Source: Emticicia sp. BO119
GTDB taxonomy: Bacteria; Bacteroidota; Bacteroidia; Cytophagales; Spirosomataceae
Length of the DNA: 64,000 nt
Assembly (NCBI RefSeq): GCF_013912375.1
Contig: NZ_JACETV010000002.1
Coordinates: 496,001-560,000, forward strand
Direction: 5' to 3'
The translations under genes and the position numbers were made by a program. Under the pieces are notes generated by a model. It did not search any database, was not told the origin of the DNA, and was given only the letters and a program-made list of their open reading frames with translations. Shown piece after piece: positions 1 through 64,000 of the stretch (position 1 is its first letter; the number at the start of each line of letters is the position of its first letter).

Positions 1-53
1 TTTTTCTTTCAGATTCATCTATTTTACCAACTATTTATAGGATAACCCCATAG

Positions 54-80
54 AAAATGCCCGATTCAATCGGGCATTTT
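54..80. terminator. Intrinsic terminator-like hairpin
   Basis: A 13-base stem with a one-base loop (gcccgatt / aatcgggc core) is flanked by A and T runs, so it could end transcription in either direction. It probably closes a gene lying to the left of the window. Confidence 0.7.
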
Positions 81-250
81 TCTAAGTTAACATATTCATT
101 TGCTACCGCTTAAAAAGATTTTTAGTTTTTTTTAAAATCTACGCAACCTTTCTCATTGACTTTCCGTAAATATTACAAAATATAATAGCTATAATTATAT
201 TTCATTGAATTTGTCATAGTAATTGTAGTTTATATTTATAGACTAGGATT

Positions 251-294
251 ATTGAAGCAAGAAAGCCCAACAAACCGGGCTTTCTTGCTTCAAT
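251..294. terminator. 18-bp perfect inverted repeat
   Basis: Bases 251-268 pair perfectly with 277-294 around an 8-base loop (aacaaacc). There is no clear T run afterwards, so it may be a bidirectional terminator or an RNA-stabilising hairpin. No gene is visible between it and the hairpin at 54-80, so its transcript is unknown. Confidence 0.5.
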
Positions 295-350
295 AGCATA
301 GGTTTATTCTTTATTTATAAAGTGTATTTCTGTCTATAACCGCTAATTTT

Positions 351-569
351 ATGCTAAATCTCATTTCCATTCAAACTGAAAGCATTGCTAGGTTGCTCGT
401 AGGATGTATTTTTTATATTCTGCTAGCATTAACTATTCTTATTATTTCTCCATTCATTTTTGCTGTTATGATCATTGATACTAAAAATAGTATTAATCAG
501 GTCATTACTAACCTAAAGTTATTGCATAGGAATAGAGGATTTTCTGAGTTAATCAGAACAAAATTATAA
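351..569 (+). CDS. Possible small membrane protein
   Basis: An ATG-started ORF of 72 residues. Residues about 15-45 form one strongly hydrophobic segment (LLVGCIFYILLALTILIISP), followed by a basic, polar tail. I recognise no family. There is no clear ribosome binding site, but these are weak in Bacteroidota anyway. It stands alone between the hairpin at 251-294 and a gene-poor stretch. It could equally be a chance ORF in AT-rich DNA or a remnant. Confidence 0.25.
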   Translation: MLNLISIQTESIARLLVGCIFYILLALTILIISPFIFAVMIIDTKNSINQVITNLKLLHRNRGFSELIRTKL

Positions 570-1007
570 AATTCAGTTTTTATTTTCTTTATAGCCATGA
601 AAACAGCGCCTTTCTAAAAGCTTACTCACTTTTCTAATGATAGGACGCAATTAACTTCTTTTAAAAAACATCTGATAAATCTACCATTTTGAATAATTAT
701 TCATTATTGGCAGAGGCATATTACTTACTCAATGGATACTGGGCTTCCAATGTTAGAGAGAAGTTGTTGAAATCACTATTAAAAAGGTAAGATTAATTTT
801 AACTATTGGGTAAGCTAGTGCCAAAAGTTCCTGAATCAGCGTAATTCTATCTATGGAAAGTTTTTGGAATTCCTTCTATTGCTTTACAGAAGGCCCATCT
901 AATCTTTGCTAAGTGAATGACCGTAAAATAAAATCAGCAACAAATGTCATAACAATATCAACAATATTATACAAATTACATTCAATAAATCTTTACTATT
1001 TCATTGA
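570..1007. other. Gene-free stretch with a possible ORF tail
   Basis: AT-rich DNA with no convincing gene. In the + frame at about 697-786 an open stretch reads SLLAEAYYLLNGYWASNVRE and ends at a TAA. It has no plausible start and may be the tail of a lost gene. No strong hairpin was seen, nor a clear promoter for the gene at 1008. Confidence 0.3.
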
Positions 1008-3152
1008 ATGACCAAACCCCTTACACTCCTCTGTACATTTCTTTTATTGCTCATTTTGTTCATCCCTCTGATTTATGATAATAACGGATTTTATGGGTAT
1101 GTGGTGCCTAAAGCCCTCTTATTTCAGTGTTCGGTAATTTTCGGTGGAATAGCTGTTTTAGTGGTTACTAAACCGAATAAAACGATTAATTATAACGCTC
1201 TTTCACTAGCGATTACTGTTTTTTTAGTAATCAGTACCCTGAGCAATTTATTTTCATATGATAGCTTACTAAGCATAGGAGCTACCTTTGAGCGCATGGA
1301 AGGCGCAATTCATACGATAGTATTGGGCATATTTTTCTTTTTATTACAAGCGCTGATAAAAGATGAGCCTCAACAAAAAAACATTTTTCTATGGATGCTC
1401 ATAATAAGCAGTTTGGTAGCCATAGTGGGAGTGATCTCAGGTAAAGAAGTAGGTGAAAGGCTGATTTCTACCATAGGCAATCCTGCTTTTTTATGCTTTT
1501 ATTTGGCCAACCATCTTTTTTTAATTGTGCTGTTTTATCTGAAGTATCAGCCTAAGTACAAATGGCTTCTTTGGGTAAATAGCTTTATTCTGCTTTGGGT
1601 GATAATTCAGACGCTAACCAGAACCTTCTATATAGCCTTGGTGACGGCTGGTTTTGTGATGGCGGTGATTTATGTACTGAATCAGGTGAAAGAAGAAAAA
1701 AGGCGTAAGGTAGTATGGCAAGGTTTGCTAATTTTTCTGGGGGTCTTGCTTATCTTATATCTAATAAGCCTGGTACCTTGGATCAGGAGACATTATCCGA
1801 TTACCCGCTTAAAAGATACCAGTTCTTTAAGTGCACGTTTTTTGGTATGGGGGATTGCTGTTAAAGGATTTGGTGAACATTGGTTGTTAGGGTGGGGACA
1901 AGAAAACTTTAATTATGTCTATGCAAAATTTTTTAACCCTGCTCTGGCCGCTGATGGAGTATGGTACGACCGGTCGCATAATGTATTTTTGGACTGGTTT
2001 GTATCGGGTGGTATAGTAGGAGGTTTATCATATATTTTTATCTGGATAAGTGCTGTGTATTGTATCTGGAAAAGTAGTTTGCAATTTTTGCTTAAACTGG
2101 TACTAACAGGGTGGGTGGTGTTTTACTGTAGTTTCATATTCTTTAATCCTGATAGTCTCGTAAATAGTATTTTTGCTATGTTTTTATTAGGCTATATAAG
2201 TAGACAAAGTGCCACCAGAAGTCTCAGCCTTCCTATTGTTTTTCAGAATTTTTCTGTTGTCAGGCTTTTGGTAATTGGTATTTTAGTGACGATTTTCTAT
2301 CAGTTTACCTATAGCAATATCCGGTCTTACAGTGTTTTCTCAAGAGCCATAGCCCAACCCACCATTGAAAACCTGATTGCATTATCTGATAAAGCCTATA
2401 CCATCCGGTCAGCTGTAAACCTTAATATGGTAGAGCAATTAACCTTTATGCACAAAACGGTGATGAACAGTGGACTATCACCTGAGCAAAAGCAACTCTA
2501 TACAGTAAATCTCAAAAGACTGATCGAAAAGGAGCTTCAGAGACATCCTCCCTCAGTAAAGTTACTTGAACTGCAAGCATCAGTTGAGCTTACGGAGAAT
2601 AATATTGTAGCAGGCGAACAGACATTGGATAAAATATTGGTCTTATCGCCTGAGTATGTGACAGCCTTTATGCAAAAAGGGAAAGCGGCCTTTGCTCAAA
2701 ACAGGTATGATGAAGCCCTATTGAATTTTGATAAAGTAATTGAAAAAGCTTCAGGAAATGTGCAGGCCAAACTTTTCAGGGTATATGCCAATGCCTTAAA
2801 AAATTCTAATTATAATGTAGCACAGGGTCTAAAGGATATACCTAAAAAAGACTTAGACCTTCATATCGTGTTTGTCAGGGAGATTTTCTTCAGCGCAAGA
2901 AACCCTCAGGCTTTTGTAGATTGGTTGTGGGATGGGGGACTGTATGGCATTTTTGTCTCTAAAAGATCAATTTTTGAATGGATGACCGCTGCCTACCAGA
3001 ATAAAGATTTAACCAGTGTGGACAGATTACTGCTTATCTATAGAGAAAATTTTGCCTGCAATAGCCCGCTCTTAGCTAGAATAGCGAAAGAAGCCCGAAA
3101 CGGGGATCCTATTGCGCAAACACTGGAAGAATTATTTAGGGAATGTCCCTAA
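1008..3152 (+). CDS. O-antigen ligase / Wzy-like polytopic protein with TPR tail
   Basis: A 714-residue inner-membrane protein. The first ~450 residues form about a dozen hydrophobic segments. A large loop near residue 320 carries RSHNVFLDWFVSGG, which matches the Wzy_C/O-antigen ligase core, where a His in the periplasmic loop is typical. After the last membrane segment a soluble part (about 460-714) holds TPR-like helices, for example around residues 560-615 (AFMQKGKAAFAQNRYDEALL). The family joins or polymerises polysaccharide on lipid carriers at the periplasmic face; the exact polymer cannot be told. It stands alone, facing a convergent gene across a shared hairpin. Ligase versus polymerase is undecided, but the superfamily call is firm. 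Confidence 0.8.
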   Translation: MTKPLTLLCTFLLLLILFIPLIYDNNGFYGYVVPKALLFQCSVIFGGIAVLVVTKPNKTINYNALSLAITVFLVISTLSNLFSYDSLLSIGATFERMEGAIHTIVLGIFFFLLQALIKDEPQQKNIFLWMLIISSLVAIVGVISGKEVGERLISTIGNPAFLCFYLANHLFLIVLFYLKYQPKYKWLLWVNSFILLWVIIQTLTRTFYIALVTAGFVMAVIYVLNQVKEEKRRKVVWQGLLIFLGVLLILYLISLVPWIRRHYPITRLKDTSSLSARFLVWGIAVKGFGEHWLLGWGQENFNYVYAKFFNPALAADGVWYDRSHNVFLDWFVSGGIVGGLSYIFIWISAVYCIWKSSLQFLLKLVLTGWVVFYCSFIFFNPDSLVNSIFAMFLLGYISRQSATRSLSLPIVFQNFSVVRLLVIGILVTIFYQFTYSNIRSYSVFSRAIAQPTIENLIALSDKAYTIRSAVNLNMVEQLTFMHKTVMNSGLSPEQKQLYTVNLKRLIEKELQRHPPSVKLLELQASVELTENNIVAGEQTLDKILVLSPEYVTAFMQKGKAAFAQNRYDEALLNFDKVIEKASGNVQAKLFRVYANALKNSNYNVAQGLKDIPKKDLDLHIVFVREIFFSARNPQAFVDWLWDGGLYGIFVSKRSIFEWMTAAYQNKDLTSVDRLLLIYRENFACNSPLLARIAKEARNGDPIAQTLEELFRECP

Positions 3153-3154
3153 TA

Positions 3155-3189
3155 AAAAGGATTTCATAGCATTTCTATGAAATCCTTTT
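3155..3189. terminator. Bidirectional terminator
   Basis: A 14-bp perfect stem (3155-3168 with 3176-3189) with a 7-base loop is bounded by A and T runs. It sits between the convergent genes ending at 3152 and 3198 and can serve both. Confidence 0.85.
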
Positions 3190-3197
3190 AGGGTATA

Positions 3198-5243
3198 CTA
3201 ATTACATCCTCCTGTACTGGCTGTAAATATGGTTCCGGTATCCGCTGTAAAGCCTGGGGACAGTGTAATGCTTTTGGCTTCATACGTTACCTTAGTGCCA
3301 TTCCCTGTTATCCAGTTGGTGGCAGTAATTGAGCCATTACTGGCCGATGCCTGTCTTAAATTGCCATTGGCATTGGGATTACTAGTAATATCATTGGTGG
3401 GGTGCGTCAGTGTGACGGAACTACTACATGCGGAGACTATCACCTGAATAGCATTACTGTTAGGGCTTGTACAGGTGGTATTGGTACAGAGGGCTGTGTA
3501 AGTACCCGTAGCAGAGACGACAATGCTCGTACTGGTTGCCCCTGTTGACCAGACCACGTTGGCATTGCAATTACTTGCCTGCAAAGTAACTGGTGAACCT
3601 GAATAGGTAGTAATGGGAGAAACCAATGGTGTACAGGTACCTGGGTTTGCTCCGGCACAGGCATTAATTACCGGTGTTGTAACGGCTTGGGTACTTGTGG
3701 TACTTGTCGAAGTTGAATAATTTATACAGGTTCCATTATTAAGCAGGTTGGTAAAAGAGGCTCTTACCCAATATTCACTGGCTTCATTTGTACTATATTG
3801 ATGGCCAGTTGCGCCATTAATATCAGTATAATTCTTCATCCATTGGAATGTCACCTGGGTAGAGGGAGTACTACTTGCGGTTAACAGAGTCGGATTACAA
3901 TCTGTAGGGCCTACTGTTTTAACAATCTGAACCATTGTTGATTTTACAGTAACTGTATCGCTGCCCGTACCTCCGCAGGTTTCTCCATCAAAACAGCGGG
4001 CATAATATTTTGAGCCATATGGGCTACCAGAAGCGAATACTGAAGACCCGGTGCTTTGCACATAGTCGGAGCCTTGTCTGAACCACTTAATTGTCTGGGT
4101 ATTAGCACAACCATTCGCAAATAACTGCCCTGCTCCACAAACATACACAGTACTGGCCACCGCTGTACCGTTTTGATCTCTGATGACCGGTTTTTGTATA
4201 GGAGGTGTACCCGAATTGGTAACATTGATGGCCGTCGATGTATTGGCACATCCATTTTTAGAGACAGTCAGGGTATACGCACCTGGACCTTGCGTGGCAA
4301 TAAAAGTAGTACTTGTGGCACCGCTAATAGGTACGCCTCCTTTATTCCATTGAAAAGTCACCGAACCCGATCCCTGAAAGAACATATAGTCATAATTCCA
4401 TTCCATGGTAACTGCGTTTCCGGGACAGACCTCTGTTGGCGTAGTAGGAGAGATGGTTGGCGTTGGCAGAAAGTTTATCTGTGGTGCATATCCATTGGCA
4501 GTACAGGAATTGGTAAATGGTGCAGGGATATTCACCTTGACCGAATAAAAGCCTGAACTAGTGGCAGTATAATTTTTATTTATAGCCGATGGAATATTAT
4601 TACCTTCTCTCATCCACTGATACGAAGGCGCTAAGGGAAACGAAGTAGAACTGGCATTGGAGATTTCTGCGGTAAGTTCTACTGTCAGACCACTACAAAT
4701 AGTTGGGGGAACAGTCGTTGGTGTAACTTTCAGGTTCCAGACAGGTACCTGTAGGAGATTACTTTGTGTGCTGGTACAAGCGCTCCCATCCCAGCATTCT
4801 GCATAATAATTAGAATTAGTATTAGGGTAACCAGTAAAGGTAGTGCCTGTACTCTGGAAGAAACCATTCTGATACCATCTTGTAGTATTACTTCCACAAC
4901 CGGTAGCCGTTAGAGAAATACCACTACAACCAGCAAATGTTGAAGAAACGTTGGCATCGGTAAAGGCAATAGTAGGTACAGGCAAGACAGGGCAATTCAC
5001 ATTTACATTGTTTGATGAACCGGTTGAAAAATTCAGCAACTGGTCTGTAAGGAAACCAGCTATTCCTTCATAAAGGTTTTTTACCTTTGTCAGTGTGGTT
5101 TCTTCTTTTGCTGCCTTTTCAGCAGCGATTACCAGCTCAAAATTTTTAGCGTTGGGTTGAGTAGTTTCTTTCCAGTATTCAATGCCCTGGTTGAGCGCAA
5201 AGAGCGTACTGATAACAAAGGTGATAGGTATAATTTTTCTCAT
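3198..5243 (-). CDS. Secreted Ig-like repeat protein with 3-coathanger C-terminus
   Basis: 681 residues. The N-terminus has a hydrophobic stretch consistent with a signal sequence, then a helical stretch to about residue 75. After that come Ser/Thr/Asn/Gly-rich Ig-like modules with paired Cys residues (TATGCGSNTTRWYQNG, CQWMKN-type strands). The last ~75 residues (from LTHPTNDITSN) end in SITLSPGF..GTIF.ASTGGCN. The other two giant proteins here share this C-terminal pattern, and it matches what is annotated in Cytophagales as a 3-coathanger stack domain. This points to an exported surface or adhesion protein, though its ligand is unknown. A LytTR-only gene lies 52 bases upstream on the same strand. 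Confidence 0.75.
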   Translation of the reverse strand: MRKIIPITFVISTLFALNQGIEYWKETTQPNAKNFELVIAAEKAAKEETTLTKVKNLYEGIAGFLTDQLLNFSTGSSNNVNVNCPVLPVPTIAFTDANVSSTFAGCSGISLTATGCGSNTTRWYQNGFFQSTGTTFTGYPNTNSNYYAECWDGSACTSTQSNLLQVPVWNLKVTPTTVPPTICSGLTVELTAEISNASSTSFPLAPSYQWMREGNNIPSAINKNYTATSSGFYSVKVNIPAPFTNSCTANGYAPQINFLPTPTISPTTPTEVCPGNAVTMEWNYDYMFFQGSGSVTFQWNKGGVPISGATSTTFIATQGPGAYTLTVSKNGCANTSTAINVTNSGTPPIQKPVIRDQNGTAVASTVYVCGAGQLFANGCANTQTIKWFRQGSDYVQSTGSSVFASGSPYGSKYYARCFDGETCGGTGSDTVTVKSTMVQIVKTVGPTDCNPTLLTASSTPSTQVTFQWMKNYTDINGATGHQYSTNEASEYWVRASFTNLLNNGTCINYSTSTSTTSTQAVTTPVINACAGANPGTCTPLVSPITTYSGSPVTLQASNCNANVVWSTGATSTSIVVSATGTYTALCTNTTCTSPNSNAIQVIVSACSSSVTLTHPTNDITSNPNANGNLRQASASNGSITATNWITGNGTKVTYEAKSITLSPGFTADTGTIFTASTGGCN

Positions 5244-5295
5244 ATTTTATCAGGGTATTAATTTTTATAAAAGAGGGTAATTAAGAGGCGATGTT

Positions 5296-5610
5296 TTACT
5301 GGAGTTCTAATACATTCCGGAGAGCTCTGTTCTTACGCCGAGATATAATGAAGGTTTCACCGTTGTCCAGAATGACTTTATTACTCCAATAATTATAAGC
5401 CTTAATGAACTCTTTATTGACAATGATCTTCCGGTTGATCCTGATAAAATTACCCGACTCTATTTTATCATTTAATCTTTTGATGGTAGTGGTAGAAATG
5501 ATACTTTCCTCCTGACAGGTATAAATGGTAGTATAGTTAATATCAGCTTGCAGGTATCTGATATTGTCAATTAAGACTTGTACTTTTTTAGTAATGTATA
5601 AGAATTCCAT
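5296..5610 (-). CDS. Stand-alone LytTR DNA-binding protein
   Basis: 104 residues, almost nothing but a LytTR domain: an early INYTTIY strand, FIRINRKIIVNKEFI in the middle and FIISRRKNRALRN at the end. LytTR domains normally sit behind a receiver domain in AlgR/AgrA-type regulators; here there is no receiver. It ends 52 bases before the start of the secreted 681-residue protein on the same strand, so it may be cotranscribed with it and control it. It is the most divergent of three such proteins in the window (others at 14660 and 23155). Confidence 0.85.
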   Translation of the reverse strand: MEFLYITKKVQVLIDNIRYLQADINYTTIYTCQEESIISTTTIKRLNDKIESGNFIRINRKIIVNKEFIKAYNYWSNKVILDNGETFIISRRKNRALRNVLELQ

Positions 5611-5743
5611 CGTATAAAAAATAAGGTTTGCATGCTACAAAAATTTATTTTTATACGCATTTACCCAATAAGCACTTGATGTAATTCTACTACTCAGAAT
5701 GCGTAGTTTTGGGTGAATTCAGACAGAATTGACAAACGAAAAT

Positions 5744-5773
5744 AGGTCTTATACACCCTTGTATATAAGACCT
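5744..5773 (-). terminator. Terminator after the response regulator
   Basis: A 10-bp stem (aggtcttata / tataagacct) lies 18 bases past the stop of the minus-strand regulator gene ending at 5791. Confidence 0.6.
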
Positions 5774-5790
5774 GGGAAAATCAAAAAATA

Positions 5791-6405
5791 TTATTGGCTC
5801 TGCTTCCAGAACCACCGCATCATATCTTCAGTTTTATGAAATCCTAATTTTTTTCTGGCATTATCCAGGTGCTTTCTCACAGTTTTTTCAGAGATAGACA
5901 TCTGGTCTGAGATATGTGTGGTAGAAACCCCATGAAGCCGGTAACTTAAAATTTTATTCTCTTGTTTCGACAAAGCATTATTGAAGCTGGCATCCATAGC
6001 TAAACTTTCTCTGACATCCTCACTAATGGATTTTTTATGCTGAAGTGTTCGGTGAATAGCTTTTGATAATACGCCTTCAGGTTCAGTTTTAAGGATATAT
6101 CCATCCACATAAGGTAAAATTTCTTTCACTAAAAACAATTTTTCCTCTTGTGTATAGATAATAATCTTTAAGGAGGGATACCTTGACCTTACTTTCCTGA
6201 TAATATTCTGAGAGCTAACGCCTCTGAACCAATAGCTGATAATGAGAACATCGGTTGGACATTGAATTATTTTTTTTTCAATGTCATCGATTGTTTGAGC
6301 GATGGCAACAACTTTAAAGTCTCGGTTGTTTTTTAGCTCAACCGTTATACCATTAATGATGGCGGGATAATCGTCAGCTAATAAAATATTCACCTGTTTG
6401 TTCAT
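5791..6405 (-). CDS. NarL/FixJ-type response regulator lacking the phospho-acceptor Asp
   Basis: I start at the ATG at 6405 (MNKQVNILLADD), because the open frame upstream adds only eight non-homologous residues; the product is then 204 residues. The receiver has the acidic pair D11-D12, the Thr of KIIIYTQEE and the Lys of YILKTE. However, the strand that should end in the phosphorylated Asp reads TDVLIISYWF, with Ser57 at the acceptor position. A LuxR-type HTH follows (LSKQENKILSYRLHGVSTTHISDQMSISEKTVRKHLDNARKKL). It is therefore probably a phosphorylation-independent regulator. It lies between two secreted-protein genes on the same strand, which are its plausible targets. No kinase is adjacent. 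Confidence 0.85.
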   Translation of the reverse strand: MNKQVNILLADDYPAIINGITVELKNNRDFKVVAIAQTIDDIEKKIIQCPTDVLIISYWFRGVSSQNIIRKVRSRYPSLKIIIYTQEEKLFLVKEILPYVDGYILKTEPEGVLSKAIHRTLQHKKSISEDVRESLAMDASFNNALSKQENKILSYRLHGVSTTHISDQMSISEKTVRKHLDNARKKLGFHKTEDMMRWFWKQSQ

Positions 6406-6584
6406 TGTCAATGCAGCTATGTATTTCAAAAGTTATAGATAATTTTGAGGCTTACCAAGATATTTTTATTATCCGGTCATTAAGCTGTTAGCATCTGTAC
6501 TATTGTTTCATACCATAAAGAAAAATACTTCATTTAATATTATCTGCGATTTAATCTGCACATAGGAGTCTATTGGTAGCAAAC

Positions 6585-6623
6585 AAAACCAGTAAATCCT
6601 GATACTCAGTTTCTACTGGTTTT
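6585..6623 (-). terminator. Terminator after the 2157-residue gene
   Basis: The 10-bp stem aaaaccagta / tactggtttt, with a T run on the minus strand, lies about 55 bases past the stop at 6679. Confidence 0.65.
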
Positions 6624-6678
6624 GCGTCTTTTTATAGAAGGGTTTATTTATCTGAATTTTTAAATTGGCAGCTATGTA

Positions 6679-9600
6679 CTAATTACAACCTTCTATTTTT
6701 GCAAGGAAAATGCTACCGGAAACTGTACTAAAGCCAGGTTGTAAGAGAATAGATTTTCCTGCCTGATACAATACATTTGGTTTTGGATTAGTGGCATCCT
6801 GTCCAATCCGGCTAGTTGAAGTAATGTTCTGCGTTGCCAGAAACTTAGCAGTACCGGTCATGACATTATCCACAGTAGTGAGCGTGACATCTGATGCGCT
6901 TACATTTATTACTTTGCTTCCGCTTCCACCTACTGAACAGGTAGCTGTATAGGTCCCGGTAACTGTTGGATTAAAAGTTGCACTGGTTCCTGTGGCGCCA
7001 CCTGTCCAGGTGACAGTCCCAGGGCAACCGCTTGCGGTGAGTGTCACAGCTGTGTTCGGACAAACGAAAATAGCCTCAGCCGGTTGTATGCTAATCGGGT
7101 AATTACAATTAGGAGTTACAGTAACTGTTACGGCGGTGCTGTTATTCCCAAAACACTGGTCTATTTTACATTTGGCTGTATAAGAAGTAGTAGTACTTGG
7201 CGAAACAGAGAGGCTGGTGCCTGTTGCTCCGGTTGACCAGGTGATAATACCACTGGTACAACCCGTAGCTGAAAGCGTCACACTCTGGCTCGAACAAATA
7301 GAAGGTGGATTTGCGGGTGTTATGACAGGAGTAGGTGGGGTAGGCTGGCTTGTTACGGTTGTGGTAGCCGTAGCTGTGCAGCCATTGGTACCTGTAACCG
7401 TAACCGTATAAGTGCCTGCCACAGTCATCGTAGCGACGGCATTAGTCCCCAGACTATTTGACCAGACATAAGTACCCCCACCACTGGCAGTTCGGGTAAC
7501 GCTATTGGTTACACAGTTCAGATGGCTACTTCCAGAAATACTAGCCATAGGTGGTGTTGTATTGCTTGTGACACTGGTCGTAGCTGTAGCTGTGCAGCCA
7601 TTGGTACCTGTAACCGTAACCGTATAAGTACCCGCAGCAGTCATGGTAGCTGTGGCATTGGTACCTAATCCGTTAGACCATAGATAGGTACCTCCACCGC
7701 TGGCAGTTCTGGTGACACTGGTAGCACTACAGGTCAGGTTATTCGTACCTGTAATAGTCGCAGTCGGTGGTGTGGTGCTACTGGTTATATTAGTGGTCGC
7801 AGTAGTCGTACAACCATTTGTACTAGTAACGGTTACTGTATAGATACCCGCAGTAGTCATGGTAGCTGTGGCATTGGTACCTAATCCGTTAGACCATAGA
7901 TAGGTGCCTCCACCGCTGGCAGTTCTGGTAACACTGGCATTTATACAGTTAAGATTATTGGTTCCCGTTATGCTTACTACTGGCGGGGTTGTATTACTGG
8001 TTACGCTTGTAGTGGCTGTAGTCGTACACCCATTGGCAGTATTAGTAACGGTGACAGTATAAACACCTGCGGTGGTCATGGTAGCCGTAGCATTGGTGCC
8101 TAAGCCATTAGACCAAAGGTAAGCATCTCCACCGCTGGCAGTTCTGGTGACACTGGTAGTGGTACAGTTAAGGTTATTGGTTCCCGTTATGCTTACTACT
8201 GGCGGGGTTGTATTACTGGTTACGCTTGTAGTGGCTGTAGTCGTACACCCATTGGCAGTATTAGTAACCGTGACGGTATAAATACCTGCAGTGGTCATGG
8301 TAGCCGTAGCATTAATACCTAATCCGTTAGACCATAGATAGGTACCTCCACCGCTGGCAGTTCTGGTGACACTGGTAGTGGTACAGGTCAGATTCGTAGT
8401 TCCTGTTACTGTAACAGTTGGCTGGGTTGTATTGCTGGTTACACTGGTAGTAGCAGTAGTCGTACAACCATTCGTACCCGTTACTGTAACGGTATAGGTA
8501 CCTGCCGCAGTTAAGGTAGCCATGGCATTGGTACCCAATCCGTTAGACCATATATAGGTACCTCCACCGCTGGCAGTTCTGGTGACACTGGTAGTGGTAC
8601 AGGTCAGATTCGTAGTCCCTGTTATGCTGACTGTTGGCGGGGTTGTATTGCTAGTTACACTAGTAGTGGCAGTCGTTGTACAACCATTGGTAGTATTAGT
8701 AACGGTGACAGTATAAACACCTGCGGTGGTCATGGTAGCTAAAGCATTGCTGCCTAAGCTATTAGACCATAAGTAGGTACCTCCTCCACTGGCAGTTCTG
8801 GTGACACTGGTAGTGGTACAGGTCAGATTCGTAGTCCCTGTTATGTTGACTGTAGGAGGCGTGAGATTTGCCGTAACACTGGTAGTGGCAGTCGTTGTGC
8901 AACCATTGGTAGTATTAGTAACGGTGACAGTATAAACACCTGCGGTGCTCATGGTAGCTAAAGCATTGCTACCTAAGCTATTAGACCATAAATAGGTACC
9001 TCCTCCACTGGCAGTTCTGGTGACACTGGTAGTGGTACAGGTCAGATTCGTAGTCCCTGTTATGTTGACTGTAGGAGGCGTGAGATTTGCCGTGACACTA
9101 GTAGTGGCTGTAGTCGTACAACCGTTAACTCCTGTGACAGTAACTGTATAGGTACCCGCAGCAGTCATGGTAGCCGTGGCATTGCTACCTAAGCTATTAG
9201 ACCATAAGTAGGTACCTCCTCCACTGGCAGTTCTGGTGACACTGGTAGTGGCACAGGTCAGGTTAGTGGTTCCTGTTATGTTGACTGCAGGCAGTGGTTT
9301 AACTGTAACGGTAAGAGGGATCCGAGCACTTTCACAGCCATCTGCAGAAACACATGCTGCATAAAATGTAGTAGTTGTGGGTAACGGAGGAGTGACATAC
9401 GATTCTCCGACAAACTGACTGCTGCCTCCTGAGGCTGTTGTATACCAGGTAATATTGCCTCCACTACTACAACCTGAGGCCGATAAAGCAGCGGTTGCAT
9501 TTGCCCCGCAAACAGAAGTATTTCCTGAGGTGTTTGGCGTTGGGTAAGGCGTAACAGTGGTAATAATAGTGTTGGTAGCAGGGAAACTACAACCATTACT

Positions 9601-12600
9601 TAAATCACAGCTTGCTGTAAATGTTCCCGAAGCAGTAACACTTATCATATGATTGGTAATGCCATTCGACCACACAACATGACCGCCACAGCCGCTTACA
9701 GACAATAGGACACTACGCCCTGTACAAAAACTGACATCTCCACTTGCGATTATGGTTGGGGTAAAACTTGGTTTCACTGTAATTGACACCAGATCGCTTG
9801 ACAATTCAGGCGAAGAGCTAACAAGCTTTAATTTGTAAACAGTATTCACGCTAACATTAGGCATCTGAATACTGATACTGCCATTAGCAGTTGCAGCAAC
9901 CGATCCCATGTTTCCATTAACAAGATTATTGTTGGCATCTAATAACTGAACTGTTAGGGTATTCCCGCTATCAAAAGTACCTTCAAGTGTAAAAGGTATT
10001 GTCAGGTTGTTCTGACCGCATACCTCAGCTACTATTGTTCCGATAGCTATGCGATTAGTGCCATTATTGAATTGTCTGATACCTACAGTACTCCATTTGC
10101 CATTCGCATCTTGTGCCCTAAGCTCCAGAAAATGCAGGCCTTGCGAAAGCCCTGTCATGTTGACAACTAATGGAATATTACTAATAGATGAATTAGCAGT
10201 AATAGGTATAGTTGTTCCATTGCCTTCACCGGGGTCAGTATCAATAAAATATTCCAGGCGAGTGATATTGGCTAAATTTAAACTTGCAGGTAGAGCCTCC
10301 TTGTAAAATTGTCTTAAGGCTACAGTACTCCATTTACCATTCGCATCTTTACCTCTGATGGTTAGATAGTGCAAACCCTGCACTAAAGAATTGTCTAAAG
10401 GGATGGTTATTCCTAAATTAGGAATGGTAGTACCAGCCGTTATCGGAATATCCGTTCCCTGATCAGTCCCCGGATCATTGTCAATAAAGTATTCCAGTTT
10501 TACTATATTTGGCAAAGCTATACTGCCCGGTAGAGCATCTTTCCAGAAGGGTCTTACCACTGTCCATGACCATTTGCTATTAGAGTCTTTGGTTCTTACG
10601 GAAATATAATGCAAGCCATTGACAAATGATGCCTGAATCGGAATAGAAATAGTAAAATTGTTCAGGACAGAAGCACTGGTAACAGGCACATTAATACCAT
10701 TGTCAAAGCCTGGGTCATTGTCAATGAAATACTCAATTTTTGTAATATTTACGGCCTGGTTCTGGCACTCTGAAACGGTTAACGTGATGGCATTACTGTT
10801 AGGGCTCGGGCATCCGTCTTTGGAACAGGTAGCCGTATAAGTAGTAGTAGTAATAGGGGCAACCGTTTGTGTTTGTCCCACAAAACCATTACTCCAGGTC
10901 ACTGTGCCTCCTTTGCAGAAATAAACAGTCATGGTTCTGCTTGTACCTTTACAGATGGTTTCACTTTGTCCGTAAATAGTAGGGGCAGACGGAATGGCAG
11001 ATACCTGAATTTGTAAGGTATTGACACTATTGGCTGTACAGGTATTTTGCGTACACGTAGCGGCATAAGTTCCAGTAGAGCCTGGTGATACGGTAATACT
11101 TGAACCTGAACTGCCGGTACTCCATAAGATAGTACCCGTGCAACCGGTAGCTATAAGGGCAGATGATTGTCCGGCACAGATTTTCAGGCTGGAAGCACTT
11201 AAACTCATTACATTTGCCGAAGAATTAACCACATTCAATGTGAAAGTATTGCTGGAGATACTCTTACAAACACCTGAGCTACAGATGGCTGAATAAGTCC
11301 CTGTTACTTTTGTACTCAAGGCTAAAGCACTACCTGTCTGACCTGTACTCCACGTAACCGTTCCTGCACAACCACTCGCTGTAAGCGAAACTGCTGAGCC
11401 GGGACAAACAGCCGAACCAGGGCCTGTAACAGTGGGCGCAGCTAATGCCGCATTGACCGTAACTACGCAAGAAGTAGAACTGATATCACTGACACAACCA
11501 TTCAGGCTACAGGTGGCTGTATAAGTAGTGGTGGTAGTGGGTGCTACCTCAATGGCACCTCCTGTACTACCATTGCTCCAGGTAACGATTCCGCTACAAC
11601 CACTTGATTCCAACGCTATTTTTTGCCCGCTACAAATGGTCTGGTTAGGCGTGAGGATGGTAGGAGGAGCGGGCGTAGCAGTGACATTTACCCGAACCGG
11701 GCTTGTGGTAAACAAGCAACCATTTTGCCCTATCACAACAGTATATTCACCCGTCTGCGTGGCAGAGAATGTTTTCAGGTTAGCATTTGTAATATTTTCT
11801 CCATTCAAACGCCATTGATAGCTATAACCTTCAGGTACACTTAGGGCAATTGGTGTACCCTCACAGGTATTCTGTTCGGCAGCTGGAGAGATAGAGGCCG
11901 TTGACGGATTGCTACAAACCACAAATTCCCGTATTGCTACGGTGCTCCATTGATTATTGGCATCTCTGGCCCGTACTTCCAGTATATGCTTACCATTGGA
12001 AAGGCCTGTGAGTGCAGCAGTAAAATTAAGATTCGTGAGTGTGGTATTGGGAGTAATACTTACATTGGTACCATTACCAACCCCAGGGTCTGTATCAATA
12101 AAATACTCTACTTTATTGACATTAGGTAAACTTGCTATCGCAGTATTTTCCTTGTAGAAAGGTCTTACCACAGCCGTACTCCATTTTCCTTGGTTATCTT
12201 TTACCCGTACAGTGAGCTTATGGACACCATTAGGTAAAGCACCAGGTAATGTTACATTAAATGATAAATCGTTTACCGTAGTACCAGCCGTAAAATTAAC
12301 AGCGGTTCCATTCCCAACGCCAGGATCGTTATCAAAAAAATATTCAACCTGAGCAATAGCCGATACCGGGAGTGAAGAGCGTATTTCTTCTTTATAGAAT
12401 GTACGTGTAGTAACTATACTCCATTTATTATTAGCATTCTTTGCCCTTACAGAAAAACTATGAAAACCTGGCAATACAGCACTGGGTAGCGGTATAGTAA
12501 AAGACAAATTGCTCACACTCGTAGCAGGTGTAAACGTCAAAGCTGTGCCACTGCCTATACCGGGGTCTTCATCGATGAAGTACTCCATTTGGGTAATATT

Positions 12601-13152
12601 CGGGAGCGGATTATTAGAGGGTAATTCTTCTTTTATAAAAGGTCGGCTGATACAACGTGTCCAGCCATTCCGGGCATCTCTTACACGGACACTCAGGTAA
12701 TGAAACCCGATGGGTAATGAAGGGATTGGGGTGGTAAAATTAAAATTTGAAATCGAAGTAGCCGCTGTAACCGGAACGTTTGTGGCGTTACCTACGCCAG
12801 GGTCGCCATTGAAAAAATATTCAATTTTATCAATGTTTACCAAAGGGGCAGTATTCACAATTCTTTCTTTGATAAACAAAGCATTGGCTGTCCACGACCA
12901 ATGGTTGTTTTCATCTCTGGCCCTTACACTTAAACGATGGATTCCATCTGAAATACTTAACGATGAAAGAGGAACTGAGAAAGTTTGTAAGACTGATACA
13001 CCGGGTGTAATGGCTACTTCAGTACCACTGCCTAAGCCGGGGTCGTTGTCGATAAAATACTCAACTCTGTTTATATTCTGGGCAATGAGGTTGCTGCAGG
13101 CAAAAAGCCAAAGCACAACCATCCTCACCCATTTGATGGAGAAGTTTTTCAT
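6679..13152 (-). CDS. Giant secreted repeat protein (2157 residues) with 3-coathanger C-terminus
   Basis: Begins with a signal peptide (VLWLFACSNLIAQ). Five ~80-90-residue modules follow, each opening with an EYFID.DPG.G.GT motif and ending near HxLSVRARDxNxxWS. Then come Ig-like modules of the ITWSNG..G / TYTATC type, three more EYFID modules, and further Ig-like and Gly/Thr-rich modules. Next are nine near-identical 72-73-residue repeats (LTCTTTSVTRTASGGGTYLW type) and a final pair of Ig-like modules. The end is a C-terminal block finishing YQAGKSILLQPGF..GSIFLAKIEGCN, the same pattern as in the proteins at 3198 and 23474. It is probably an exported surface adhesin or matrix protein; no enzyme motif was seen. 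The beta-helix gene and a LytTR gene lie upstream on the same strand. Confidence 0.8.
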   Translation of the reverse strand: MKNFSIKWVRMVVLWLFACSNLIAQNINRVEYFIDNDPGLGSGTEVAITPGVSVLQTFSVPLSSLSISDGIHRLSVRARDENNHWSWTANALFIKERIVNTAPLVNIDKIEYFFNGDPGVGNATNVPVTAATSISNFNFTTPIPSLPIGFHYLSVRVRDARNGWTRCISRPFIKEELPSNNPLPNITQMEYFIDEDPGIGSGTALTFTPATSVSNLSFTIPLPSAVLPGFHSFSVRAKNANNKWSIVTTRTFYKEEIRSSLPVSAIAQVEYFFDNDPGVGNGTAVNFTAGTTVNDLSFNVTLPGALPNGVHKLTVRVKDNQGKWSTAVVRPFYKENTAIASLPNVNKVEYFIDTDPGVGNGTNVSITPNTTLTNLNFTAALTGLSNGKHILEVRARDANNQWSTVAIREFVVCSNPSTASISPAAEQNTCEGTPIALSVPEGYSYQWRLNGENITNANLKTFSATQTGEYTVVIGQNGCLFTTSPVRVNVTATPAPPTILTPNQTICSGQKIALESSGCSGIVTWSNGSTGGAIEVAPTTTTTYTATCSLNGCVSDISSTSCVVTVNAALAAPTVTGPGSAVCPGSAVSLTASGCAGTVTWSTGQTGSALALSTKVTGTYSAICSSGVCKSISSNTFTLNVVNSSANVMSLSASSLKICAGQSSALIATGCTGTILWSTGSSGSSITVSPGSTGTYAATCTQNTCTANSVNTLQIQVSAIPSAPTIYGQSETICKGTSRTMTVYFCKGGTVTWSNGFVGQTQTVAPITTTTYTATCSKDGCPSPNSNAITLTVSECQNQAVNITKIEYFIDNDPGFDNGINVPVTSASVLNNFTISIPIQASFVNGLHYISVRTKDSNSKWSWTVVRPFWKDALPGSIALPNIVKLEYFIDNDPGTDQGTDIPITAGTTIPNLGITIPLDNSLVQGLHYLTIRGKDANGKWSTVALRQFYKEALPASLNLANITRLEYFIDTDPGEGNGTTIPITANSSISNIPLVVNMTGLSQGLHFLELRAQDANGKWSTVGIRQFNNGTNRIAIGTIVAEVCGQNNLTIPFTLEGTFDSGNTLTVQLLDANNNLVNGNMGSVAATANGSISIQMPNVSVNTVYKLKLVSSSPELSSDLVSITVKPSFTPTIIASGDVSFCTGRSVLLSVSGCGGHVVWSNGITNHMISVTASGTFTASCDLSNGCSFPATNTIITTVTPYPTPNTSGNTSVCGANATAALSASGCSSGGNITWYTTASGGSSQFVGESYVTPPLPTTTTFYAACVSADGCESARIPLTVTVKPLPAVNITGTTNLTCATTSVTRTASGGGTYLWSNSLGSNATATMTAAGTYTVTVTGVNGCTTTATTSVTANLTPPTVNITGTTNLTCTTTSVTRTASGGGTYLWSNSLGSNALATMSTAGVYTVTVTNTTNGCTTTATTSVTANLTPPTVNITGTTNLTCTTTSVTRTASGGGTYLWSNSLGSNALATMTTAGVYTVTVTNTTNGCTTTATTSVTSNTTPPTVSITGTTNLTCTTTSVTRTASGGGTYIWSNGLGTNAMATLTAAGTYTVTVTGTNGCTTTATTSVTSNTTQPTVTVTGTTNLTCTTTSVTRTASGGGTYLWSNGLGINATATMTTAGIYTVTVTNTANGCTTTATTSVTSNTTPPVVSITGTNNLNCTTTSVTRTASGGDAYLWSNGLGTNATATMTTAGVYTVTVTNTANGCTTTATTSVTSNTTPPVVSITGTNNLNCINASVTRTASGGGTYLWSNGLGTNATATMTTAGIYTVTVTSTNGCTTTATTNITSSTTPPTATITGTNNLTCSATSVTRTASGGGTYLWSNGLGTNATATMTAAGTYTVTVTGTNGCTATATTSVTSNTTPPMASISGSSHLNCVTNSVTRTASGGGTYVWSNSLGTNAVATMTVAGTYTVTVTGTNGCTATATTTVTSQPTPPTPVITPANPPSICSSQSVTLSATGCTSGIITWSTGATGTSLSVSPSTTTSYTAKCKIDQCFGNNSTAVTVTVTPNCNYPISIQPAEAIFVCPNTAVTLTASGCPGTVTWTGGATGTSATFNPTVTGTYTATCSVGGSGSKVINVSASDVTLTTVDNVMTGTAKFLATQNITSTSRIGQDATNPKPNVLYQAGKSILLQPGFSTVSGSIFLAKIEGCN
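7340..9290 (-). repeat. Nine tandem 216/219-bp coding repeats
   Basis: Nine in-frame copies inside the 2157-residue gene encode 72-73-residue units with the core SVTRTASGGGTYLWSN, then YTVTVT..NGCTTTATTSVTS. Neighbouring copies are nearly identical in DNA, especially the middle ones, so recent expansion or gene conversion by slippage is likely. Copy number may vary between strains, and short-read assemblies may collapse it. Confidence 0.85.
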
Positions 13153-13198
13153 TAATACAAGAAATTAGGTAGGTAAAAGGGATAGTAAACCTTGCTAA

Positions 13199-14263
13199 TT
13201 AATTAGCAGACCTAACACTGATGGTTACACTCAACGGGGTAGCTGTAGTGCCCGAACCTGTATTGAAAAAAGAGGTAATAACCGGGACATTAGGCACACC
13301 TGAGAGTATATATGGATTATTGCCTGCAAAGGCTCCAATGGGCGTACTACCCGGGCCTACTGTTTTAGCTGGAGAACTCGCAGCTAACTGGAGATTTGAA
13401 TCATTATAAGGCGAAGCAGTCCATGGATTCGCCACAGTAAAGATAAAGTTGGGATTGGCACTATTCACGTTACCTCCCCCTGACGGCAAACCTGCTATAT
13501 CGGTACAAAGGTTATTAGAGACAGTTGTGCCGTTTGAATTACCAGAAAGTATCAAGGTGTTAGCAGCTAAGCCACGTCCATCAAAAATATTATTGGTTAT
13601 AGTACTTCCGTCAATCTCATCCAGCATTCCTGCATTCGTAAATTTAAACGTATTGTAATTAATTACAGCACCCGTAAAATTGTAAAGTGTATTTGGCCCG
13701 CCATATAAGAAGATATTATTAGAAATAATACAATTAGTAGAACCATTACCATAAAACTGAGAACCAATTCTACAATTAGTAACAGTTATATTATGCCCGT
13801 AAGTATTCACACCACCCACAGTGATAGAAGATCCCGCTGCACTGATGCTATTAACACCACATCTTGTAATGGTACAATTAATATCTCTAACAGTAACATT
13901 ACTTATTGCCATGCCCATTATGATAGTTCCGGCACTGCCGTTGTCAAGATTGATATTCATTAAAGTGACTTGTCTTTTATCAAAAGAGGTGTTCGGTGTA
14001 AGTGCTAAATCATAACCTGTACCAATTATGGTAACTTGTTTGATAATCGATACGTCTCCATAATTTCCTCCATCAACATCAGTCGGTTCAATATAAATAA
14101 TATCTCCACTTGGAGCAGAGGCATCGATGGCAGCTTGCACAGAGGTATAAATAGCAGGGTCGTTTAAACCCGGAGTTTTATTTACACGACGAACAGTTTG
14201 AGCGTTACTGGTATAGGCGAATGCGCAAAGTAAGAATACGAATAGTAGAGATCTTTTTTTCAT
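13199..14263 (-). CDS. Secreted right-handed beta-helix protein
   Basis: I start at 14263 (MKKRSLLFVFLLCAFAYTSNAQ), a clear signal peptide. The longer frame to 14335 overlaps a promoter-like site. The mature protein opens with YTSVQAAIDASAPSGDIIYIEP, the usual entry to pectate-lyase-like/DUF1565 beta-helices. It continues with rung-like repeats rich in Asn, Ile, Thr and Gly (ITVTNCRI, NCIISNNIFLYGG, STITNNIFDGRG). No catalytic residues are obvious, so binding or structure is as likely as polysaccharide cleavage. It lacks the GCN-type C-terminus of its giant neighbour 46 bases downstream, with which it is probably cotranscribed. Confidence 0.75.
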   Translation of the reverse strand: MKKRSLLFVFLLCAFAYTSNAQTVRRVNKTPGLNDPAIYTSVQAAIDASAPSGDIIYIEPTDVDGGNYGDVSIIKQVTIIGTGYDLALTPNTSFDKRQVTLMNINLDNGSAGTIIMGMAISNVTVRDINCTITRCGVNSISAAGSSITVGGVNTYGHNITVTNCRIGSQFYGNGSTNCIISNNIFLYGGPNTLYNFTGAVINYNTFKFTNAGMLDEIDGSTITNNIFDGRGLAANTLILSGNSNGTTVSNNLCTDIAGLPSGGGNVNSANPNFIFTVANPWTASPYNDSNLQLAASSPAKTVGPGSTPIGAFAGNNPYILSGVPNVPVITSFFNTGSGTTATPLSVTISVRSAN

Positions 14264-14332
14264 TTTCTGGATATTTAATAATAGAGTTTTTAGATAATTA
14301 TAAGTGTGCTTGCAATGCAACTTTGGCCTAAC

Positions 14333-14365
14333 CAAAGATAGCCAAGCGGATAGGACAGCACCAAG
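14333..14365 (-). promoter_or_regulatory. Candidate Bacteroidota promoter for the beta-helix gene
   Basis: On the minus strand TATCTTTG (14340-14333) matches the -7 consensus TAnnTTTG exactly. A partial -33 box CTTG lies 21 bases upstream. A transcript would start near 14326, about 60 bases before the ATG at 14263. Confidence 0.5.
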
Positions 14366-14659
14366 AAATAAAGGCTGATTTTATTATTTGGTACCTTAAA
14401 TTGTATAATTTGGATATTTTTTATAATTTTTTATGTAAATTGAATAGATAAATGCTACACAATTTTATTAGGTAGTACGATTTTATTTTAGATTTACTGA
14501 GAAATTCCTGTGGTACTCTGATAAACTTTTGCTGATGGCAATGATTAATCCGAATATAAAATAGATGCAGCTATTCCTCTAAAAAATTCGCACGTTTTTG
14601 CCTTAGAAAAAAGGTTTAAGTAATAAGTAAACTCAGCTAATAGTGGAGATAAAAAGTAC

Positions 14660-14974
14660 CTAAAAGAGCAGGAATTTACCTTCTGGTTGGAAACCCTCCA
14701 GGACTTTCTTTCTTCTCCGGCTTACTTTTATGCGTTCCCCGTTTTTGAGTAGAATCTCTCTCTGGCTGCCATTAGCATTAATCTTTTCAATATAATATGG
14801 ATTGACCAGATATGATTTGCTGATACGCAGGAACCCTTCAATCAGATTTTGATGATACACAAGTGTATAACTACTCATTATTTTGCGACCATTGGTCATA
14901 TGAAATTCAGTATAGTTTACGGAACCACGTAAAAAAACTATTTCATGAATGGACGGAACTATTAATCGGGACAT
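14660..14974 (-). CDS. Stand-alone LytTR DNA-binding protein
   Basis: 104 residues, LytTR domain only. Landmarks are VNYTEFHMTNGRKIMSS, GFLRISKSYLVNPYYIEKI and GERIKVSRRRKKVL. It resembles the protein at 23155 more than the one at 5296 (shared NGRKI.SS...YHQ, GFLR..SYL.NP). It has no receiver, membrane segment or oligomerisation domain. It lies about 400 bases upstream of the beta-helix and giant repeat genes on the same strand and is divergent from a histidine kinase. I infer a local regulator of the downstream surface genes; an alternative is a partner of the divergent two-component system. Confidence 0.85.
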   Translation of the reverse strand: MSRLIVPSIHEIVFLRGSVNYTEFHMTNGRKIMSSYTLVYHQNLIEGFLRISKSYLVNPYYIEKINANGSQREILLKNGERIKVSRRRKKVLEGFQPEGKFLLF

Positions 14975-15070
14975 AAGGCTATCGGAAAAAATTTACTGTA
15001 CAAAAGTCGACAGACGATTGACGATGTACAATCCCCCAAAAGGGGTATTTTTTGATGCTATCTTTTTGAG

Positions 15071-15078
15071 TAGTTTTG
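15071..15078 (+). promoter_or_regulatory. Candidate -7 box for the histidine kinase gene
   Basis: TAGTTTTG matches TAnnTTTG exactly and lies 17 bases before the ATG. The nearest TTTG is only 16 bases upstream of it instead of 19-21, so the match is partial. Confidence 0.35.
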
Positions 15079-15094
15079 GAGAAATATATTTCAG

Positions 15095-16921
15095 ATGAAG
15101 CAAGCATATTTAACCTTTCAGATACTACTTATTACACTGGTAATCATAATGGATTGTAGGGGACAAAAACCCATAGAAATTGGTGCGAACTTTAAATATG
15201 AGGAATTAAACCCGGTCATTCAGATTATGACGGACAGTTCAAATACTGTCAATGAAAAAAATCTGGAAGAGTATCGCAGTCATTTCCAGTCTTACCATAA
15301 GAATTACCCTACAGGTAATTATTTTCATTGGATTACTTTTCTTTTGAAAAATACGCAGGAGAAATCCATAAACCTGCGGATAGCTTATCAGAATTATGCG
15401 GATAGTATAAGCGTCTTTATGGAAACAAAAACAGGCTTCAAGAGTATTGACTCTCCTCAAAGTTGGTTAATCCCAAATGCTAAAAAAATTTATCCTAGCG
15501 TTAGATTTTCTGTTTTTAGCTTTACTCTTGATTCAAGAGAACAAAGAAAAGTTTATATAAAACTCCTGAAAAAAGATGGCGTAGTACTTAGCCTTCCATT
15601 AGTACTTTATGAAAGACTAGCATTCGAAAAACATTATAGTGAGGATGAGGTTTTTCATGGTTTTTATTTTGGTTGGATGGCATTTGTCTCGATTTTATCT
15701 TTTGTTTTTTATCCCTTTCTAAGGGAACGAGTCTATCTCTTTTATAGTTTGAGCATCCTGTTTTCTGTCTTAAATCTAATGGCTCAGCATGGTATCCTCA
15801 ACCTATATTACGATTGGTTACCAGTGCTTATTAAAGGCCCTTCAGCTATTCTTTTATTTAGCCATTTGTATTATGGGACAACCATTCTTTTTTCGCAACT
15901 CTATCTTGAATCTGATAAATATTGTCCTAAAATCTGGCAATACTTTGTTAATTGTTATTTAGTCTCCATTCTTATTTTTCTATCCTTACTTATTTTTAAC
16001 CATAATCTTAATTATTGGACGTATGGATTATGGTCAACCTTGGTCTATGTTTTAATTGCGATTGGGTATCTTATTTATGGGTTGATTCAAAAAAGAATGG
16101 CTGCTTTTTACTATGTTATAGCTATCCTGCCTATGTTTTCTATTGGCTGTCTTTATATTTTTTCATCTTTAGGATTTGCCACATTCTCTTTGGAGTTAGC
16201 CAAATTATATAAATTATCTGTTTTATTCGAAATCTTTGTACTATCAATAGGCCTGGGACATAGGTATTTGCTTTTCAGGAAAGAAAAAAAGAAACTTGAA
16301 CTTGCGCTGATTCAAAGCCAGCATAAAATCATCGAATCTCAGGAAACCGAACGGCAGCGTTTGGCAAAAGACCTGCACGATGAATTAGGAGGGACACTTT
16401 CAGCCATAAAAGGAAGAATGGCGAATGAAGAAGTCAGGCCTGAAACAATAACCCTGATAGAGAAAGCCATTGAAGATCTAAGGTCAGTTTCAAGAAACCT
16501 GATGCCGCCCGAACTGGCAAACGAAGGCTTGGTTCATGCGGTTTATTATACCATTGAAAGAATACAGAGTTCTTCCCCCATTGAATTTACTTTTATTAGT
16601 TTTGGTAAAGAACAACGCTTAAACCAGGATAGTGAACTAAATATTTATCGGGTTATTTCGGAATTAGTCAATAATGTTCTTAAACATTCACAGGCCACAA
16701 AGGCTATCATACAATTGATTTATTATGAGACATATCTGAGTATTTCAGTAGAAGACAATGGCATAGGTATAAAAACAAATCAAAATAATTGGGGAATTGG
16801 TTTAAAAAACATACATTCAAGGGTTGAATTTCTAAGAGCAAAACTGAACATAGATTCAGGCTCAAAAGGCACAACTGTGATTATTGAAGTACCTATAAAA
16901 GATTCTCATGCTAACACCTAA
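15095..16921 (+). CDS. 7TM-DISM sensor histidine kinase
   Basis: 608 residues: signal peptide, an extracytoplasmic 7TMR-DISMED2-type beta domain (about 30-180, with WITFLLKNTQEKSINLRI), and seven hydrophobic segments (about 190-395). A short coiled linker leads to a HisKA_3 dimerisation helix with DLHDELGGTLSAIKGRM, phospho-acceptor His near residue 428. A HATPase_c domain closes it (N box ELVNNVLKHS, G1 DNGIGI, then GIGLKNIHSRV). Such kinases sense an external ligand, often a sugar, and phosphorylate NarL-type partners. It overlaps the start of the following regulator gene by 14 bases, so the two form a translationally coupled pair. Confidence 0.92.
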   Translation: MKQAYLTFQILLITLVIIMDCRGQKPIEIGANFKYEELNPVIQIMTDSSNTVNEKNLEEYRSHFQSYHKNYPTGNYFHWITFLLKNTQEKSINLRIAYQNYADSISVFMETKTGFKSIDSPQSWLIPNAKKIYPSVRFSVFSFTLDSREQRKVYIKLLKKDGVVLSLPLVLYERLAFEKHYSEDEVFHGFYFGWMAFVSILSFVFYPFLRERVYLFYSLSILFSVLNLMAQHGILNLYYDWLPVLIKGPSAILLFSHLYYGTTILFSQLYLESDKYCPKIWQYFVNCYLVSILIFLSLLIFNHNLNYWTYGLWSTLVYVLIAIGYLIYGLIQKRMAAFYYVIAILPMFSIGCLYIFSSLGFATFSLELAKLYKLSVLFEIFVLSIGLGHRYLLFRKEKKKLELALIQSQHKIIESQETERQRLAKDLHDELGGTLSAIKGRMANEEVRPETITLIEKAIEDLRSVSRNLMPPELANEGLVHAVYYTIERIQSSSPIEFTFISFGKEQRLNQDSELNIYRVISELVNNVLKHSQATKAIIQLIYYETYLSISVEDNGIGIKTNQNNWGIGLKNIHSRVEFLRAKLNIDSGSKGTTVIIEVPIKDSHANT

Positions 16922-17531
16922 ATTACTTATTGCAGACGACCATATACTTTTTAATGAAGGAGTCAGACAATTGCTATCTGAAAAATATGAAGTAGTAGGA
17001 CAGGTATATGATGGAAAAGATGTTTTGTCAGCCATTCATTTGAAAAAAACGGATGTTATTTTATTAGATATTAATTTACCATCCATTAATGGTTTTGATT
17101 TAGCGAAAGAAATAAAAAGAGCTTTTGATACTGTCAAAATTATCTTTTTGTCTATGTATACCGAACCGAGATTCATTGAGCAATCAAAATTCTTGGAAGT
17201 AAATGGTTATCTGCTTAAAAACTCTACCAAGGAAGAATTAATCGAAGGTATTGAAAGCGTATTAAGAGGTGAGACCTATTACGACACTAAACTGCAATTC
17301 ACTAAAATCAGTCTTCATCATAACGATTTTTTTGTCAAGCAGTATTCGCTCACTCCCAGAGAAATTGAGATAGTCCGAATGATTAAAGATGGCATGAGTA
17401 CCAGTCAAATTGCTGAAAAATTATTCCTGGGTCAGGAAACTGTAAAAACCCATCGAAAAAATATCTATTATAAGCTTTCTATCACAAAATCAACCGAGTT
17501 AATCAAATTTGCTATTGAGAATAATATTTAA
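16908..17531 (+). CDS. NarL/FixJ-type response regulator
   Basis: 207 residues. The receiver has the acidic pair (LLIADDH), the phospho-acceptor Asp54 in VILLDINLP, a Ser in IIFLSMYTE and Lys in YLLKNS. The C-terminal LuxR-type HTH reads SLTPREIEIVRMIKDGMSTSQIAEKL, then TVKTHRKNIYYKL. Its start overlaps the upstream kinase by 14 bases, so it is almost certainly that kinase's partner. Unlike the regulator at 5791 it keeps every phosphorylation residue. Targets are unknown; the surface-protein genes on either side are candidates. Confidence 0.92.
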   Translation: MLTPKLLIADDHILFNEGVRQLLSEKYEVVGQVYDGKDVLSAIHLKKTDVILLDINLPSINGFDLAKEIKRAFDTVKIIFLSMYTEPRFIEQSKFLEVNGYLLKNSTKEELIEGIESVLRGETYYDTKLQFTKISLHHNDFFVKQYSLTPREIEIVRMIKDGMSTSQIAEKLFLGQETVKTHRKNIYYKLSITKSTELIKFAIENNI

Positions 17532-17624
17532 TACATTCTTACAGCAAATAGCCGACGAATAGAGAAATTGCCTAATGATAGTGTAACTAGTCGTCTAGTG
17601 AATTTAATATCGTTCACTAATCAA

Positions 17625-18371
17625 TTATTTAACGACCCACTGTAGTAACTTTGAGATGGGCTTGGCATAGAGCGTATACCATTTTGGAGACAACCCGTTA
17701 ATTTTCCAGGCATTGCGATCTTCCTTATTGGCTGTTATCCGCTTTTTTAAAGAGTCATTGCTATTCCCTCCGTTTCTCATTTTCATCAATACTTCTGGTA
17801 TATGATATGAGGAAACATGATGTTTATAAAGCATTCTTAACATTAATTCGTAGTCACTGGCATTTGGCATAGTAGCAATATACAAACCATACGTATCATA
17901 TATTTTCTTCTTTAGGAAAAAAGCCGTATGTGGAGGCATCCATCCGTTGAGAAATTTACTCCGTTTATAAGAGCCAGATTTCCAGTTACGTTCAATTTTC
18001 GTCACATCCTTATTATTCACATAATGCAGATCACCATAGACCGAATCGGCATTCGATTCCTGAAAGGCCTTCGCTACTTTTGAAATAACCTGATTGTTCG
18101 GATAAAAATCGTCAGACCCTATGATTCCTACCGCATCACCTGTAGCCATTTCAACACCCTTATTCATTGCATAGAAGATACCACCATCCTTTTCTGAGAT
18201 CCATCTGATTCTATTGCCATAAGATTTCAAAATCTCAACAGTTCCATCTTTAGAAGCTCCGTCTACTACAATATATTCTATATCGGGATAGTCTTGTGAA
18301 AGTACACTCTCTATCGTATCACGAATGGTTGTAGCGGAATTGTAAGCGGCAGTAACAATTGAAATTTTCAT
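17625..18371 (-). CDS. Family 2 glycosyltransferase
   Basis: 248 residues, typical WcaA-like GT-A fold. It opens MKISIVTAAYNSATTIRDTI and has the nucleotide-binding strand IEYIVVDGASKDGT, a DxD-like SDD within VGIIGSDDFYP, and an acceptor-side ASDYELMLRMLYKH motif. It lacks membrane segments and should act in the cytoplasm, adding a sugar during polysaccharide or glycoprotein assembly. It stands alone, convergent with the two-component system and well away from any other glycan gene except the ligase at 1008. Donor and acceptor cannot be deduced. Confidence 0.88.
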   Translation of the reverse strand: MKISIVTAAYNSATTIRDTIESVLSQDYPDIEYIVVDGASKDGTVEILKSYGNRIRWISEKDGGIFYAMNKGVEMATGDAVGIIGSDDFYPNNQVISKVAKAFQESNADSVYGDLHYVNNKDVTKIERNWKSGSYKRSKFLNGWMPPHTAFFLKKKIYDTYGLYIATMPNASDYELMLRMLYKHHVSSYHIPEVLMKMRNGGNSNDSLKKRITANKEDRNAWKINGLSPKWYTLYAKPISKLLQWVVK

Positions 18372-19185
18372 TGTAAAATCGGGTTTTAAAATCTGCTTTA
18401 CGAGTTTTTTGAAATTTTATGTTAAGGAGATTACTTAGATAAACAAAGAGACATATCAATAACTCTCAAATTCAACAATAAATTTGAATGGTGATTCATC
18501 ATGACTAATTAATTAAGCTTTAAATACATCATAGATACCCTTTATAGTTAAGCAAATGCTCTATAGCATAACGAGTGTATCTAAGAAATATTGAAATAGC
18601 TATTTTTTTACGGGCAGAGTTATATGCCAAATTAAAACTCATATAGTTTCACGACTTAGTAATTTTATATATTTTGATTAATAAACTTAATCTTTTCATT
18701 AATTAACAATTGATATGTTAAAATATTGGATTTTAGCCCAAATTATACTTGATTAAATTTGGGTTTTATATCCTATTAATTAGACATTTTAAACCGCTTA
18801 TATAAATTCGATGTTTTGCTTTGTAAAGCAAAATTAACTGGTTTTATCGGAAAAAAATCTTAATTACGGAAAATCATGAAAGTAAATAGTTAATGTCCAA
18901 CAAAATAAAATAATAGTTAAATTTTAGAGTGTATTTAAATATTGTCTTTCTGACCAAAAAGAGCAAATTTTTGGTCAGACAAGCGTATGTGGCACATTTT
19001 TCGGATGTAGCCATCAGACTGCCAAAGTGGCAGCTACACGGTTCGCCTTTCGATTGAAAAAATGCAACAAAGTATAGCTAGAAAAGCGGAGGCTGCACAG
19101 ATGTCTTTGTAGGCCGAACAATAATTTTTAAACATGCTCTTAATATATCACCTGGCTTTCGCAGTCAGTTGTGAGTATTTTTATA
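18372..19185. other. Gene-free 0.8 kb with several hairpins
   Basis: No ORF with recognisable coding character. The DNA is very AT-rich up to about 18950, then more balanced to 19130. Hairpins: 18737-18744 with 18756-18763 (cccaaatt/aatttggg), 18814-18822 with 18825-18833, the 12-bp stem listed separately, and a compound stem at 19005-19036 (tgtag, ctgcc, ggcag, ctaca). The balanced part may be a relic of a lost gene; I could not identify it. Confidence 0.4.
18949..18979 (-). terminator. 12-bp stem downstream of the anti-sigma-like gene
   Basis: tctgaccaaaaa pairs perfectly with tttttggtcaga around a 7-base loop. It lies about 200 bases past the minus-strand stop at 19186, so it is a possible but distant terminator. 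Confidence 0.4.
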
Positions 19186-19869
19186 TTAAAAAACTTTTGC
19201 CCAAAGTATTCGCCACCAGATTTTCCAGCGGTTTAGTTTATCAATAGGGTATTCACAATCGGTACAGTCTTCAAATTTTTTGTAGATTTCTTCTGCCTTA
19301 TAGGGTTGGTTACTTTTGATATAAGCCAACGCTAAGTGCCATTCTGCGGCTTCTTTAAAATAAGGCCGGATATTTTTTACCTGAAGAGATCGCTGAAAGT
19401 CTTTTACTGCTAACAAGTAACTTCCTTCTACTAAATGGGCTTGCCCATCAAAAAAACTATTGAATGCGGTTCGTTGCTCGGGCGTGAGTTTAGTGCTATC
19501 TATTCCTCTTGTAACATTAAAATCGTTTTCAGTATCAGGCAAATGAACACTTACCAATGATATATACAGCATAAAAATGATTGAGGCAGCCATAGAGGCA
19601 CCTGCCGCATACCTGATTATTCGGAAAGGAGAAAACTTGTGTAGCCGTCTTTCTCTGTTTTGTAGATTCTTAATTGTTTTTAAGACTTGTTCCTGAATAA
19701 CCGACTCTTTTAAAAGATTGAGTGTTTTTCGAATTTCTTCCACTTTTTTAGTTAGTTCAATATCCTTTTTTAGTTCTTCTTCAAAAAATAAAGTATCCTT
19801 CTGGTTTAATTTACCTAGCAGGTAGTCTTCAATCCATTCAAACTCTTCTTGTTCATTAGTTGGTCTCAT
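19186..19869 (-). CDS. Membrane anti-sigma-like protein with TPR-type periplasmic part
   Basis: 227 residues. The N-terminal ~85 are cytoplasmic and helical (EEFEWIEDYLLGKLNQKDTLFFEEEL), similar to zinc-free anti-sigma domains of Bacteroidota. A single membrane segment follows near residues 90-110 (IIFMLYISLVSV). The periplasmic part has TPR-like helices (SYLLAVKDFQRSL, AAEWHLALAYIKSNQPYKAEEIYKKF). Its start overlaps the 3' end of the ECF sigma gene by 14 bases, the usual sigma/anti-sigma layout. With that sigma gene frameshifted, its partner may be gone, so it may be under relaxed selection. Confidence 0.7.
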   Translation of the reverse strand: MRPTNEQEEFEWIEDYLLGKLNQKDTLFFEEELKKDIELTKKVEEIRKTLNLLKESVIQEQVLKTIKNLQNRERRLHKFSPFRIIRYAAGASMAASIIFMLYISLVSVHLPDTENDFNVTRGIDSTKLTPEQRTAFNSFFDGQAHLVEGSYLLAVKDFQRSLQVKNIRPYFKEAAEWHLALAYIKSNQPYKAEEIYKKFEDCTDCEYPIDKLNRWKIWWRILWAKVF

Positions 19870-20433
19870 ATCTCATAAGTTTACTTAGTTCTTTCATGCA
19901 TCTAAATTTTCTTACTTTAGCAGCATTTGCATTGCCCAAGTTAAATAGAACAGCGATTTCTTCCATCGATTTCTGGTCTAAATAATAAGCTTTTAAAATT
20001 CCCTGACAAAGTGTTCCTAATTTTTTGAAAATTGACTGTGCCATCTCAAATTCTTCTTTTTCAATTAAGATGTTTACGGGAGTCATTTCAGGGGTCGAAA
20101 ATTTTGAAACAAATTCTGCCTCATGTATAGGTCCCTTCCCATCTTTACCTAACTTTTTTAGCCACAGCTTATACGCGACCGCATATAAGTAAGTACTTAT
20201 TTTAGTATCATCCTGTAAGTGAACTTATCAGACCAGACCTGATTAAAAAAAGAAAGTAATACTTCCTGAAATAAATCTTCTGCGTCTTCAATCACTCCAC
20301 TATTTCTTAATACAAGATGAGTGATGGTCTTATGGTTCTGCTTATATAACTGTTCAGCTATACGGTTACAGATTTTCTTGTCACGGCTTAATAGCCCTTC
20401 AATAATTTCTTTGTCAGTAAATTCTAGGGTCAT
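19856..20433 (-). pseudogene. ECF-type sigma-70 factor broken by a frameshift
   Basis: Two frames together make one ~190-residue ECF sigma factor. The first (from ATG 20433) gives region 2: DAEDLFQEVLLSFFNQVWSDKF, then runs into a stop at 20197. The second frame, open from 20224, picks up exactly there with TKISTYLYAVAYKLWLKKLG and continues through region 4 (SMEEIAVLFNLGNANAAKVRKF) to 19856. Adding one T near 20215 (acttac to actttac) would restore KFTLQDDTKISTYLY, so a single-base loss in a short T run is the simplest cause. It may be a real pseudogene, a phase-variable site or a sequencing error. The membrane partner gene overlaps its 3' end. Confidence 0.85.
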
Positions 20434-20535
20434 AGTGGGAGCATCATTTTTAGCATTTATTCCAGCAAACTAAAAAAGGTAACAAAAAAATTAATCCAAC
20501 TAAAGCGATAGGTAGGGGTAAAAAAATAAAAAAAC

Positions 20536-20910
20536 AAAAAAGAGACACTATCCGCATCGGAACTGTATGTCGTAATATCAAAGGCGTAGGTTATATCTAT
20601 CAACAAACTTTTATTGACATTTATACTAAGGTACCCTATGTCAAACTATATAATCTTAAAAAAGCTTTGGTATCGGCTGATATGTTTAACGATAAAGTCA
20701 TCTCTTTTTATGAGCAAAATGACATTCGTCTTTTAAGGGTTTTAACAGACAGCAACGCGACCGGGTCGCCGGAGTGATATCAATTGTACTTAGCCTTAGA
20801 AGATATTAATCATACTAAGACCAAAAGTCATCAGACAAATGGTATTTGCAGTTGCGTAATACTTATTTTCTTTGCTCTTCTCTCGTTTCGGAAAGTCTTT
20901 GAGAATTTTA
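20536..20910 (+). mobile_element. Decayed IS481-family transposase relic
   Basis: In one + frame from about 20545 the translation reads DTIRIG, then IKGVGYIYQQTFIDIYTKV, DIRLLRVLTD, a stop at 20776, then YQLYLALEDINHTKTK and HQTNGIC. This is the order of the rve/DDE integrase core of IS481-type transposases, with the first two Asp kept. After QTNGIC the expected ERFHKT, holding the catalytic Glu, is lost, and a shifted frame resumes FRK.FE near 20895. The N-terminal HTH part and both terminal inverted repeats are missing. It lies beside the frameshifted sigma gene. Confidence 0.75.
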
Positions 20911-21110
20911 TTATAAAACTAATTAACTCGTTGTGATTTGCGAGAATCTATCTAAAGATTCAAATAAAACCTATTTGAAAAAATTGCATATGCCAATTAA
21001 TAATGCTTAGATATTATTTGATAGAGTTGTACCGGATTATCCAGCGAATTATGGAAATTAAGAATGAATAGTAAATAAGGCTATTGATACAAATACTTTT
21101 GATCCCTTAA
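20911..21110. other. AT-rich spacer
   Basis: No gene, hairpin or promoter that I can support between the transposase relic and the stop of the PAS-LuxR gene at 21111. Confidence 0.4.
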
Positions 21111-21893
21111 TTATATCATTCGATAAATTCTTAGTAGATTAATTAGCTCTGTGGCGTCAACCAGACCTAATTTTTTTAACATGTTTTGCCTATGGGTATT
21201 TACTGTGTTTACACTGATGAATAGTTTTCCCGCAATTTGCTCACTTGTAAAACCTTCACCCAGTAGTTTAGCTATCTCCTGTTCTCTTTTCGTGAGGAGT
21301 GTTAATTCTGAGGCTGTATTTGTCTCATTGTTTATTTCAAAAAAACGACTGGTTTTGCCTCCGGTTAAATGAATGTGCTGTTTGCCATTTCGTTTGAAAT
21401 GAGTGATATCTGTTATGTAGGCCAGAAAATAGGTAATGTGACCATCATCGTTTGTTTTTAATGCAATGCTTTCCTGGCAGACCCTTCTGATGCGTCCGTC
21501 TTTTCCTGCCATCTGGTAATCGTAAATTACCCTGAACATTTTCATCTGTTTTGGGTCAAGGGTAGCCGTATAGGAACTGATTTGCCTGGATATTTCACCC
21601 AGTCCCAGAAAATCTTTTTCCAGATATTTACTTACGTAGCCTTCTACCCCAACTTCATAGAAATAGTCTGTAGGCCAGCCACAGACTTTCTCAACTGCAC
21701 CTAAAATCAATGGATACATCATTGTTTTTATTTCAAGTACAGCCAGCGCATGCCCCTGCATGGTGAGTGTTTCGTGTAAGAGAGGGTTGTTTGCCACAAG
21801 GCTGGCTACTACATCAAAATCTTCGTTTGTTCCATCTGAATGCCAGATTCTCTTGAAGTCGTTAAAATCAAATGGATAGGAGATTAAACCCAT
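21111..21893 (-). CDS. PAS-LuxR transcriptional regulator, copy 1
   Basis: 260 residues. The N-terminal half is PAS-like: a helical cap, then PLILGAVEKVCGWPTDYFYE, and a PAC-like FRVIYDYQMAGKDGRIRRVCQESIAL followed by YFLAYITDITHFKR. The C-terminal half is a LuxR HTH (LTKREQEIAKLLGEGFTSEQIAGKLF, then TVNTHRQNMLKKLGLVDATEL). There is no phospho-receiver, so the input is probably a small ligand or redox cue sensed by the PAS part. It is about 75% identical by eye to the upstream copy at 22164, a clear tandem duplication. A palindrome sits 38 bases before its start. Confidence 0.85.
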   Translation of the reverse strand: MGLISYPFDFNDFKRIWHSDGTNEDFDVVASLVANNPLLHETLTMQGHALAVLEIKTMMYPLILGAVEKVCGWPTDYFYEVGVEGYVSKYLEKDFLGLGEISRQISSYTATLDPKQMKMFRVIYDYQMAGKDGRIRRVCQESIALKTNDDGHITYFLAYITDITHFKRNGKQHIHLTGGKTSRFFEINNETNTASELTLLTKREQEIAKLLGEGFTSEQIAGKLFISVNTVNTHRQNMLKKLGLVDATELINLLRIYRMI

Positions 21894-21930
21894 AGAATTT
21901 TCAATTAAAACGTTTTGGTTTGGATTTGAA

Positions 21931-21948
21931 ATACTGGATGTTCCGTAT
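21931..21948 (-). promoter_or_regulatory. Palindrome upstream of PAS-LuxR copy 1
   Basis: atactggatgttccgtat, an imperfect 8-2-8 palindrome 38 bases before the start at 21893. The same site at the same distance precedes copy 2 (22983-23000), while the DNA around it has diverged more. This suggests a conserved operator or 5' RNA hairpin. Confidence 0.5.
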
Positions 21949-22163
21949 TGTAATACTAATCAAATAAGAAGAGATTTGCAAGAGTCTGCCAGAAGATTCT
22001 AATCCTGTCTACAGATATCAATTTAAATATTGCAGGAGCTTGACAGATACTGACCTTTCGTGATAAATTGCCTGATAGGCTAAATGATTATCCCGGAGAT
22101 TATCGAAAGTAGGCTTAAAAAAATAATCGGGTTTCATAGATACAAATATTTATTAGCTCTCCA

Positions 22164-22946
22164 TCAAATCATACGATAAATCCTTAACAGGTTCATCAGC
22201 TCCGTGGCGTCTACGAGGTTGAATTTTTTTAGCATATTTTGCCTGTGCGTATTTACGGTGTTTACACTGATAAACAGTTTTTCAGCAATCTCGTAACTGT
22301 TGAATCCCTCGCCCAGTAGTTTGGCTATTTCCTGCTCTCTTTTAGTAAGCAGGGTTAATTCTGCGACTGTATTTGTCTCATTGTTTATTTCAAAAAAACG
22401 GCTGGTATTGCCTCCTGTCAGGTGCATATGTTGCTTGCCAGCCCTTTTGAAATGCGTGATATCAGATACATACGCCATAAAATAAGTGATGTGCCCTTCA
22501 TTGTTTGTTTTCAAAGCTATGCTTTCTTCACATATTCTTCTTATGCGTCCGTCTTTACCTTTCATCTGATAATCGTAGATTACTCTGAATTGTTTTACCT
22601 GTTTTTTGTTCAGGGTGGCTACGTACGAATTAATCAGTTTAGATGTTTCTTCAAGACCAAGAAAATCCCGGTCAGGACATTTGCTTATATAACCTTCAAC
22701 ACCCGCTTCATAAAAATACTCGGTAGACCAGCCACATACTTTTTCTACATCTCCTAGAATTAATGGGTAACGCATTGTTTTGACATCCATTACTGCTAAT
22801 GCATGCCCTTGCATAATAAGTGTCTCATGCATTAAAGGATTGTTTCCTATTAGATTGGCAACGGATTCATGGTCTTCGTTAAGACCGCCGGAATTCCATA
22901 TTCTTTTATACTCATTAAAACTGAAGGGACAAGCTATTAAACCCAT
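22164..22946 (-). CDS. PAS-LuxR transcriptional regulator, copy 2
   Basis: I start at 22946 (MGLIACPFSFNEYKRIWNSGG), which aligns with the start of copy 1. The open frame to 23066 would read through the conserved palindrome. 260 residues with the same layout: PAS-like sensor (PLILGDVEKVCGWSTEYFYE; FRVIYDYQMKGKDGRIRRICEES) and LuxR HTH (LTKREQEIAKLLGEGFNSYEIAEKLF). It differs from copy 1 mainly around residues 10-30 and 105-145, so the two may have split their inputs while keeping similar DNA-binding helices. It is divergent from the LytTR gene at 23155. Confidence 0.85.
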   Translation of the reverse strand: MGLIACPFSFNEYKRIWNSGGLNEDHESVANLIGNNPLMHETLIMQGHALAVMDVKTMRYPLILGDVEKVCGWSTEYFYEAGVEGYISKCPDRDFLGLEETSKLINSYVATLNKKQVKQFRVIYDYQMKGKDGRIRRICEESIALKTNNEGHITYFMAYVSDITHFKRAGKQHMHLTGGNTSRFFEINNETNTVAELTLLTKREQEIAKLLGEGFNSYEIAEKLFISVNTVNTHRQNMLKKFNLVDATELMNLLRIYRMI

Positions 22947-22982
22947 AGAGATGTGAAAAGGATGTGTCGGTTTGGCGCTAAA

Positions 22983-23000
22983 ATACTGAATGTTCAGTAT
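22983..23000 (-). promoter_or_regulatory. Palindrome upstream of PAS-LuxR copy 2
   Basis: atactgaatgttcagtat, a perfect 8-2-8 palindrome 37 bases before the start at 22946. It is the better-preserved twin of the site at 21931. Confidence 0.55.
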
Positions 23001-23154
23001 TGTAAAGCTAATTGAATAGCGGGAAATTTGCAAGTAACTACGTGATGAATCAAATATTGTCTGCACAATCGTATTTAAAAAATACCGGATAGCCTTATAC
23101 GCTTCTTATGCATAAGGTGGTATCCTGCCAAACCCAAAAGAACGAAAATTGTCA

Positions 23155-23472
23155 ATGACTAGAAAAATTTATCCTCAGACTGACGAGATAGTGTATCTCG
23201 AAGCTCAGATTAATTATACGATTCTGCATTTAAAAAACGGCCGGAAGATAGTTTCTTCTACTACGCTCAAATATCATCAGGCAGACAGCTGTCTCGATGG
23301 GTTTCTACGAGTGCACAGGTCTTATCTCATTAATCCTGATTTTATCAAAAACATTGTAAGAGAGCGGACTAAAACCATTGCGCAACTGCTTGACGGAAGA
23401 GAACTTGAGGTATCAAGAAGGAGAGTTGAGCTCGTAAAAAATTTGAGATATTCAATAGAAAACACATTTTGA
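23155..23472 (+). CDS. Stand-alone LytTR DNA-binding protein
   Basis: I start at the ATG at 23155; an upstream TTG in frame at 23149 is less likely. 105 residues, LytTR domain only: INYTILHLKNGRKIVSS, GFLRVHRSYLINPDFIKNI and RELEVSRRRVELVKN. It is the closest relative of the LytTR protein at 14660. Its stop codon is separated by one base from the ATG of the 1926-residue secreted protein, so the two are certainly cotranscribed. That makes this the clearest of three LytTR/giant-protein pairs here. I infer an autoregulatory or dose-setting role. Confidence 0.88.
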   Translation: MTRKIYPQTDEIVYLEAQINYTILHLKNGRKIVSSTTLKYHQADSCLDGFLRVHRSYLINPDFIKNIVRERTKTIAQLLDGRELEVSRRRVELVKNLRYSIENTF

Positions 23473-23473
23473 G

Positions 23474-26400
23474 ATGAATAAAACTTTACGCATTATCATT
23501 TTATCGGTTATCTGTTTATCCACTAAGGCACAGATATCATTAGTGAAGCAATTTGACAGGCAGATTGCAAATTTTGAAACGCTTGGTAATAAAATTCTTT
23601 TTAATGTTGAATCTCAGGGAGGCGAGCCGGAATTATGGGTAAGTGATGGATCAGAGAGTGGTACTTTTATAATACCTTCTGCTCCGCCTCTTACTTCAGT
23701 ATCTACATTCAGGAGTCGGGTAGGAAATTATATATTCTGGTATGTAAATGGTGAAATATGGAAATCGGATGGCACTATATCAGGAACGGTGAAAGTAAAG
23801 GATGGGCTACCGAGCTGTAATAATCTGGTAAATCTGAATGGTATATTAGTTTTTACCGGGGAAGATGATTTATGGAGAAGTGATGGTACTACTGGGGGGA
23901 CTTATAAAATAAAGGACGATATTGTACCTTATGTTTTAGAACGAACAGCCGTATATAATGGATACTTATATTTTATGGGTGGAAACGCTATTAGTAACTT
24001 CACTACGGTATGGCGTACAGATGGTACCACAACTGGCACTACCGAAATTCCCAATGGTGGGTATAAACCCTTGGGTTTTAATGTCATTAATAATAAACTC
24101 ATTTATTCGGCATTTATTACTTATCCAAATTGCGAAACTAACGATTCAGGATTTATAAGAGTAATAGTACAAATGGACGGTTCGAATGTCACCGTGCTAA
24201 CACCAGTAAATTGTATTCCTTCTAATCCATTCGGGTGGAATAATTTCGAATCTACTTCAAAATTTTTCAAAGCAGGCAATTACTTGTATTTCAAGGGTGG
24301 AATAAGCATAGTGGGTGGTTTTGGAAGTACTAATCTATTTAGAACTGATGGTACTGTTGCAGGTACTATCAAATTAACAAACTTTATTCCAAGTTCATTA
24401 AATGAAGGGCTCGATAATTCATTCTGGGATGGTAGCATGGAAAATGATTTTGGATTTGATAATATCTTTCTCTTTCCAGCCAGAACAAGTAATGAAGGTA
24501 TTGAGCTATGGAGAAGCGATGGAACAGCAATTGGCACTTATTTACTGAAAGATTTCATTATAGGGGCAGAGGCGTCAAATCCCAAAGAATTCAGGACTAT
24601 CAACGGTTTGACCTACTTCTATGCCAAGTCTGTTACATACGGCATGGAACTATGGAAAAGTGACGGTACTGCAAATGGCACGCAATTGGTAGAACAGCTA
24701 AACCGTTCTGCACAAAATGTACCGTTTCCGACGAACTTCCCTTTCAATGGGCATGAGTATGGCATTAATATGGGAAACGGTTATTATTTCTCAGGTATCT
24801 ATAATAATATTAATGGTTTATATAAAACCTGCATTTCTCCTTTTCCGGTACTTTCGGCTACTAATACCACTATATGTGCTGGTAGTAATACCACGTTGAG
24901 CGCATCAGGCTGTAATGGTATCATCACATGGAACACAGGCGCAACAACGAGCTCAATCGTAGTTTCTCCCGGCACAAGTACTACTTATTCAGCTACCTGT
25001 ACTGAGGGCGTTTGCAGTACAAGTATTACTAACTCGCTGACCATAACAGTGAATCCGGTTCCCGTTATTGCGGCCAATACAGGTAATTTATGTGCCGGAC
25101 AAAGTATAACACTTACGGCATCAGGCGTAACGGCAGGCATTCAATGGCAACGGAATGGAAGTACTATTGCAAGTGCTACAAATGCCACCTACAGCCCAAC
25201 ACAGGCAGGCACATACAGAGCCATTGTTATTGCTACGCAATGCTATTCTAACGAGATTATAGTAAAACCCATACCTGCAGTGCCTGCTATTACCAGCAGC
25301 GCCTCAAATAGTATCTGTGCCGGGCAGAGTACCACTTTAACAGTCAGTAATTGCGCAGGTAGTGTCACATGGTTACCGTCTGGTTCCGGCTCTGCTATTT
25401 CTGTGAGTCCGGGCAGTACTACCACTTATACTGCTACCTGTACTGAAAATGCCTGCATCAATACGAATACGATCAATATTGTGGTCAATCCACTGCCTGC
25501 CGCTCCTGTGGCAAGTATTTTCAATTGTACAAACACGCCTACTAAAGTATGGGAGAAAAAATATGGTGGCACGCACATTGAAAGCCCCTATAAAGTGCTT
25601 GAATTATCAGACGGTAATTTGCTCTGGGTGGGGGTGTCTTCTTCAGCTATCAGCGGTGATAAAACTGTGAGTAATTCGGCGGGAGATGATGCCTGGATTA
25701 TCAAGACAGATGCTGCAGGTACAACTAAAATATGGGATAAAGTTTATGGTGGTACAGGTGGGGATTATCCATATGCAAGTATAGCCACAAGTGATGGAGG
25801 AGCAATTATTGCTCTAGGGTCTAACTCGGGTATGAGTGGTAATAAAACAATTGATAAATACGGTTCGAGCGGTAATGATATATGGGTGATAAAAATCAAT
25901 AGTAGCGGTGTTATTGAAAATCAATGGATTTTTGGCGGGACACTGGATGATAATCCTAAAGATATTATTCAAACAAGCGATGGAAATTATGTTCTGGCGG
26001 CGGTATCGTATTCAGCCGATGGTACCGGAAATAAAAGCATTATTAATGGTCCTATATCAAATACTATCAATGGAGATATATGGATTATTAAATTCAACCC
26101 TGCTTCCACGAGTGCAACAGGGGCTTCAGTATGGCAGGCAACTTATGGAGGTAATTCACTCGATGAACCTGCGAAAGTGATGGAAACACCATCAGGTGAT
26201 TTACTTATTGCGGGTTCTTCCAAATCAATTGTATCAGGCAATAAAACCTCTGTTAGCCATGACGGAGGGGCTGGGCAATCAGATTACTGGGTATTGAAAA
26301 TTAAAAGCAATGCCTCTGCTATTGTATGGCAGCAAAGCTATGGTGGGGCAAAGGCATCGTCAGACCCTACGGGACAAAGCTATGGAGATGATAATTTAAC

Positions 26401-29254
26401 TTCTATTGCGAAGAGTAATACCACGGGCAGGTATGTATTGGGAGGCACAAGTAAGTCGCAAGCGAGTACAGGGAATAAAACCGTTGCCTTGAAAGGCGAT
26501 AATGACGGCTGGCTTGTAGAAATCAATGAATCTGATGGAGCTAAAGTGGCTGAAAAAGCTGTTGGCGGAGCCAATAAGGATGATTTCTATGAAGTATTAA
26601 GAATGCCTAACGGAACGGGCTATTGGCTGTCTATGCGTGTAACCAACACAAATTCGGGAGATATAACAGCATCGGCCCTGGGATTGACAGATATATGGGT
26701 AGCAGAGATTGACAATAATTTCAGTCTGGCCCCCCGATGGGACAGGCGCTATGGTGGCGCTTATGAGGACGGCCCGAGAAGTGCCATAATTACGAGTACA
26801 GGTCAATTAATTGTAGGAGGATATCAGGCAAGTAGCGCCACAAATACCAATGGTATTGCTCAGGATTATTATGCTGTAAAAATATCAGAATGCACAGCTG
26901 GTACTACTGCCACCATGTGCACAGCTTCAACGGTTAATCTGTATGCAAGTGGCTGTAATGGTACCATTCAATGGTCGAACGGCAGTAGTAGTAATAGTAT
27001 ATCTGTAAATATTGCAGGCACTTATACAGCTACCTGTACTTCATTTGTGACCAATTGCACGAGCAGTGCAAGCAATGCACTTGTTGTAAATTTTGCAAGC
27101 ACCAATGCACCTGCAGTTACTGGCACTACGATATGCACAGGAAACAGTACTACACTTACTGCCACGGGTTGCTCGGGTACATATAAATGGTACAGTTCTG
27201 AAACAGGAACTACAATTCTGGCTAGTACAGCTGCCTATGCTACGCCAGTGCTTAACACCACAACTGCATATTATACAAGCTGTACAGAAAATAATTGCGA
27301 AAGCAGCAGGACATTAGTTACAGTAAATGTGGAAGCTAAACCGAATGCACCAACTGTTGCGAGCCCGAACCCGATTTGTGTGGGAGGCAGCGCCAATATA
27401 AGTGCTGCTGGTTGTACAGGTTCTGTAACATGGACGGGTGGGCTAAGTGGTAATACAATTACTGTAAGCCCTGCCATTTCTCGAACTTATCGGGCTGCCT
27501 GCACGAATGAAAATAGCTGTACCAGTGATAGTAGCACCGTGGTTACATTGGTTGTGAATCCATTACCATCCGCACCTGTTATTTCTACGGTCTCATGTGA
27601 AAACACTCTTACAAAAATATGGGATAAGCGTTTCGGTGGGAGTAATTATGAGGAACTACGTTATATGCTACCCACAAATGATAGAGGATATTTATTGGGA
27701 GGTTATTCAAACTCTGATATTTCTGGTGATAAAACCCAGGCTTCTCAGGGTGGTAATGATTATTGGATAGTAAAAATAGATGCGGATGGGATAAAACTAT
27801 GGGATAAGCGTTTCGGAGGCAATACTAATGATATTTTAACCTCTATGCTACCTACAAATGATGGAGGATATTTATTAGGGGGTTGGTCGGAGTCTGGTAA
27901 CACTGGTGATAAAAGTCAGACTTCTCAAGGTTATTCTGATTATTGGATAGTTAAAACAGATGCGAATGGGACAAAAATTTGGGATAAGCGTTTTGGAGGT
28001 AGTAATGCAGATATTTTACGTTCTATACTCCCTACAAATGATGGAGGATATTTATTAGGGGGTGAATCCTATTCAGGTTTTTCAGGCGACAAAAGTCAGG
28101 TTTCTCAGGGTGGGTTAGATTTTTGGATAGTAAAAATAGATGCGAATGGGACCAAACTATGGGATAAGCGTTTTGGAGGTATTAATGATGATGTTTTATG
28201 GAATATGATAAATACAGGTGATGGTGGATACTTATTAGGTGGATTTTCATGGTCTGATATTTCAGGAGACAAAAGTCAATCTTCAAGAGGCGATGCTGAC
28301 TATTGGGTACTTAAAATTGATGCAAACGGTACAAAAATATGGGATAAAACTTTTGGAGGTAGTGATATGGATTTTCTGACTTCTGTAGTGCAGACCAGTG
28401 ATGGTGGATATTTACTTACAGGAGAATCAGGTTCTGGCATTTCAGGTGAGAAAAGCCATATCTTACTTGGAGACAGAGATTGTTGGTTAGTAAAAATTGA
28501 TGCTAATGGAACAAAGATGTGGGATAAGCGCTTTGGCGGTAATGGTACTGACTGGCTACCAACTATAGTTCCTGTCAGCGATGGCGGTTACCTATTGGGT
28601 GGAGGGTCTAGTTCAGATATTTCGGGAGAGAAAAGTGAAAAATCTCAGGGAGATTTTGATTATTGGATTGTAAAAATTGATGTTAATGGAACAAAAATAT
28701 GGGATAAGGCTTACGGCGGAGCTAACTTAGAAGGTATTGGTTCAATATTACCTATATCAGACGGAGGATATTTATTAGGGGGAGGATCTGATTCTGGTAT
28801 TTCAGGTGATAAAAGTCAATCGTCTCAAGGAGGGAGAGATTTCTGGGTATTAAAAGTAAATGAGTGTCTGAATCCTATTGCAATTTGTCCTGGCCAGAAT
28901 GTTAAGTTAACAGCGAGTGGTTGCACGGAGACAGTTAACTGGTCAAATGGTATGAGTGGTAGTACTATTACAATTAATTCGGCGGGTACCTATACTGCTA
29001 CCTGTACTGTTAATAATTGTGGCAGTAGCCTTAGTAATAGTATCGTTATTACTAATGTTCCGGCAAATCTTAGTCTTGCTAATACGGCTACAAACGGGGT
29101 TCAGAAAGCACTGGATAGCATTACCTCAACGCAGACTGTGCCAGTCTCAACAAATGTCACCTATCAGGCAGGTAAGAGTATCAATCTGCAAGGGGTATTT
29201 CAGGCTCAGCCTGGTAGTGTTTTTAAGGCTGAGATTAAGGGGTGTGATAATTGA
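23474..29254 (+). CDS. Giant secreted repeat protein (1926 residues) with ELWxxDGT and 3-coathanger parts
   Basis: Signal peptide (ILSVICLSTKAQ), then about seven ELWxxDGTxxGT repeats over residues ~50-420, a beta-propeller-like repeat known from Bacteroidota surface proteins. Ig-like modules follow (ITWNTGATTSSIVV). Next is a first set of diverged KxWxxxYGG..D / SDGG modules (about 690-1140), more Ig-like modules, then seven near-regular 60-residue WDKRFGG...GGYLLGG repeats (about 1380-1795). The end is one Ig-like module and the C-terminal YQAGKSINLQGVF..GSVFKAEIKGCDN block shared with the proteins at 3198 and 6679. I infer an exported surface or biofilm protein. No catalytic motif was seen. 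Confidence 0.82.
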   Translation: MNKTLRIIILSVICLSTKAQISLVKQFDRQIANFETLGNKILFNVESQGGEPELWVSDGSESGTFIIPSAPPLTSVSTFRSRVGNYIFWYVNGEIWKSDGTISGTVKVKDGLPSCNNLVNLNGILVFTGEDDLWRSDGTTGGTYKIKDDIVPYVLERTAVYNGYLYFMGGNAISNFTTVWRTDGTTTGTTEIPNGGYKPLGFNVINNKLIYSAFITYPNCETNDSGFIRVIVQMDGSNVTVLTPVNCIPSNPFGWNNFESTSKFFKAGNYLYFKGGISIVGGFGSTNLFRTDGTVAGTIKLTNFIPSSLNEGLDNSFWDGSMENDFGFDNIFLFPARTSNEGIELWRSDGTAIGTYLLKDFIIGAEASNPKEFRTINGLTYFYAKSVTYGMELWKSDGTANGTQLVEQLNRSAQNVPFPTNFPFNGHEYGINMGNGYYFSGIYNNINGLYKTCISPFPVLSATNTTICAGSNTTLSASGCNGIITWNTGATTSSIVVSPGTSTTYSATCTEGVCSTSITNSLTITVNPVPVIAANTGNLCAGQSITLTASGVTAGIQWQRNGSTIASATNATYSPTQAGTYRAIVIATQCYSNEIIVKPIPAVPAITSSASNSICAGQSTTLTVSNCAGSVTWLPSGSGSAISVSPGSTTTYTATCTENACINTNTINIVVNPLPAAPVASIFNCTNTPTKVWEKKYGGTHIESPYKVLELSDGNLLWVGVSSSAISGDKTVSNSAGDDAWIIKTDAAGTTKIWDKVYGGTGGDYPYASIATSDGGAIIALGSNSGMSGNKTIDKYGSSGNDIWVIKINSSGVIENQWIFGGTLDDNPKDIIQTSDGNYVLAAVSYSADGTGNKSIINGPISNTINGDIWIIKFNPASTSATGASVWQATYGGNSLDEPAKVMETPSGDLLIAGSSKSIVSGNKTSVSHDGGAGQSDYWVLKIKSNASAIVWQQSYGGAKASSDPTGQSYGDDNLTSIAKSNTTGRYVLGGTSKSQASTGNKTVALKGDNDGWLVEINESDGAKVAEKAVGGANKDDFYEVLRMPNGTGYWLSMRVTNTNSGDITASALGLTDIWVAEIDNNFSLAPRWDRRYGGAYEDGPRSAIITSTGQLIVGGYQASSATNTNGIAQDYYAVKISECTAGTTATMCTASTVNLYASGCNGTIQWSNGSSSNSISVNIAGTYTATCTSFVTNCTSSASNALVVNFASTNAPAVTGTTICTGNSTTLTATGCSGTYKWYSSETGTTILASTAAYATPVLNTTTAYYTSCTENNCESSRTLVTVNVEAKPNAPTVASPNPICVGGSANISAAGCTGSVTWTGGLSGNTITVSPAISRTYRAACTNENSCTSDSSTVVTLVVNPLPSAPVISTVSCENTLTKIWDKRFGGSNYEELRYMLPTNDRGYLLGGYSNSDISGDKTQASQGGNDYWIVKIDADGIKLWDKRFGGNTNDILTSMLPTNDGGYLLGGWSESGNTGDKSQTSQGYSDYWIVKTDANGTKIWDKRFGGSNADILRSILPTNDGGYLLGGESYSGFSGDKSQVSQGGLDFWIVKIDANGTKLWDKRFGGINDDVLWNMINTGDGGYLLGGFSWSDISGDKSQSSRGDADYWVLKIDANGTKIWDKTFGGSDMDFLTSVVQTSDGGYLLTGESGSGISGEKSHILLGDRDCWLVKIDANGTKMWDKRFGGNGTDWLPTIVPVSDGGYLLGGGSSSDISGEKSEKSQGDFDYWIVKIDVNGTKIWDKAYGGANLEGIGSILPISDGGYLLGGGSDSGISGDKSQSSQGGRDFWVLKVNECLNPIAICPGQNVKLTASGCTETVNWSNGMSGSTITINSAGTYTATCTVNNCGSSLSNSIVITNVPANLSLANTATNGVQKALDSITSTQTVPVSTNVTYQAGKSINLQGVFQAQPGSVFKAEIKGCDN
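27613..28860 (+). repeat. Seven tandem 180-bp coding repeats
   Basis: Seven in-frame 60-residue units (IWDKRFGG, then SDGGYLLGG, SGDKSQ.SQGG, DYWIVKIDANGT) inside the giant gene. The copies are less alike in DNA than the repeats at 7340-9290, so this array is older. A more diverged set of the same unit lies at about 25545-26880 in the same gene. Confidence 0.8.
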
Positions 29255-29272
29255 AATGCCGGAGAGAATAAA

Positions 29273-29307
29273 AAAGAGTTATGGCAAAAGAGTTGCCATA
29301 ACTCTTT
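29273..29307 (+). terminator. Terminator after the giant gene
   Basis: A 15-bp perfect stem (aaagagttatggcaa with its complement), 5-base loop and T-rich end, 19 bases after the stop at 29254. Confidence 0.85.
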
Positions 29308-29528
29308 ACATTTAATCAGTACTTAGGCTTCCCTTGGGAAATCAAATATTAAAGATTGATCATCCTAAAAATGTAATGCTTTCCTTTCAAGTTTATAATT
29401 ACAAATAAAATACTTTATTAATCCAATAGGCAATACTCAATTGCCCATTGGACAGATGCCTTTCGTAAAAAGCTATATCATTCTTTATCAGAACTACTTT
29501 TGATTGACACAATTATTATGAGGTACTT

Positions 29529-29830
29529 TTAAAACTTACTACCAACCGTAATTTTATCATTCTCTTCGGGAAGAAACCCAGTAACCTTAATTAATTTTGA
29601 ATAATTATTTATACTTGGCATCACTTTTTTATTTTCCCAAAGGAATACAGTTGTTTCAGAAACACCTAATAATTTGCTAAAGTCCCTTTAGAAAGATTGC
29701 TTATTGCGCAGTTTAGCTCCAAAAGTCAGTGGATTTGGATTATACGCTCTGTTTATAGGTTTAGGCACCCTAGCAGCTAAATCTGGGAAATGTCCACATA
29801 ATCTTTTGCCTAAGGCAATGCAAATTACTT
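29529..29830 (-). pseudogene. Decayed copy of an orphan XRE-type HTH gene
   Basis: On the minus strand this reads ALGKRLCGHFPDLAARVPKP, then NPNPLTFGAKLRNK. The frame is then lost where 11 bases present in the intact copy at 40374 (between gaaagatt and gcttatt) are missing. Recognisable HTH sequence continues in another frame (ANYLVFLKQLYSFGK region) and ends with a different tail (KLIKVTGFLPEEND). By eye the DNA is about 80-85% identical to 40374-40650. The first stop of this tail frame is at 29529. It lies just upstream of the sulfur cassette, in the same orientation as the other copy. Confidence 0.8.
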
Positions 29831-29909
29831 AAATAATCGACTTTTTGATAAGATGCTCTAGCAATGTTAATGAAGTATTTTACAAAAAAGAATATTTTTT
29901 TAAAAAACT

Positions 29910-29940
29910 TTTGAAAAGTGAATTATTATAGTTTACTTTG
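29910..29940 (+). promoter_or_regulatory. Candidate promoter of the sulfur cassette
   Basis: TTTG at 29910-29913, 20 bases, then TACTTTG at 29934-29940. This is the TTTG-N19-21-TAnnTTTG pattern with one base missing in the -7 box. Transcription would begin near 29947, giving a ~360-base leader before the first large gene. Confidence 0.5.
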
Positions 29941-30037
29941 TCTATCAAATTAGTAGAGTAATAAAGTAAATATATATTCTTTCCTTCTTGCTAACCACCA
30001 GTAAGACAAGGGAACCCAATCAAATTATTCACCAAAA

Positions 30038-30151
30038 ATGATGAAAGAAATTTGTTTGTTTGATTCGCCGGAATACTTTCTGACGAATTCGGTGGTGCCT
30101 TGTATGCTTCCCAATGCACAACGTATGTGCCTCACCGATAGTTGTTGTTAG
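30038..30151 (+). CDS. Putative cysteine-rich leader peptide ending Cys-Cys-stop
   Basis: A 37-codon ORF starting ATG ATG AAA GAA (30038) and ending ...MCLTDSCC-stop. Five of 37 codons are Cys (residues 6, 22, 31, 36, 37), with two TGT codons right before TAG. It lies inside the long leader of an operon for a thiol dioxygenase and a rhodanese, and a large foldable segment follows 37 bases later. By analogy, short polycysteine ORFs in mycobacteria act as cysteine-responsive attenuators of sulfur genes, so ribosome stalling at the Cys codons could report cysteine shortage. That link is inference; the ORF could be chance, but its position and ending argue against it. Confidence 0.55.
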   Translation: MMKEICLFDSPEYFLTNSVVPCMLPNAQRMCLTDSCC

Positions 30152-30187
30152 CAACGCAATACATTTGAAAAATACTATATTATCCTT

Positions 30188-30275
30188 GGTACCCTCGTGA
30201 CAGCCCAGGTACGACTTCCGTTTGGTCGGTGGTTGGCTATTCGGTTTGTTTTACTAGGCTGTCCTTAGGGGTATC
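30188..30275 (+). promoter_or_regulatory. Structured 5' leader of the sulfur cassette
   Basis: Long-range pairing: 30188-30194 with 30269-30275 (7 bp, one G-U) and 30199-30205 (gacagcc) with 30257-30263 (ggctgtc), enclosing ~50 bases with smaller stems. Also, 29991-29999 (ctaaccacc) can pair with 30228-30236 (ggtggttgg). The ggtggt at 30091-30096 inside the small ORF could compete for the same partner. I do not recognise a known riboswitch class. The lack of a T run argues against a simple terminator and for translational or mixed control. Confidence 0.45.
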
Positions 30276-30307
30276 AGGGATTCTTTTGCCAAATCCAAAG
30301 AAAAATC

Positions 30308-31219
30308 ATGAAAGTTTCAATTAAAATCGCATTCGTAGCGCTTTTTTGCTTCACAGGTCTGCATAGTGTCGGGCAACAGAATATCAGGATAAGCGGTACA
30401 CGCTTTACGTTTCCATTGGTAGAAAGATGGATTGTTGAATATAACAAATCAGGCTCAAATCTCTCTGCTGATTTGATTCCAAAGGCACAGCCTAACGAAA
30501 AATTAACTGTAAGAGTAGTTGGTCATGTTTTAGAAAAAACAGAATTAAAGCCATCAGAAGAAGTAATAGTTGTCAGTCGTTTTGCGCTTTTGCCTGTGAG
30601 CAATGAAAAAAATAGCCTTGCTCAGAAATCGCTGAAAAAGGGCTTAAAACCTGAAGAATTAAAAAAAGTATTCTTTGAAGACCCTGAAGAGTCGCTGGAA
30701 GAAAATACAAATAATGGCAAATATCAGGTCTATACACGCAATGCAAGAGTATGCTCTTCTATCGCCTTTGCCAGGTATTTCAATGATGAGCCTGAGAATA
30801 TTTTCGGGAAAGGAATCACCGGCGACGACTATCATTTGATTGAAGCCGTTAAACGGGATTCGTTAGGTATTACCTACAATAATCTGGGGTATATATATGA
30901 TTTAGAAAGCCGTACATTACAAAAGGGATTAGCAGTTTTACCCATAGATTTTAACAAAAATGGTAAGCTCGAAAAAGAAGAGCAAATTTATCAGAACCTC
31001 GATTTACTCATCAGCTTTTTAGAGAAAGGCAATAAAAAACAATACCTGCCGACCGAGAATATATTCTTCGTGATTGATAAAAGTCAGGCCAGTGACGAAC
31101 TCAATAAATTTATCCGCTGGGTTCAGACCGATGGACAGTCGTTTGCTCATGAATACGGTTTTCTTTCATTGACAACCAATGATAACAAAAGTGCCTTTAA
31201 TACAAATCTTAACAAGTAA
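30308..31219 (+). CDS. Periplasmic PstS-like substrate-binding protein
   Basis: 303 residues with a signal peptide (FVALFCFTGLHSVGQQ) and no lipobox Cys. It has the PBP-like pattern of PstS-type proteins: IRISGTRFTFPLVERWIVEYNKS at the start, then PSEEVIVVSRFALLPVSNEKN, and a late LNKFIRWVQTDGQSFAHEYGFLSL. PstS binds phosphate oxyanion; related proteins bind sulfate, molybdate or tungstate. No ABC permease or ATPase genes are present. Here it is the first gene before a SusC/SusD pair and thiol-oxidation genes, so an oxyanion or sulfonate ligand is plausible but unproven. It probably works with the TonB-dependent transporter rather than an ABC importer. Confidence 0.75.
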   Translation: MKVSIKIAFVALFCFTGLHSVGQQNIRISGTRFTFPLVERWIVEYNKSGSNLSADLIPKAQPNEKLTVRVVGHVLEKTELKPSEEVIVVSRFALLPVSNEKNSLAQKSLKKGLKPEELKKVFFEDPEESLEENTNNGKYQVYTRNARVCSSIAFARYFNDEPENIFGKGITGDDYHLIEAVKRDSLGITYNNLGYIYDLESRTLQKGLAVLPIDFNKNGKLEKEEQIYQNLDLLISFLEKGNKKQYLPTENIFFVIDKSQASDELNKFIRWVQTDGQSFAHEYGFLSLTTNDNKSAFNTNLNK

Positions 31220-31369
31220 AAGCAGGATTTAAGTGAGATCAGTTGCTTATTAATTCTGTGTAATATCTCCTTTTGCTCATACAATCCTTATCAGGCTACT
31301 CTATGTTAGGAATAGCCCTGGTTATCTTTTGCATTCCCAAAAAACCGAAAACGATACTTACGAACATAT

Positions 31370-34300
31370 ATGAAACAAAAAATTTACCATTACTCGAAAC
31401 TGCTTTTATTAGTAGCGGTATTCATTTCAGCGTATTCTCAGAATGGACATGCGCAGAATAGCGATTCCCGGCAACCTGTTTCCATTACAGGTAAGGTAAC
31501 AGACACAAAAAGTAAAGAAGGAATTGTGGGAGCTACTGTAGCCATCAAAGGAACGACTACAGGTGTTCTGACAGATGTAAACGGTAATTTTGACTTTAAA
31601 ACTTCACAAAAACCACCTTTTACCGTAGTAGTTTCTTATCTGGGCTACAGGAGACAGGAAGTTGAGGTTTTTGAAATAGAACCCTTAACCTTTGCGCTAT
31701 CAGAAATTAAAGGGCTTAAACTGGATGAAGTCGTTGTAATTGGTTATAGCACACAGGAAAGAAAGAATCTTGTTGGTTCGGTTACAAAAATTGACCCGGG
31801 TGATGTGAAAAATATCCCGGTTGCCAGTGTAGATGCGCAGTTGCAAGGCAAAGCAGCGGGGGTGCAGATTAATGCTAATACAGGGATACCCGGCGAGGCT
31901 ATTTCTGTAAGAGTAAGAGGGACCACCTCTATTAATGGTAGCAATGCACCTTTATATATTGTAGATGGCGTATTTATTAATGCTACAAGCTTGCAAACCA
32001 TTAATATGGGAGGCACTTCTACAAGCCCGTTAGCGGATATAAACCCATCAGATATTGAGAGCATTGAAGTTTTGAAGGATGCCAATGCAACAGCCATTTA
32101 TGGTTCGAGAGGGGCCAATGGTGTAGTAATTATTACAACCAAAAGAGGTGAATATAATACAAAGGCTAAGATAAACCTTAATGTAACCCAAGGGTTTAGT
32201 GAAATACAGAAAAGCAGATTGTGGAAATTGGTTACCGGCCCTGAATCAGCTGCATTTGTAAACGAAGCCTGGATTAATGCAGGAATTGATAACCCTGCTC
32301 TGAAACAGACTTTCGCCAATAGACCCTATCGCCCGAAATCAGAGGGAGGCCGGGGGTTACCGGAAGAACAAGGGACTTTTGACAGACTAAGCGATGTATT
32401 CAGAGTTGCTTCCCTTAAAGAGTATGACCTTTCCTTGCAGGGTGGTACAAAAACTACTAAGTATTATATAGGTGGCAATTATACAAAACAAGAGGCTACA
32501 GTTCGCCCGGTATACTTTGAGCGGTCAAGTTTTAAGCTGAATTTAGACCAGCAGGTAAATGATCAAATAACTATTGGTACAAGCAACAGCATTTCCCGTT
32601 CTTACCGGAATCAGCTTATTAGTGGAAGCACCCCAAGAGGGATTTTCCAATCTGCCTTGCTGACAGCTACCAACCTGCCTAAATATAATGATGATGGTAC
32701 CCCTGCCTTATGGGGAGGATTTGATAACGTAGATGTACTGGTAAATAATAACTTTATTAATACGGTAAGCCTGCGCTATATCGGAAATCTTTATGCTGAC
32801 ATAGATTTATTACCTAACCTGAAATTCAGAACCAGTTGGAGTGTTGATTATAACAATTATGATGAAAATGAATACTGGACTGATGAAACCGTTGTTGGGG
32901 CAGCCCCAACCAATGGCCGGGCACGTTCCTCGCTTACCCAGAACAGTGCATGGGTAAATGAACAGACCCTTTCATACCGGAAGAAATTTGACAAACATTC
33001 ATTCTCTGCCCTCGTAGGTAATACCCTGCAAAGTAATATTCTGAAAAATACTGCGGCCGAAGGGTCTAATTTTCCGAATAATTCATACCAGATTATTTCT
33101 TCTGCCTCTATTTTCAACGCCTCACAGTCATGGACAAAGGGCTCACTTGCCTCATTCTTTTCACGTGTTGATTATAATTATAACAGCAAATACTTATTTG
33201 AATTTACTTTCCGGGCTGATGGTTCTTCACGGTTTGGCGGAAATAATAAATGGGGCTATTTCCCATCGGTAGGGGGTGCATGGCGCGTAAAAGAAGAAGA
33301 CTTCCTGAAAAATGTGAGCTTCATCAGCGATCTGAAACTAAGAGCCAGTGTGGGTGTAACAGGCAACCAGAGTGGTATCGGTGATTTTGCTTCTTTAGGT
33401 CTTTGGAACGGTGGACCCGGGTATCCTGACAATGAAAGCAGCGGGGTTAGACCGGGCACTTCGCCGCAACAATTGGCTAATCCTGATTTGGTATGGGAAA
33501 AAACCAGACAGGCTAATATAGGCCTTGAAGCAGGATTTCTGGATAACCGTATCAATGTAGAATTAAATTTCTACGATAAATATACTACTGACGTATTATT
33601 GCAATTGCCTTTGCCGGGCACGAGTGGATTTACGTCTTATGCCAGCAATGTCGGAAAAATCAGTAATAAGGGTTTTGAATTGAGTATCAATACTTTCAAT
33701 ATTCAGCGAGACCGCTTCAAGTGGCAGACTAATCTGAATGTGGCCACCAATGTCAATAAAATAGTAGAACTTCCAAATCCTATTAATAGCGGATTCATAA
33801 CATTGGAACAAGGTTACCCCATGTTCTCTTTTCAGGTGTATAAACAATTGTATGTAGACGCACAAACCGGCAATGCTGTATATGAAGACGTAAATAAAGA
33901 TGGACAGATAACAGTAGCCGACCGCCAGATTTTAGGCACTTTTACGCCAAAATTCTTTGGTGGGCTTACAAATGCTCTTTCGTACAAAGACTTTGATTTA
34001 AATGTCTTATTCACTTTCCAGCAAGGCAATTATTTATTCAATGAAAACAGGAATTATGGCGAGAGTGGCGGTACCAGAGCAGATAGGTCCTATCACCTTA
34101 CTCAGGCTAACAGATGGCAAAAACCGGGAGATATTACCGATATTCCACGCATTACTACTGTGGGTACTAACTATAATTTAAGTCCGAATAGTCGATATCT
34201 GGAAGATGCTTCCTTTATCAGATTGAAAAACCTGTCGCTTGGCTATACAATACCTGTCCAAACTACAAGCAAGCTAAAAATCTCAAAGGCTCGCCTGTTT

Positions 34301-34456
34301 GTTAACGGGTCAAACTTATGGTTGCTCACTAAATATACCGGACCGGACCCGGAGGCATATGTACCTTCTTCGGGTAATCAGAACGCAGTAGGAAGAGACT
34401 TCTGTATTCCTCCGCAACCGCAAAGTGTGCAATTTGGTATTAATCTAACCTTTTAA
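31370..34456 (+). CDS. SusC/RagA-type TonB-dependent outer-membrane transporter
   Basis: 1028 residues. Signal peptide, then a carboxypeptidase-regulatory-like domain (about 40-110, SITGKVTDTKSKEGIVGATV), then a short TonB-box region (LDEVVVIGYSTQERKNLVGSV). The plug follows (QLQGKAAGVQINANTGIPG, VRVRGTTSINGSNAPLYIVDG, YGSRGANGVVIITTKRG), then a long beta-barrel ending in an aromatic residue (GINLTF). The family imports large or scarce nutrients across the outer membrane with a SusD lid. The SusD gene follows after 15 bases. The neighbours point to a sulfur-containing nutrient and not a glycan, since there are no glycoside hydrolases in the operon. Confidence 0.95.
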   Translation: MKQKIYHYSKLLLLVAVFISAYSQNGHAQNSDSRQPVSITGKVTDTKSKEGIVGATVAIKGTTTGVLTDVNGNFDFKTSQKPPFTVVVSYLGYRRQEVEVFEIEPLTFALSEIKGLKLDEVVVIGYSTQERKNLVGSVTKIDPGDVKNIPVASVDAQLQGKAAGVQINANTGIPGEAISVRVRGTTSINGSNAPLYIVDGVFINATSLQTINMGGTSTSPLADINPSDIESIEVLKDANATAIYGSRGANGVVIITTKRGEYNTKAKINLNVTQGFSEIQKSRLWKLVTGPESAAFVNEAWINAGIDNPALKQTFANRPYRPKSEGGRGLPEEQGTFDRLSDVFRVASLKEYDLSLQGGTKTTKYYIGGNYTKQEATVRPVYFERSSFKLNLDQQVNDQITIGTSNSISRSYRNQLISGSTPRGIFQSALLTATNLPKYNDDGTPALWGGFDNVDVLVNNNFINTVSLRYIGNLYADIDLLPNLKFRTSWSVDYNNYDENEYWTDETVVGAAPTNGRARSSLTQNSAWVNEQTLSYRKKFDKHSFSALVGNTLQSNILKNTAAEGSNFPNNSYQIISSASIFNASQSWTKGSLASFFSRVDYNYNSKYLFEFTFRADGSSRFGGNNKWGYFPSVGGAWRVKEEDFLKNVSFISDLKLRASVGVTGNQSGIGDFASLGLWNGGPGYPDNESSGVRPGTSPQQLANPDLVWEKTRQANIGLEAGFLDNRINVELNFYDKYTTDVLLQLPLPGTSGFTSYASNVGKISNKGFELSINTFNIQRDRFKWQTNLNVATNVNKIVELPNPINSGFITLEQGYPMFSFQVYKQLYVDAQTGNAVYEDVNKDGQITVADRQILGTFTPKFFGGLTNALSYKDFDLNVLFTFQQGNYLFNENRNYGESGGTRADRSYHLTQANRWQKPGDITDIPRITTVGTNYNLSPNSRYLEDASFIRLKNLSLGYTIPVQTTSKLKISKARLFVNGSNLWLLTKYTGPDPEAYVPSSGNQNAVGRDFCIPPQPQSVQFGINLTF

Positions 34457-34471
34457 TTTCTCAGGACACAC

Positions 34472-35812
34472 ATGAAATTCTATCAATATATATATTCTCT
34501 ATTGCTGATTACTGGTCTGGCATCATGCAATAAATTCCTTGATGTTTCGCCTAAAAATTCGGTTTCAGACGCTACCACAATTGTGGATAAATCATCGGCA
34601 GAAACAGCTGTCAGAGGGATGTACAATAGTCTGGCGAGTGGTTCTTATTATGGCACTTCTTTTCAGTCTATTGGCTATTTATCTGGCGATAATATCGCCA
34701 GAACAGGTCCAAGTACCGACCCGTCGCAGTTTATTGATCATAATGTCACAGCTGATAATGGGACGATAAACAGTGTCTGGAATGCCATTTACAATACCAT
34801 TAACAGAGCAAACCATGTCATAGCAAAAGTCCCGGCAGTTGATGATATAAGACTGACTCAGGAATTAAAAAATCAGCTTTTAGGAGAGGCCTATTTTGTA
34901 AGAGCCTTAGCTTATTTTGATTTGGCAAGAACATGGGGAGGAGTACAAATTGTATTGGAGCCTACCCAAAGTGTACAGGATAAAATAGGGGTTAAAAGAA
35001 GTACACTTGCGCAGACCTATGCACAGGTATTAAAAGACTTAGAAACTGCTGAACCTTTATTGCCCCCAACACTTAACCGGGTAAGAGCCACAAAAAATAC
35101 AGTCTGGGCCTTACGGGCAAGATACCATTTATATCAGAAGGAGTGGGCACAGGCAGAGAGCTACGCAGATAAAATTATCAATATGACCAACAATTATAAA
35201 CTCATTAGCCCCTATAATTCTTTCTGGGCAAATAATGTGGTAGCTACACAAGAGTCAATCTTCGAACTTTCTTATAGTGCAGCAACGCCCAATTCTCATA
35301 GAGGTAGCTGGCAACCACCTGAAAAAGGAGGCACAAGAGTCTGGATTCCGAATAATGCTTTTATTACACTCGTAAGCGACTCAACGATTGGAGGAAGCAG
35401 GAATACATTAATAGCCAGAACGACAGGAGGGTTATGGTATGGCAATATGTATTATCGCAGCCCCGCTACCGACCCCACCTTTATTCTTCGTATAGCCGAA
35501 CTTATCTTAATTAGAGCAGAGGCGCGCATACAGCAAGATAAAATTGAAGAGGCATTAAGCGATTTGAATATAGTAAGAAAAAGAGCAGGTCTTACTAATA
35601 AAACAGGCTTATCAAAAGACGAAACGCTTTTAGCCATTGAAAATGAAAGAAGAGTAGAGTTTGCCTATGAACCACATCGTTGGTTTGATTTGATCCGAAC
35701 CGGACGTGCCACCACAGTTTTGAGTATTACCAATCCAAACAAATTATTAATGCCGATTCCGATAAGTCAGATCAATGCCGATAAAGCGACTGAACAGAAT
35801 CCGGGATATTAA
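34472..35812 (+). CDS. SusD/RagB-type nutrient-binding lipoprotein
   Basis: 446 residues. The lipoprotein signal with LASC at residues 16-19 is followed by NKFLDVSPKNSV, the typical SusD start. TPR-like helices follow, with AYFVRALAYFDLARTWGGV (the hallmark ...R.LAYFDLVR.WG of the family), and the C-terminal RVEFAYEPHRWFDLIRTG. It is surface-anchored and caps the SusC barrel to bind substrate. It is shorter than many glycan SusDs (about 500-600), which fits a small ligand. Confidence 0.94.
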   Translation: MKFYQYIYSLLLITGLASCNKFLDVSPKNSVSDATTIVDKSSAETAVRGMYNSLASGSYYGTSFQSIGYLSGDNIARTGPSTDPSQFIDHNVTADNGTINSVWNAIYNTINRANHVIAKVPAVDDIRLTQELKNQLLGEAYFVRALAYFDLARTWGGVQIVLEPTQSVQDKIGVKRSTLAQTYAQVLKDLETAEPLLPPTLNRVRATKNTVWALRARYHLYQKEWAQAESYADKIINMTNNYKLISPYNSFWANNVVATQESIFELSYSAATPNSHRGSWQPPEKGGTRVWIPNNAFITLVSDSTIGGSRNTLIARTTGGLWYGNMYYRSPATDPTFILRIAELILIRAEARIQQDKIEEALSDLNIVRKRAGLTNKTGLSKDETLLAIENERRVEFAYEPHRWFDLIRTGRATTVLSITNPNKLLMPIPISQINADKATEQNPGY

Positions 35813-35854
35813 ATCAAGAACTTTCTAAAATTCATATTTTAACTATTTAATCAA

Positions 35855-36751
35855 ATGAAAAATAGCAGAAAAACATTATTGGCTCTTGCCTTTATAACCC
35901 TTGTTTCATTTAGTTTTACTACTAAATTAGTAGACGATTACGACAAGGAAATTACAGAATGGCAACAGAATAGAATTAATGAATTGAGAGGGGCCAGAAG
36001 TCCACTGAATCTTGTCGGCTATTATGGCTTGAAAGAAGGAGCGAATACTTTCGGAAGCGGTAAAAACAATGACATCATATTTCCTGACGGCAAAATTCCT
36101 GCGTATGCAGGCACTTTCTTTCTGAAAGATGGTGTGGTTACTTTAGAAGTGGAAAAAGACGTACCTATTCTTTCAAAAGGCAAGAAATTTGAAAACTCGG
36201 TTGTTTATACTTCTTCGGCTTATACTGTTTTAGAATATGGAAGCCTGCAATGGTTTGTTCATAAAAATAGCAATGAATTAAACATCAGATTATTAGATTT
36301 GAAAAGCAAAAGCCAGTTGGCATTTACAGGTGTGGATAGGTTTCCGGTTAATAAGGACTTGCGTTTAAAAGCAAAGTTTCAACCTTATGCTCCAGCCTCC
36401 ACTATTGCTATTACTACTATTTATGGCAAAACGTCTGACAGACCTTCAGCAGGATTGCTTACATTTACTATTGATGCAAAAGAATATAAATTCGAAGCAT
36501 TAGGCACTGGCGCAGGTCAGAAATTATTCATTGTATTTTCAGATAAAACGGGTGATAAAGAGAGCTATCGGTTCAGATTTTTAAATACCGATGCACCAGA
36601 CGAAAACGGATTTGTGACTCTTGACTTTAATAAAGCTACTAATCCGAATTGTGCTTTTTCTCCGATTGCTCCTTGTCCGTTACCGCCGAAACAGAATGTT
36701 TTACCTATAGCGATTGAAGCCGGAGAGAAAAAGTATAAAAGTGAGATTTAA
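35855..36751 (+). CDS. DUF1684 protein
   Basis: 298 residues with an N-terminal hydrophobic segment (LLALAFITLVSFSFTT), so it is exported or membrane-tethered. It shows the DUF1684 pattern: a start rich in charged helix (EITEWQQNRINELR), the SPLNLVGYYGLKEGANTFG entry, the beta-rich middle and the closing block TDAPDENGFVTLDFNKATNPNCAFSPIAPCPLPP. Function is unknown; the two conserved Cys lie in that closing block. It sits between SusD and the thiol dioxygenase, and its cell location suggests work on the imported compound in the periplasm. Confidence 0.85.
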   Translation: MKNSRKTLLALAFITLVSFSFTTKLVDDYDKEITEWQQNRINELRGARSPLNLVGYYGLKEGANTFGSGKNNDIIFPDGKIPAYAGTFFLKDGVVTLEVEKDVPILSKGKKFENSVVYTSSAYTVLEYGSLQWFVHKNSNELNIRLLDLKSKSQLAFTGVDRFPVNKDLRLKAKFQPYAPASTIAITTIYGKTSDRPSAGLLTFTIDAKEYKFEALGTGAGQKLFIVFSDKTGDKESYRFRFLNTDAPDENGFVTLDFNKATNPNCAFSPIAPCPLPPKQNVLPIAIEAGEKKYKSEI

Positions 36752-36817
36752 GGGCTAAAAGCTCAAAATGCCGATGCATTATATTAAATTCAGAAATCAA
36801 TTTAATCACAGAAAACT

Positions 36818-37390
36818 ATGTCTCAAACACTAAATTCTGCTAAGTTGGGAAATTTTATTACTTCATTTACTGAATTGATAGACTCAAATCCGTCAGAAGT
36901 AAATGTGCTGACGAATGGTGTTGGCATCCTTCAGGACTTAGTGGCTGCTGATGACTGGCTTCCGGAAGAATATGCCCGACCCCATCCACAATATTACCAG
37001 CAGTTCTTATTGCATCTGGATCCACAGGAACGATTTTCCGTAGTCAGTTTTGTCTGGGGACCGGGTCAGATTACACCGATACATAACCATACGGTGTGGG
37101 GGCTAATTGGTATGCTTCGGGGCGCAGAATATTCTCAATCTTATGCCCTTACTCCTCAGGGAACTTTGCAAGCAGATGGAGAACCAATTAAACTGGAACC
37201 GGGTAAAGTGGAGGCAGTTTCACCTTATATCGGCGATATTCATCAGGTCAGAAACGCTTTTGATGATAAAGTATCTGTCAGTATTCATGTATATGGGGCA
37301 AATATTGGCAAAGTGAGCCGTTCGGTCTTATATGAAGACGGAACAAAAAAGGATTTTGTTTCGGGATATTCTACTATTACAAATAAGTAA
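36818..37390 (+). CDS. Thiol dioxygenase (cysteine / 3-mercaptopropionate dioxygenase family)
   Basis: 190-residue cupin. The iron ligands are visible as H89, H91 (PIHNH) and H142 (GDIHQV), and the Ser-His-Tyr motif typical of thiol dioxygenases as S155, H157, Y159 (SIHVYG). The stretch YYQQFLLHLDPQERFSVVSFVWGPGQ is the bacterial type; its QQF, with a Gln where mammalian CDO has the substrate-binding Arg, suggests 3-mercaptopropionate-type specificity. The reaction adds O2 to a thiol to give a sulfinate. It is cytoplasmic, lies 8 bases before the rhodanese gene and is surely cotranscribed with it. The symbol is left empty because the substrate is uncertain. Confidence 0.88.
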   Translation: MSQTLNSAKLGNFITSFTELIDSNPSEVNVLTNGVGILQDLVAADDWLPEEYARPHPQYYQQFLLHLDPQERFSVVSFVWGPGQITPIHNHTVWGLIGMLRGAEYSQSYALTPQGTLQADGEPIKLEPGKVEAVSPYIGDIHQVRNAFDDKVSVSIHVYGANIGKVSRSVLYEDGTKKDFVSGYSTITNK

Positions 37391-37398
37391 AAGATTTC

Positions 37399-39045
37399 AT
37401 GCTTATAATCAGTCAAAAACGTACTGAGCATAAGAAAAATATCAACTATTTTTCTTATGCTCAGATAAAAACTTTATTGTTGGAGAAAAAGGAAATTGCC
37501 TTACTGGATGTAAGAGAAGAGGCCATTTTTGCAGAAGCGCATCCTTTGTTTGCCGCTAATCTGCCTTATTCCCGCATCGAAATAGAAGCCTATTCCCGCA
37601 TTCCACGGTTGAACACTACCATAGTGATTTATGATAATGGTGAGGGACTGGCTGAAAAAGCCCTTAGCATATTTATAAAAATCGGGTATTCAGAGGTACA
37701 CTTGTTAAAGGGTGGCTTAAAAGGCTGGGAACTTGCAGGAGGCGAAATTTTCAGAGATGTCAATAGCCCAAGTAAAGCTTTTGGCGAATTAGTCGAATCA
37801 AAACGTCATACTCCCTCCCTTTCTGCAAAAGAAGTAAAGACTCTGATAGATAATCAGGATGATATTCTTATAGTCGATGCACGCAGATTTGATGAATATC
37901 AGACCATGAATATTCCAACAAGCCAGAGTGTTCCCGGTGCTGAATTGGTCTTGCGTGTAAGGGAATTGGTGCAAAGACCAGAGACAAAAATCATTGTTAA
38001 TTGCGCTGGCAGAACAAGGAGCATCATTGGTACACAATCATTAATTAATGTTAACATCCCTAATCAGGTTTTTGCACTTAGAAATGGTACCATTGGGTGG
38101 ACACTTGATGGACAGGCTTTAGAGCATGGCCAGAATCGGAAATATACAGAAGTAGGTACTGATATTAAGCAAAAGGCTATTACAGATAGTAGAAAAGTAG
38201 CCAGTAGAGCAGGAGTAAAACGGACCAACCTTTTGGCTGTCAAACAGTGGTTAAAAGAAAGAAACCGAACTAGCTATTGCTTTGATGTGCGGACTAATGA
38301 AGAGTATGAAGCAGGCCATTTGCCTGATTTCTGGTTTGTTCCCGGCGGACAGTTAGTGCAGGAAACAGACCATTATGCACCAGTAAGGGGAGCCAGAATT
38401 GTATTAGCCGATAATTTGGAAGTAAGAGCGAATATGACAGCTTCCTGGCTGGCACAAATGGGTTGGGAGGTATACGTAATTGATTACCTGACTGATGAAC
38501 TTCTGACAGATACGACAACACTACCAGTTAAACTGCCAATACCGGATTCACTGCCGGAGATTGAGGCATCTACTATCACACCGGAGACTTTGGTCGATTG
38601 GCTGAATAAACAGACTAATACAATAGTTATTGATTTTTCATTGGCTAATCAATACATAAAAGGACATATTCCGGGGGCATGGTATGCCCTGCGTTCACAA
38701 CTCAATGAGGCATTTGAACAATTTCCTGAGGCCACTCGTTATGTGCTCACTTCTACTGACCAGACTTTGGCCAATTATGTATTTGCTGGGTTTAAAGCAT
38801 TAACCGATAAAGATGTCTTTGTGCTTAGCGGTGGTAATCAAGGCTGGATAGAGAATGGATACCTCTTCGAAACCGGAGACTCGCCTGAGAAAAATCATTT
38901 TGCTTCTCCATTAATTGACCGTTACAGAAGACCTTATGAAGGCACTGATAATCCCGTAAAAGCCATGCAGGATTATCTGGAATGGGAATATGGTCTTGTA
39001 GACCAACTGGAACTAGACGGTACCCATGGTTTTTATGTTATTTAA
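37399..39045 (+). CDS. Four-domain rhodanese-like protein
   Basis: 548 residues made of four rhodanese domains: about 15-120, 135-255, 275-375 and 390-510. Only domain 2 has an active-site Cys (C202 in IIVNCAGRTRS, the CxxGxR loop). In domain 1 the Cys position is Asp (IYDNGEG), in domain 3 ADNLEVR, in domain 4 TSTDQTL. Each keeps its end motif (LLKGGLKGW, ALRNGTIGW, VLSGGNQGW). Rhodaneses move sulfane sulfur; the inactive domains probably bind substrate or partners. Multi-domain rhodaneses beside thiol dioxygenases are known from other bacteria, so they likely work in one pathway of organic-thiol breakdown. Cytoplasmic. Confidence 0.88.
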   Translation: MLIISQKRTEHKKNINYFSYAQIKTLLLEKKEIALLDVREEAIFAEAHPLFAANLPYSRIEIEAYSRIPRLNTTIVIYDNGEGLAEKALSIFIKIGYSEVHLLKGGLKGWELAGGEIFRDVNSPSKAFGELVESKRHTPSLSAKEVKTLIDNQDDILIVDARRFDEYQTMNIPTSQSVPGAELVLRVRELVQRPETKIIVNCAGRTRSIIGTQSLINVNIPNQVFALRNGTIGWTLDGQALEHGQNRKYTEVGTDIKQKAITDSRKVASRAGVKRTNLLAVKQWLKERNRTSYCFDVRTNEEYEAGHLPDFWFVPGGQLVQETDHYAPVRGARIVLADNLEVRANMTASWLAQMGWEVYVIDYLTDELLTDTTTLPVKLPIPDSLPEIEASTITPETLVDWLNKQTNTIVIDFSLANQYIKGHIPGAWYALRSQLNEAFEQFPEATRYVLTSTDQTLANYVFAGFKALTDKDVFVLSGGNQGWIENGYLFETGDSPEKNHFASPLIDRYRRPYEGTDNPVKAMQDYLEWEYGLVDQLELDGTHGFYVI

Positions 39046-39063
39046 GATTTTATTCCCTCACTC

Positions 39064-40329
39064 ATGAACGATAAAACTACACTTACCTATCAAGCGAATG
39101 CCACACTGAATCAGTCAGAGCGACCTAATAAGATTATCATCCTTCTGATTATTGTTTCAGCCTTAGGGTACTTTGTTGATGTGTATGATATGATGTTGTT
39201 TACGGTTGTCAGAAAGAAGAGCCTTTTAGAATTAGGCATAGCAGAAAATGAAACCCTGAGTGTAGGATTACGGTTGTTGAACTTTCAGACAATCGGTCTA
39301 TTGGCAGGAGGTATTTTCTGGGGTATTTTAGGAGATAAAAAAGGTCGGTTAAATGTGCTTTTTGGGTCTATCATTATTTATTCTCTGGCCAATATCCTCA
39401 ATGGATTTGTTTCTGAATTGTGGCAGTATGGGGTGTTGAGAGTGATAGCAGGATTCGGTTTAGCCGGCGAATTAGGTGCAGGTGTAACCATAGTAATGGA
39501 ATCACTAAAAAAAGAAACCAGAACTATCGGTGCTACATTAGTGGCAAGTTTTGGGTTAATTGGGGCTATAGTAGCAGGCTATGTAGGTGAGCATTTTGAT
39601 TGGAGAGTGGCCTTTATTGTAGGTGGGGTTTTGGGGCTTTTCCTTTTGCTGTTAAGAATCGGTGTTCATGAATCGGATATGTATAAAAACATTAAAAATA
39701 AGGATATAGAAAAAGGCAAGTTTCTGAAAATATTTGCCTCATGGGATAAATTCAGCCGCTATGCTAAAACTATTCTTGTAGGCTTACCCTCATATTTTGT
39801 ATTAGGTCTTTTACTAACTATAGCTCCTGAATTTGCTAAGGAAATTGGTATTGCAGATAAAATCAATACAGGGCATGCCATGATGTATTGCTTTGCAGGT
39901 TTTAGTGTTGCCGATTTATTATGTGGCTTATTGAGCCAGAAACTGAAAAGCCGGAAAGCTGTTTTTTATCTATTCAATATGCTTACCATTATTTCAATTA
40001 TAACCTTTTTTTATGCTCCAGCCAATAGTCTTTTCGGGTTTTATATCAGATACACTTTTGTAGGGTTTGGCATTGGTTATTGGGCCATGTTGGTTACTAA
40101 TGCCTCTGAGCAATTTGGTACGAATTATCGGGCAACCGTTACCACGACTGTCCCTAATTTTATACGGGGTGCCTTAGTACCTATCGCTTTTGCCTTTGAA
40201 AGCCTGAAACCTCCATTAGGGTTAATCAATAGTGGCGTCATCATAGGTTTAATTACAGTTATAATAGCCTTAGGAGCTACTTTTTATACAAGAGAAACTT
40301 TCCATAAAGAACTAGACTATAATGAATAA
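39064..40329 (+). CDS. MFS transporter
   Basis: 421 residues with about 12 membrane segments. The first opens YFVDVYDMMLFTVV, as in metabolite:H+ symporters. The loop 2-3 motif is GDKKGRLNV and loop 4-5 has GFGLAGELGAGVTIVMESL, which resembles the sugar-phosphate/aromatic-acid:H+ symporter branches. It is the last gene of the sulfur cassette, followed by a strong terminator. It could take the compound across the inner membrane after SusCD brings it into the periplasm, or export a sulfinate or sulfite product; direction is unknown. Confidence 0.88.
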   Translation: MNDKTTLTYQANATLNQSERPNKIIILLIIVSALGYFVDVYDMMLFTVVRKKSLLELGIAENETLSVGLRLLNFQTIGLLAGGIFWGILGDKKGRLNVLFGSIIIYSLANILNGFVSELWQYGVLRVIAGFGLAGELGAGVTIVMESLKKETRTIGATLVASFGLIGAIVAGYVGEHFDWRVAFIVGGVLGLFLLLLRIGVHESDMYKNIKNKDIEKGKFLKIFASWDKFSRYAKTILVGLPSYFVLGLLLTIAPEFAKEIGIADKINTGHAMMYCFAGFSVADLLCGLLSQKLKSRKAVFYLFNMLTIISIITFFYAPANSLFGFYIRYTFVGFGIGYWAMLVTNASEQFGTNYRATVTTTVPNFIRGALVPIAFAFESLKPPLGLINSGVIIGLITVIIALGATFYTRETFHKELDYNE

Positions 40330-40332
40330 GAA

Positions 40333-40369
40333 ATGAGGTCAAAAATGTGATAACTCTTTTTGACCTCAT
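40333..40369. terminator. Terminator of the sulfur cassette
   Basis: A 13-bp perfect stem (atgaggtcaaaaa with its complement), 11-base loop, A/T runs on both sides, 3 bases after the MFS stop. It could also stop the minus-strand HTH gene that ends at 40374. Confidence 0.85.
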
Positions 40370-40373
40370 ATAT

Positions 40374-40613
40374 TCAAATATCTGTTCTTTTTTCAATTAC
40401 CAAAAGACATTCAACAAACTCTATTAGTTTTGTTAAATTACTTGCCCTTGGCATCACTTTATTACTTTCCCAAAGAAATACAGTTGTTTCTGAAACATCT
40501 ACTAATTTGCTCAAATCCTTTGTAGAAAGATTTAATTCCAATCGCTTATTGCGCAATTTAGCTCCAAAAGTCAATGGATTTGGATTATATGTTCTGTTTA
40601 TAGGTTTAGGCAC
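40374..40613 (-). CDS. Orphan XRE-type HTH protein
   Basis: 79 residues from a GTG at 40613. The core FGAKLRNKRLELNLSTKDLSKLVDVSETTVFLWESNKV.P is a Cro/CI-type HTH. The frame is open further, to 40649 (RLRGHFPDLVARVPKPINR), and homologues of this kind usually contain that stretch, so the 5' end may be lost. That upstream part overlaps the 3' end of the DUF1080 gene. A decayed second copy lies at 29529. Both have the same orientation and lie on either side of the sulfur cassette. Whether this one is expressed is unclear. Confidence 0.6.
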   Translation of the reverse strand: MPKPINRTYNPNPLTFGAKLRNKRLELNLSTKDLSKLVDVSETTVFLWESNKVMPRASNLTKLIEFVECLLVIEKRTDI

Positions 40614-40621
40614 CCTTGCGA

Positions 40622-41467
40622 CTAAATCCGGAAAATGTCCACGTAATCTTTAAGATTCAATAATTCTATTTTACTGAACTCTATCGGGTGGCTCTCGGCT
40701 TGTAGTGCTATATAGCCTTCACCTAAAGGAGTGCTGTCTTTTTTTAACCATTCCTGAGCTGCTTCATCGTCTATATGAGCCTCTTTAAAACCGTAATCCT
40801 TGCTTACAAAACCACCACCGATCTGCGGCTTTTCAAAGGCAAACACTACCTGGTTATCGATTAAATGTTGTATGACTGAATCACCTAAAACAAGCGCTTC
40901 TACCGTTACCCATTGATCACCATCGTAGGTTTTTGACCATGAGTCAATACAATGTTGGGTATTGAGTCTTCCGTTCATATAAACCTGTGTGCCAGGTGTG
41001 CAAAGATTGGCTGTGTGCCGTTCGCCTTTACCTAAACCACCTAATAACTGGAGCTCTAATGAAACCGGAAAATCCTGCCCTTTTGACAGACTGGCCGCTG
41101 ATTGCGAATGAAGCATCACGCCGCTGTTTCTGACATTCCAGGAAGCACCACCTTTGGTTTGATTGCCTACAAATCGATAGGTAAACCGAAGCTTATAGTA
41201 AGAAAAAGGTTGATTGTAATAAAGATGTCCGAATTTTCCGTCAAACTCATCGTATTCATCATAGGCTATTTGCAGAATACCGTCTTTGACACGGAAAGTA
41301 TTTTTGTAGTTATCATTTAGTTCCTGACCTGCTATTTTAATATCCCAGTTTTTTAGGTCTTTGCCATTAAAAAGCTGTTGCCATTCTTCTTTTTTTGGGT
41401 TGTTTTTTTGCGCTTGTGCCACAAAACAAATGACCATAAAGATAAGAGCCAATAGTGGATGCTTCAT
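40622..41467 (-). CDS. DUF1080 (3-keto-disaccharide hydrolase-like) secreted protein
   Basis: I start at 41467 (MKHPLLALIFMVICFVAQAQ), a clean signal peptide; the frame to 41527 adds a polar stretch in front. 281 residues with the DUF1080 concanavalin-like fold: WQQLFNGKDLKNWDIKIAG near the start, FRVKDGILQIAYDEYD, SGVMLHSQSA, and WVTVEALVLGDSVIQHLI, then IEFSKIELLNL. The family includes 3-keto-glycoside hydrolases, but many members are uncharacterised. The last residues (KDYVDIFRI) come from DNA shared with the HTH relic, so the natural stop was probably lost and the C-terminus is slightly extended. Confidence 0.85.
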   Translation of the reverse strand: MKHPLLALIFMVICFVAQAQKNNPKKEEWQQLFNGKDLKNWDIKIAGQELNDNYKNTFRVKDGILQIAYDEYDEFDGKFGHLYYNQPFSYYKLRFTYRFVGNQTKGGASWNVRNSGVMLHSQSAASLSKGQDFPVSLELQLLGGLGKGERHTANLCTPGTQVYMNGRLNTQHCIDSWSKTYDGDQWVTVEALVLGDSVIQHLIDNQVVFAFEKPQIGGGFVSKDYGFKEAHIDDEAAQEWLKKDSTPLGEGYIALQAESHPIEFSKIELLNLKDYVDIFRI

Positions 41468-41523
41468 TTTGATTAGTACAGATAAGGTTGAGTCCTTAAA
41501 GGTATTAAACTCTGACCGGAAAT

Positions 41524-42060
41524 TCAAAACTCAATAGGTGTACTCTTGATTTTTGAATTGAAAAGAAAGGTTTTCTTTTGACCTGCATAAAAGAAATTAA
41601 CCAGATTCGTCTGGTCGTCAAACATTTCCTGCATCAGATCATTATACAGCACATGATCTTTAATAACCTGACTTTCGGGTATCTCTATATATACCCAGGT
41701 GGCATCGCCCTCTAATTCTTTACCTAAATAATTAATAGGTCTTTTCTGTTTTTGAGGGGTAATAATAGCAAAATGCTGTTGAATATATTTATTTAACACC
41801 GCATCGCTATTATCATTTTTTCCACCAATCATTATCTTTTGCCCATTGTTGAGTTTGGTCAAAGCATTTTCCAGGTCGTCAGTAAAAAGTCGGATTGTGA
41901 TTTCAAGCGATTTCTCTCTGGCGTTGTACTGTATTTCTGTAAGCGAAGTATGAAAAGCATGGAATGTCTTCACATCCCCTGTTTTATGAGGGTGCAAAGG
42001 AGAGGTAAGTAGTGTAAGCGAAAGAATGAAGTGTAATAATTGCATGCTAATAACAAACAT
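41524..42060 (-). CDS. DUF6702 protein
   Basis: 178 residues. An N-terminal hydrophobic export signal (MQLLHFILSLTLLTSPLHPH; a second ATG at 42045 is an equally good start), then AFHTSLTEIQYNAREKSLEITIRLFTDDLENAL, the hallmark of a Bacteroidota-specific family of small exported proteins. Function unknown. It lies between rseP and DUF1080 on the same strand, 57 bases ahead of DUF1080, with a hairpin separating it from rseP. Confidence 0.8.
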   Translation of the reverse strand: MFVISMQLLHFILSLTLLTSPLHPHKTGDVKTFHAFHTSLTEIQYNAREKSLEITIRLFTDDLENALTKLNNGQKIMIGGKNDNSDAVLNKYIQQHFAIITPQKQKRPINYLGKELEGDATWVYIEIPESQVIKDHVLYNDLMQEMFDDQTNLVNFFYAGQKKTFLFNSKIKSTPIEF

Positions 42061-42066
42061 AAAAGA

Positions 42067-42099
42067 ATCGGGATAGAAGGGAATCCATTCTATCCCGAT
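42067..42099 (-). terminator. Terminator after rseP
   Basis: 12-bp perfect stem atcgggatagaa / ttctatcccgat with a 9-base loop, 8 bases past the rseP stop. Confidence 0.75.
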
Positions 42100-42106
42100 A
42101 GAATTA

Positions 42107-43441
42107 TTATTTAAACAATGCTTTGAAGGTATCGTTGAAGAGCACTAATACCATCAGGGTCAATAAAATGAATGTACCAACCTGTTGGGTACGTTCCATG
42201 AATTTCTCCGATGGTTTGCGACGGGTTATCATTTCATATAGTAAAACCACTACGTGTCCACCATCTAATGCAGGAATCGGAAGGGCATTCATAAAAGCCA
42301 GACCCATTGAAAGCAAGCCTGTAAGATTCCAGAATCTTTCCCAGTCCCAGTAGCTACCAAACCATTGCGCCAGTCCAACCGGGCCGCTTACGGCATTACC
42401 AGCCGAAATATGCCCTTTAAAAATACGACTAAATCCTTTAATCTGATTAGGAATAATAGACAAGGCATGTTCAGCACCTGCGCCAAAGGCTTCGCCTAAA
42501 CTATAGGTTTGTGTATTTTTTACCAAATCCCAATCAGGTTTGAATCCAAGCTTTGCATCAGCTGACACGGTAGGATTTGTTGTTAAAAGCTTTCCGTCTC
42601 TGTCAACTGTCAGAGCAATTTTTTTATTGGCAGAATTCTTCAACACTCCTTGAAACTGCTGGAAATATCCGATAGAAGTACTGTCTACTTTTACTATTTT
42701 GTCCCCTTGCTTCAAACCAGCCTTATCAGCAGGAGAGTCTTTCACAATTTCACCTACTTTAAAAGGGAGGATTTCTTCAACAAACGGAACCTTAGAAGCT
42801 ACCTTGTCAATTAGGTCATTGGGTACAGGGATAACTTTCTGAGCACCATTTCTTTCTACTAAAAATTCGGTATTCTCTTCCATTAATGCCGCGCGCACTT
42901 CACTGAAATCTTCAAAATCATGATTGTTGATTTTGAGTATTTTGTCACCTGTTTTTAGACCTATTTCTTCGGCTAATGGATAAGCATATATGCCTAATTT
43001 ATTTACGGTTTCTTTTGAATAATATTCATCTCCCCAGGTATATTTTACACCCCAGAATATAAGAATACCTAAAATAATATTGACAATAATACCACCTAAC
43101 ATCACAAACATACGTTGCCATGCCGGTTTTGAACGAAACTCATAAGGCTCAGGTACCGCAGAAAGCTGAGAAGCGTCTTTGGTTTCATCAATCATTCCTG
43201 CTATATCTACATAACCGCCCAATGGAAACCAGCCCAAGCCGTATTCGGTATCACCCTTTTTCTTTTTCCACAAGGCAAAATTTAAAACATTAGGTAATGG
43301 AAAGAGGAAGTCGAAGAATATATAAAATTTATTTACCCTTATGCCAAAGATACGGGCAAAGATAAAGTGTCCGAACTCATGTAACCCGACCAGAATTGTT
43401 AAGGCAAGCAAAAGTTGCCCGATCATTGTTAGTACTGCCAT
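42107..43441 (-). CDS. rseP: RseP-type site-2 intramembrane metalloprotease
   Basis: 444 residues. The zinc motif HEFGH (H21, E22, H25) lies in the first membrane helix. The second catalytic motif sits in NALPIPALDGGHVV near residue 390, with four membrane segments overall. Two PDZ-like regions lie between (about 160-215 and 225-300, KVGEIVKDSPADKAGLKQGDKIVKV). The family cuts membrane-bound anti-sigma factors and signal-peptide remnants within the bilayer. It may therefore act on proteins such as the anti-sigma-like one at 19186, although that is a guess. A core gene, followed by its own terminator. Confidence 0.93.
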   Translation of the reverse strand: MAVLTMIGQLLLALTILVGLHEFGHFIFARIFGIRVNKFYIFFDFLFPLPNVLNFALWKKKKGDTEYGLGWFPLGGYVDIAGMIDETKDASQLSAVPEPYEFRSKPAWQRMFVMLGGIIVNIILGILIFWGVKYTWGDEYYSKETVNKLGIYAYPLAEEIGLKTGDKILKINNHDFEDFSEVRAALMEENTEFLVERNGAQKVIPVPNDLIDKVASKVPFVEEILPFKVGEIVKDSPADKAGLKQGDKIVKVDSTSIGYFQQFQGVLKNSANKKIALTVDRDGKLLTTNPTVSADAKLGFKPDWDLVKNTQTYSLGEAFGAGAEHALSIIPNQIKGFSRIFKGHISAGNAVSGPVGLAQWFGSYWDWERFWNLTGLLSMGLAFMNALPIPALDGGHVVVLLYEMITRRKPSEKFMERTQQVGTFILLTLMVLVLFNDTFKALFK

Positions 43442-43693
43442 TAGAAAATTGAATAAATTTAAAGATAATGTATAGGTTATTTAGCCATAAAATATCCTCC
43501 TTTGCAAACGCAAATGTCAGGGTGTTTGTTCCATTTCCGCTAAATCCCCTTTCAGGTCTGCATAATCCATGCCACTATTAACGAAAATACATTCAAAATT
43601 AGCATACTTATTAATGAAAAGAACGATTTTTAATTAAAACTTTGTTAAACAGAAAGAGATTATCATATTTATTACCCTCAATAGAATTGCTGC

Positions 43694-44677
43694 ATGAATT
43701 TGGTAAAATACGATGTAATTATTATAGGTGGAGGTCCCATAGGACTTGCGTGTGGTTTAGAAGCCCAGAAAGTGGGCTTAAAGTATGTAATTTTAGAAAA
43801 GGGCTGTCTGGTTAATTCTCTATATAATTACCCTGCTAATATGACTTTTTTCAGCACTTCTGAGAGATTGGAAATAGGAGAGGTGCCTTTTGTATCAAAC
43901 AATGCCAAGCCGACCCGCAGCGAAGCTCTGGAATATTATCGCAGAGTGGCTGCACATAAGCAACTGAATGTCAGGCTTTTTGAAGAGGTTTTACAGGTAA
44001 TGCCAAAAGACACCGAAGGATACGAGGTAATCAGTAAAAAGAATACTTATGAAACTTCTCATATTATTATTGCCTCGGGGTTTTATGACATTCCTCAGAA
44101 GTTAGGAGTCAGGGGTGAGGAGTTGCCTAAAGTAACACATTATTACAAAGACCCACATTTTTATGCTTTTCAGAAAGTGTTAGTGATAGGGGCTAATAAT
44201 TCAGCTGTTGATGCCGCTTTGGAAACCTGGCGTAAAGGGGCAGAGGTTACTATGGTTATCAGAAAAGGGGAGATTGGCAAGAGGGTAAAATACTGGGCTA
44301 AACCAGATATTGAAAACAGAATTAAAGAAGGCTCTATAAAGGCATTTTTTAATGCTGAAATTGCAGAGATTCGAGAAGATGAAGTGGATATACAAACACC
44401 TGAGGGTATTGTAACTATTGAAAATGACTGGGTAATCTCGATGACGGGATATCAGCCTAATTTGCCCTTCCTGAAAAAGGTAGGCATTAAATTATCAGCA
44501 GATGAAATCATGAAACCTGAGTACAATGATGCTACAATGGAAACCAATATGAAGAATATATATCTGGCAGGGGTAATTTGTGGTGGTATGGATACCCATA
44601 GTTTGTTTATCGAGAACTCACGGGTACATGCTGAGAAGATTATACAGAAGATACAAAAAACCCCACAAATGGCTTGA
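43694..44677 (+). CDS. ypdA: YpdA-type bacillithiol-disulfide-reductase-like flavoprotein
   Basis: 327 residues. The FAD-binding Rossmann motif VIIIGGGPIGLACGLEA is at residue 8, NADPH-binding VLVIGANNSAVDAALE near 170, and VISMTGYQPNLPFLKKVGI near the end. There is no CxxC redox pair, so it is not a thioredoxin reductase; the YpdA family matches in length and motifs. YpdA reduces bacillithiol disulfide in Firmicutes and occurs in Bacteroidota, many of which make bacillithiol. Monocistronic, convergent with ftsI across a shared terminator. Confidence 0.85.
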   Translation: MNLVKYDVIIIGGGPIGLACGLEAQKVGLKYVILEKGCLVNSLYNYPANMTFFSTSERLEIGEVPFVSNNAKPTRSEALEYYRRVAAHKQLNVRLFEEVLQVMPKDTEGYEVISKKNTYETSHIIIASGFYDIPQKLGVRGEELPKVTHYYKDPHFYAFQKVLVIGANNSAVDAALETWRKGAEVTMVIRKGEIGKRVKYWAKPDIENRIKEGSIKAFFNAEIAEIREDEVDIQTPEGIVTIENDWVISMTGYQPNLPFLKKVGIKLSADEIMKPEYNDATMETNMKNIYLAGVICGGMDTHSLFIENSRVHAEKIIQKIQKTPQMA

Positions 44678-44691
44678 TTGCGGGGTTTTTT
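44655..44691. terminator. Bidirectional terminator between ypdA and ftsI
   Basis: aaaaaacccc pairs with ggggtttttt (10 bp, 17-base loop). It overlaps the ypdA stop and ends 2 bases before the ftsI stop, so it serves both converging genes. Confidence 0.8.
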
Positions 44692-44692
44692 G

Positions 44693-46789
44693 TTATTGAA
44701 GTATTAATGAAACTGTCTTGGAGTCTTGAAGGGCAACATCTGCCACTTTCCCAATACCTGAATGCTTTACTTTATAACCTTTATTCTCTAATAAATATAT
44801 CGCATCTCTTAGTGTCATACCTTCTACACTGGGTAGCTCACCATTATCATTTACTTTGCGCCAGGCTATACTACTTCCATTTCTTACTGCTTTTGCCCAG
44901 CCTGCATTAGTGGGTACATTTTGTAACCCTAACGCTTCACCTAAAGTTCTGAAATCTTCGGCATAACCGCTTTGCTCATGGGTTTCGATTTTCTGTACAT
45001 TGCTGTTTTTGTTTTTAGGTGGATGAATAGCCACATCATAAGCAAAGATTTTATCAGCAATGGTACGGAATACCGGAGCCGCCACATCACGGGCATATAA
45101 GTTTGTGCCTTGTGGCTCATCGATAATTACGGCACAACTGTATTTGGGGTTATCAGCAGGAAAGAAACCTATAAAAGCTGTATAATATTGCCCTTGTACA
45201 TAGCCGTTTTCTCGTTTCTGAGAGGTTCCTGTTTTTCCGGCTACCTTGCAGAAACCTGTATTAATGTTCCTGGCTGTACCATTTTCAACTACTCCTTTCA
45301 TCATTTCATGCACCATTTTGATGGTGCGGTCAGAACAAATCTGCCCATCTTCTTTGCGTCCCTCGAATCTTTCTACTACTCTGTCGGCTTCACGTATTTC
45401 TTTTACAATAAAAGGCTGTACCCAGTGCCCTTTATTGGCAATGGCATTGTAAAAAGTAAGCATTTGCAGAGGTGTCAGCCTGCTTTCATACCCTATTGAC
45501 ATCCAGGGTATAGTGGTTGAACTGAAAGTAGAACTTTTACCATTTTTTATAATGGGGTCTGTCTCGCCTTTCAGCTGAAAGCCGACTGGCTTATCTAATC
45601 TGAAGTTACTCAGATAAGCGACAAAATTATCAGCTCTTGAAAATCCAAAATACTGCTTGACTAATGTATAGATACCAACATTGCACGAATGCTCAAATAC
45701 CTGTCTGACCGTCTGGTTGCCATGTTCTTCCGAACATTTCATTTCTATATTATTATGCATAATTGAGCCGTTGCAAGTTGCAGCAAAATCATCTAACCCT
45801 AATTTGCTTTTTTCTAAGATAGCTACCATACTTGCCAGCTTAAAGGTAGAGCCCGGATCGGTGCCTCCTTTTACAGCATAATTGAAATCTTCTGTATAGT
45901 AAGTCTGGTCTTTCTTTGTTCTACGGGAAAGATTTGTAATGGCTTTAATTTGTCCTGTGGCTACTTCCATTACAATGGCCGAGCCATATTTTGCATTGGT
46001 ACTAACTACCTGATTATGGAGCGAACTTTCAACAATATCCTGAAAATTCACGTCAATTGTAGTTACTACATCATTTCCGGCTTCCGGACGAACCTCAGGT
46101 GTATCTTCTACAGGCTTCCATACCCCTCCTGCTAAACGTTGAAAAAGTCCTACACCATCTTTTCCGGACAGATAATTATTAAAACTGAATTCGATACCAA
46201 AATCTCCTTTTGTTTGTGTATCCCGGTCAAGTTTACCTATTGAGCGCAATGCCATATCATCAAAAGGCATTACTCTCCTGTTTAACTGCTCAAACTTGCC
46301 GCCGCCTTTCATTGACCCTTCACGAAAAAATGGGAAAGATTTAATTTCTTCCATTTCCTGAAAATCAACCAGACGGTCGCCAAAAGCTACAAACTTCACT
46401 TTTCTGCTTTTTCGGGCATTAAGGATAATTTCTTTATATTGGGTTGCTGAGCGGTCCTGGAAAAAATCAGCCAATAACGTCGTTAATGAATCTAAATTCT
46501 TATTAAAATAATTAGTTTTGGCTCTGGTTACATCTAAACCTGCCCGATAACGAGGAACAGAAGTAGCTAACAGACTACTACCATCAGCAGCATATATATT
46601 ACCTCGGGTAGCTTTTATCTGCATAGGTTTGCGTTGTACTTTCGCAACTTTATTCATCCACTTCTTTTTCTGGAAAACCTGCACAACAAATATTTGTGCG
46701 GCTATAAGAGAGCCTATCAGAAATACCAAACCAAAGGTAAGTTTGGCTCGCCATTGAATTTCTTCACGGATTGAGGGTTTCGCTGACAT
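44693..46789 (-). CDS. ftsI: Septal transpeptidase, penicillin-binding protein 3 with PASTA domain
   Basis: 698 residues: one membrane anchor (about 17-37), a class B dimerisation domain (ATRGNIYAADGSSLLATSVPRYRAGLD), then the transpeptidase with STFK (Ser314), SCN (EHSCNVG) and KTG (VAGKTGTSQ) motifs. A C-terminal PASTA module follows (GMTLRDAIYLLENKGYKV). It cross-links septal peptidoglycan during division. ftsL lies 30 bases upstream. Unlike the usual dcw cluster, rsmH does not precede this pair and murE does not follow it; transcription ends right after ftsI. Confidence 0.95.
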   Translation of the reverse strand: MSAKPSIREEIQWRAKLTFGLVFLIGSLIAAQIFVVQVFQKKKWMNKVAKVQRKPMQIKATRGNIYAADGSSLLATSVPRYRAGLDVTRAKTNYFNKNLDSLTTLLADFFQDRSATQYKEIILNARKSRKVKFVAFGDRLVDFQEMEEIKSFPFFREGSMKGGGKFEQLNRRVMPFDDMALRSIGKLDRDTQTKGDFGIEFSFNNYLSGKDGVGLFQRLAGGVWKPVEDTPEVRPEAGNDVVTTIDVNFQDIVESSLHNQVVSTNAKYGSAIVMEVATGQIKAITNLSRRTKKDQTYYTEDFNYAVKGGTDPGSTFKLASMVAILEKSKLGLDDFAATCNGSIMHNNIEMKCSEEHGNQTVRQVFEHSCNVGIYTLVKQYFGFSRADNFVAYLSNFRLDKPVGFQLKGETDPIIKNGKSSTFSSTTIPWMSIGYESRLTPLQMLTFYNAIANKGHWVQPFIVKEIREADRVVERFEGRKEDGQICSDRTIKMVHEMMKGVVENGTARNINTGFCKVAGKTGTSQKRENGYVQGQYYTAFIGFFPADNPKYSCAVIIDEPQGTNLYARDVAAPVFRTIADKIFAYDVAIHPPKNKNSNVQKIETHEQSGYAEDFRTLGEALGLQNVPTNAGWAKAVRNGSSIAWRKVNDNGELPSVEGMTLRDAIYLLENKGYKVKHSGIGKVADVALQDSKTVSLILQ

Positions 46790-46819
46790 AAGTGTATAAG
46801 TTTGTTGGATTCTAAGAGC

Positions 46820-47200
46820 TTATTCTTTCACGACTATTTTATTAGGGGGCGTAATGTTTTCTTCAAGCCCTTTGTCAGTCAGTTTTTTAGCAATTTCAGA
46901 CTGTTTGCTGGCAAACATATAGCGTGATTTCTGCGAAATATATTCGGCACGCTTTTCTTCCATATCACTGCGAGACTTCTCGATTTTTTTAATAAACGCT
47001 TCATAGCTATGCTGCATATAGATATAGAAGATACAAAGAATACCTAACCAGACAATACGCTTCAGTGTTTCGGTAGGAAGAGAATCACCTAAATTAAATC
47101 GATTAGAGATCCATGTGTTGATGCGTTCAAAAAGCCCGGCTTTTTTGGGAGCTTTGGGCACAGCAGGTGCAGAACGGTGGCGGAAAGTATTTGTAGCCAT
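46820..47200 (-). CDS. ftsL: FtsL-like division protein
   Basis: I start at 47200 (MATNTFRHRSAPAV), as the frame to 47248 is unlike homologues; 126 residues. A basic, Pro-rich cytoplasmic head, one membrane segment (RIVWLGILCIFYIYM), then a periplasmic coiled coil (KKIEKSRSDMEEKRAEYISQKSRYMFASKQSEIAKKL). This layout and the position directly before ftsI identify the FtsL-like protein of Bacteroidota, which helps recruit and activate FtsWI at the septum. Sequence is weakly conserved, so the call leans on synteny. Confidence 0.8.
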   Translation of the reverse strand: MATNTFRHRSAPAVPKAPKKAGLFERINTWISNRFNLGDSLPTETLKRIVWLGILCIFYIYMQHSYEAFIKKIEKSRSDMEEKRAEYISQKSRYMFASKQSEIAKKLTDKGLEENITPPNKIVVKE

Positions 47201-47328
47201 TCCGATAGATGTTTTATGAGTTATTATTAAAGCACGATTGTAAAGCAAATGTATGAATTATCTGCAAATTCCATCAAAAATTCTGCAATTTTTTTGTGAA
47301 ATTTAATACCTGGTCAACCATCTGCAAC

Positions 47329-47366
47329 AAAAAAATCGCCCTTGACAAAGGAACGACTTTTTTGGT
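47329..47366 (-). terminator. Terminator after the PhyH gene
   Basis: On the minus strand aaaaagtcg pairs with cgatttttt (one G-T), with an inner cctt/aagg. A T run follows. It lies about 80 bases past the stop at 47445. Confidence 0.6.
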
Positions 47367-47444
47367 ATATTGTTTTAATATCTGTAAATTTCTAATTGAT
47401 TCACTGATAAGTGTTTCAATGACGTTTTCGTATTTACTCTTGAA

Positions 47445-48251
47445 TTAAGAGAAAATAGCTTCTAATTGTTGCTTCTGAGGGAAATCCGGTGTTACCAAAT
47501 CTGCCTCTGGCTTATAGATATAAGGCATCGGGAAGCCTCTTTCCTGGAAAGTCGGCTCAGCCATATTATTGTAGCGAAGCTGAACAGACCAACGGATATT
47601 CTTAGTCACATTGTCGCCGGAGCGATGTACCAGAAAGGCTGAAAAAACTAATAAATCACCAACCTCAAATTCAGTTTGAACATAAGCATCTTCCGGTAAA
47701 TCTTCCTGAATACTTCCTAAATAGCCCGATGTATCGGCTTTCAATAACCCATCTTTATGGCTGGCAGGTAAAATCTGTAATGAGCCCAGAGCCTCACCGC
47801 AATCTACCATCGGAAACCACATCACGATACTGTCTAATGAACCCTGACCCGTTCGCCAGTCCTGATGCGCACCTAATTTCCAGTGGCTACCACCTTTTGA
47901 CAAGTAGCGGCTATTGAACTGCATAGCAGGGCGAACGCCTATCATAGGGAAATCATAACCCAAAGACTTCAATAAGTTAATTAGCTTAGGTTCGGTACCT
48001 AAACGATGGAGTGAAATAAGGTGCTGTGCCTGTTTACCTGTACTGACAAAAGTATTGAAATCAGCCTCGAACAAGTCAAACATCGCTTGTTCAAATTCAT
48101 CTTTGTTGTCAATATTTACCTTTTTGCCTAAAACTCGTTCAATTTGCAAAGCAAAGAGATTACGAGCTTCGGTATATATCTGGTTGATTTCTTCTTTGCT
48201 AAAGAAATTTTTCAGAATAATATAGCCGTCTTTATTGAATTGTTCTTTCAT
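47445..48251 (-). CDS. Phytanoyl-CoA dioxygenase (PhyH) family protein
   Basis: I start at 48251 (MKEQFNKDGYIILKNFFSKEEI), the usual family opening; ATGs at 48260 and 48278 are in frame. 268 residues. Fe(II) ligands are visible as the HQD pair in LGAHQDWRTGQGSLDSIVMWFPM and the distal His in VFSAFLVHRSGDN, with IRWSVQLRYN supplying the 2-oxoglutarate Arg. Such enzymes hydroxylate small molecules or lipids, and several act in natural-product or glycan modification. It lies in a same-strand run with a glycosidase-like protein and a methyltransferase, so a sugar or lipid-linked substrate is plausible. Confidence 0.85.
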   Translation of the reverse strand: MKEQFNKDGYIILKNFFSKEEINQIYTEARNLFALQIERVLGKKVNIDNKDEFEQAMFDLFEADFNTFVSTGKQAQHLISLHRLGTEPKLINLLKSLGYDFPMIGVRPAMQFNSRYLSKGGSHWKLGAHQDWRTGQGSLDSIVMWFPMVDCGEALGSLQILPASHKDGLLKADTSGYLGSIQEDLPEDAYVQTEFEVGDLLVFSAFLVHRSGDNVTKNIRWSVQLRYNNMAEPTFQERGFPMPYIYKPEADLVTPDFPQKQQLEAIFS

Positions 48252-48346
48252 TGTTCCCATAAAGTGTAATCTATTCAAAAATTAAATAATAGGGCAAAGC
48301 TAAGGCCGTAAATAAGCTATAAAAATGATATTTCTCATGAATGTCT

Positions 48347-49324
48347 TTATTTCTCTAAAATAGCATAGCCAAAGCCCGCTCTACCAAACCCATTGCCATT
48401 GTATAACAGATATTTTTTGTCGTTATGTTCATAGCAATAGGCATAATCAATCATTTCATAATCGAAATCATTCGGATTTTCTGATTTATGAATACCTACC
48501 AGATTGTCTTTACGCTCCCATTTGAAACCATCTTTAGATTCGGCATAGCCTAAACGATAGCTTTGGTTGCGGTCGGTGCGGTAGTCTCTTGTATGGCGGT
48601 ACGAGTAATACATCTTGAAAATACCATCTTCAAAAAGCACGCTCGGGCGACCTACTGCATGCAGGAAATCATCGAATGGCAGTGCCACATCACCAGTTGG
48701 CTCCCACTTGATACCATCTTCTGATACCGCTACGCGGCAATCATAATAAGGTTCAGGATACCCATGTATGTATTCACATTTTTGCCCTGAAATATACCAC
48801 ATCATCCAGCGACCATTCACATACATCACCGATGGTTGTGCTGCCCAGATAGGGTTATGGATGGACCTGTCCATAATAGGCCCACGAAACATTTTTTTAA
48901 AAGTAATACCGCCATCAGTACTGATAGATAATCCCATCGACAGTCGGTAAGAGTTATGCGTACGATTCCAGCCTGTATAATACAACCAGATGTCTCCGTT
49001 TGATTGTGGTACAAACCACGAAGGCATAGCCCCTGTTTCATCGTACTCACCCGGCCCTCCTAAATCTAATACAAAGGTATCGTGTATATAAAGGATTTTA
49101 GTCGGGTCATCATAATCCACATCAATAAATGTCGGGCGAGATTGTCCCTGATCATCTCTTGATGAAAAATACACTCTTAAAAAATCTTTATGTTTATAAG
49201 CATAAGGCACCTGCGCATGCGAACGGCTATGTGCCAAGGTTCCGTCTGGTTTATAGATTACTCCTTTCTTTTGCCAACGCCCCCCCGCCCCTGAAGGGGA
49301 GCTATTCTCTGAATTTAATGACAT
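48347..49324 (-). CDS. Five-bladed beta-propeller, glycoside-hydrolase-43/32-like
   Basis: 325 residues with propeller blade motifs: DIWLYYTGWNRT, RWMMWYISG, IFKMYYSYRH, and repeated DGIKWEP / DGFKWER Asp-box-like turns. These match the GH43/GH32 five-blade fold. Catalytic acids cannot be assigned with confidence. There is no signal peptide, so it should be cytoplasmic. The first ~15 residues (SLNSENSSPSGAGGRWQKK) are partly encoded by a GC-rich hairpin-like sequence at 49278-49312, unusual for this genome. Neighbours (methyltransferase, acyltransferase, WbqC) suggest a role in glycan building or editing rather than nutrition. Confidence 0.7.
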   Translation of the reverse strand: MSLNSENSSPSGAGGRWQKKGVIYKPDGTLAHSRSHAQVPYAYKHKDFLRVYFSSRDDQGQSRPTFIDVDYDDPTKILYIHDTFVLDLGGPGEYDETGAMPSWFVPQSNGDIWLYYTGWNRTHNSYRLSMGLSISTDGGITFKKMFRGPIMDRSIHNPIWAAQPSVMYVNGRWMMWYISGQKCEYIHGYPEPYYDCRVAVSEDGIKWEPTGDVALPFDDFLHAVGRPSVLFEDGIFKMYYSYRHTRDYRTDRNQSYRLGYAESKDGFKWERKDNLVGIHKSENPNDFDYEMIDYAYCYEHNDKKYLLYNGNGFGRAGFGYAILEK

Positions 49325-49348
49325 TCTTCTGATTTTTAATTTCCAAAT

Positions 49349-50236
49349 CTACTTTTTACCCTTACGATTTCTCTCTGCACGTATTCTCCAGTTATCCTTA
49401 AAATCTTTACCTGGAATTTGCAGATTAACGTTAACCGTTGGCGCTTTTTTAGTTTTCTTAAATTCTAATACATAATAACCATTACCGAAAATCCATTGCA
49501 ATTTTACGTCTTTTACATTTTTAGGTAAATCTTGTAATGGTACCTGGTCGGCAAACATCGGGTTGGCATCCATCAGAATCTGATAGGTTTTCTGGTCTCT
49601 TAACCAGGCACCTACACTTTCGTCACCCACCACTACTCTGCCGCCAACTTTTACCACACGGTTAAATTCTTCAAATGCTTTGGCCCTTTCAGAAAACGTA
49701 TTGATACCGCCAAAATGAAAAACCGCATCAAAATAATTGTCTTCAAATGGCAGGTATGCACCATTACCAATAAAATAATCTATTTGTACGTCTTTCTTAT
49801 CTGCAAATTTTTCTTTCGCATGACCTAACATAGCCGGAGATAAGTCAGACAAAACTGCATGACCTCCCGGAGTAACTTTCTCAATAATATAAGCTGAGTC
49901 TTTGCCTGTACCAGCGCCTACTTCTAATACCTTCATGCCCGGCTTTAACTTTAACATACCAATCATGGTTTTGCGTGTAGCAGCTTCATTGGCATGCAAA
50001 GATTCAAATACCCAGGATACACCACGGTCGTAACGCAAGTGCGCATCATTATAGGCTACCTGTTCTTTACGGTCTTGCTCGAACAATTCTTTTGGATAAA
50101 CTAAATCTACAATGTTGTTTATATCATAAGAGATGGGTTCTTCCTGAGAGGTATTATGAAGAGTTTTGCCGTCGGCCGATAGAACCAATTTAGTTCTGGT
50201 TTTAGGGCAAATAATTTGGTCAAAAAATTGCGTCAT
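49349..50236 (-). CDS. SAM-dependent methyltransferase with Trm112-like N-terminus
   Basis: 295 residues. The N-terminal ~45 resemble the Trm112/UPF0434 module (FFDQIICPKTRTKLVLSADG), though with only one Cys of the zinc set. The class I methyltransferase follows: motif I VLEVGAGTGKDSAYI, an acidic VLSDLSPAM, motif II YFDAVFHFGGIN, and GGRVVVGDESVG. The substrate is unknown; this layout is common in methylases of small metabolites, quinones or glycan precursors. It is 24 bases upstream of the propeller protein on the same strand, so probably coexpressed. Confidence 0.85.
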   Translation of the reverse strand: MTQFFDQIICPKTRTKLVLSADGKTLHNTSQEEPISYDINNIVDLVYPKELFEQDRKEQVAYNDAHLRYDRGVSWVFESLHANEAATRKTMIGMLKLKPGMKVLEVGAGTGKDSAYIIEKVTPGGHAVLSDLSPAMLGHAKEKFADKKDVQIDYFIGNGAYLPFEDNYFDAVFHFGGINTFSERAKAFEEFNRVVKVGGRVVVGDESVGAWLRDQKTYQILMDANPMFADQVPLQDLPKNVKDVKLQWIFGNGYYVLEFKKTKKAPTVNVNLQIPGKDFKDNWRIRAERNRKGKK

Positions 50237-50356
50237 TATTTGGTCTATATCTATGTTAAAGCGTCAAAGTTCAAGATTTTTGCTGGAAAAACCATAGGAA
50301 AAAAAGAGATTCTATGAATTAGTTTATCTAACGGGAATCACAATATGTTTAATAAA

Positions 50357-50378
50357 AAAGAGAGGAAACCCTCTCTTT
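50357..50378 (-). terminator. Terminator of the NeuD-WbqC operon
   Basis: 9-bp stem aaagagagg / cctctcttt with a 4-base loop and a T run on the minus strand, 13 bases past the stop at 50391. Confidence 0.8.
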
Positions 50379-50390
50379 CTCTGAATATGC

Positions 50391-51056
50391 TTACAAATTA
50401 ATATCCTTACTGGAAACGTCAGATTTCACAGCCGGATTACCTTTCCAGATGCTCCATGGCTCGGTTTTGGCTTTAGTAAGGTTGGCTCCCATAGCAATTA
50501 GGGTGCCTTCGCCTAATGTACAACCATCACGGATAGTAGCATTTACACCAAAGAATGAATATTCACCTACTACACAACGACCTGATAACACTACATGCGA
50601 AGTAAAATATACATGGTCTTTGATTTCTCCATGGTGACCAATATGATTCCCACTCCATAATACTACGTTGTTGCCGATTTTTACAAAGGGTTGGATAGTA
50701 TTATCTTCTAAAATGAAACAGTTTTCTCCAATCTGGTCGGTTAAAACGGTGGCTTTTGAGCTGATGTAAGAAATACATTCATATCCCATTTCTTTAATTT
50801 CGCCATACACTTTTGCACGTATCTGGTTCATTTTGCGCTCGCTTAATGGCGCAAAGAATTTATATTCTGAAGGAGGAAAAAGGTCGAGAACATCTTCAAA
50901 AGCAACTAACTGGATGCCACAGAAAGAGGTCTCGCCTTCCTTAATATATGCTCTGTTTTTAGTGAATGCTATAATTTCATGCTCAGAGTCATGTGTGAGG
51001 TAATAATGGGCTAATTCTGCCACTAATTCAGTACCGAAAACTACTACTTTTGCCAT
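50391..51056 (-). CDS. NeuD-like sugar O-/N-acyltransferase (left-handed beta-helix)
   Basis: 221 residues. An N-terminal PglD/NeuD-type nucleotide-fold (VVVFGTELVAELAHYYL) is followed by hexapeptide turns from about residue 105: CFILEDNTIQPFVKIGNNVVLWSGNHIGHHGEIKDHVYFTSHVVLSG, with the catalytic-type His in the NHIGHH loop. The family acetylates amino- or nonulosonic sugars for surface polysaccharides. The WbqC gene starts its stop 12 bases upstream, so they are in one operon. The exact sugar is unknown. Confidence 0.85.
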   Translation of the reverse strand: MAKVVVFGTELVAELAHYYLTHDSEHEIIAFTKNRAYIKEGETSFCGIQLVAFEDVLDLFPPSEYKFFAPLSERKMNQIRAKVYGEIKEMGYECISYISSKATVLTDQIGENCFILEDNTIQPFVKIGNNVVLWSGNHIGHHGEIKDHVYFTSHVVLSGRCVVGEYSFFGVNATIRDGCTLGEGTLIAMGANLTKAKTEPWSIWKGNPAVKSDVSSKDINL

Positions 51057-51068
51057 TGGGATTTTTGT

Positions 51069-51767
51069 TTAAACCAATTCAAATTCTTTTAAATACGCAT
51101 GAATTGCCTCAATGGGGCAAAACATTAATAAGTCAATCATCGAAAGCCAGGGTACAAATTCATTATTAAATTGCTTATACTGAACAGGTTTCGATTTGAT
51201 AAAATTAAGTAAGATTTTATTATCGGCAAAAAGTTGTTTATCATAGATCGCCATTCCACCGATGGGATTAATATAATGGTCTGCTTTTTCCTGCAGGCAA
51301 ATATCTAAAATACGATCCTGTGCTTTCAGATGCTGGTTATTATAAATAATCGAGCTATCGACGAATTCAGTATGAATACCTAAATATTGACAGGTAGCTT
51401 TCAGACTTGTGGTACAAAGCTCACCTATATTAGCAGGATTCGATTGAAAGACCTGTGTGAGAATCGCTAAGATCTCCTGATAAAAAGGTGCTTTCTTATA
51501 AGATTGCTCAATGGTTTTAAAAAACTTCTTACTCCATGCGGCCAGATTATCTACTTCAATATCTCTGATTAACCGGTTCTGGCTGGCACTAATCAGCGGA
51601 AGTGTAAACATGGACGCTTTTCCACTAATCAGGAGGTTGTTCCGGTTAATCCAGCCTTTGTTGATATACGTTACATCATCATAAATTATGAACTTATCAA
51701 CGGCATTGATTAATTGAAAATAACCAACGTAGGGAAAAATGTATGGTTGCATGATTCCGATAGTCAT
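51069..51767 (-). CDS. WbqC family protein
   Basis: 232 residues, opening IGIMQPYIFPYVGYFQLINAVDKFIIYDDVTY, then GWINRNNLLISGKASMFTLPL: the WbqC-like signature throughout. Members sit in O-antigen and other polysaccharide clusters, and their reaction is unproven, with an aminotransferase-partner or sugar-modification role proposed. It lies 3 bases after the large membrane protein gene and 12 before the NeuD-like gene, so it is in a three-gene operon. Cytoplasmic. Confidence 0.88.
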   Translation of the reverse strand: MTIGIMQPYIFPYVGYFQLINAVDKFIIYDDVTYINKGWINRNNLLISGKASMFTLPLISASQNRLIRDIEVDNLAAWSKKFFKTIEQSYKKAPFYQEILAILTQVFQSNPANIGELCTTSLKATCQYLGIHTEFVDSSIIYNNQHLKAQDRILDICLQEKADHYINPIGGMAIYDKQLFADNKILLNFIKSKPVQYKQFNNEFVPWLSMIDLLMFCPIEAIHAYLKEFELV

Positions 51768-51770
51768 AAT

Positions 51771-53810
51771 TTATTGGGCTTTTACAGTTTGAAGATTCAA
51801 TTTACGTAGGAAGAAAGCACTTTCTTCTACGGGAGTATCTTTATGAGCATCGCCTAATCCGAGGGCAATGTCTCCTTCCTGATAGGGGAGGACGCCTTTA
51901 GAATAGAACAGATATTCAGCTTCGGCCGGAATAGGTTTTACTCTGCTACGGAATGGGTGAATAGGAATCAATTTGCGTTTAAATTCTGCCCCCCAAAGCG
52001 GATATTCAAAATCTTCATGCTCTTGTTGTGTACCCAGGGCAACAATGGCGTCTTTAGGCACCATTTCGTCAAATTTCTTGTAGGCATCATAAATATCCGG
52101 ACGGGCCAATGTCACCTGTTCCATGCGAGACATATTGAATATATTCTTCTGGGCAAATATTGGGTGAACGCGTGTAAATGAAATACTACAAAACGCCGAA
52201 AGACTCACTATGAAACAACAAAGCAATTGCCAATATTGCCAGATTTTATGTTTTTCAGATAAAAGGTAAAATGCAAACAATAAAGGCGTACACCAGACAG
52301 CCATATTCAGGAAATATCTCGCTTTAATGGGGTCGTAAGGCGCTGAATAACTCAATGATAGAAAATGTAATATAGCTGCCAATATTAATATGAGCATACT
52401 TTTTTGAGTAGTATTAATTGTCCGATAATTTCTGACAAAATGATAAAGAAGCACCAGGGTAACAGGTAACACCATACCAAAACTAATGATACCCCAATAT
52501 GGTCTTTCAACATAGAAACGAATCGGATGATCGAAAGAGAAATAGGATACTACCGTGAATCTGTCTCCTTCCATGTTTAAACTACCTAAAATCTTATCGG
52601 GAATATAGCGGAAGGCATCATTGATTTTCTTACCTGTTTCTGTACTTCTGAGACCATCAAGATTTAAAAAATCGGAAGAATAACGGCCAATATTTAGTGC
52701 AATATTTTTGATTTTATCTTTCCCGCTAAAATCTTCAACTCCGTGCCATTTCATTACCATTGGTGGCGCTGAAAGACTTCCTAAACGAAATTTCCCTACT
52801 TCTTGAATATTGCCAATATAACCCGTCGGTAATACATAAATAGCAATGCTAATCATGAAACTACTCACAAAAAGGTTAATATTTTTATAAAATTCTTTCT
52901 TTCTTAGAACTGCATAGATTGTCACCACAAAAGCGGCCGGAGCGATTAATAAAAAGGTTACCTTATGCCCAATCCAGACACCCGATATTAACGCTATCAG
53001 GATAATATTAAGTGGGGTCGGCTTTTGCTTGAATGAAAACAGAGAATATGTCAGAATACCTAAATAAGCACTCAGCACTATATCGGTTTCGGTAGTGGTA
53101 GCTTGTACCAATGCTGTAGGTAGCAAAAGTGTTATCAACCCTACAAAAAGCGAAGCAATAAAGTTTTTGGAGATTTTATGAGCAATGCCATAGCTTGATA
53201 AGGCAAAAGCCCAATAAGATAAATAATGAATGAATTTAAAGCCTTTTTCCCCTAATATATGATAAAAGAATATCTGTAAAGTAGGCAATGAATTCGGATA
53301 AAAATCAATCGTCCAGGTTGTGCCCTGGAGGCGGTTCATATTGCCATTTTGCAGATAATATGCGCATTTCACCAAGTGCCCGGTCATACTATCCCATTCA
53401 TTCGGAAAAGTAACAAATGAAATAATCAGGTTTAGGGTAGCTGTAATAAGTACAGCTATAAACAGAATCCCTAAGGAAATCTTATTGAGAGCAGATTGGT
53501 TATTCCAGTTAACTACAAATTCATTCTTTAAGCCTTGGAATCCCGTCTTTAAGTGGAAATGGTGATTATTGGCAATTTGCCGGAAAAGAACATGAAACAA
53601 AGTCGCTATCACATTAACCGAAGCACCCCAGTAGACTGGCTGGTTAATGAGGTTGAATTTAGATAATAAAAAACCCGTTGGAATGATACAGGAAACCAAA
53701 CCAAGAAACCATTTCAGACCATAATCGCTCAGATTTTCAGAAATGTAGGCCGCATTTCGGTGGATTTGCCAGATGAATAATAGAAAAAGTAGCAGAAATA
53801 TCCAATACAT
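51771..53810 (-). CDS. Polytopic ArnT/PMT-like membrane protein
   Basis: 679 residues, about 12 membrane segments in the first 550, then a soluble tail. A large periplasmic loop after helix 3-4 contains FPNEWDSMTGHLVKCAYYLQNGNMNRLQGTTW. Its Asp is placed like the catalytic Asp of GT39/GT83 (PMT/ArnT) glycosyltransferases. A later TPLLFAFYLLSEKHKIW region and tail (IVALGTQQEHEDFEYPLWGAEF) also fit such enzymes. They transfer sugars from polyprenyl carriers at the periplasmic face. First gene of the operon with WbqC and NeuD-like. Confidence 0.72.
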   Translation of the reverse strand: MYWIFLLLFLLFIWQIHRNAAYISENLSDYGLKWFLGLVSCIIPTGFLLSKFNLINQPVYWGASVNVIATLFHVLFRQIANNHHFHLKTGFQGLKNEFVVNWNNQSALNKISLGILFIAVLITATLNLIISFVTFPNEWDSMTGHLVKCAYYLQNGNMNRLQGTTWTIDFYPNSLPTLQIFFYHILGEKGFKFIHYLSYWAFALSSYGIAHKISKNFIASLFVGLITLLLPTALVQATTTETDIVLSAYLGILTYSLFSFKQKPTPLNIILIALISGVWIGHKVTFLLIAPAAFVVTIYAVLRKKEFYKNINLFVSSFMISIAIYVLPTGYIGNIQEVGKFRLGSLSAPPMVMKWHGVEDFSGKDKIKNIALNIGRYSSDFLNLDGLRSTETGKKINDAFRYIPDKILGSLNMEGDRFTVVSYFSFDHPIRFYVERPYWGIISFGMVLPVTLVLLYHFVRNYRTINTTQKSMLILILAAILHFLSLSYSAPYDPIKARYFLNMAVWCTPLLFAFYLLSEKHKIWQYWQLLCCFIVSLSAFCSISFTRVHPIFAQKNIFNMSRMEQVTLARPDIYDAYKKFDEMVPKDAIVALGTQQEHEDFEYPLWGAEFKRKLIPIHPFRSRVKPIPAEAEYLFYSKGVLPYQEGDIALGLGDAHKDTPVEESAFFLRKLNLQTVKAQ

Positions 53811-53892
53811 TCAAATAAAAAGGTCTTCTTGAATTACAAAGGTAAGACGGAATAGTGTCTTGTCCTATATTATGAATTTGTTTAAAGAGGGT

Positions 53893-55179
53893 CTAAATTA
53901 AAAACTCAAATAAATCGGGTTTTTTGTTAATGTATTCAAACTGGATATTATGGTCTTTCATACGCTGAACCAGCGGTTGATAGTCTGCTTTGTTTTTTAG
54001 CTCAATTCCAACCAGGGCGGGTCCTCGTTCGCGGGAAGTCTTTTTGTTATATTCAAATAATACAATATCATCGGTAGGTCCTAATACATCATTCAGAAAT
54101 TCTTTAAACGCTCCGGCACGTTGAGGGAAACGGATAATGAAGTAATGTTTCAGCCCTTCATATAGCAGTGAACGCTCTTTTATTTCTTCTGTGCGCGTAA
54201 TATCATTGTTCCCTCCACCAATGATACAAACCACGTTTTTGCCTTTGATTTCATCTTTCAGAAAATCTAAAGCAGCAACTGATAAAGCACCTGCGGGTTC
54301 GGCTACTATGGCTTCTTCATTATACAATTCAAGAATGGTAGAACAAACTTTCCCTTCAGGGATCAGTAGAATTTCGTGATTAAGGTTTTGTTTGCAGACT
54401 TCAAAAGTCAAATCTCCGGCACGTTTCACAGCCGCTCCATCTACAAATTTGTTGATTTCATCCAGCGTTACAACATGCCCGGTTTCCAAAGCCTTCTTCA
54501 TAGTTGGTGAACCCAATGGCTCAACTGCCACTAATTTAGTCTTTGGTGATAACTGTTTAAAAACAGTAGATACACCAGATGCCAGGCCACCACCACCAAT
54601 GGCAAAAATTAGATAATCTATTTTAAAATTGGAGTCTTTAAAGATTTCAAGCCCTACTGTTCCTTGCCCTTCAATTACCTGTAAATCATCAAACGGGTGA
54701 ATAAAAGTAGCATTTTGTTCTTCACAGAAAGTTTTGGCAGCAAAAAAGGCATCATCGTAAGTATCACCCACCAGTTCAATCTTCACAAACTCTTTCCCAA
54801 ACATGCCTACCTGCTTGATTTTCTGAGCCGGGGTTGTGGTAGGCATAAAAATAGTACCGGTTACTCCCATTTTTTTGCAAGCATAAGCAAGACCCTGTGC
54901 ATGATTTCCAGCACTGGCACAAACTACTCCTTTGGCTAACTGTTCTTCCGAAAGGCTGGCCATTTTGTTGTAGGCACCTCTGATTTTATAAGAACGCACC
55001 ACCTGTAAGTCTTCACGTTTGAGATAAATATCAGCCCCATAACGTTCTGAAAGGTTCAAATTGTGCATTAATGGCGTATGTGTAGCTACGTCTTCAAGCC
55101 TTTCGGCTGCGACATACATATTGTCGATGTCTGGAAAGATTAATGTTTTTTCTGACACGGTTTTGTTGATGGTGGTCAT
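53893..55179 (-). CDS. ilvA: Threonine ammonia-lyase (threonine deaminase)
   Basis: 428 residues. The PLP Lys65 is in VRSYKIRGAYNKM, the phosphate-binding loop in AIGGGGLASGVSTV, and SAGNHAQGLAYACKKMG nearby. The C-terminal ~85 residues form one ACT-like regulatory domain (HYFIIRFPQRAGAFKEFLNDVLGPTDDI), shorter than the double domain of E. coli IlvA. It makes 2-oxobutanoate from threonine, the first step to isoleucine, with feedback by isoleucine expected. It follows ilvC on the same strand, but a strong terminator separates them, so it may have its own promoter. Confidence 0.95.
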   Translation of the reverse strand: MTTINKTVSEKTLIFPDIDNMYVAAERLEDVATHTPLMHNLNLSERYGADIYLKREDLQVVRSYKIRGAYNKMASLSEEQLAKGVVCASAGNHAQGLAYACKKMGVTGTIFMPTTTPAQKIKQVGMFGKEFVKIELVGDTYDDAFFAAKTFCEEQNATFIHPFDDLQVIEGQGTVGLEIFKDSNFKIDYLIFAIGGGGLASGVSTVFKQLSPKTKLVAVEPLGSPTMKKALETGHVVTLDEINKFVDGAAVKRAGDLTFEVCKQNLNHEILLIPEGKVCSTILELYNEEAIVAEPAGALSVAALDFLKDEIKGKNVVCIIGGGNNDITRTEEIKERSLLYEGLKHYFIIRFPQRAGAFKEFLNDVLGPTDDIVLFEYNKKTSRERGPALVGIELKNKADYQPLVQRMKDHNIQFEYINKKPDLFEFLI

Positions 55180-55277
55180 TGGTTAAATGATGGTTTAACC
55201 GATTTTAATTGATAGTAAATTAACAGTTAACACACATTTTTGTGCTGGAATTTTTGCCAAATGTAATAAAAAATAAA

Positions 55278-55304
55278 ATGAGTAGGTATTTTTTACCTAC
55301 TCAT
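55278..55304 (-). terminator. Terminator of the ilv operon
   Basis: 11-bp perfect stem atgagtaggta / tacctactcat with a 5-base loop and a long T run on the minus strand, about 30 bases past the ilvC stop. Confidence 0.88.
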
Positions 55305-55332
55305 TCCATATGTAATCTTATTAAATGAAGAA

Positions 55333-56376
55333 TTAGTTTCTTTCCGGTCTCAAGCTACGTACAGTTGCACCTGCTTTCCACATTTCTGAATCACGTAATT
55401 CTGCTAATTCAACTTCTAATTTCTCACGGTAATCAGGTTGAGAGTTGCGTGAAATAGATTGAGCAGCTTCTTTTTGTGATTTTACGCTTTGATACAATTT
55501 CTTGAAAACAGGTTTAGTTGCATCATGGAAAGGTTTCCACCAGTCTAATGCGCCACGTTGTGCAGTAGTAGAACAGTTGGCGTACATCCAGTCCATACCG
55601 TTTTCTGCTACTAATGGCATCAACGATTGAGTTAACTCTTCTACAGTTTCATTGAAAGCTTCTGATGGAGAGTGACCGTTTTCGCGTAGCACTTCGTATT
55701 GAGCCGCGAAAATACCCTGGATAGCACCCATTAAGGTACCTCTTTCACCTGTAAGGTCAGAAGTTACTTCACGGTAGAAATCAGTTTCAAACAAGTACCC
55801 AGAGCCTACACCAATACCCATGGCAATTGCTGTTTCACGTGCATGGCCTGAAGCATCCTGATACACAGCAAAGCTTGAGTTCAGACCTTTGCCTTCTACA
55901 AACAAGCGACGAAGAGATGTACCAGAGCCTTTAGGAGCTACTAATACTACATCGACAGTTTTTGGAGGTTTGATACCAGTCTTTTTGCTATAAGTGATAC
56001 CGAAACCGTGTGAGAAATATAGAGTTTTACCTTTTTTAAGGTATTTTTTTACGGTTGGCCACAAAGCGATTTGAGCTGCATCAGATAAGAGGAAACAAAT
56101 AACTGTACCTTTTTTTAATGCATCTTCAATGTTGAAAAGTGTTTTGCCCGGTACCCAACCATCAGCTACTGCTTTGTCATAGGTTTTGCCAGGACGTTGT
56201 CCAACAATTACATTGAATCCGTTGTCACGCATGTTCATTGCCTGACCTGGACCTTGTACACCGTAGCCAATCACAGCGATGGTTTGTTTTCCCAAAAACT
56301 CTCTTGCTTTTTCGAGAGGGTACTCTTCGCGGGTTACTACTTCTTCTTCAACACCGCCAAAATTTAACTTTGCCAT
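55333..56376 (-). CDS. ilvC: Ketol-acid reductoisomerase
   Basis: 347 residues, class I length. The NADPH-binding motif is AVIGYGVQGPGQAMNMRDNG, where many enzymes have GYGSQGHAHALN. The catalytic knotted domain has the conserved acids in ETDFYREVTSDLTGERGTLMG and NETVEELTQSL. It converts acetolactate and acetohydroxybutyrate to dihydroxy acids for Val, Leu and Ile. It is the last gene of the ilvD-ilvB-ilvN run, but the GxxExxY element now sits between ilvN and ilvC. Confidence 0.95.
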   Translation of the reverse strand: MAKLNFGGVEEEVVTREEYPLEKAREFLGKQTIAVIGYGVQGPGQAMNMRDNGFNVIVGQRPGKTYDKAVADGWVPGKTLFNIEDALKKGTVICFLLSDAAQIALWPTVKKYLKKGKTLYFSHGFGITYSKKTGIKPPKTVDVVLVAPKGSGTSLRRLFVEGKGLNSSFAVYQDASGHARETAIAMGIGVGSGYLFETDFYREVTSDLTGERGTLMGAIQGIFAAQYEVLRENGHSPSEAFNETVEELTQSLMPLVAENGMDWMYANCSTTAQRGALDWWKPFHDATKPVFKKLYQSVKSQKEAAQSISRNSQPDYREKLEVELAELRDSEMWKAGATVRSLRPERN

Positions 56377-56404
56377 TTTATTGTTTTGTTTTGTGTTATT
56401 ACTA

Positions 56405-56492
56405 TTTGTCTTAACTTTGATTTAACTGATTTTTATGATTACACTGATTGTTTTTATGAAATCATTTAATCAGGTCAATTACAGTTCAAGAT
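56405..56492. repeat. Inverted-repeat element R1 (left of the GxxExxY gene)
   Basis: An imperfect palindrome: the left arm begins tttgtcttaactttgattta and the right arm, read on the other strand, begins catcttgaactgtaattgac. Both match the arm consensus of R2 (ttgtcttgaactttgattta...). Its outer end overlaps the last codons of the GxxExxY gene. Confidence 0.7.
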
Positions 56493-56881
56493 GATTTATA
56501 CTTTGAATTCATTAATCGTTTCATTTCTAAGCTTTCACTACCAAAATTTATCAGCAAACCAACTTCAAGATTATAAGCTTCTAAATAATTGATAGCTTGA
56601 GCATAATGTACATTTTCCAGTTTGATAATAGCTTTTAACTCAACACTTACTTTATCCTCCACTAAAAAATCTACTCTTCTTGTACCAATAATTTCATTTT
56701 TATAAGATATTGGCATTTCAAACTCTCTATTGAAAAGAATTTTATTTCGACAAAATTCTACTTCTAAAGCCCTTTGGTAAATTACCTCCTGAAAACCATT
56801 TCCTAATATTTTATGAACGTCTATCGTACAACCAATGATTTTCGAGGTAATATCAGAGTATTTGTATTTCTCATTAACCAT
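56486..56881 (-). CDS. GxxExxY protein (PD-(D/E)XK nuclease fold)
   Basis: 131 residues. The family name motif is present as G29, E32, Y35 (LGNGFQEVIYQ). Nuclease-fold residues follow as D71 (RRVDFLVED) and E81-x-K83 (VELKAI), then the closing HYAQAINYLEAYNLEVGLLINFG. The biochemical role is unknown; the fold suggests nucleic-acid cleavage. It lies inside the ilv operon between ilvN and ilvC, directly bracketed by repeat elements R1 and R2. R1 overlaps its 3' codons and R2 begins 13 bases before its ATG. This makes it look like an inserted unit, not a pathway gene. Confidence 0.88.
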   Translation of the reverse strand: MVNEKYKYSDITSKIIGCTIDVHKILGNGFQEVIYQRALEVEFCRNKILFNREFEMPISYKNEIIGTRRVDFLVEDKVSVELKAIIKLENVHYAQAINYLEAYNLEVGLLINFGSESLEMKRLMNSKYKSS

Positions 56882-56894
56882 TTTGCCTTGGTTG

Positions 56895-57065
56895 TTTTGT
56901 CTGAATTTTGATTTAACTGATTTTATGATTTCGCTGACTTTTATTTCTTTTATAAATCAGTCGTTACTATTAGCAATAATAACCACATCGTTTAATCAAA
57001 AAACTAATCTATATCTTATTTTCAGTGAAATCATTTAATCAGTTAAATCAAAGTTCAAGACAAAA
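56895..57065. repeat. Inverted-repeat element R2 (right of the GxxExxY gene)
   Basis: About 171 bp with ~43-bp terminal inverted repeats that differ at only a few positions: the left arm starts ttttgtctgaattttgattt; the right arm, read inversely, starts ttttgtcttgaactttgatt. It fills the gap between the GxxExxY start and the ilvN stop. Confidence 0.8.
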
Positions 57066-57067
57066 TA

Positions 57068-57607
57068 TCATAAATAATACTCCCATTCAGCAATTTCTTC
57101 AGGAAGGTACTCTATCAAACCTTGTGGCGTTTTACCAACCGCTACTCTTCCTGATCGTACGAACTCAATGATACCATGGGGCTTGATATACTTGAAAAAG
57201 TCGAAAATCTCTCTTTCAGTACCTGTTTTTTCAATAACTACGTAGTCGAGTCCCCAATAGACTACCCATGCTTTATGCACTTTATTGATGTTCTCTACAT
57301 CTATTACCTTGCCTTCAATAGGAGTTGAGATTTTGAAGAGAGCAATTTCGTTGTAAACGATGTCTTCGTTGAGATAGCCGAAAACAGCTAATACTTCCAC
57401 AACCTTCCGAATCTGGCGTACGAGTTTTTCTACCTCTTCTCTTTTATCGTGTTTAATCACAATCGTAAAACGAGAAATGCCTTTCCTTTCAGTTTCCGAG
57501 ACAGTCAAAGACTCAATGTTGATTCTTCGCCTGGTAAATATGATTGTGATTTTGTTGAGTAATCCGATGCTATTTTCGGTAAATACGCAAATAGTGTATG
57601 TTGTCAT
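57068..57607 (-). CDS. ilvN: Acetolactate synthase small (regulatory) subunit
   Basis: 179 residues. The N-terminal ACT domain reads YTICVFTENSIGLLNKITIIFTRRRINIESLTVSETE, and the C-terminal half (about 85-179) is the second IlvN/IlvH domain. It binds the large subunit and gives valine feedback. It lies 218 bases after ilvB, with repeat R3 between them, and is followed at 3 bases by repeat R2. Same strand as the rest of the operon. Confidence 0.93.
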   Translation of the reverse strand: MTTYTICVFTENSIGLLNKITIIFTRRRINIESLTVSETERKGISRFTIVIKHDKREEVEKLVRQIRKVVEVLAVFGYLNEDIVYNEIALFKISTPIEGKVIDVENINKVHKAWVVYWGLDYVVIEKTGTEREIFDFFKYIKPHGIIEFVRSGRVAVGKTPQGLIEYLPEEIAEWEYYL

Positions 57608-57639
57608 GAATGAAAATCGTGAATGAGTGAATGAGACTT

Positions 57640-57826
57640 ATTGAGTGATTTAGTGAATGAGTGATTAAATTGTCTGAACTATGATTTAACAGATTGAAAT
57701 GATTTATCTGAATTGTAGCTTTCATTAGAGTTAGCATAATAATCAATCTAATCACACAAATCAGTTAAAACGGTCCGCCGTCGCGGCAAAGTTCAAGACA
57801 ATCACTCATTCACTAAATCACTCAAT
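57640..57826. repeat. Inverted-repeat element R3 (between ilvB and ilvN)
   Basis: 187 bp with perfect 27-bp outer arms (57640-57666 and 57800-57826, beginning attgagtgatttagtgaatg), then inner arms of the R1/R2 type (tgtctgaactatgatttaac and, inversely, tgtcttgaactttg). Only the right inner arm carries the GC-rich block cggtccgccgtcgcgg (57771-57786). It overlaps the ilvB stop codon. Confidence 0.85.
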
Positions 57827-59586
57827 TATTCCAATCGTATCTCCGATACACTCGTTCCTGCCGGAACCATCGGGAATACGTTTTCTTCTTTTTCTACTAA
57901 TACTTCTAAAAGATAAGCTTTGTCTGATTTGAGAAGTTTATCTAACGAATCGCTCAGGTTTTCTCTTTCATCGCAAGTATGTCCCTCAATACCAAAGCCT
58001 TTAGCGATAGTGATGAAATCAGGGTTCTTTAGCTCTACAAAAGAATAGCGGTTATCGAAGAATAATTGTTGCCACTGGCGAACCATACCCAGATAATTAT
58101 TATTCAGAATTATCATTTTCACGGCAAGACCGCTCTGTGCAATGGTTCCTAATTCCTGAATCGTCATCTGGAAACAACCATCACCAATAATACCTACTAC
58201 TTCACGGTCTGGTGCTCCCATTTTAGCACCGAATGAAGCCGGAATAGCAAAGCCCATGGTGCCTAATCCACCTGAAGCAATATAAGAGTGAGGCTTACGG
58301 AACTGGTAATAACGAGCAGTCACCATCTGGTGTTGACCCACGTCAACCACGATACAGGCTTCACCGTTGGTTTTGTCCGAAAGCATGGCTACTACTTCGG
58401 CCATTTTAATCTTGCCTTCACCTTTTAAATCACGGAGCGTTACTTTCTGGTGTTCTCTGGCATCCAGTTTCCTGAACTCATTTTTCCACCCTGTAAAATC
58501 TCCTTTCTTTACCAAAGGCATCAGCATTTTCAAGGCTTCTTTTGCGTCGCCCACTACTGGGGCTTCGGTTTTCTTGATTTTTTCAATTTCTGAAGGGTCA
58601 ATCTCTATATGTACAATACGTGCTTGTTTCGCAAATTTGGTTGAATCTCCCGTCACACGGTCGTCGAAACGCATACCAATGGCAATTAATACGTCGCACT
58701 GGTCTGTCATCACGTTAGGCGCATACATGCCGTGCATACCCAACCAACCCATATAGTTTGGGTGGTCGATAGGCATAGCCGAAAGCCCTAATAATGTACT
58801 TGCACAAGGGATATCTGTTTTTTCTACAAACTCCAATAATTCCTGCATAGCATCAGCAATCAATACGCCATGTCCGAACAAAATATAAGGACGTTTAGCT
58901 TTACTGATTAACTCAGCAGCCTTTTCTATCTGCTCCTGTTTAGGAACAATGCGTGGACGATAAGTAACCAGTTTATTGACCTTCTTATAGTCAAATTTTT
59001 CGGTCATTTTGCCCGCCTGTGCATCACGGGTAAAATCTATTACCACAGGACCCGGCTTGCCGCTTTGGGCAATATAAAAGGCCTTTGCCATGATTTCAGG
59101 TACTTCATCAGGGCTTGTAATCTGATAGTTCCATTTACAAACTGGCGTGGTAACACCAATCATATCCGTTTCCTGAAAAGCATCCGTACCAAGCAATGTT
59201 GATTTAACCTGACCTACAATACAAACCAATGGAGTACAATCAATGATAGCATCGGCAATAGGTGTAATAAGATTGGTACCACCAGGACCGGAAGTTACCA
59301 GACAAACACCTGTTTTTCCACTGACACGCGAATAGCCTTGTGCGGCATGCCCTGCTCCTTGCTCATGACGAACCAGAATATGATTCAGTCGATCAATATA
59401 GTCATAGAGGGCATCGTAAGTTGGCATGATAGCGCCACCGGGATAACCAAAAATGGTTTCTACTCCTTCGGCTAACAAACACTCCATCATTGCCTGAGCT
59501 CCCGAAAGAAAATCTTTCTTTTGAGGCTGCTCAAGATTGATAGAAAACGTTTCTTGTTTGGCTTCTACTTCTAATAAATTTCCCAT
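57826..59586 (-). CDS. ilvB: Acetolactate synthase large (catalytic) subunit
   Basis: 586 residues. The ThDP-activating Glu is in LVRHEQGAGHAAQGYSRVSG near residue 75. The ThDP/Mg motif runs from GIIGDGCFQM to IILNNNYLGM near 475-515, and the FAD-binding middle domain includes IAIGMRFDDRVTG. It makes acetolactate and acetohydroxybutyrate, the first common step for Val, Leu and Ile. It lies 46 bases after the FkbM gene and before ilvN, with R3 overlapping its stop. The N-terminal ~25 residues are a variable extension. Confidence 0.96.
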   Translation of the reverse strand: MGNLLEVEAKQETFSINLEQPQKKDFLSGAQAMMECLLAEGVETIFGYPGGAIMPTYDALYDYIDRLNHILVRHEQGAGHAAQGYSRVSGKTGVCLVTSGPGGTNLITPIADAIIDCTPLVCIVGQVKSTLLGTDAFQETDMIGVTTPVCKWNYQITSPDEVPEIMAKAFYIAQSGKPGPVVIDFTRDAQAGKMTEKFDYKKVNKLVTYRPRIVPKQEQIEKAAELISKAKRPYILFGHGVLIADAMQELLEFVEKTDIPCASTLLGLSAMPIDHPNYMGWLGMHGMYAPNVMTDQCDVLIAIGMRFDDRVTGDSTKFAKQARIVHIEIDPSEIEKIKKTEAPVVGDAKEALKMLMPLVKKGDFTGWKNEFRKLDAREHQKVTLRDLKGEGKIKMAEVVAMLSDKTNGEACIVVDVGQHQMVTARYYQFRKPHSYIASGGLGTMGFAIPASFGAKMGAPDREVVGIIGDGCFQMTIQELGTIAQSGLAVKMIILNNNYLGMVRQWQQLFFDNRYSFVELKNPDFITIAKGFGIEGHTCDERENLSDSLDKLLKSDKAYLLEVLVEKEENVFPMVPAGTSVSEIRLE

Positions 59587-59632
59587 GTCAGAATGGTTTT
59601 TAAAGTATCATTGATTGTTTGTTGTAAGTCCT

Positions 59633-60364
59633 TTATTTTTGGTTTTTCTTTTTTACAAAGATTCCCTCACCTTGCATCAGTCTCCCGTCTTTAGGGTCTT
59701 TCAGTTCGGGCAGAATCGTAAATAATTCAAAACCCAATTCATCCAATTTGCTGATTACTTCATTGTATAATGGACCTTGTTCGTACAAAGTCACAAATGA
59801 AATTTCAGCCTGAATCACGTTGATGTATGGTAATATAGCTTTCGCTCCTTCCAGTACATTCAATTCGTAGCCCTGCACATCAATTTTCAGATAGATAGAT
59901 TTATATCCTTTGGCTATATCCGGTGTGATTACCTCGTCCAGTCGTTTAATCTGAATTTTCTCGGTATCCTGATAAGCCGCCACAGGTGCTAAATCTGTCT
60001 GATTTTTGTGCATCCCTAAAAGCGAGCTACTGGCATAATTTCCGGCAATATTAATGGTCAGTTCCTCACTTTCAGTGCCGATACCTATATTATGATATTG
60101 CCAGTTAGGGTCTTTATCTGCTTTAGCTCTGAGTTTTTGAAAACTGGCTTTAATCGGTTCGAACGATACGATTTTGCCTTTATAACCCATTTCTCTTGCT
60201 TCTTCTCCGTAAGTCCCGATAAATCCGCCGACATCAAGCAATAAATCAACCTTATGTGATTCCAGTAAATGTTTGATTAAGGCAAAAGGAGAGTTCATGA
60301 CATTAAATCGGCGAACTTCCATATTCAGATATTTCCGGGCAAATTTCTTTATAAAATCATCCAT
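59633..60364 (-). CDS. FkbM family methyltransferase
   Basis: 243 residues. The SAM-binding strand is LLLDVGGFIGTYGEEAREMGYKGKIVSFEPI, followed by the FkbM-type ENxxxG-like loop region IGIGTESEELTINI, and YLKIDVQGYELNVLEGAKAIL, the family hallmark (KIDVEG.E..VL.GA). FkbM enzymes O-methylate sugars or polyketides. It has no known role in branched-chain amino acid synthesis, yet sits 10 bases after ilvD and 46 before ilvB on the same strand. It must share their transcript, perhaps as a passenger. Confidence 0.9.
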   Translation of the reverse strand: MDDFIKKFARKYLNMEVRRFNVMNSPFALIKHLLESHKVDLLLDVGGFIGTYGEEAREMGYKGKIVSFEPIKASFQKLRAKADKDPNWQYHNIGIGTESEELTINIAGNYASSSLLGMHKNQTDLAPVAAYQDTEKIQIKRLDEVITPDIAKGYKSIYLKIDVQGYELNVLEGAKAILPYINVIQAEISFVTLYEQGPLYNEVISKLDELGFELFTILPELKDPKDGRLMQGEGIFVKKKNQK

Positions 60365-60374
60365 AGATTCTTGA

Positions 60375-62054
60375 TTATAAGTCTGTTACACAGCCTTCGC
60401 TGGCTGAACTTACATTCTTGATATATTTTCTTAATACTCCTCTTGTAAATGGTGACTCTTTTGGTTGCCATGCTGCTCTGCGTTCTGCTAATTCTTCGTC
60501 TGATATATGTAGAATCAGTTTATTGTCAACTGCATCAATCGTAATTTTATCCCCGTCTTTTACCAGAGCTATTGTACCACCATCGAAAGCTTCCGGAGTT
60601 ACGTGGCCTACCACGAAACCGTGTGTACCGCCTGAGAAACGACCGTCTGTAATCATGGCTACTGAATTACCCAGACCTGCACCCATTACTGCTGAGGTTG
60701 GTTTCAACATTTCAGGCATTCCCGGACCGCCTTTAGGGCCTTCATTACGGATTACTAATACATGACCCGGTTTGATTTCTCCTTTGCTCAAAAACTCAAT
60801 CACCTCTTCTTCACGCTCACATACTTTGGCAATACCTTCAAATCTTTCACCTTCTTTTCCGGTAATTTTAGCCACTGCACCTTTTTCAGCCAGATTACCA
60901 TACAAAATCTGTAAGTGACCTGTTGCTTTAATCGGATCAGAAATAGGTTTAATCATATTTTGTGTGCTGAAATCCAAATCAACAACTTCTTCCAGATTCT
61001 CAGCAACAGTTTTACCCGTAATTGTCATACAATCGCCATGAAGCAAGCCAACTTTCAATAGATATTTCATTACTGCCGGTACTCCGCCTATTGCCAATAT
61101 ATCTTCCATATAATATTTACCCGATGGCTTCAGGTCACCTAATAATGGCGTACGGTCTGAAATCGCCTGAATATCATCTAAAGTAAATTGAATACCCGCC
61201 GAAGAAGCAATTGCGATATAGTGTAATACGGCATTGGTAGAACCTCCTAACGCTATTACAACAGTCATTGCGTTTTCAAAGGCTTTGCGAGTCATAATAT
61301 CGCGTGGCAGAATCTGTTTTTCTAACAGATTTTTCATTGCTGCTCCAATAGCCACGCATTCTGCTTTTTTGCCTTCGTGTGTCGCAGGGTAAGAAGAGCT
61401 GTTGGGTAAGCTCATGCCCATCGCTTCAATAGATGAAGCCATGGTATTGGCAGTGTACATACCACCACAAGCTCCCTGACCCGGAATTGAGTTTTGTATG
61501 ACTCCTTTATAATCTTCATCAGAAATATTGTTGGCAAACTTTTTACCCAATGCTTCAAAAGCTGAAACAATATCCAATTTCTGTCCGTGATAATGTCCTG
61601 ATTTTACTGTACCTCCATATACCAATATCGCAGGGCGGTTCAGGCGAGCAATGGCCATCATAGCACCTGGCATATTTTTATCACAACCTACAACTGTAAT
61701 CACACCGTCGTACCACTGTGCCGAAACCACATCTTCAATTGAATCTGCAATGATATCACGGCTTGGCAACGAATAACTCATCCCATCGTTTCCGTTGGTC
61801 ATCCCGTCAGATACCCCGATAGTATTAAAAATCAGCCCCACCATTCCATTTTCCTGAACACCTTTTTTTACATGAACTGAAAGACCATTCAGGTGGATAT
61901 TACAAGGGTTTCCTTCATAACCTGTGCTGGCAATACCAATTTGTGGTTTAGCCATGTCTTCTTCTGTCAAACCAATAGCATAAAGCATGGCTTGGGCAGC
62001 AGGATTTGTTACTTCTTGGGTAAGTGTTCGGCTGTATTTGTTAAGAGCGGTCAT
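60375..62054 (-). CDS. ilvD: Dihydroxy-acid dehydratase
   Basis: 559 residues. The cluster-binding Cys residues are seen in [14 protein letters not shown] and [14 protein letters not shown]. The first has GNPCNIHL upstream, and the C-terminal [21 protein letters not shown] region is conserved. It removes water from dihydroxy acids to give the keto acids of Val and Ile. First structural gene of the operon; it is preceded by a leader peptide, attenuator and strong promoter (62100-62297). Confidence 0.96.
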
Positions 62055-62099
62055 TGTGATTTTGTGTTGTATTTAAGTCGTATAAATGCGTTTGTTCAT

Positions 62100-62160
62100 A
62101 AAAAAGCCTTCTCCACTCTGTGAAGAAGGCTTAAGCTATGGTCGCGCGTCCTTCTTCACC
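62100..62160 (-). promoter_or_regulatory. ilv attenuator: terminator with competing antiterminator
   Basis: On the minus-strand RNA, 62132-62120 pairs with 62116-62104 (13 bp, one G-U, 3-base loop) and six T follow: an intrinsic terminator before ilvD. The upstream segment gtgaagaagg (62159-62150) pairs perfectly over 10 bp with ccttcttcac (62129-62120), the terminator's own left arm. The two folds exclude each other. The upstream segment starts at the stop codon of the leader peptide, so a ribosome finishing the peptide covers it and lets the terminator form, while one stalled earlier leaves it free. Confidence 0.85.
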
Positions 62161-62213
62161 TACTTATTTAGCAGGAGAATAATTGGCACGATAATGACTT
62201 TATTTGGGCTCAT
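62160..62213 (-). CDS. ilv operon leader peptide
   Basis: A 17-codon ORF, MSPNKVIIVPIILLLNK, with 9 of 17 codons for Val, Ile or Leu, including IIV and IILLL runs. It starts about 45 bases after the predicted transcript start and ends exactly at the antiterminator segment of the attenuator. This is the layout of the classical ilv attenuation leader known from enterobacteria. Translation would stall when charged tRNA for Ile, Leu or Val is short, allowing readthrough into ilvD. It was found by reading the leader, being too short for usual gene callers. Confidence 0.88.
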   Translation of the reverse strand: MSPNKVIIVPIILLLNK

Positions 62214-62231
62214 GAATAAATTTCTCTATTT

Positions 62232-62243
62232 GCGAATATTCGC
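62232..62243 (-). promoter_or_regulatory. Perfect palindrome in the ilv leader
   Basis: gcgaatattcgc, a 12-base perfect palindrome between the predicted transcript start and the leader ATG. It could be an operator or a small 5' hairpin. Confidence 0.45.
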
Positions 62244-62264
62244 TAAATGCGAATCATTTCTGTA

Positions 62265-62297
62265 CAAATGTAAGCGAAACCATTTTTTAAAACCAAA
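62265..62297 (-). promoter_or_regulatory. Promoter of the ilv operon
   Basis: On the minus strand TTTG (62297-62294), 21 bases, then TACATTTG (62272-62265): both boxes of the Bacteroidota housekeeping promoter match exactly. Transcription should start near 62258, leaving a short leader before the peptide ATG at 62213. Confidence 0.75.
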
Positions 62298-62373
62298 CAT
62301 TTTAGAATAAAATTTTGAAAATCATACTTTTTTGTACTTTTCTAAGGTTGCTTTATGGCAATTCTAAGACTTT

Positions 62374-63273
62374 TTATGCTCCCGTTATCTCTTCGTAAGT
62401 GGCTTGTACACTTCTGGCAATCCCATCTCCCTGCATTTCTGTCACACCCGGAATAGCCGTCACCTTTAGAATTTCCTCTTTCGACTTGCCCGCTTTCACC
62501 TCTCCGTCTACAAAATTCCATAACTTAGAAAGGTAATCCTGAAACACTTTTATATCATCTTTATTACCTGTTATTTTCTCAGGGTCAAAAGCATGACCAA
62601 ATACAAATAGGGTCTGATTATCAAAAGTTTTCAATGCTTTATCTAAAACCGTAATCCAGCTTTTAACAGAAGCACCTGCCGAACGATCAACAAACGGGTA
62701 GCGACGATTGAAAAGCAAATCGCCCATGTGCACTATATTGGCATTTTCAAAATGGATTAAGCTATCGCCGTTTGTATGGCCTGCACCGAAATAATGTGCT
62801 TTAATCGTCTCTTTACCAACCTTTTGCTTCCAGGTATCGGTAAATGTCATGTCAGGGTACAACTGCTTGTCTTCAGTCTTGTTTTTTTCTGCAACGGCCT
62901 TCTGGTTTTTTAGAGAGTTTGCATGCGCTACCACGTGTTCAGCAATACCTTTAAAAGAGATATTACCACCCGAATGGTCGCCATGATGGTGGGTGTTAAT
63001 CAATAATTGAATAGGTTTATCAGACTTCTTTTTCAATTCTCCAATCAGGTGAGTAGATTGCTCAGGAAATTGAGAGTCTACCACAGCTATGCCCGAAGGA
63101 GTAATTAAATAGGCAATAGTACCGCCTCTTTCAGTAAAAACACCAACGCCACCGCGCAAATCCTTCAATTTATAAGGGTCTTGTGCAAATAGATTGGCTA
63201 ATAATTCTTTGTTTGATAAAGTGAGGGCACCTAAAGTTAAGCCCGTAGTGTGTACAAAATTTCTACGATTCAT
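62374..63273 (-). CDS. Exported metallo-beta-lactamase-fold hydrolase
   Basis: 299 residues. The N-terminus MNRRNFVHTTGLTLGALTLS has an RR-type (Tat-like) signal without a perfect twin-arginine consensus. The metal motif is NTHHHGDHSGGN, with a further His in AHYFGAGHTNGDSLIHF and an Asp in VHMGDLLFNRRYPF, all in the expected order. This layout resembles the SoxH/quinoprotein-relay type MBL proteins in the periplasm. Substrate unknown. Its stop is about 160 bases upstream of the ilvD leader, with its own transcription unit. Confidence 0.85.
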   Translation of the reverse strand: MNRRNFVHTTGLTLGALTLSNKELLANLFAQDPYKLKDLRGGVGVFTERGGTIAYLITPSGIAVVDSQFPEQSTHLIGELKKKSDKPIQLLINTHHHGDHSGGNISFKGIAEHVVAHANSLKNQKAVAEKNKTEDKQLYPDMTFTDTWKQKVGKETIKAHYFGAGHTNGDSLIHFENANIVHMGDLLFNRRYPFVDRSAGASVKSWITVLDKALKTFDNQTLFVFGHAFDPEKITGNKDDIKVFQDYLSKLWNFVDGEVKAGKSKEEILKVTAIPGVTEMQGDGIARSVQATYEEITGA

Positions 63274-63310
63274 GGTTTTTGAAGATTAAGTTTACAGGGT
63301 GCAATATTTA

Positions 63311-63540
63311 TTTAGTGATTTGAATGATTTTGTCTGAACTTTGATTTAGCGGTCCGCCGCCGCGGCTGATTAAATGATTTCGCTGAAATTCAGCCATTAA
63401 ATCAATATATTAATCGTTATTATGAATATGGGTTTTATCAGTAAATAAATCAGAATTTTAAGTAAAATCAGTGCAATCAGGTCAATCAGCCGCGGCGGCG
63501 GACCGCTAAATCAAAGTTCAAGACAAAATAATCACTCAAT
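63311..63540. repeat. Inverted-repeat element R4 with GC-rich blocks in both arms
   Basis: About 230 bp. A 36-bp inner arm (63336-63371) is repeated perfectly and inverted at 63484-63519: gaactttgattta, then the block cggtccgccgccgcgg with one flanking base each side, then tgatt. Outer arms (tttagtgattt... and atcactcaat) resemble those of R3. It lies between two hydrolase genes and overlaps the stop of the one at 63532. Confidence 0.88.
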
Positions 63541-64000
63541 GCCTATCGCCGCCTCAACCATATATCTCACAGAAACATCATTAGATACCAGTATTCTCAC
63601 CAAATGATTCTCGCGCAAATGCATCGCTTGAATGATTTCCTTTACCGAAAGCCCCTTCTGATGCATATTTCTGACATTCCCGCCAAAGTCTTCAAAATAC
63701 TGCAATTTTGCCTGTAATTGCTGTTTCCCTTCCTTTAGTCTCGGGTGATGCCCGCAAAAAAGCACATCAAAATCATATTGAAGCACCTTTTTTAAAGATT
63801 CTACCTGTTGCCAGAATTTTTCTCCTTTTCTGAATATCCTGATTTTTATGCCTACAAATAAATCGCCCGAGAAAAGCCAGCCTTTTTCAGGTTCTAAAAA
63901 AACGGTGTGGTCGTCGGCATGCCCGGGTGTATAAATGGGCAATAATTTATGGTGTGGAGTCTCAATAATTACCGGAAAATCGTGTATTTGTTTGGTATAT
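63532..64000 (-). CDS. MBL-fold hydrolase, 5' end outside the window
   Basis: The frame is open to the window edge; the visible 156 codons are the C-terminal part. They start YTKQIHDFPVIIETPHHKL and continue PIYTPGHADDHTVFLEPEKGWLFSGDLFVG, the third His and bridging Asp motifs of the MBL fold, then LFCGHHPRLKEGKQQL with the last His. The usual HxHxDH must lie beyond the edge. The closing helices (GLSVKEIIQAMHLRENHLVRILVSNDVS) resemble the beta-lactamase-associated winged-helix region. Function unknown. R4 overlaps its last codons. Confidence 0.8.
   Translation of the reverse strand, partial: YTKQIHDFPVIIETPHHKLLPIYTPGHADDHTVFLEPEKGWLFSGDLFVGIKIRIFRKGEKFWQQVESLKKVLQYDFDVLFCGHHPRLKEGKQQLQAKLQYFEDFGGNVRNMHQKGLSVKEIIQAMHLRENHLVRILVSNDVSVRYMVEAAIGIE

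Follow-up and report, generated by a model that had tools for sequence, protein, structure and literature searches.

Results

A Cys-Cys ORF in the leader of a putative sulfur-scavenging cassette

The window is a 64,000 nt stretch of the Emticicia sp. BO119 genome. It contains a forward-strand cassette that opens with a gene for a 303 aa periplasmic-binding-protein-like product (30308-31219). The similarity is slight: the PBP_like_2 match (E 0.0018) is below the Pfam cut-off and a profile of the gene's own family finds PstS weakly (E 0.00098). Domain matches identify the genes that follow as encoding a SusC-type TonB-dependent receptor (31370-34456), a SusD-type lipoprotein (34472-35812), a DUF1684 protein (35855-36751), a cysteine-dioxygenase-like protein (36818-37390; CDO_I at 23.5 bits, with a cut-off of 23), a rhodanese with four matched stretches (37399-39045) and an MFS transporter (39064-40329).

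Diverged direct repeats flank the whole cassette (29571-29806 and 40404-40651). The copies agree at 90% over 111 nt and at 79% over 118 nt. The left copy has no full ORF equivalent to that of the right copy, which encodes an HTH_3 protein on the minus strand (40374-40613).

The leader, on the same strand as the cassette, begins with a promoter-like element (29910-29940) formed by TTTG (29910-29913) and TTACTTTG (29933-29940). This is followed by the palindrome TCTATCAAATTAGTAGA (29941-29957), a possible operator at which the transcript is presumed to start. A hairpin, P1, occupies positions 29980-30014 and has the 7 nt loop AACCACC (segment A, 29993-29999). The leader ORF (30038-30151, with an alternative start at 30041) has the 37 codons and five Cys codons given for it in the preliminary description. 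Its translation is MMKEICLFDSPEYFLTNSVVPCMLPNAQRMCLTDSCC-stop, and the last two Cys codons (30143-30148) directly precede the stop, so that it ends TGT TGT TAG (30143-30151). Within the ORF, a predicted hairpin, P2 (30063-30088), lies directly 5' of GGTGGT (segment B, 30091-30096). A long hairpin, H, with the apical loop GTGGT, fills most of the space before the first gene (30182-30281); the segment first described as foldable, 30188-30275, is thus real and slightly larger than proposed. The tip of H carries GGTGGTT (segment C, 30228-30234). The copies of GGTGGT at 30091-30096 and 30228-30234, and their shared partner at 29991-29999, were all found where they had been placed.

Database comparisons did not assign the leader to a catalogued family. 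There was no Rfam match in the whole window at gathering score, SAM-I (RF00162) included, and none in the leader (29850-30400) up to E 5, T-box included. The 37 aa peptide had no match in Pfam or NCBIfam. Between 29700 and 30500 there were no terminator-like sites, that is, no hairpin followed by a U-tract before the first gene.

The Cys-Cys ORF recurs upstream of related genes

Among 11 genomes of the genus compared, only that of BO119 has the first gene; hence the cassette may have been acquired in one piece. Relatives of the gene were present in 28 of 200 genomes of the family, BO119 included (L003-L030). This family also contains Dyadobacter and Pseudarcicella. All 28 upstream regions were read, and in 26 of them an ORF had Cys-Cys among its last 11 codons. 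One exception, L028, is a loss. The other, in a Dyadobacter genome (L023, from position 1378), is an in-frame fusion of the leader start to the binding-protein gene that has no Cys codons; it is a natural loss of the predicted switch.

We also scanned 65 loci across Bacteroidota, using genome names as deposited, some of them metagenome bins; 64 had enough upstream DNA. The criterion required, in the 500 bases upstream, an ATG-initiated ORF 12-90 codons long whose last ten residues include Cys-Cys. It was passed by 46 of the 64 loci and failed by 18. By comparison, the reverse strand gave 1 of 64 and dinucleotide shuffles predicted 1.9. Elsewhere in these loci, 46 of 1607 windows passed (~3%, as in shuffles). 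Leaving out Dyadobacter, 21 of 37 loci passed. When the other 19 residue doublets were counted in the same way, the best was Leu-Leu, with 17 of 64 forward and 18 reverse. Conservation of the Cys-Cys-stop ORF, on which the preliminary description had made its reading depend, is thus evident at both scales.

The leader ORF could be an accident, since short ORFs are common and ~3% of windows hold one that passes. Set against 46 passes in 64, this explanation has a negligible probability. About 2 of the 46 passing loci are still expected by chance, and L149, where the ORF is 5' of the palindrome, is likely to be one. Conversely, some leaders escape the criterion, such as those of Pseudarcicella (L004/L087) and L006/L088, where Cys-Cys is ten and eleven codons from the end.

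Constraint is on the Cys codons and not on the rest of the peptide

TGY-TGY pairs occurred 111 times in frame, and 2 and 4 times in the other frames. This bias is partly built in, as the ORFs were chosen for Cys-Cys; the codon mix, 118 TGT and 73 TGC, is not. A codon-position test for coding was negative. Across 43 Dyadobacter pairs there were 262, 294 and 279 substitutions at the three positions, with no third-position bias. Hence, the evidence for coding rests on the Cys codons, which stay in frame while the remaining peptide drifts. A leader that conveys nothing but its Cys codons should look like this.

The genes behind these leaders were examined with further patterns. One, combining the promoter-like element with CCACC, matched 19 places, spread over 18 of 200 genomes and two genera, and its reversed control matched none; the pattern does not match the window itself, where the spacing differs. 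A Cys leader was present at 15 of the 19 places. By Pfam, sulfatases (L078, L085) and a SusC receptor (L068) lie behind such leaders. At L075 a 39-codon ORF precedes a fatty-acid-hydroxylase-family gene, and at L076 a rhodanese-thioredoxin gene is ~0.9 kb downstream. Sulfatase-like genes were also seen at L071 and L082 (also L066), where promoter, palindrome and CCACC are kept and a Cys-run ORF was not detected.

Outside the family, L206 (810-3278) has a leader ending ...ARMRMCCWCPCCC (Met-Arg-Met-Cys-Cys-Trp-Cys-Pro-Cys-Cys-Cys). It stands before a Cys/Met-metabolism PLP enzyme and an alpha/beta hydrolase, which we take to be MetY and MetX. A search of 395 genomes for Met-Arg-Met-Cys-Cys matched 58, and was noisy, with the reversed pattern also matching in a number. 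We read 30 of these loci; three were leader-like (L179, L182, L183), two were doubtful (L168, L172), and eight further regions contained none that was convincing. A tighter pattern gave 11 matches in 10 of the 395 genomes. Clear leaders were present at L199-L202 and doubtful ones at L195 and L197; the remaining matches were not leaders when read. Cys leaders stand before a PhyH-family gene in four genomes. At L199-L202, L204 and L205, leaders with four to eight Cys codons near the end lie ~50 nt before this 268 aa PhyH-family gene. Genes of the CDP-alcohol phosphatidyltransferase and GtrA families follow, and the group is possibly lipid-related.

The recurrent Arg-Met-Cys-Cys, found in Bacteroidales leaders and before the PhyH-family and Cys/Met-metabolism genes, hints that the peptide itself is constrained in part of the family. 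A Cys cluster might, in that case, act as an arrest peptide, so that the nascent chain and not Cys-tRNA supply is sensed, with a metal, thiol redox state or another signal as its cue. We regard this as quite improbable. The residues before the Cys run vary widely in Spirosomaceae-type leaders, and gene contexts point to sulfur acquisition. By annotation only, the leader sits before genes tied to cysteine or sulfur: the cysteine-dioxygenase-like and rhodanese genes here and, elsewhere, sulfatases and the Cys_Met_Meta_PP enzyme. An ORF that ends in Cys codons and precedes sulfur genes points to ribosome stalling as a means of sensing the supply of Cys-tRNA.

A promoter-like element and palindrome mark the presumed 5' end of the leader

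The 'good promoter' of the preliminary description stood only in part. A sigma-70 scan was at chance level, with 3 matches against 2.1 expected. The TTTG...TTACTTTG element (29910-29940), though, is present, and TTTGTCTAT, which starts inside it, was found at all 28 loci with relatives of the first gene in the 200 family genomes. We take the element to resemble the Bacteroidota -33/-7 consensus. The adjoining palindrome is conserved, with variations, in both Spirosomaceae-type and Chryseolinea-type loci, and TTTGTCTA occurs no more than 320 nt upstream of 35 of the 46 Cys-Cys leaders.

In a pattern search of the BO119 genome, the motif CTTTGTCTA-N5..14-TAGTAG was found at two places only, this leader and a site before a cysteine-desulfurase-like gene. 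This distribution is as expected of a regulator's operator. The second site (L216, 1504-1529) is just 5' of the desulfurase-like gene (Aminotran_5), on the opposite strand. A palindrome of the TCTAT...TAGA type was also observed close before the binding-protein gene at L094, L095, L143, L147 and L149 (Sporocytophaga and others); the first four of these have no Cys leader by our criterion.

A transcription factor at 29941-29957 might accordingly be the main control, leaving the ORF and hairpins only to tune mRNA stability or translation. Recurrence of the palindrome before the desulfurase-like gene would fit, as would the Sporocytophaga loci without a Cys leader, where a similar palindrome is right before the gene. 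We nonetheless think it unlikely, as a transcription factor would leave the in-frame Cys codons and the covariation of P1 (below) unexplained. The two layers may coexist.

The leader contains a covarying 5' hairpin and a stable pre-gene hairpin

The preliminary description had pointed to covariation of the stems as a check on its reading, and we found it for P1. Across 41 distinct sequences, 88.9% of cells were paired and the score was 0.731, against 0.252 for shuffles and at most 0.203 when the structure was slid; this alignment was fitted to the structure and so leans that way. Compensatory pairs were also present in an unfitted alignment of 25 sequences, where 8 had them at columns 31-51 and 11 at columns 32-50. 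In the part corresponding to P2, several Dyadobacter leaders fold into a different hairpin.

The 161 nt segment containing H (30150-30310) has a minimum free energy of -50.8 kcal/mol (z -3.87), and none of 200 shuffles was as good. For H itself the z-score was -4.2 in the window and between -4.8 and -9.5 in eight other Spirosomaceae-type loci. The stems of this type diverge widely and the tip, CGGTGGTTG, is unchanged. Eight folded loci of the Chryseolinea type gave z-scores of -1.7 to -5.3. Between ORF and gene, 25 Dyadobacter loci yielded no consensus structure; the alignment was poor and some ends were cut short.

Covariance model R1 was run on 390 genomes of the order and matched in 30 at E 0.01 or better, 15 of them within the family. 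The 15 matches outside it (E 2.4e-4 or weaker) were counted as false, there being no Cys-run leader at any of these loci. The BO119 genome has no second convincing copy by this model, its next match being at E 0.03.

Segments A, B and C could pair in alternative ways

The A:C and A:B duplexes, at -14.9 and -11.1 kcal/mol, are predicted to be the two best sites in the leader. The best of 3000 random 13-mers from the window reached -12.7 kcal/mol. Hence, A:C is above background, and A:B alone does not go beyond the background extreme.

Segments A and C differ between lineages. A is AACCACC and C is GGTGGTT in the group to which the window belongs (L003-L006) and in several other Spirosomaceae-type leaders. 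Nine loci of the Chryseolinea/Ohtaekwangia/Xanthocytophaga type (one of them a bin labelled Chitinophaga) have TTGGTGG as C and, in most cases, CCACCA(A/G) as the loop. With nine loci in each lineage, a leader's own A and C formed a mean of 7.56 bp in both. Swapping partners between lineages gave 5.7 and 5.4 bp, where the invariant core of 5 is the floor. These means leave out two of the 20 rows: L076, at 7 bp, and L081, at 5 bp and with no Cys leader detected. L069, which has no second GGTGG, was dropped. Thus, the pairing partner changed along with the loop, at the edges, a contrast that represents one lineage split and not many independent events.

Segments A and B (the latter as GGTGG in the ORF) were present in all 25 Dyadobacter leaders that pass the Cys criterion, from 27 Dyadobacter loci in all; random windows held the two motifs at 8.8% and 11.5%. 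Segment B is 31-46 nt (mode 37) before the Cys run in Dyadobacter and 52 nt before it in the window. Segment C, as a second GGTGG before the first gene, was found at none of 24 Dyadobacter loci of this gene, and no segment B was seen in the Chryseolinea type. A three-way A/B/C switch is therefore not universal. Both pairings are possible, and each is conserved in parts of the leader family. The proposed competition between the three segments is backed by the A-C edge changes across two lineages together with the occurrence of both A and B in every one of the 25 Dyadobacter leaders that pass.

Conservation is also seen at the RNA level: P1 is kept, as are the three segments and some stretches of the ORF (CGATGA, TTCTTCG), H is very stable, and the peptide outside its Cys residues is not conserved. 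The RNA alone might therefore be the sensor, with P1, H and the loop contacts forming a ligand- or protein-binding element and the ORF a by-product. We give this little credence. The Cys run stays in frame using both Cys codons, and Cys-run ORFs persist where neither AACCACC/ACCACCA nor GGTGGT/TGGTGG was found in the leader, as in Bacteroidales.

Discussion

A model for cysteine-responsive control

The comparison supports the cysteine-attenuation interpretation of the preliminary description. What it shows is the ORF with in-frame Cys codons near its stop, hairpin P1, conservation of the segments, joint changes at the edges of A and C, and a setting among sulfur genes. We therefore favour, with good confidence, a reading in which the leader would be a cysteine-responsive leader-peptide switch for a sulfur-scavenging operon. 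It is likewise probable that such a switch would gauge the supply of Cys-tRNA through ribosomes stalling at the Cys codons.

The steps can be envisaged as follows. The short ORF would be translated and, when charged Cys-tRNA is scarce, the ribosome would stall on the Cys codons at its end. Given the size of the ribosome footprint, segment B would then be behind the halted ribosome and free to pair with the P1 loop. Held by B, segment A would be kept from the tip of H and the operon would be expressed. With enough cysteine the ribosome would finish, A and C would form a long-range contact between loops that encloses the entire ORF, and expression would fall. We infer this ON/OFF direction tentatively; that A-C is the OFF state seems to us rather less than an even bet. 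As there is no U-tract terminator, the output of a classical attenuator is missing. Hence, control may be exerted through Rho, translation or RNA decay.

Relation to known leaders

In PMC1262725, Cys leader peptides are predicted before cys operons of mycobacteria, and no conserved terminator hairpins are reported. PMC9094748 and PMC13236596 cite Canestrari et al. (2020) as experimental work on mycobacterial polycysteine ORFs. The present leader is similar in that its sulfur genes are preceded by a short ORF whose Cys run is close to the stop, and in its lack of an evident intrinsic terminator. It differs in several respects. The mycobacterial polycysteine ORFs are leaderless, according to the title cited. 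Conversely, ~90 nt separate the ORF of the window from the presumed transcript start, and covarying hairpins and loop partners surround this ORF. That it is not leaderless is judged from the DNA sequence only, by the covarying hairpin and promoter element upstream. The window leader also belongs to another phylum and precedes scavenging genes. An origin independent of the mycobacterial leaders is plausible because the gene context and RNA surroundings differ.

Our search of the literature, made among open-licence PMC papers, found no report of cysteine leader peptides in Bacteroidota. Leader-peptide-like ORFs of Flavobacterium and Bacteroides are mentioned in PMC9723704 and PMC7366714, with no cysteine case in the parts consulted. 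Together with the mycobacterial precedent, this makes the leader one of a known kind that is new in its present form.

The trp, his and phe transcription attenuators rely on competing RNA pairings and on a short ORF that ends in the regulatory codons. Codons for one amino acid are similarly clustered near the ORF end in our leader, and competing pairings are possible. Unlike those attenuators, it has no U-tract terminator that we could find, and its competing pairings are loop-based and long-range.

SAM-I riboswitches in related leaders

Six relatives have a SAM-I riboswitch (RF00162), absent from the window, in their leaders between P1 and the Cys ORF. Scans found it at four of eight loci (L113, L121, L140, L144) and then at two of eight (L116, L142). 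At L141 a SAM-I riboswitch is present and there is no Cys leader. The nine other loci scanned, four labelled Bacteroidales, contained none. A riboswitch 5' of the Cys ORF also argues against a leaderless ORF. Leaders of the mgtA/mgtCBR type combine an RNA sensor with short ORFs. The SAM-I-containing leaders resemble these in having more than one input per leader; the signals, the RNA and the phylum are different.

We consider it close to an even chance, though slightly below, that these leaders represent a widespread Bacteroidota RNA architecture. A ribosome on Cys codons would be wired into a kissing contact between the 5' hairpin loop and the pre-gene hairpin and, in one clade, SAM-I would sit inside the same loop. 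The result would be a sulfur gauge with two inputs, cysteine and SAM, and no need of an intrinsic terminator.

The presence of similar tiny Cys ORFs in many Bacteroidota suggests that ribosomes reading cysteine codons may act as a sulfur gauge. If so, a major phylum of polysaccharide and sulfate-ester degraders would gain a direct cysteine sensor at the RNA level. This would explain how clusters of sulfatase and SusCD genes could answer to sulfur need, and not to sugar alone. Annotation is likely to miss such leaders, since they are short and diverse in sequence; their signature, a Cys run at the end of an upstream ORF, allows the members of the regulon to be counted. With leader peptide, loop-loop pairing and SAM-I riboswitch combined, the system would be a tractable model for two-input control. 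At one of the six loci, L113, a second SAM-I riboswitch (5274-5376) lies ~2.3 kb upstream of that in the Cys leader.
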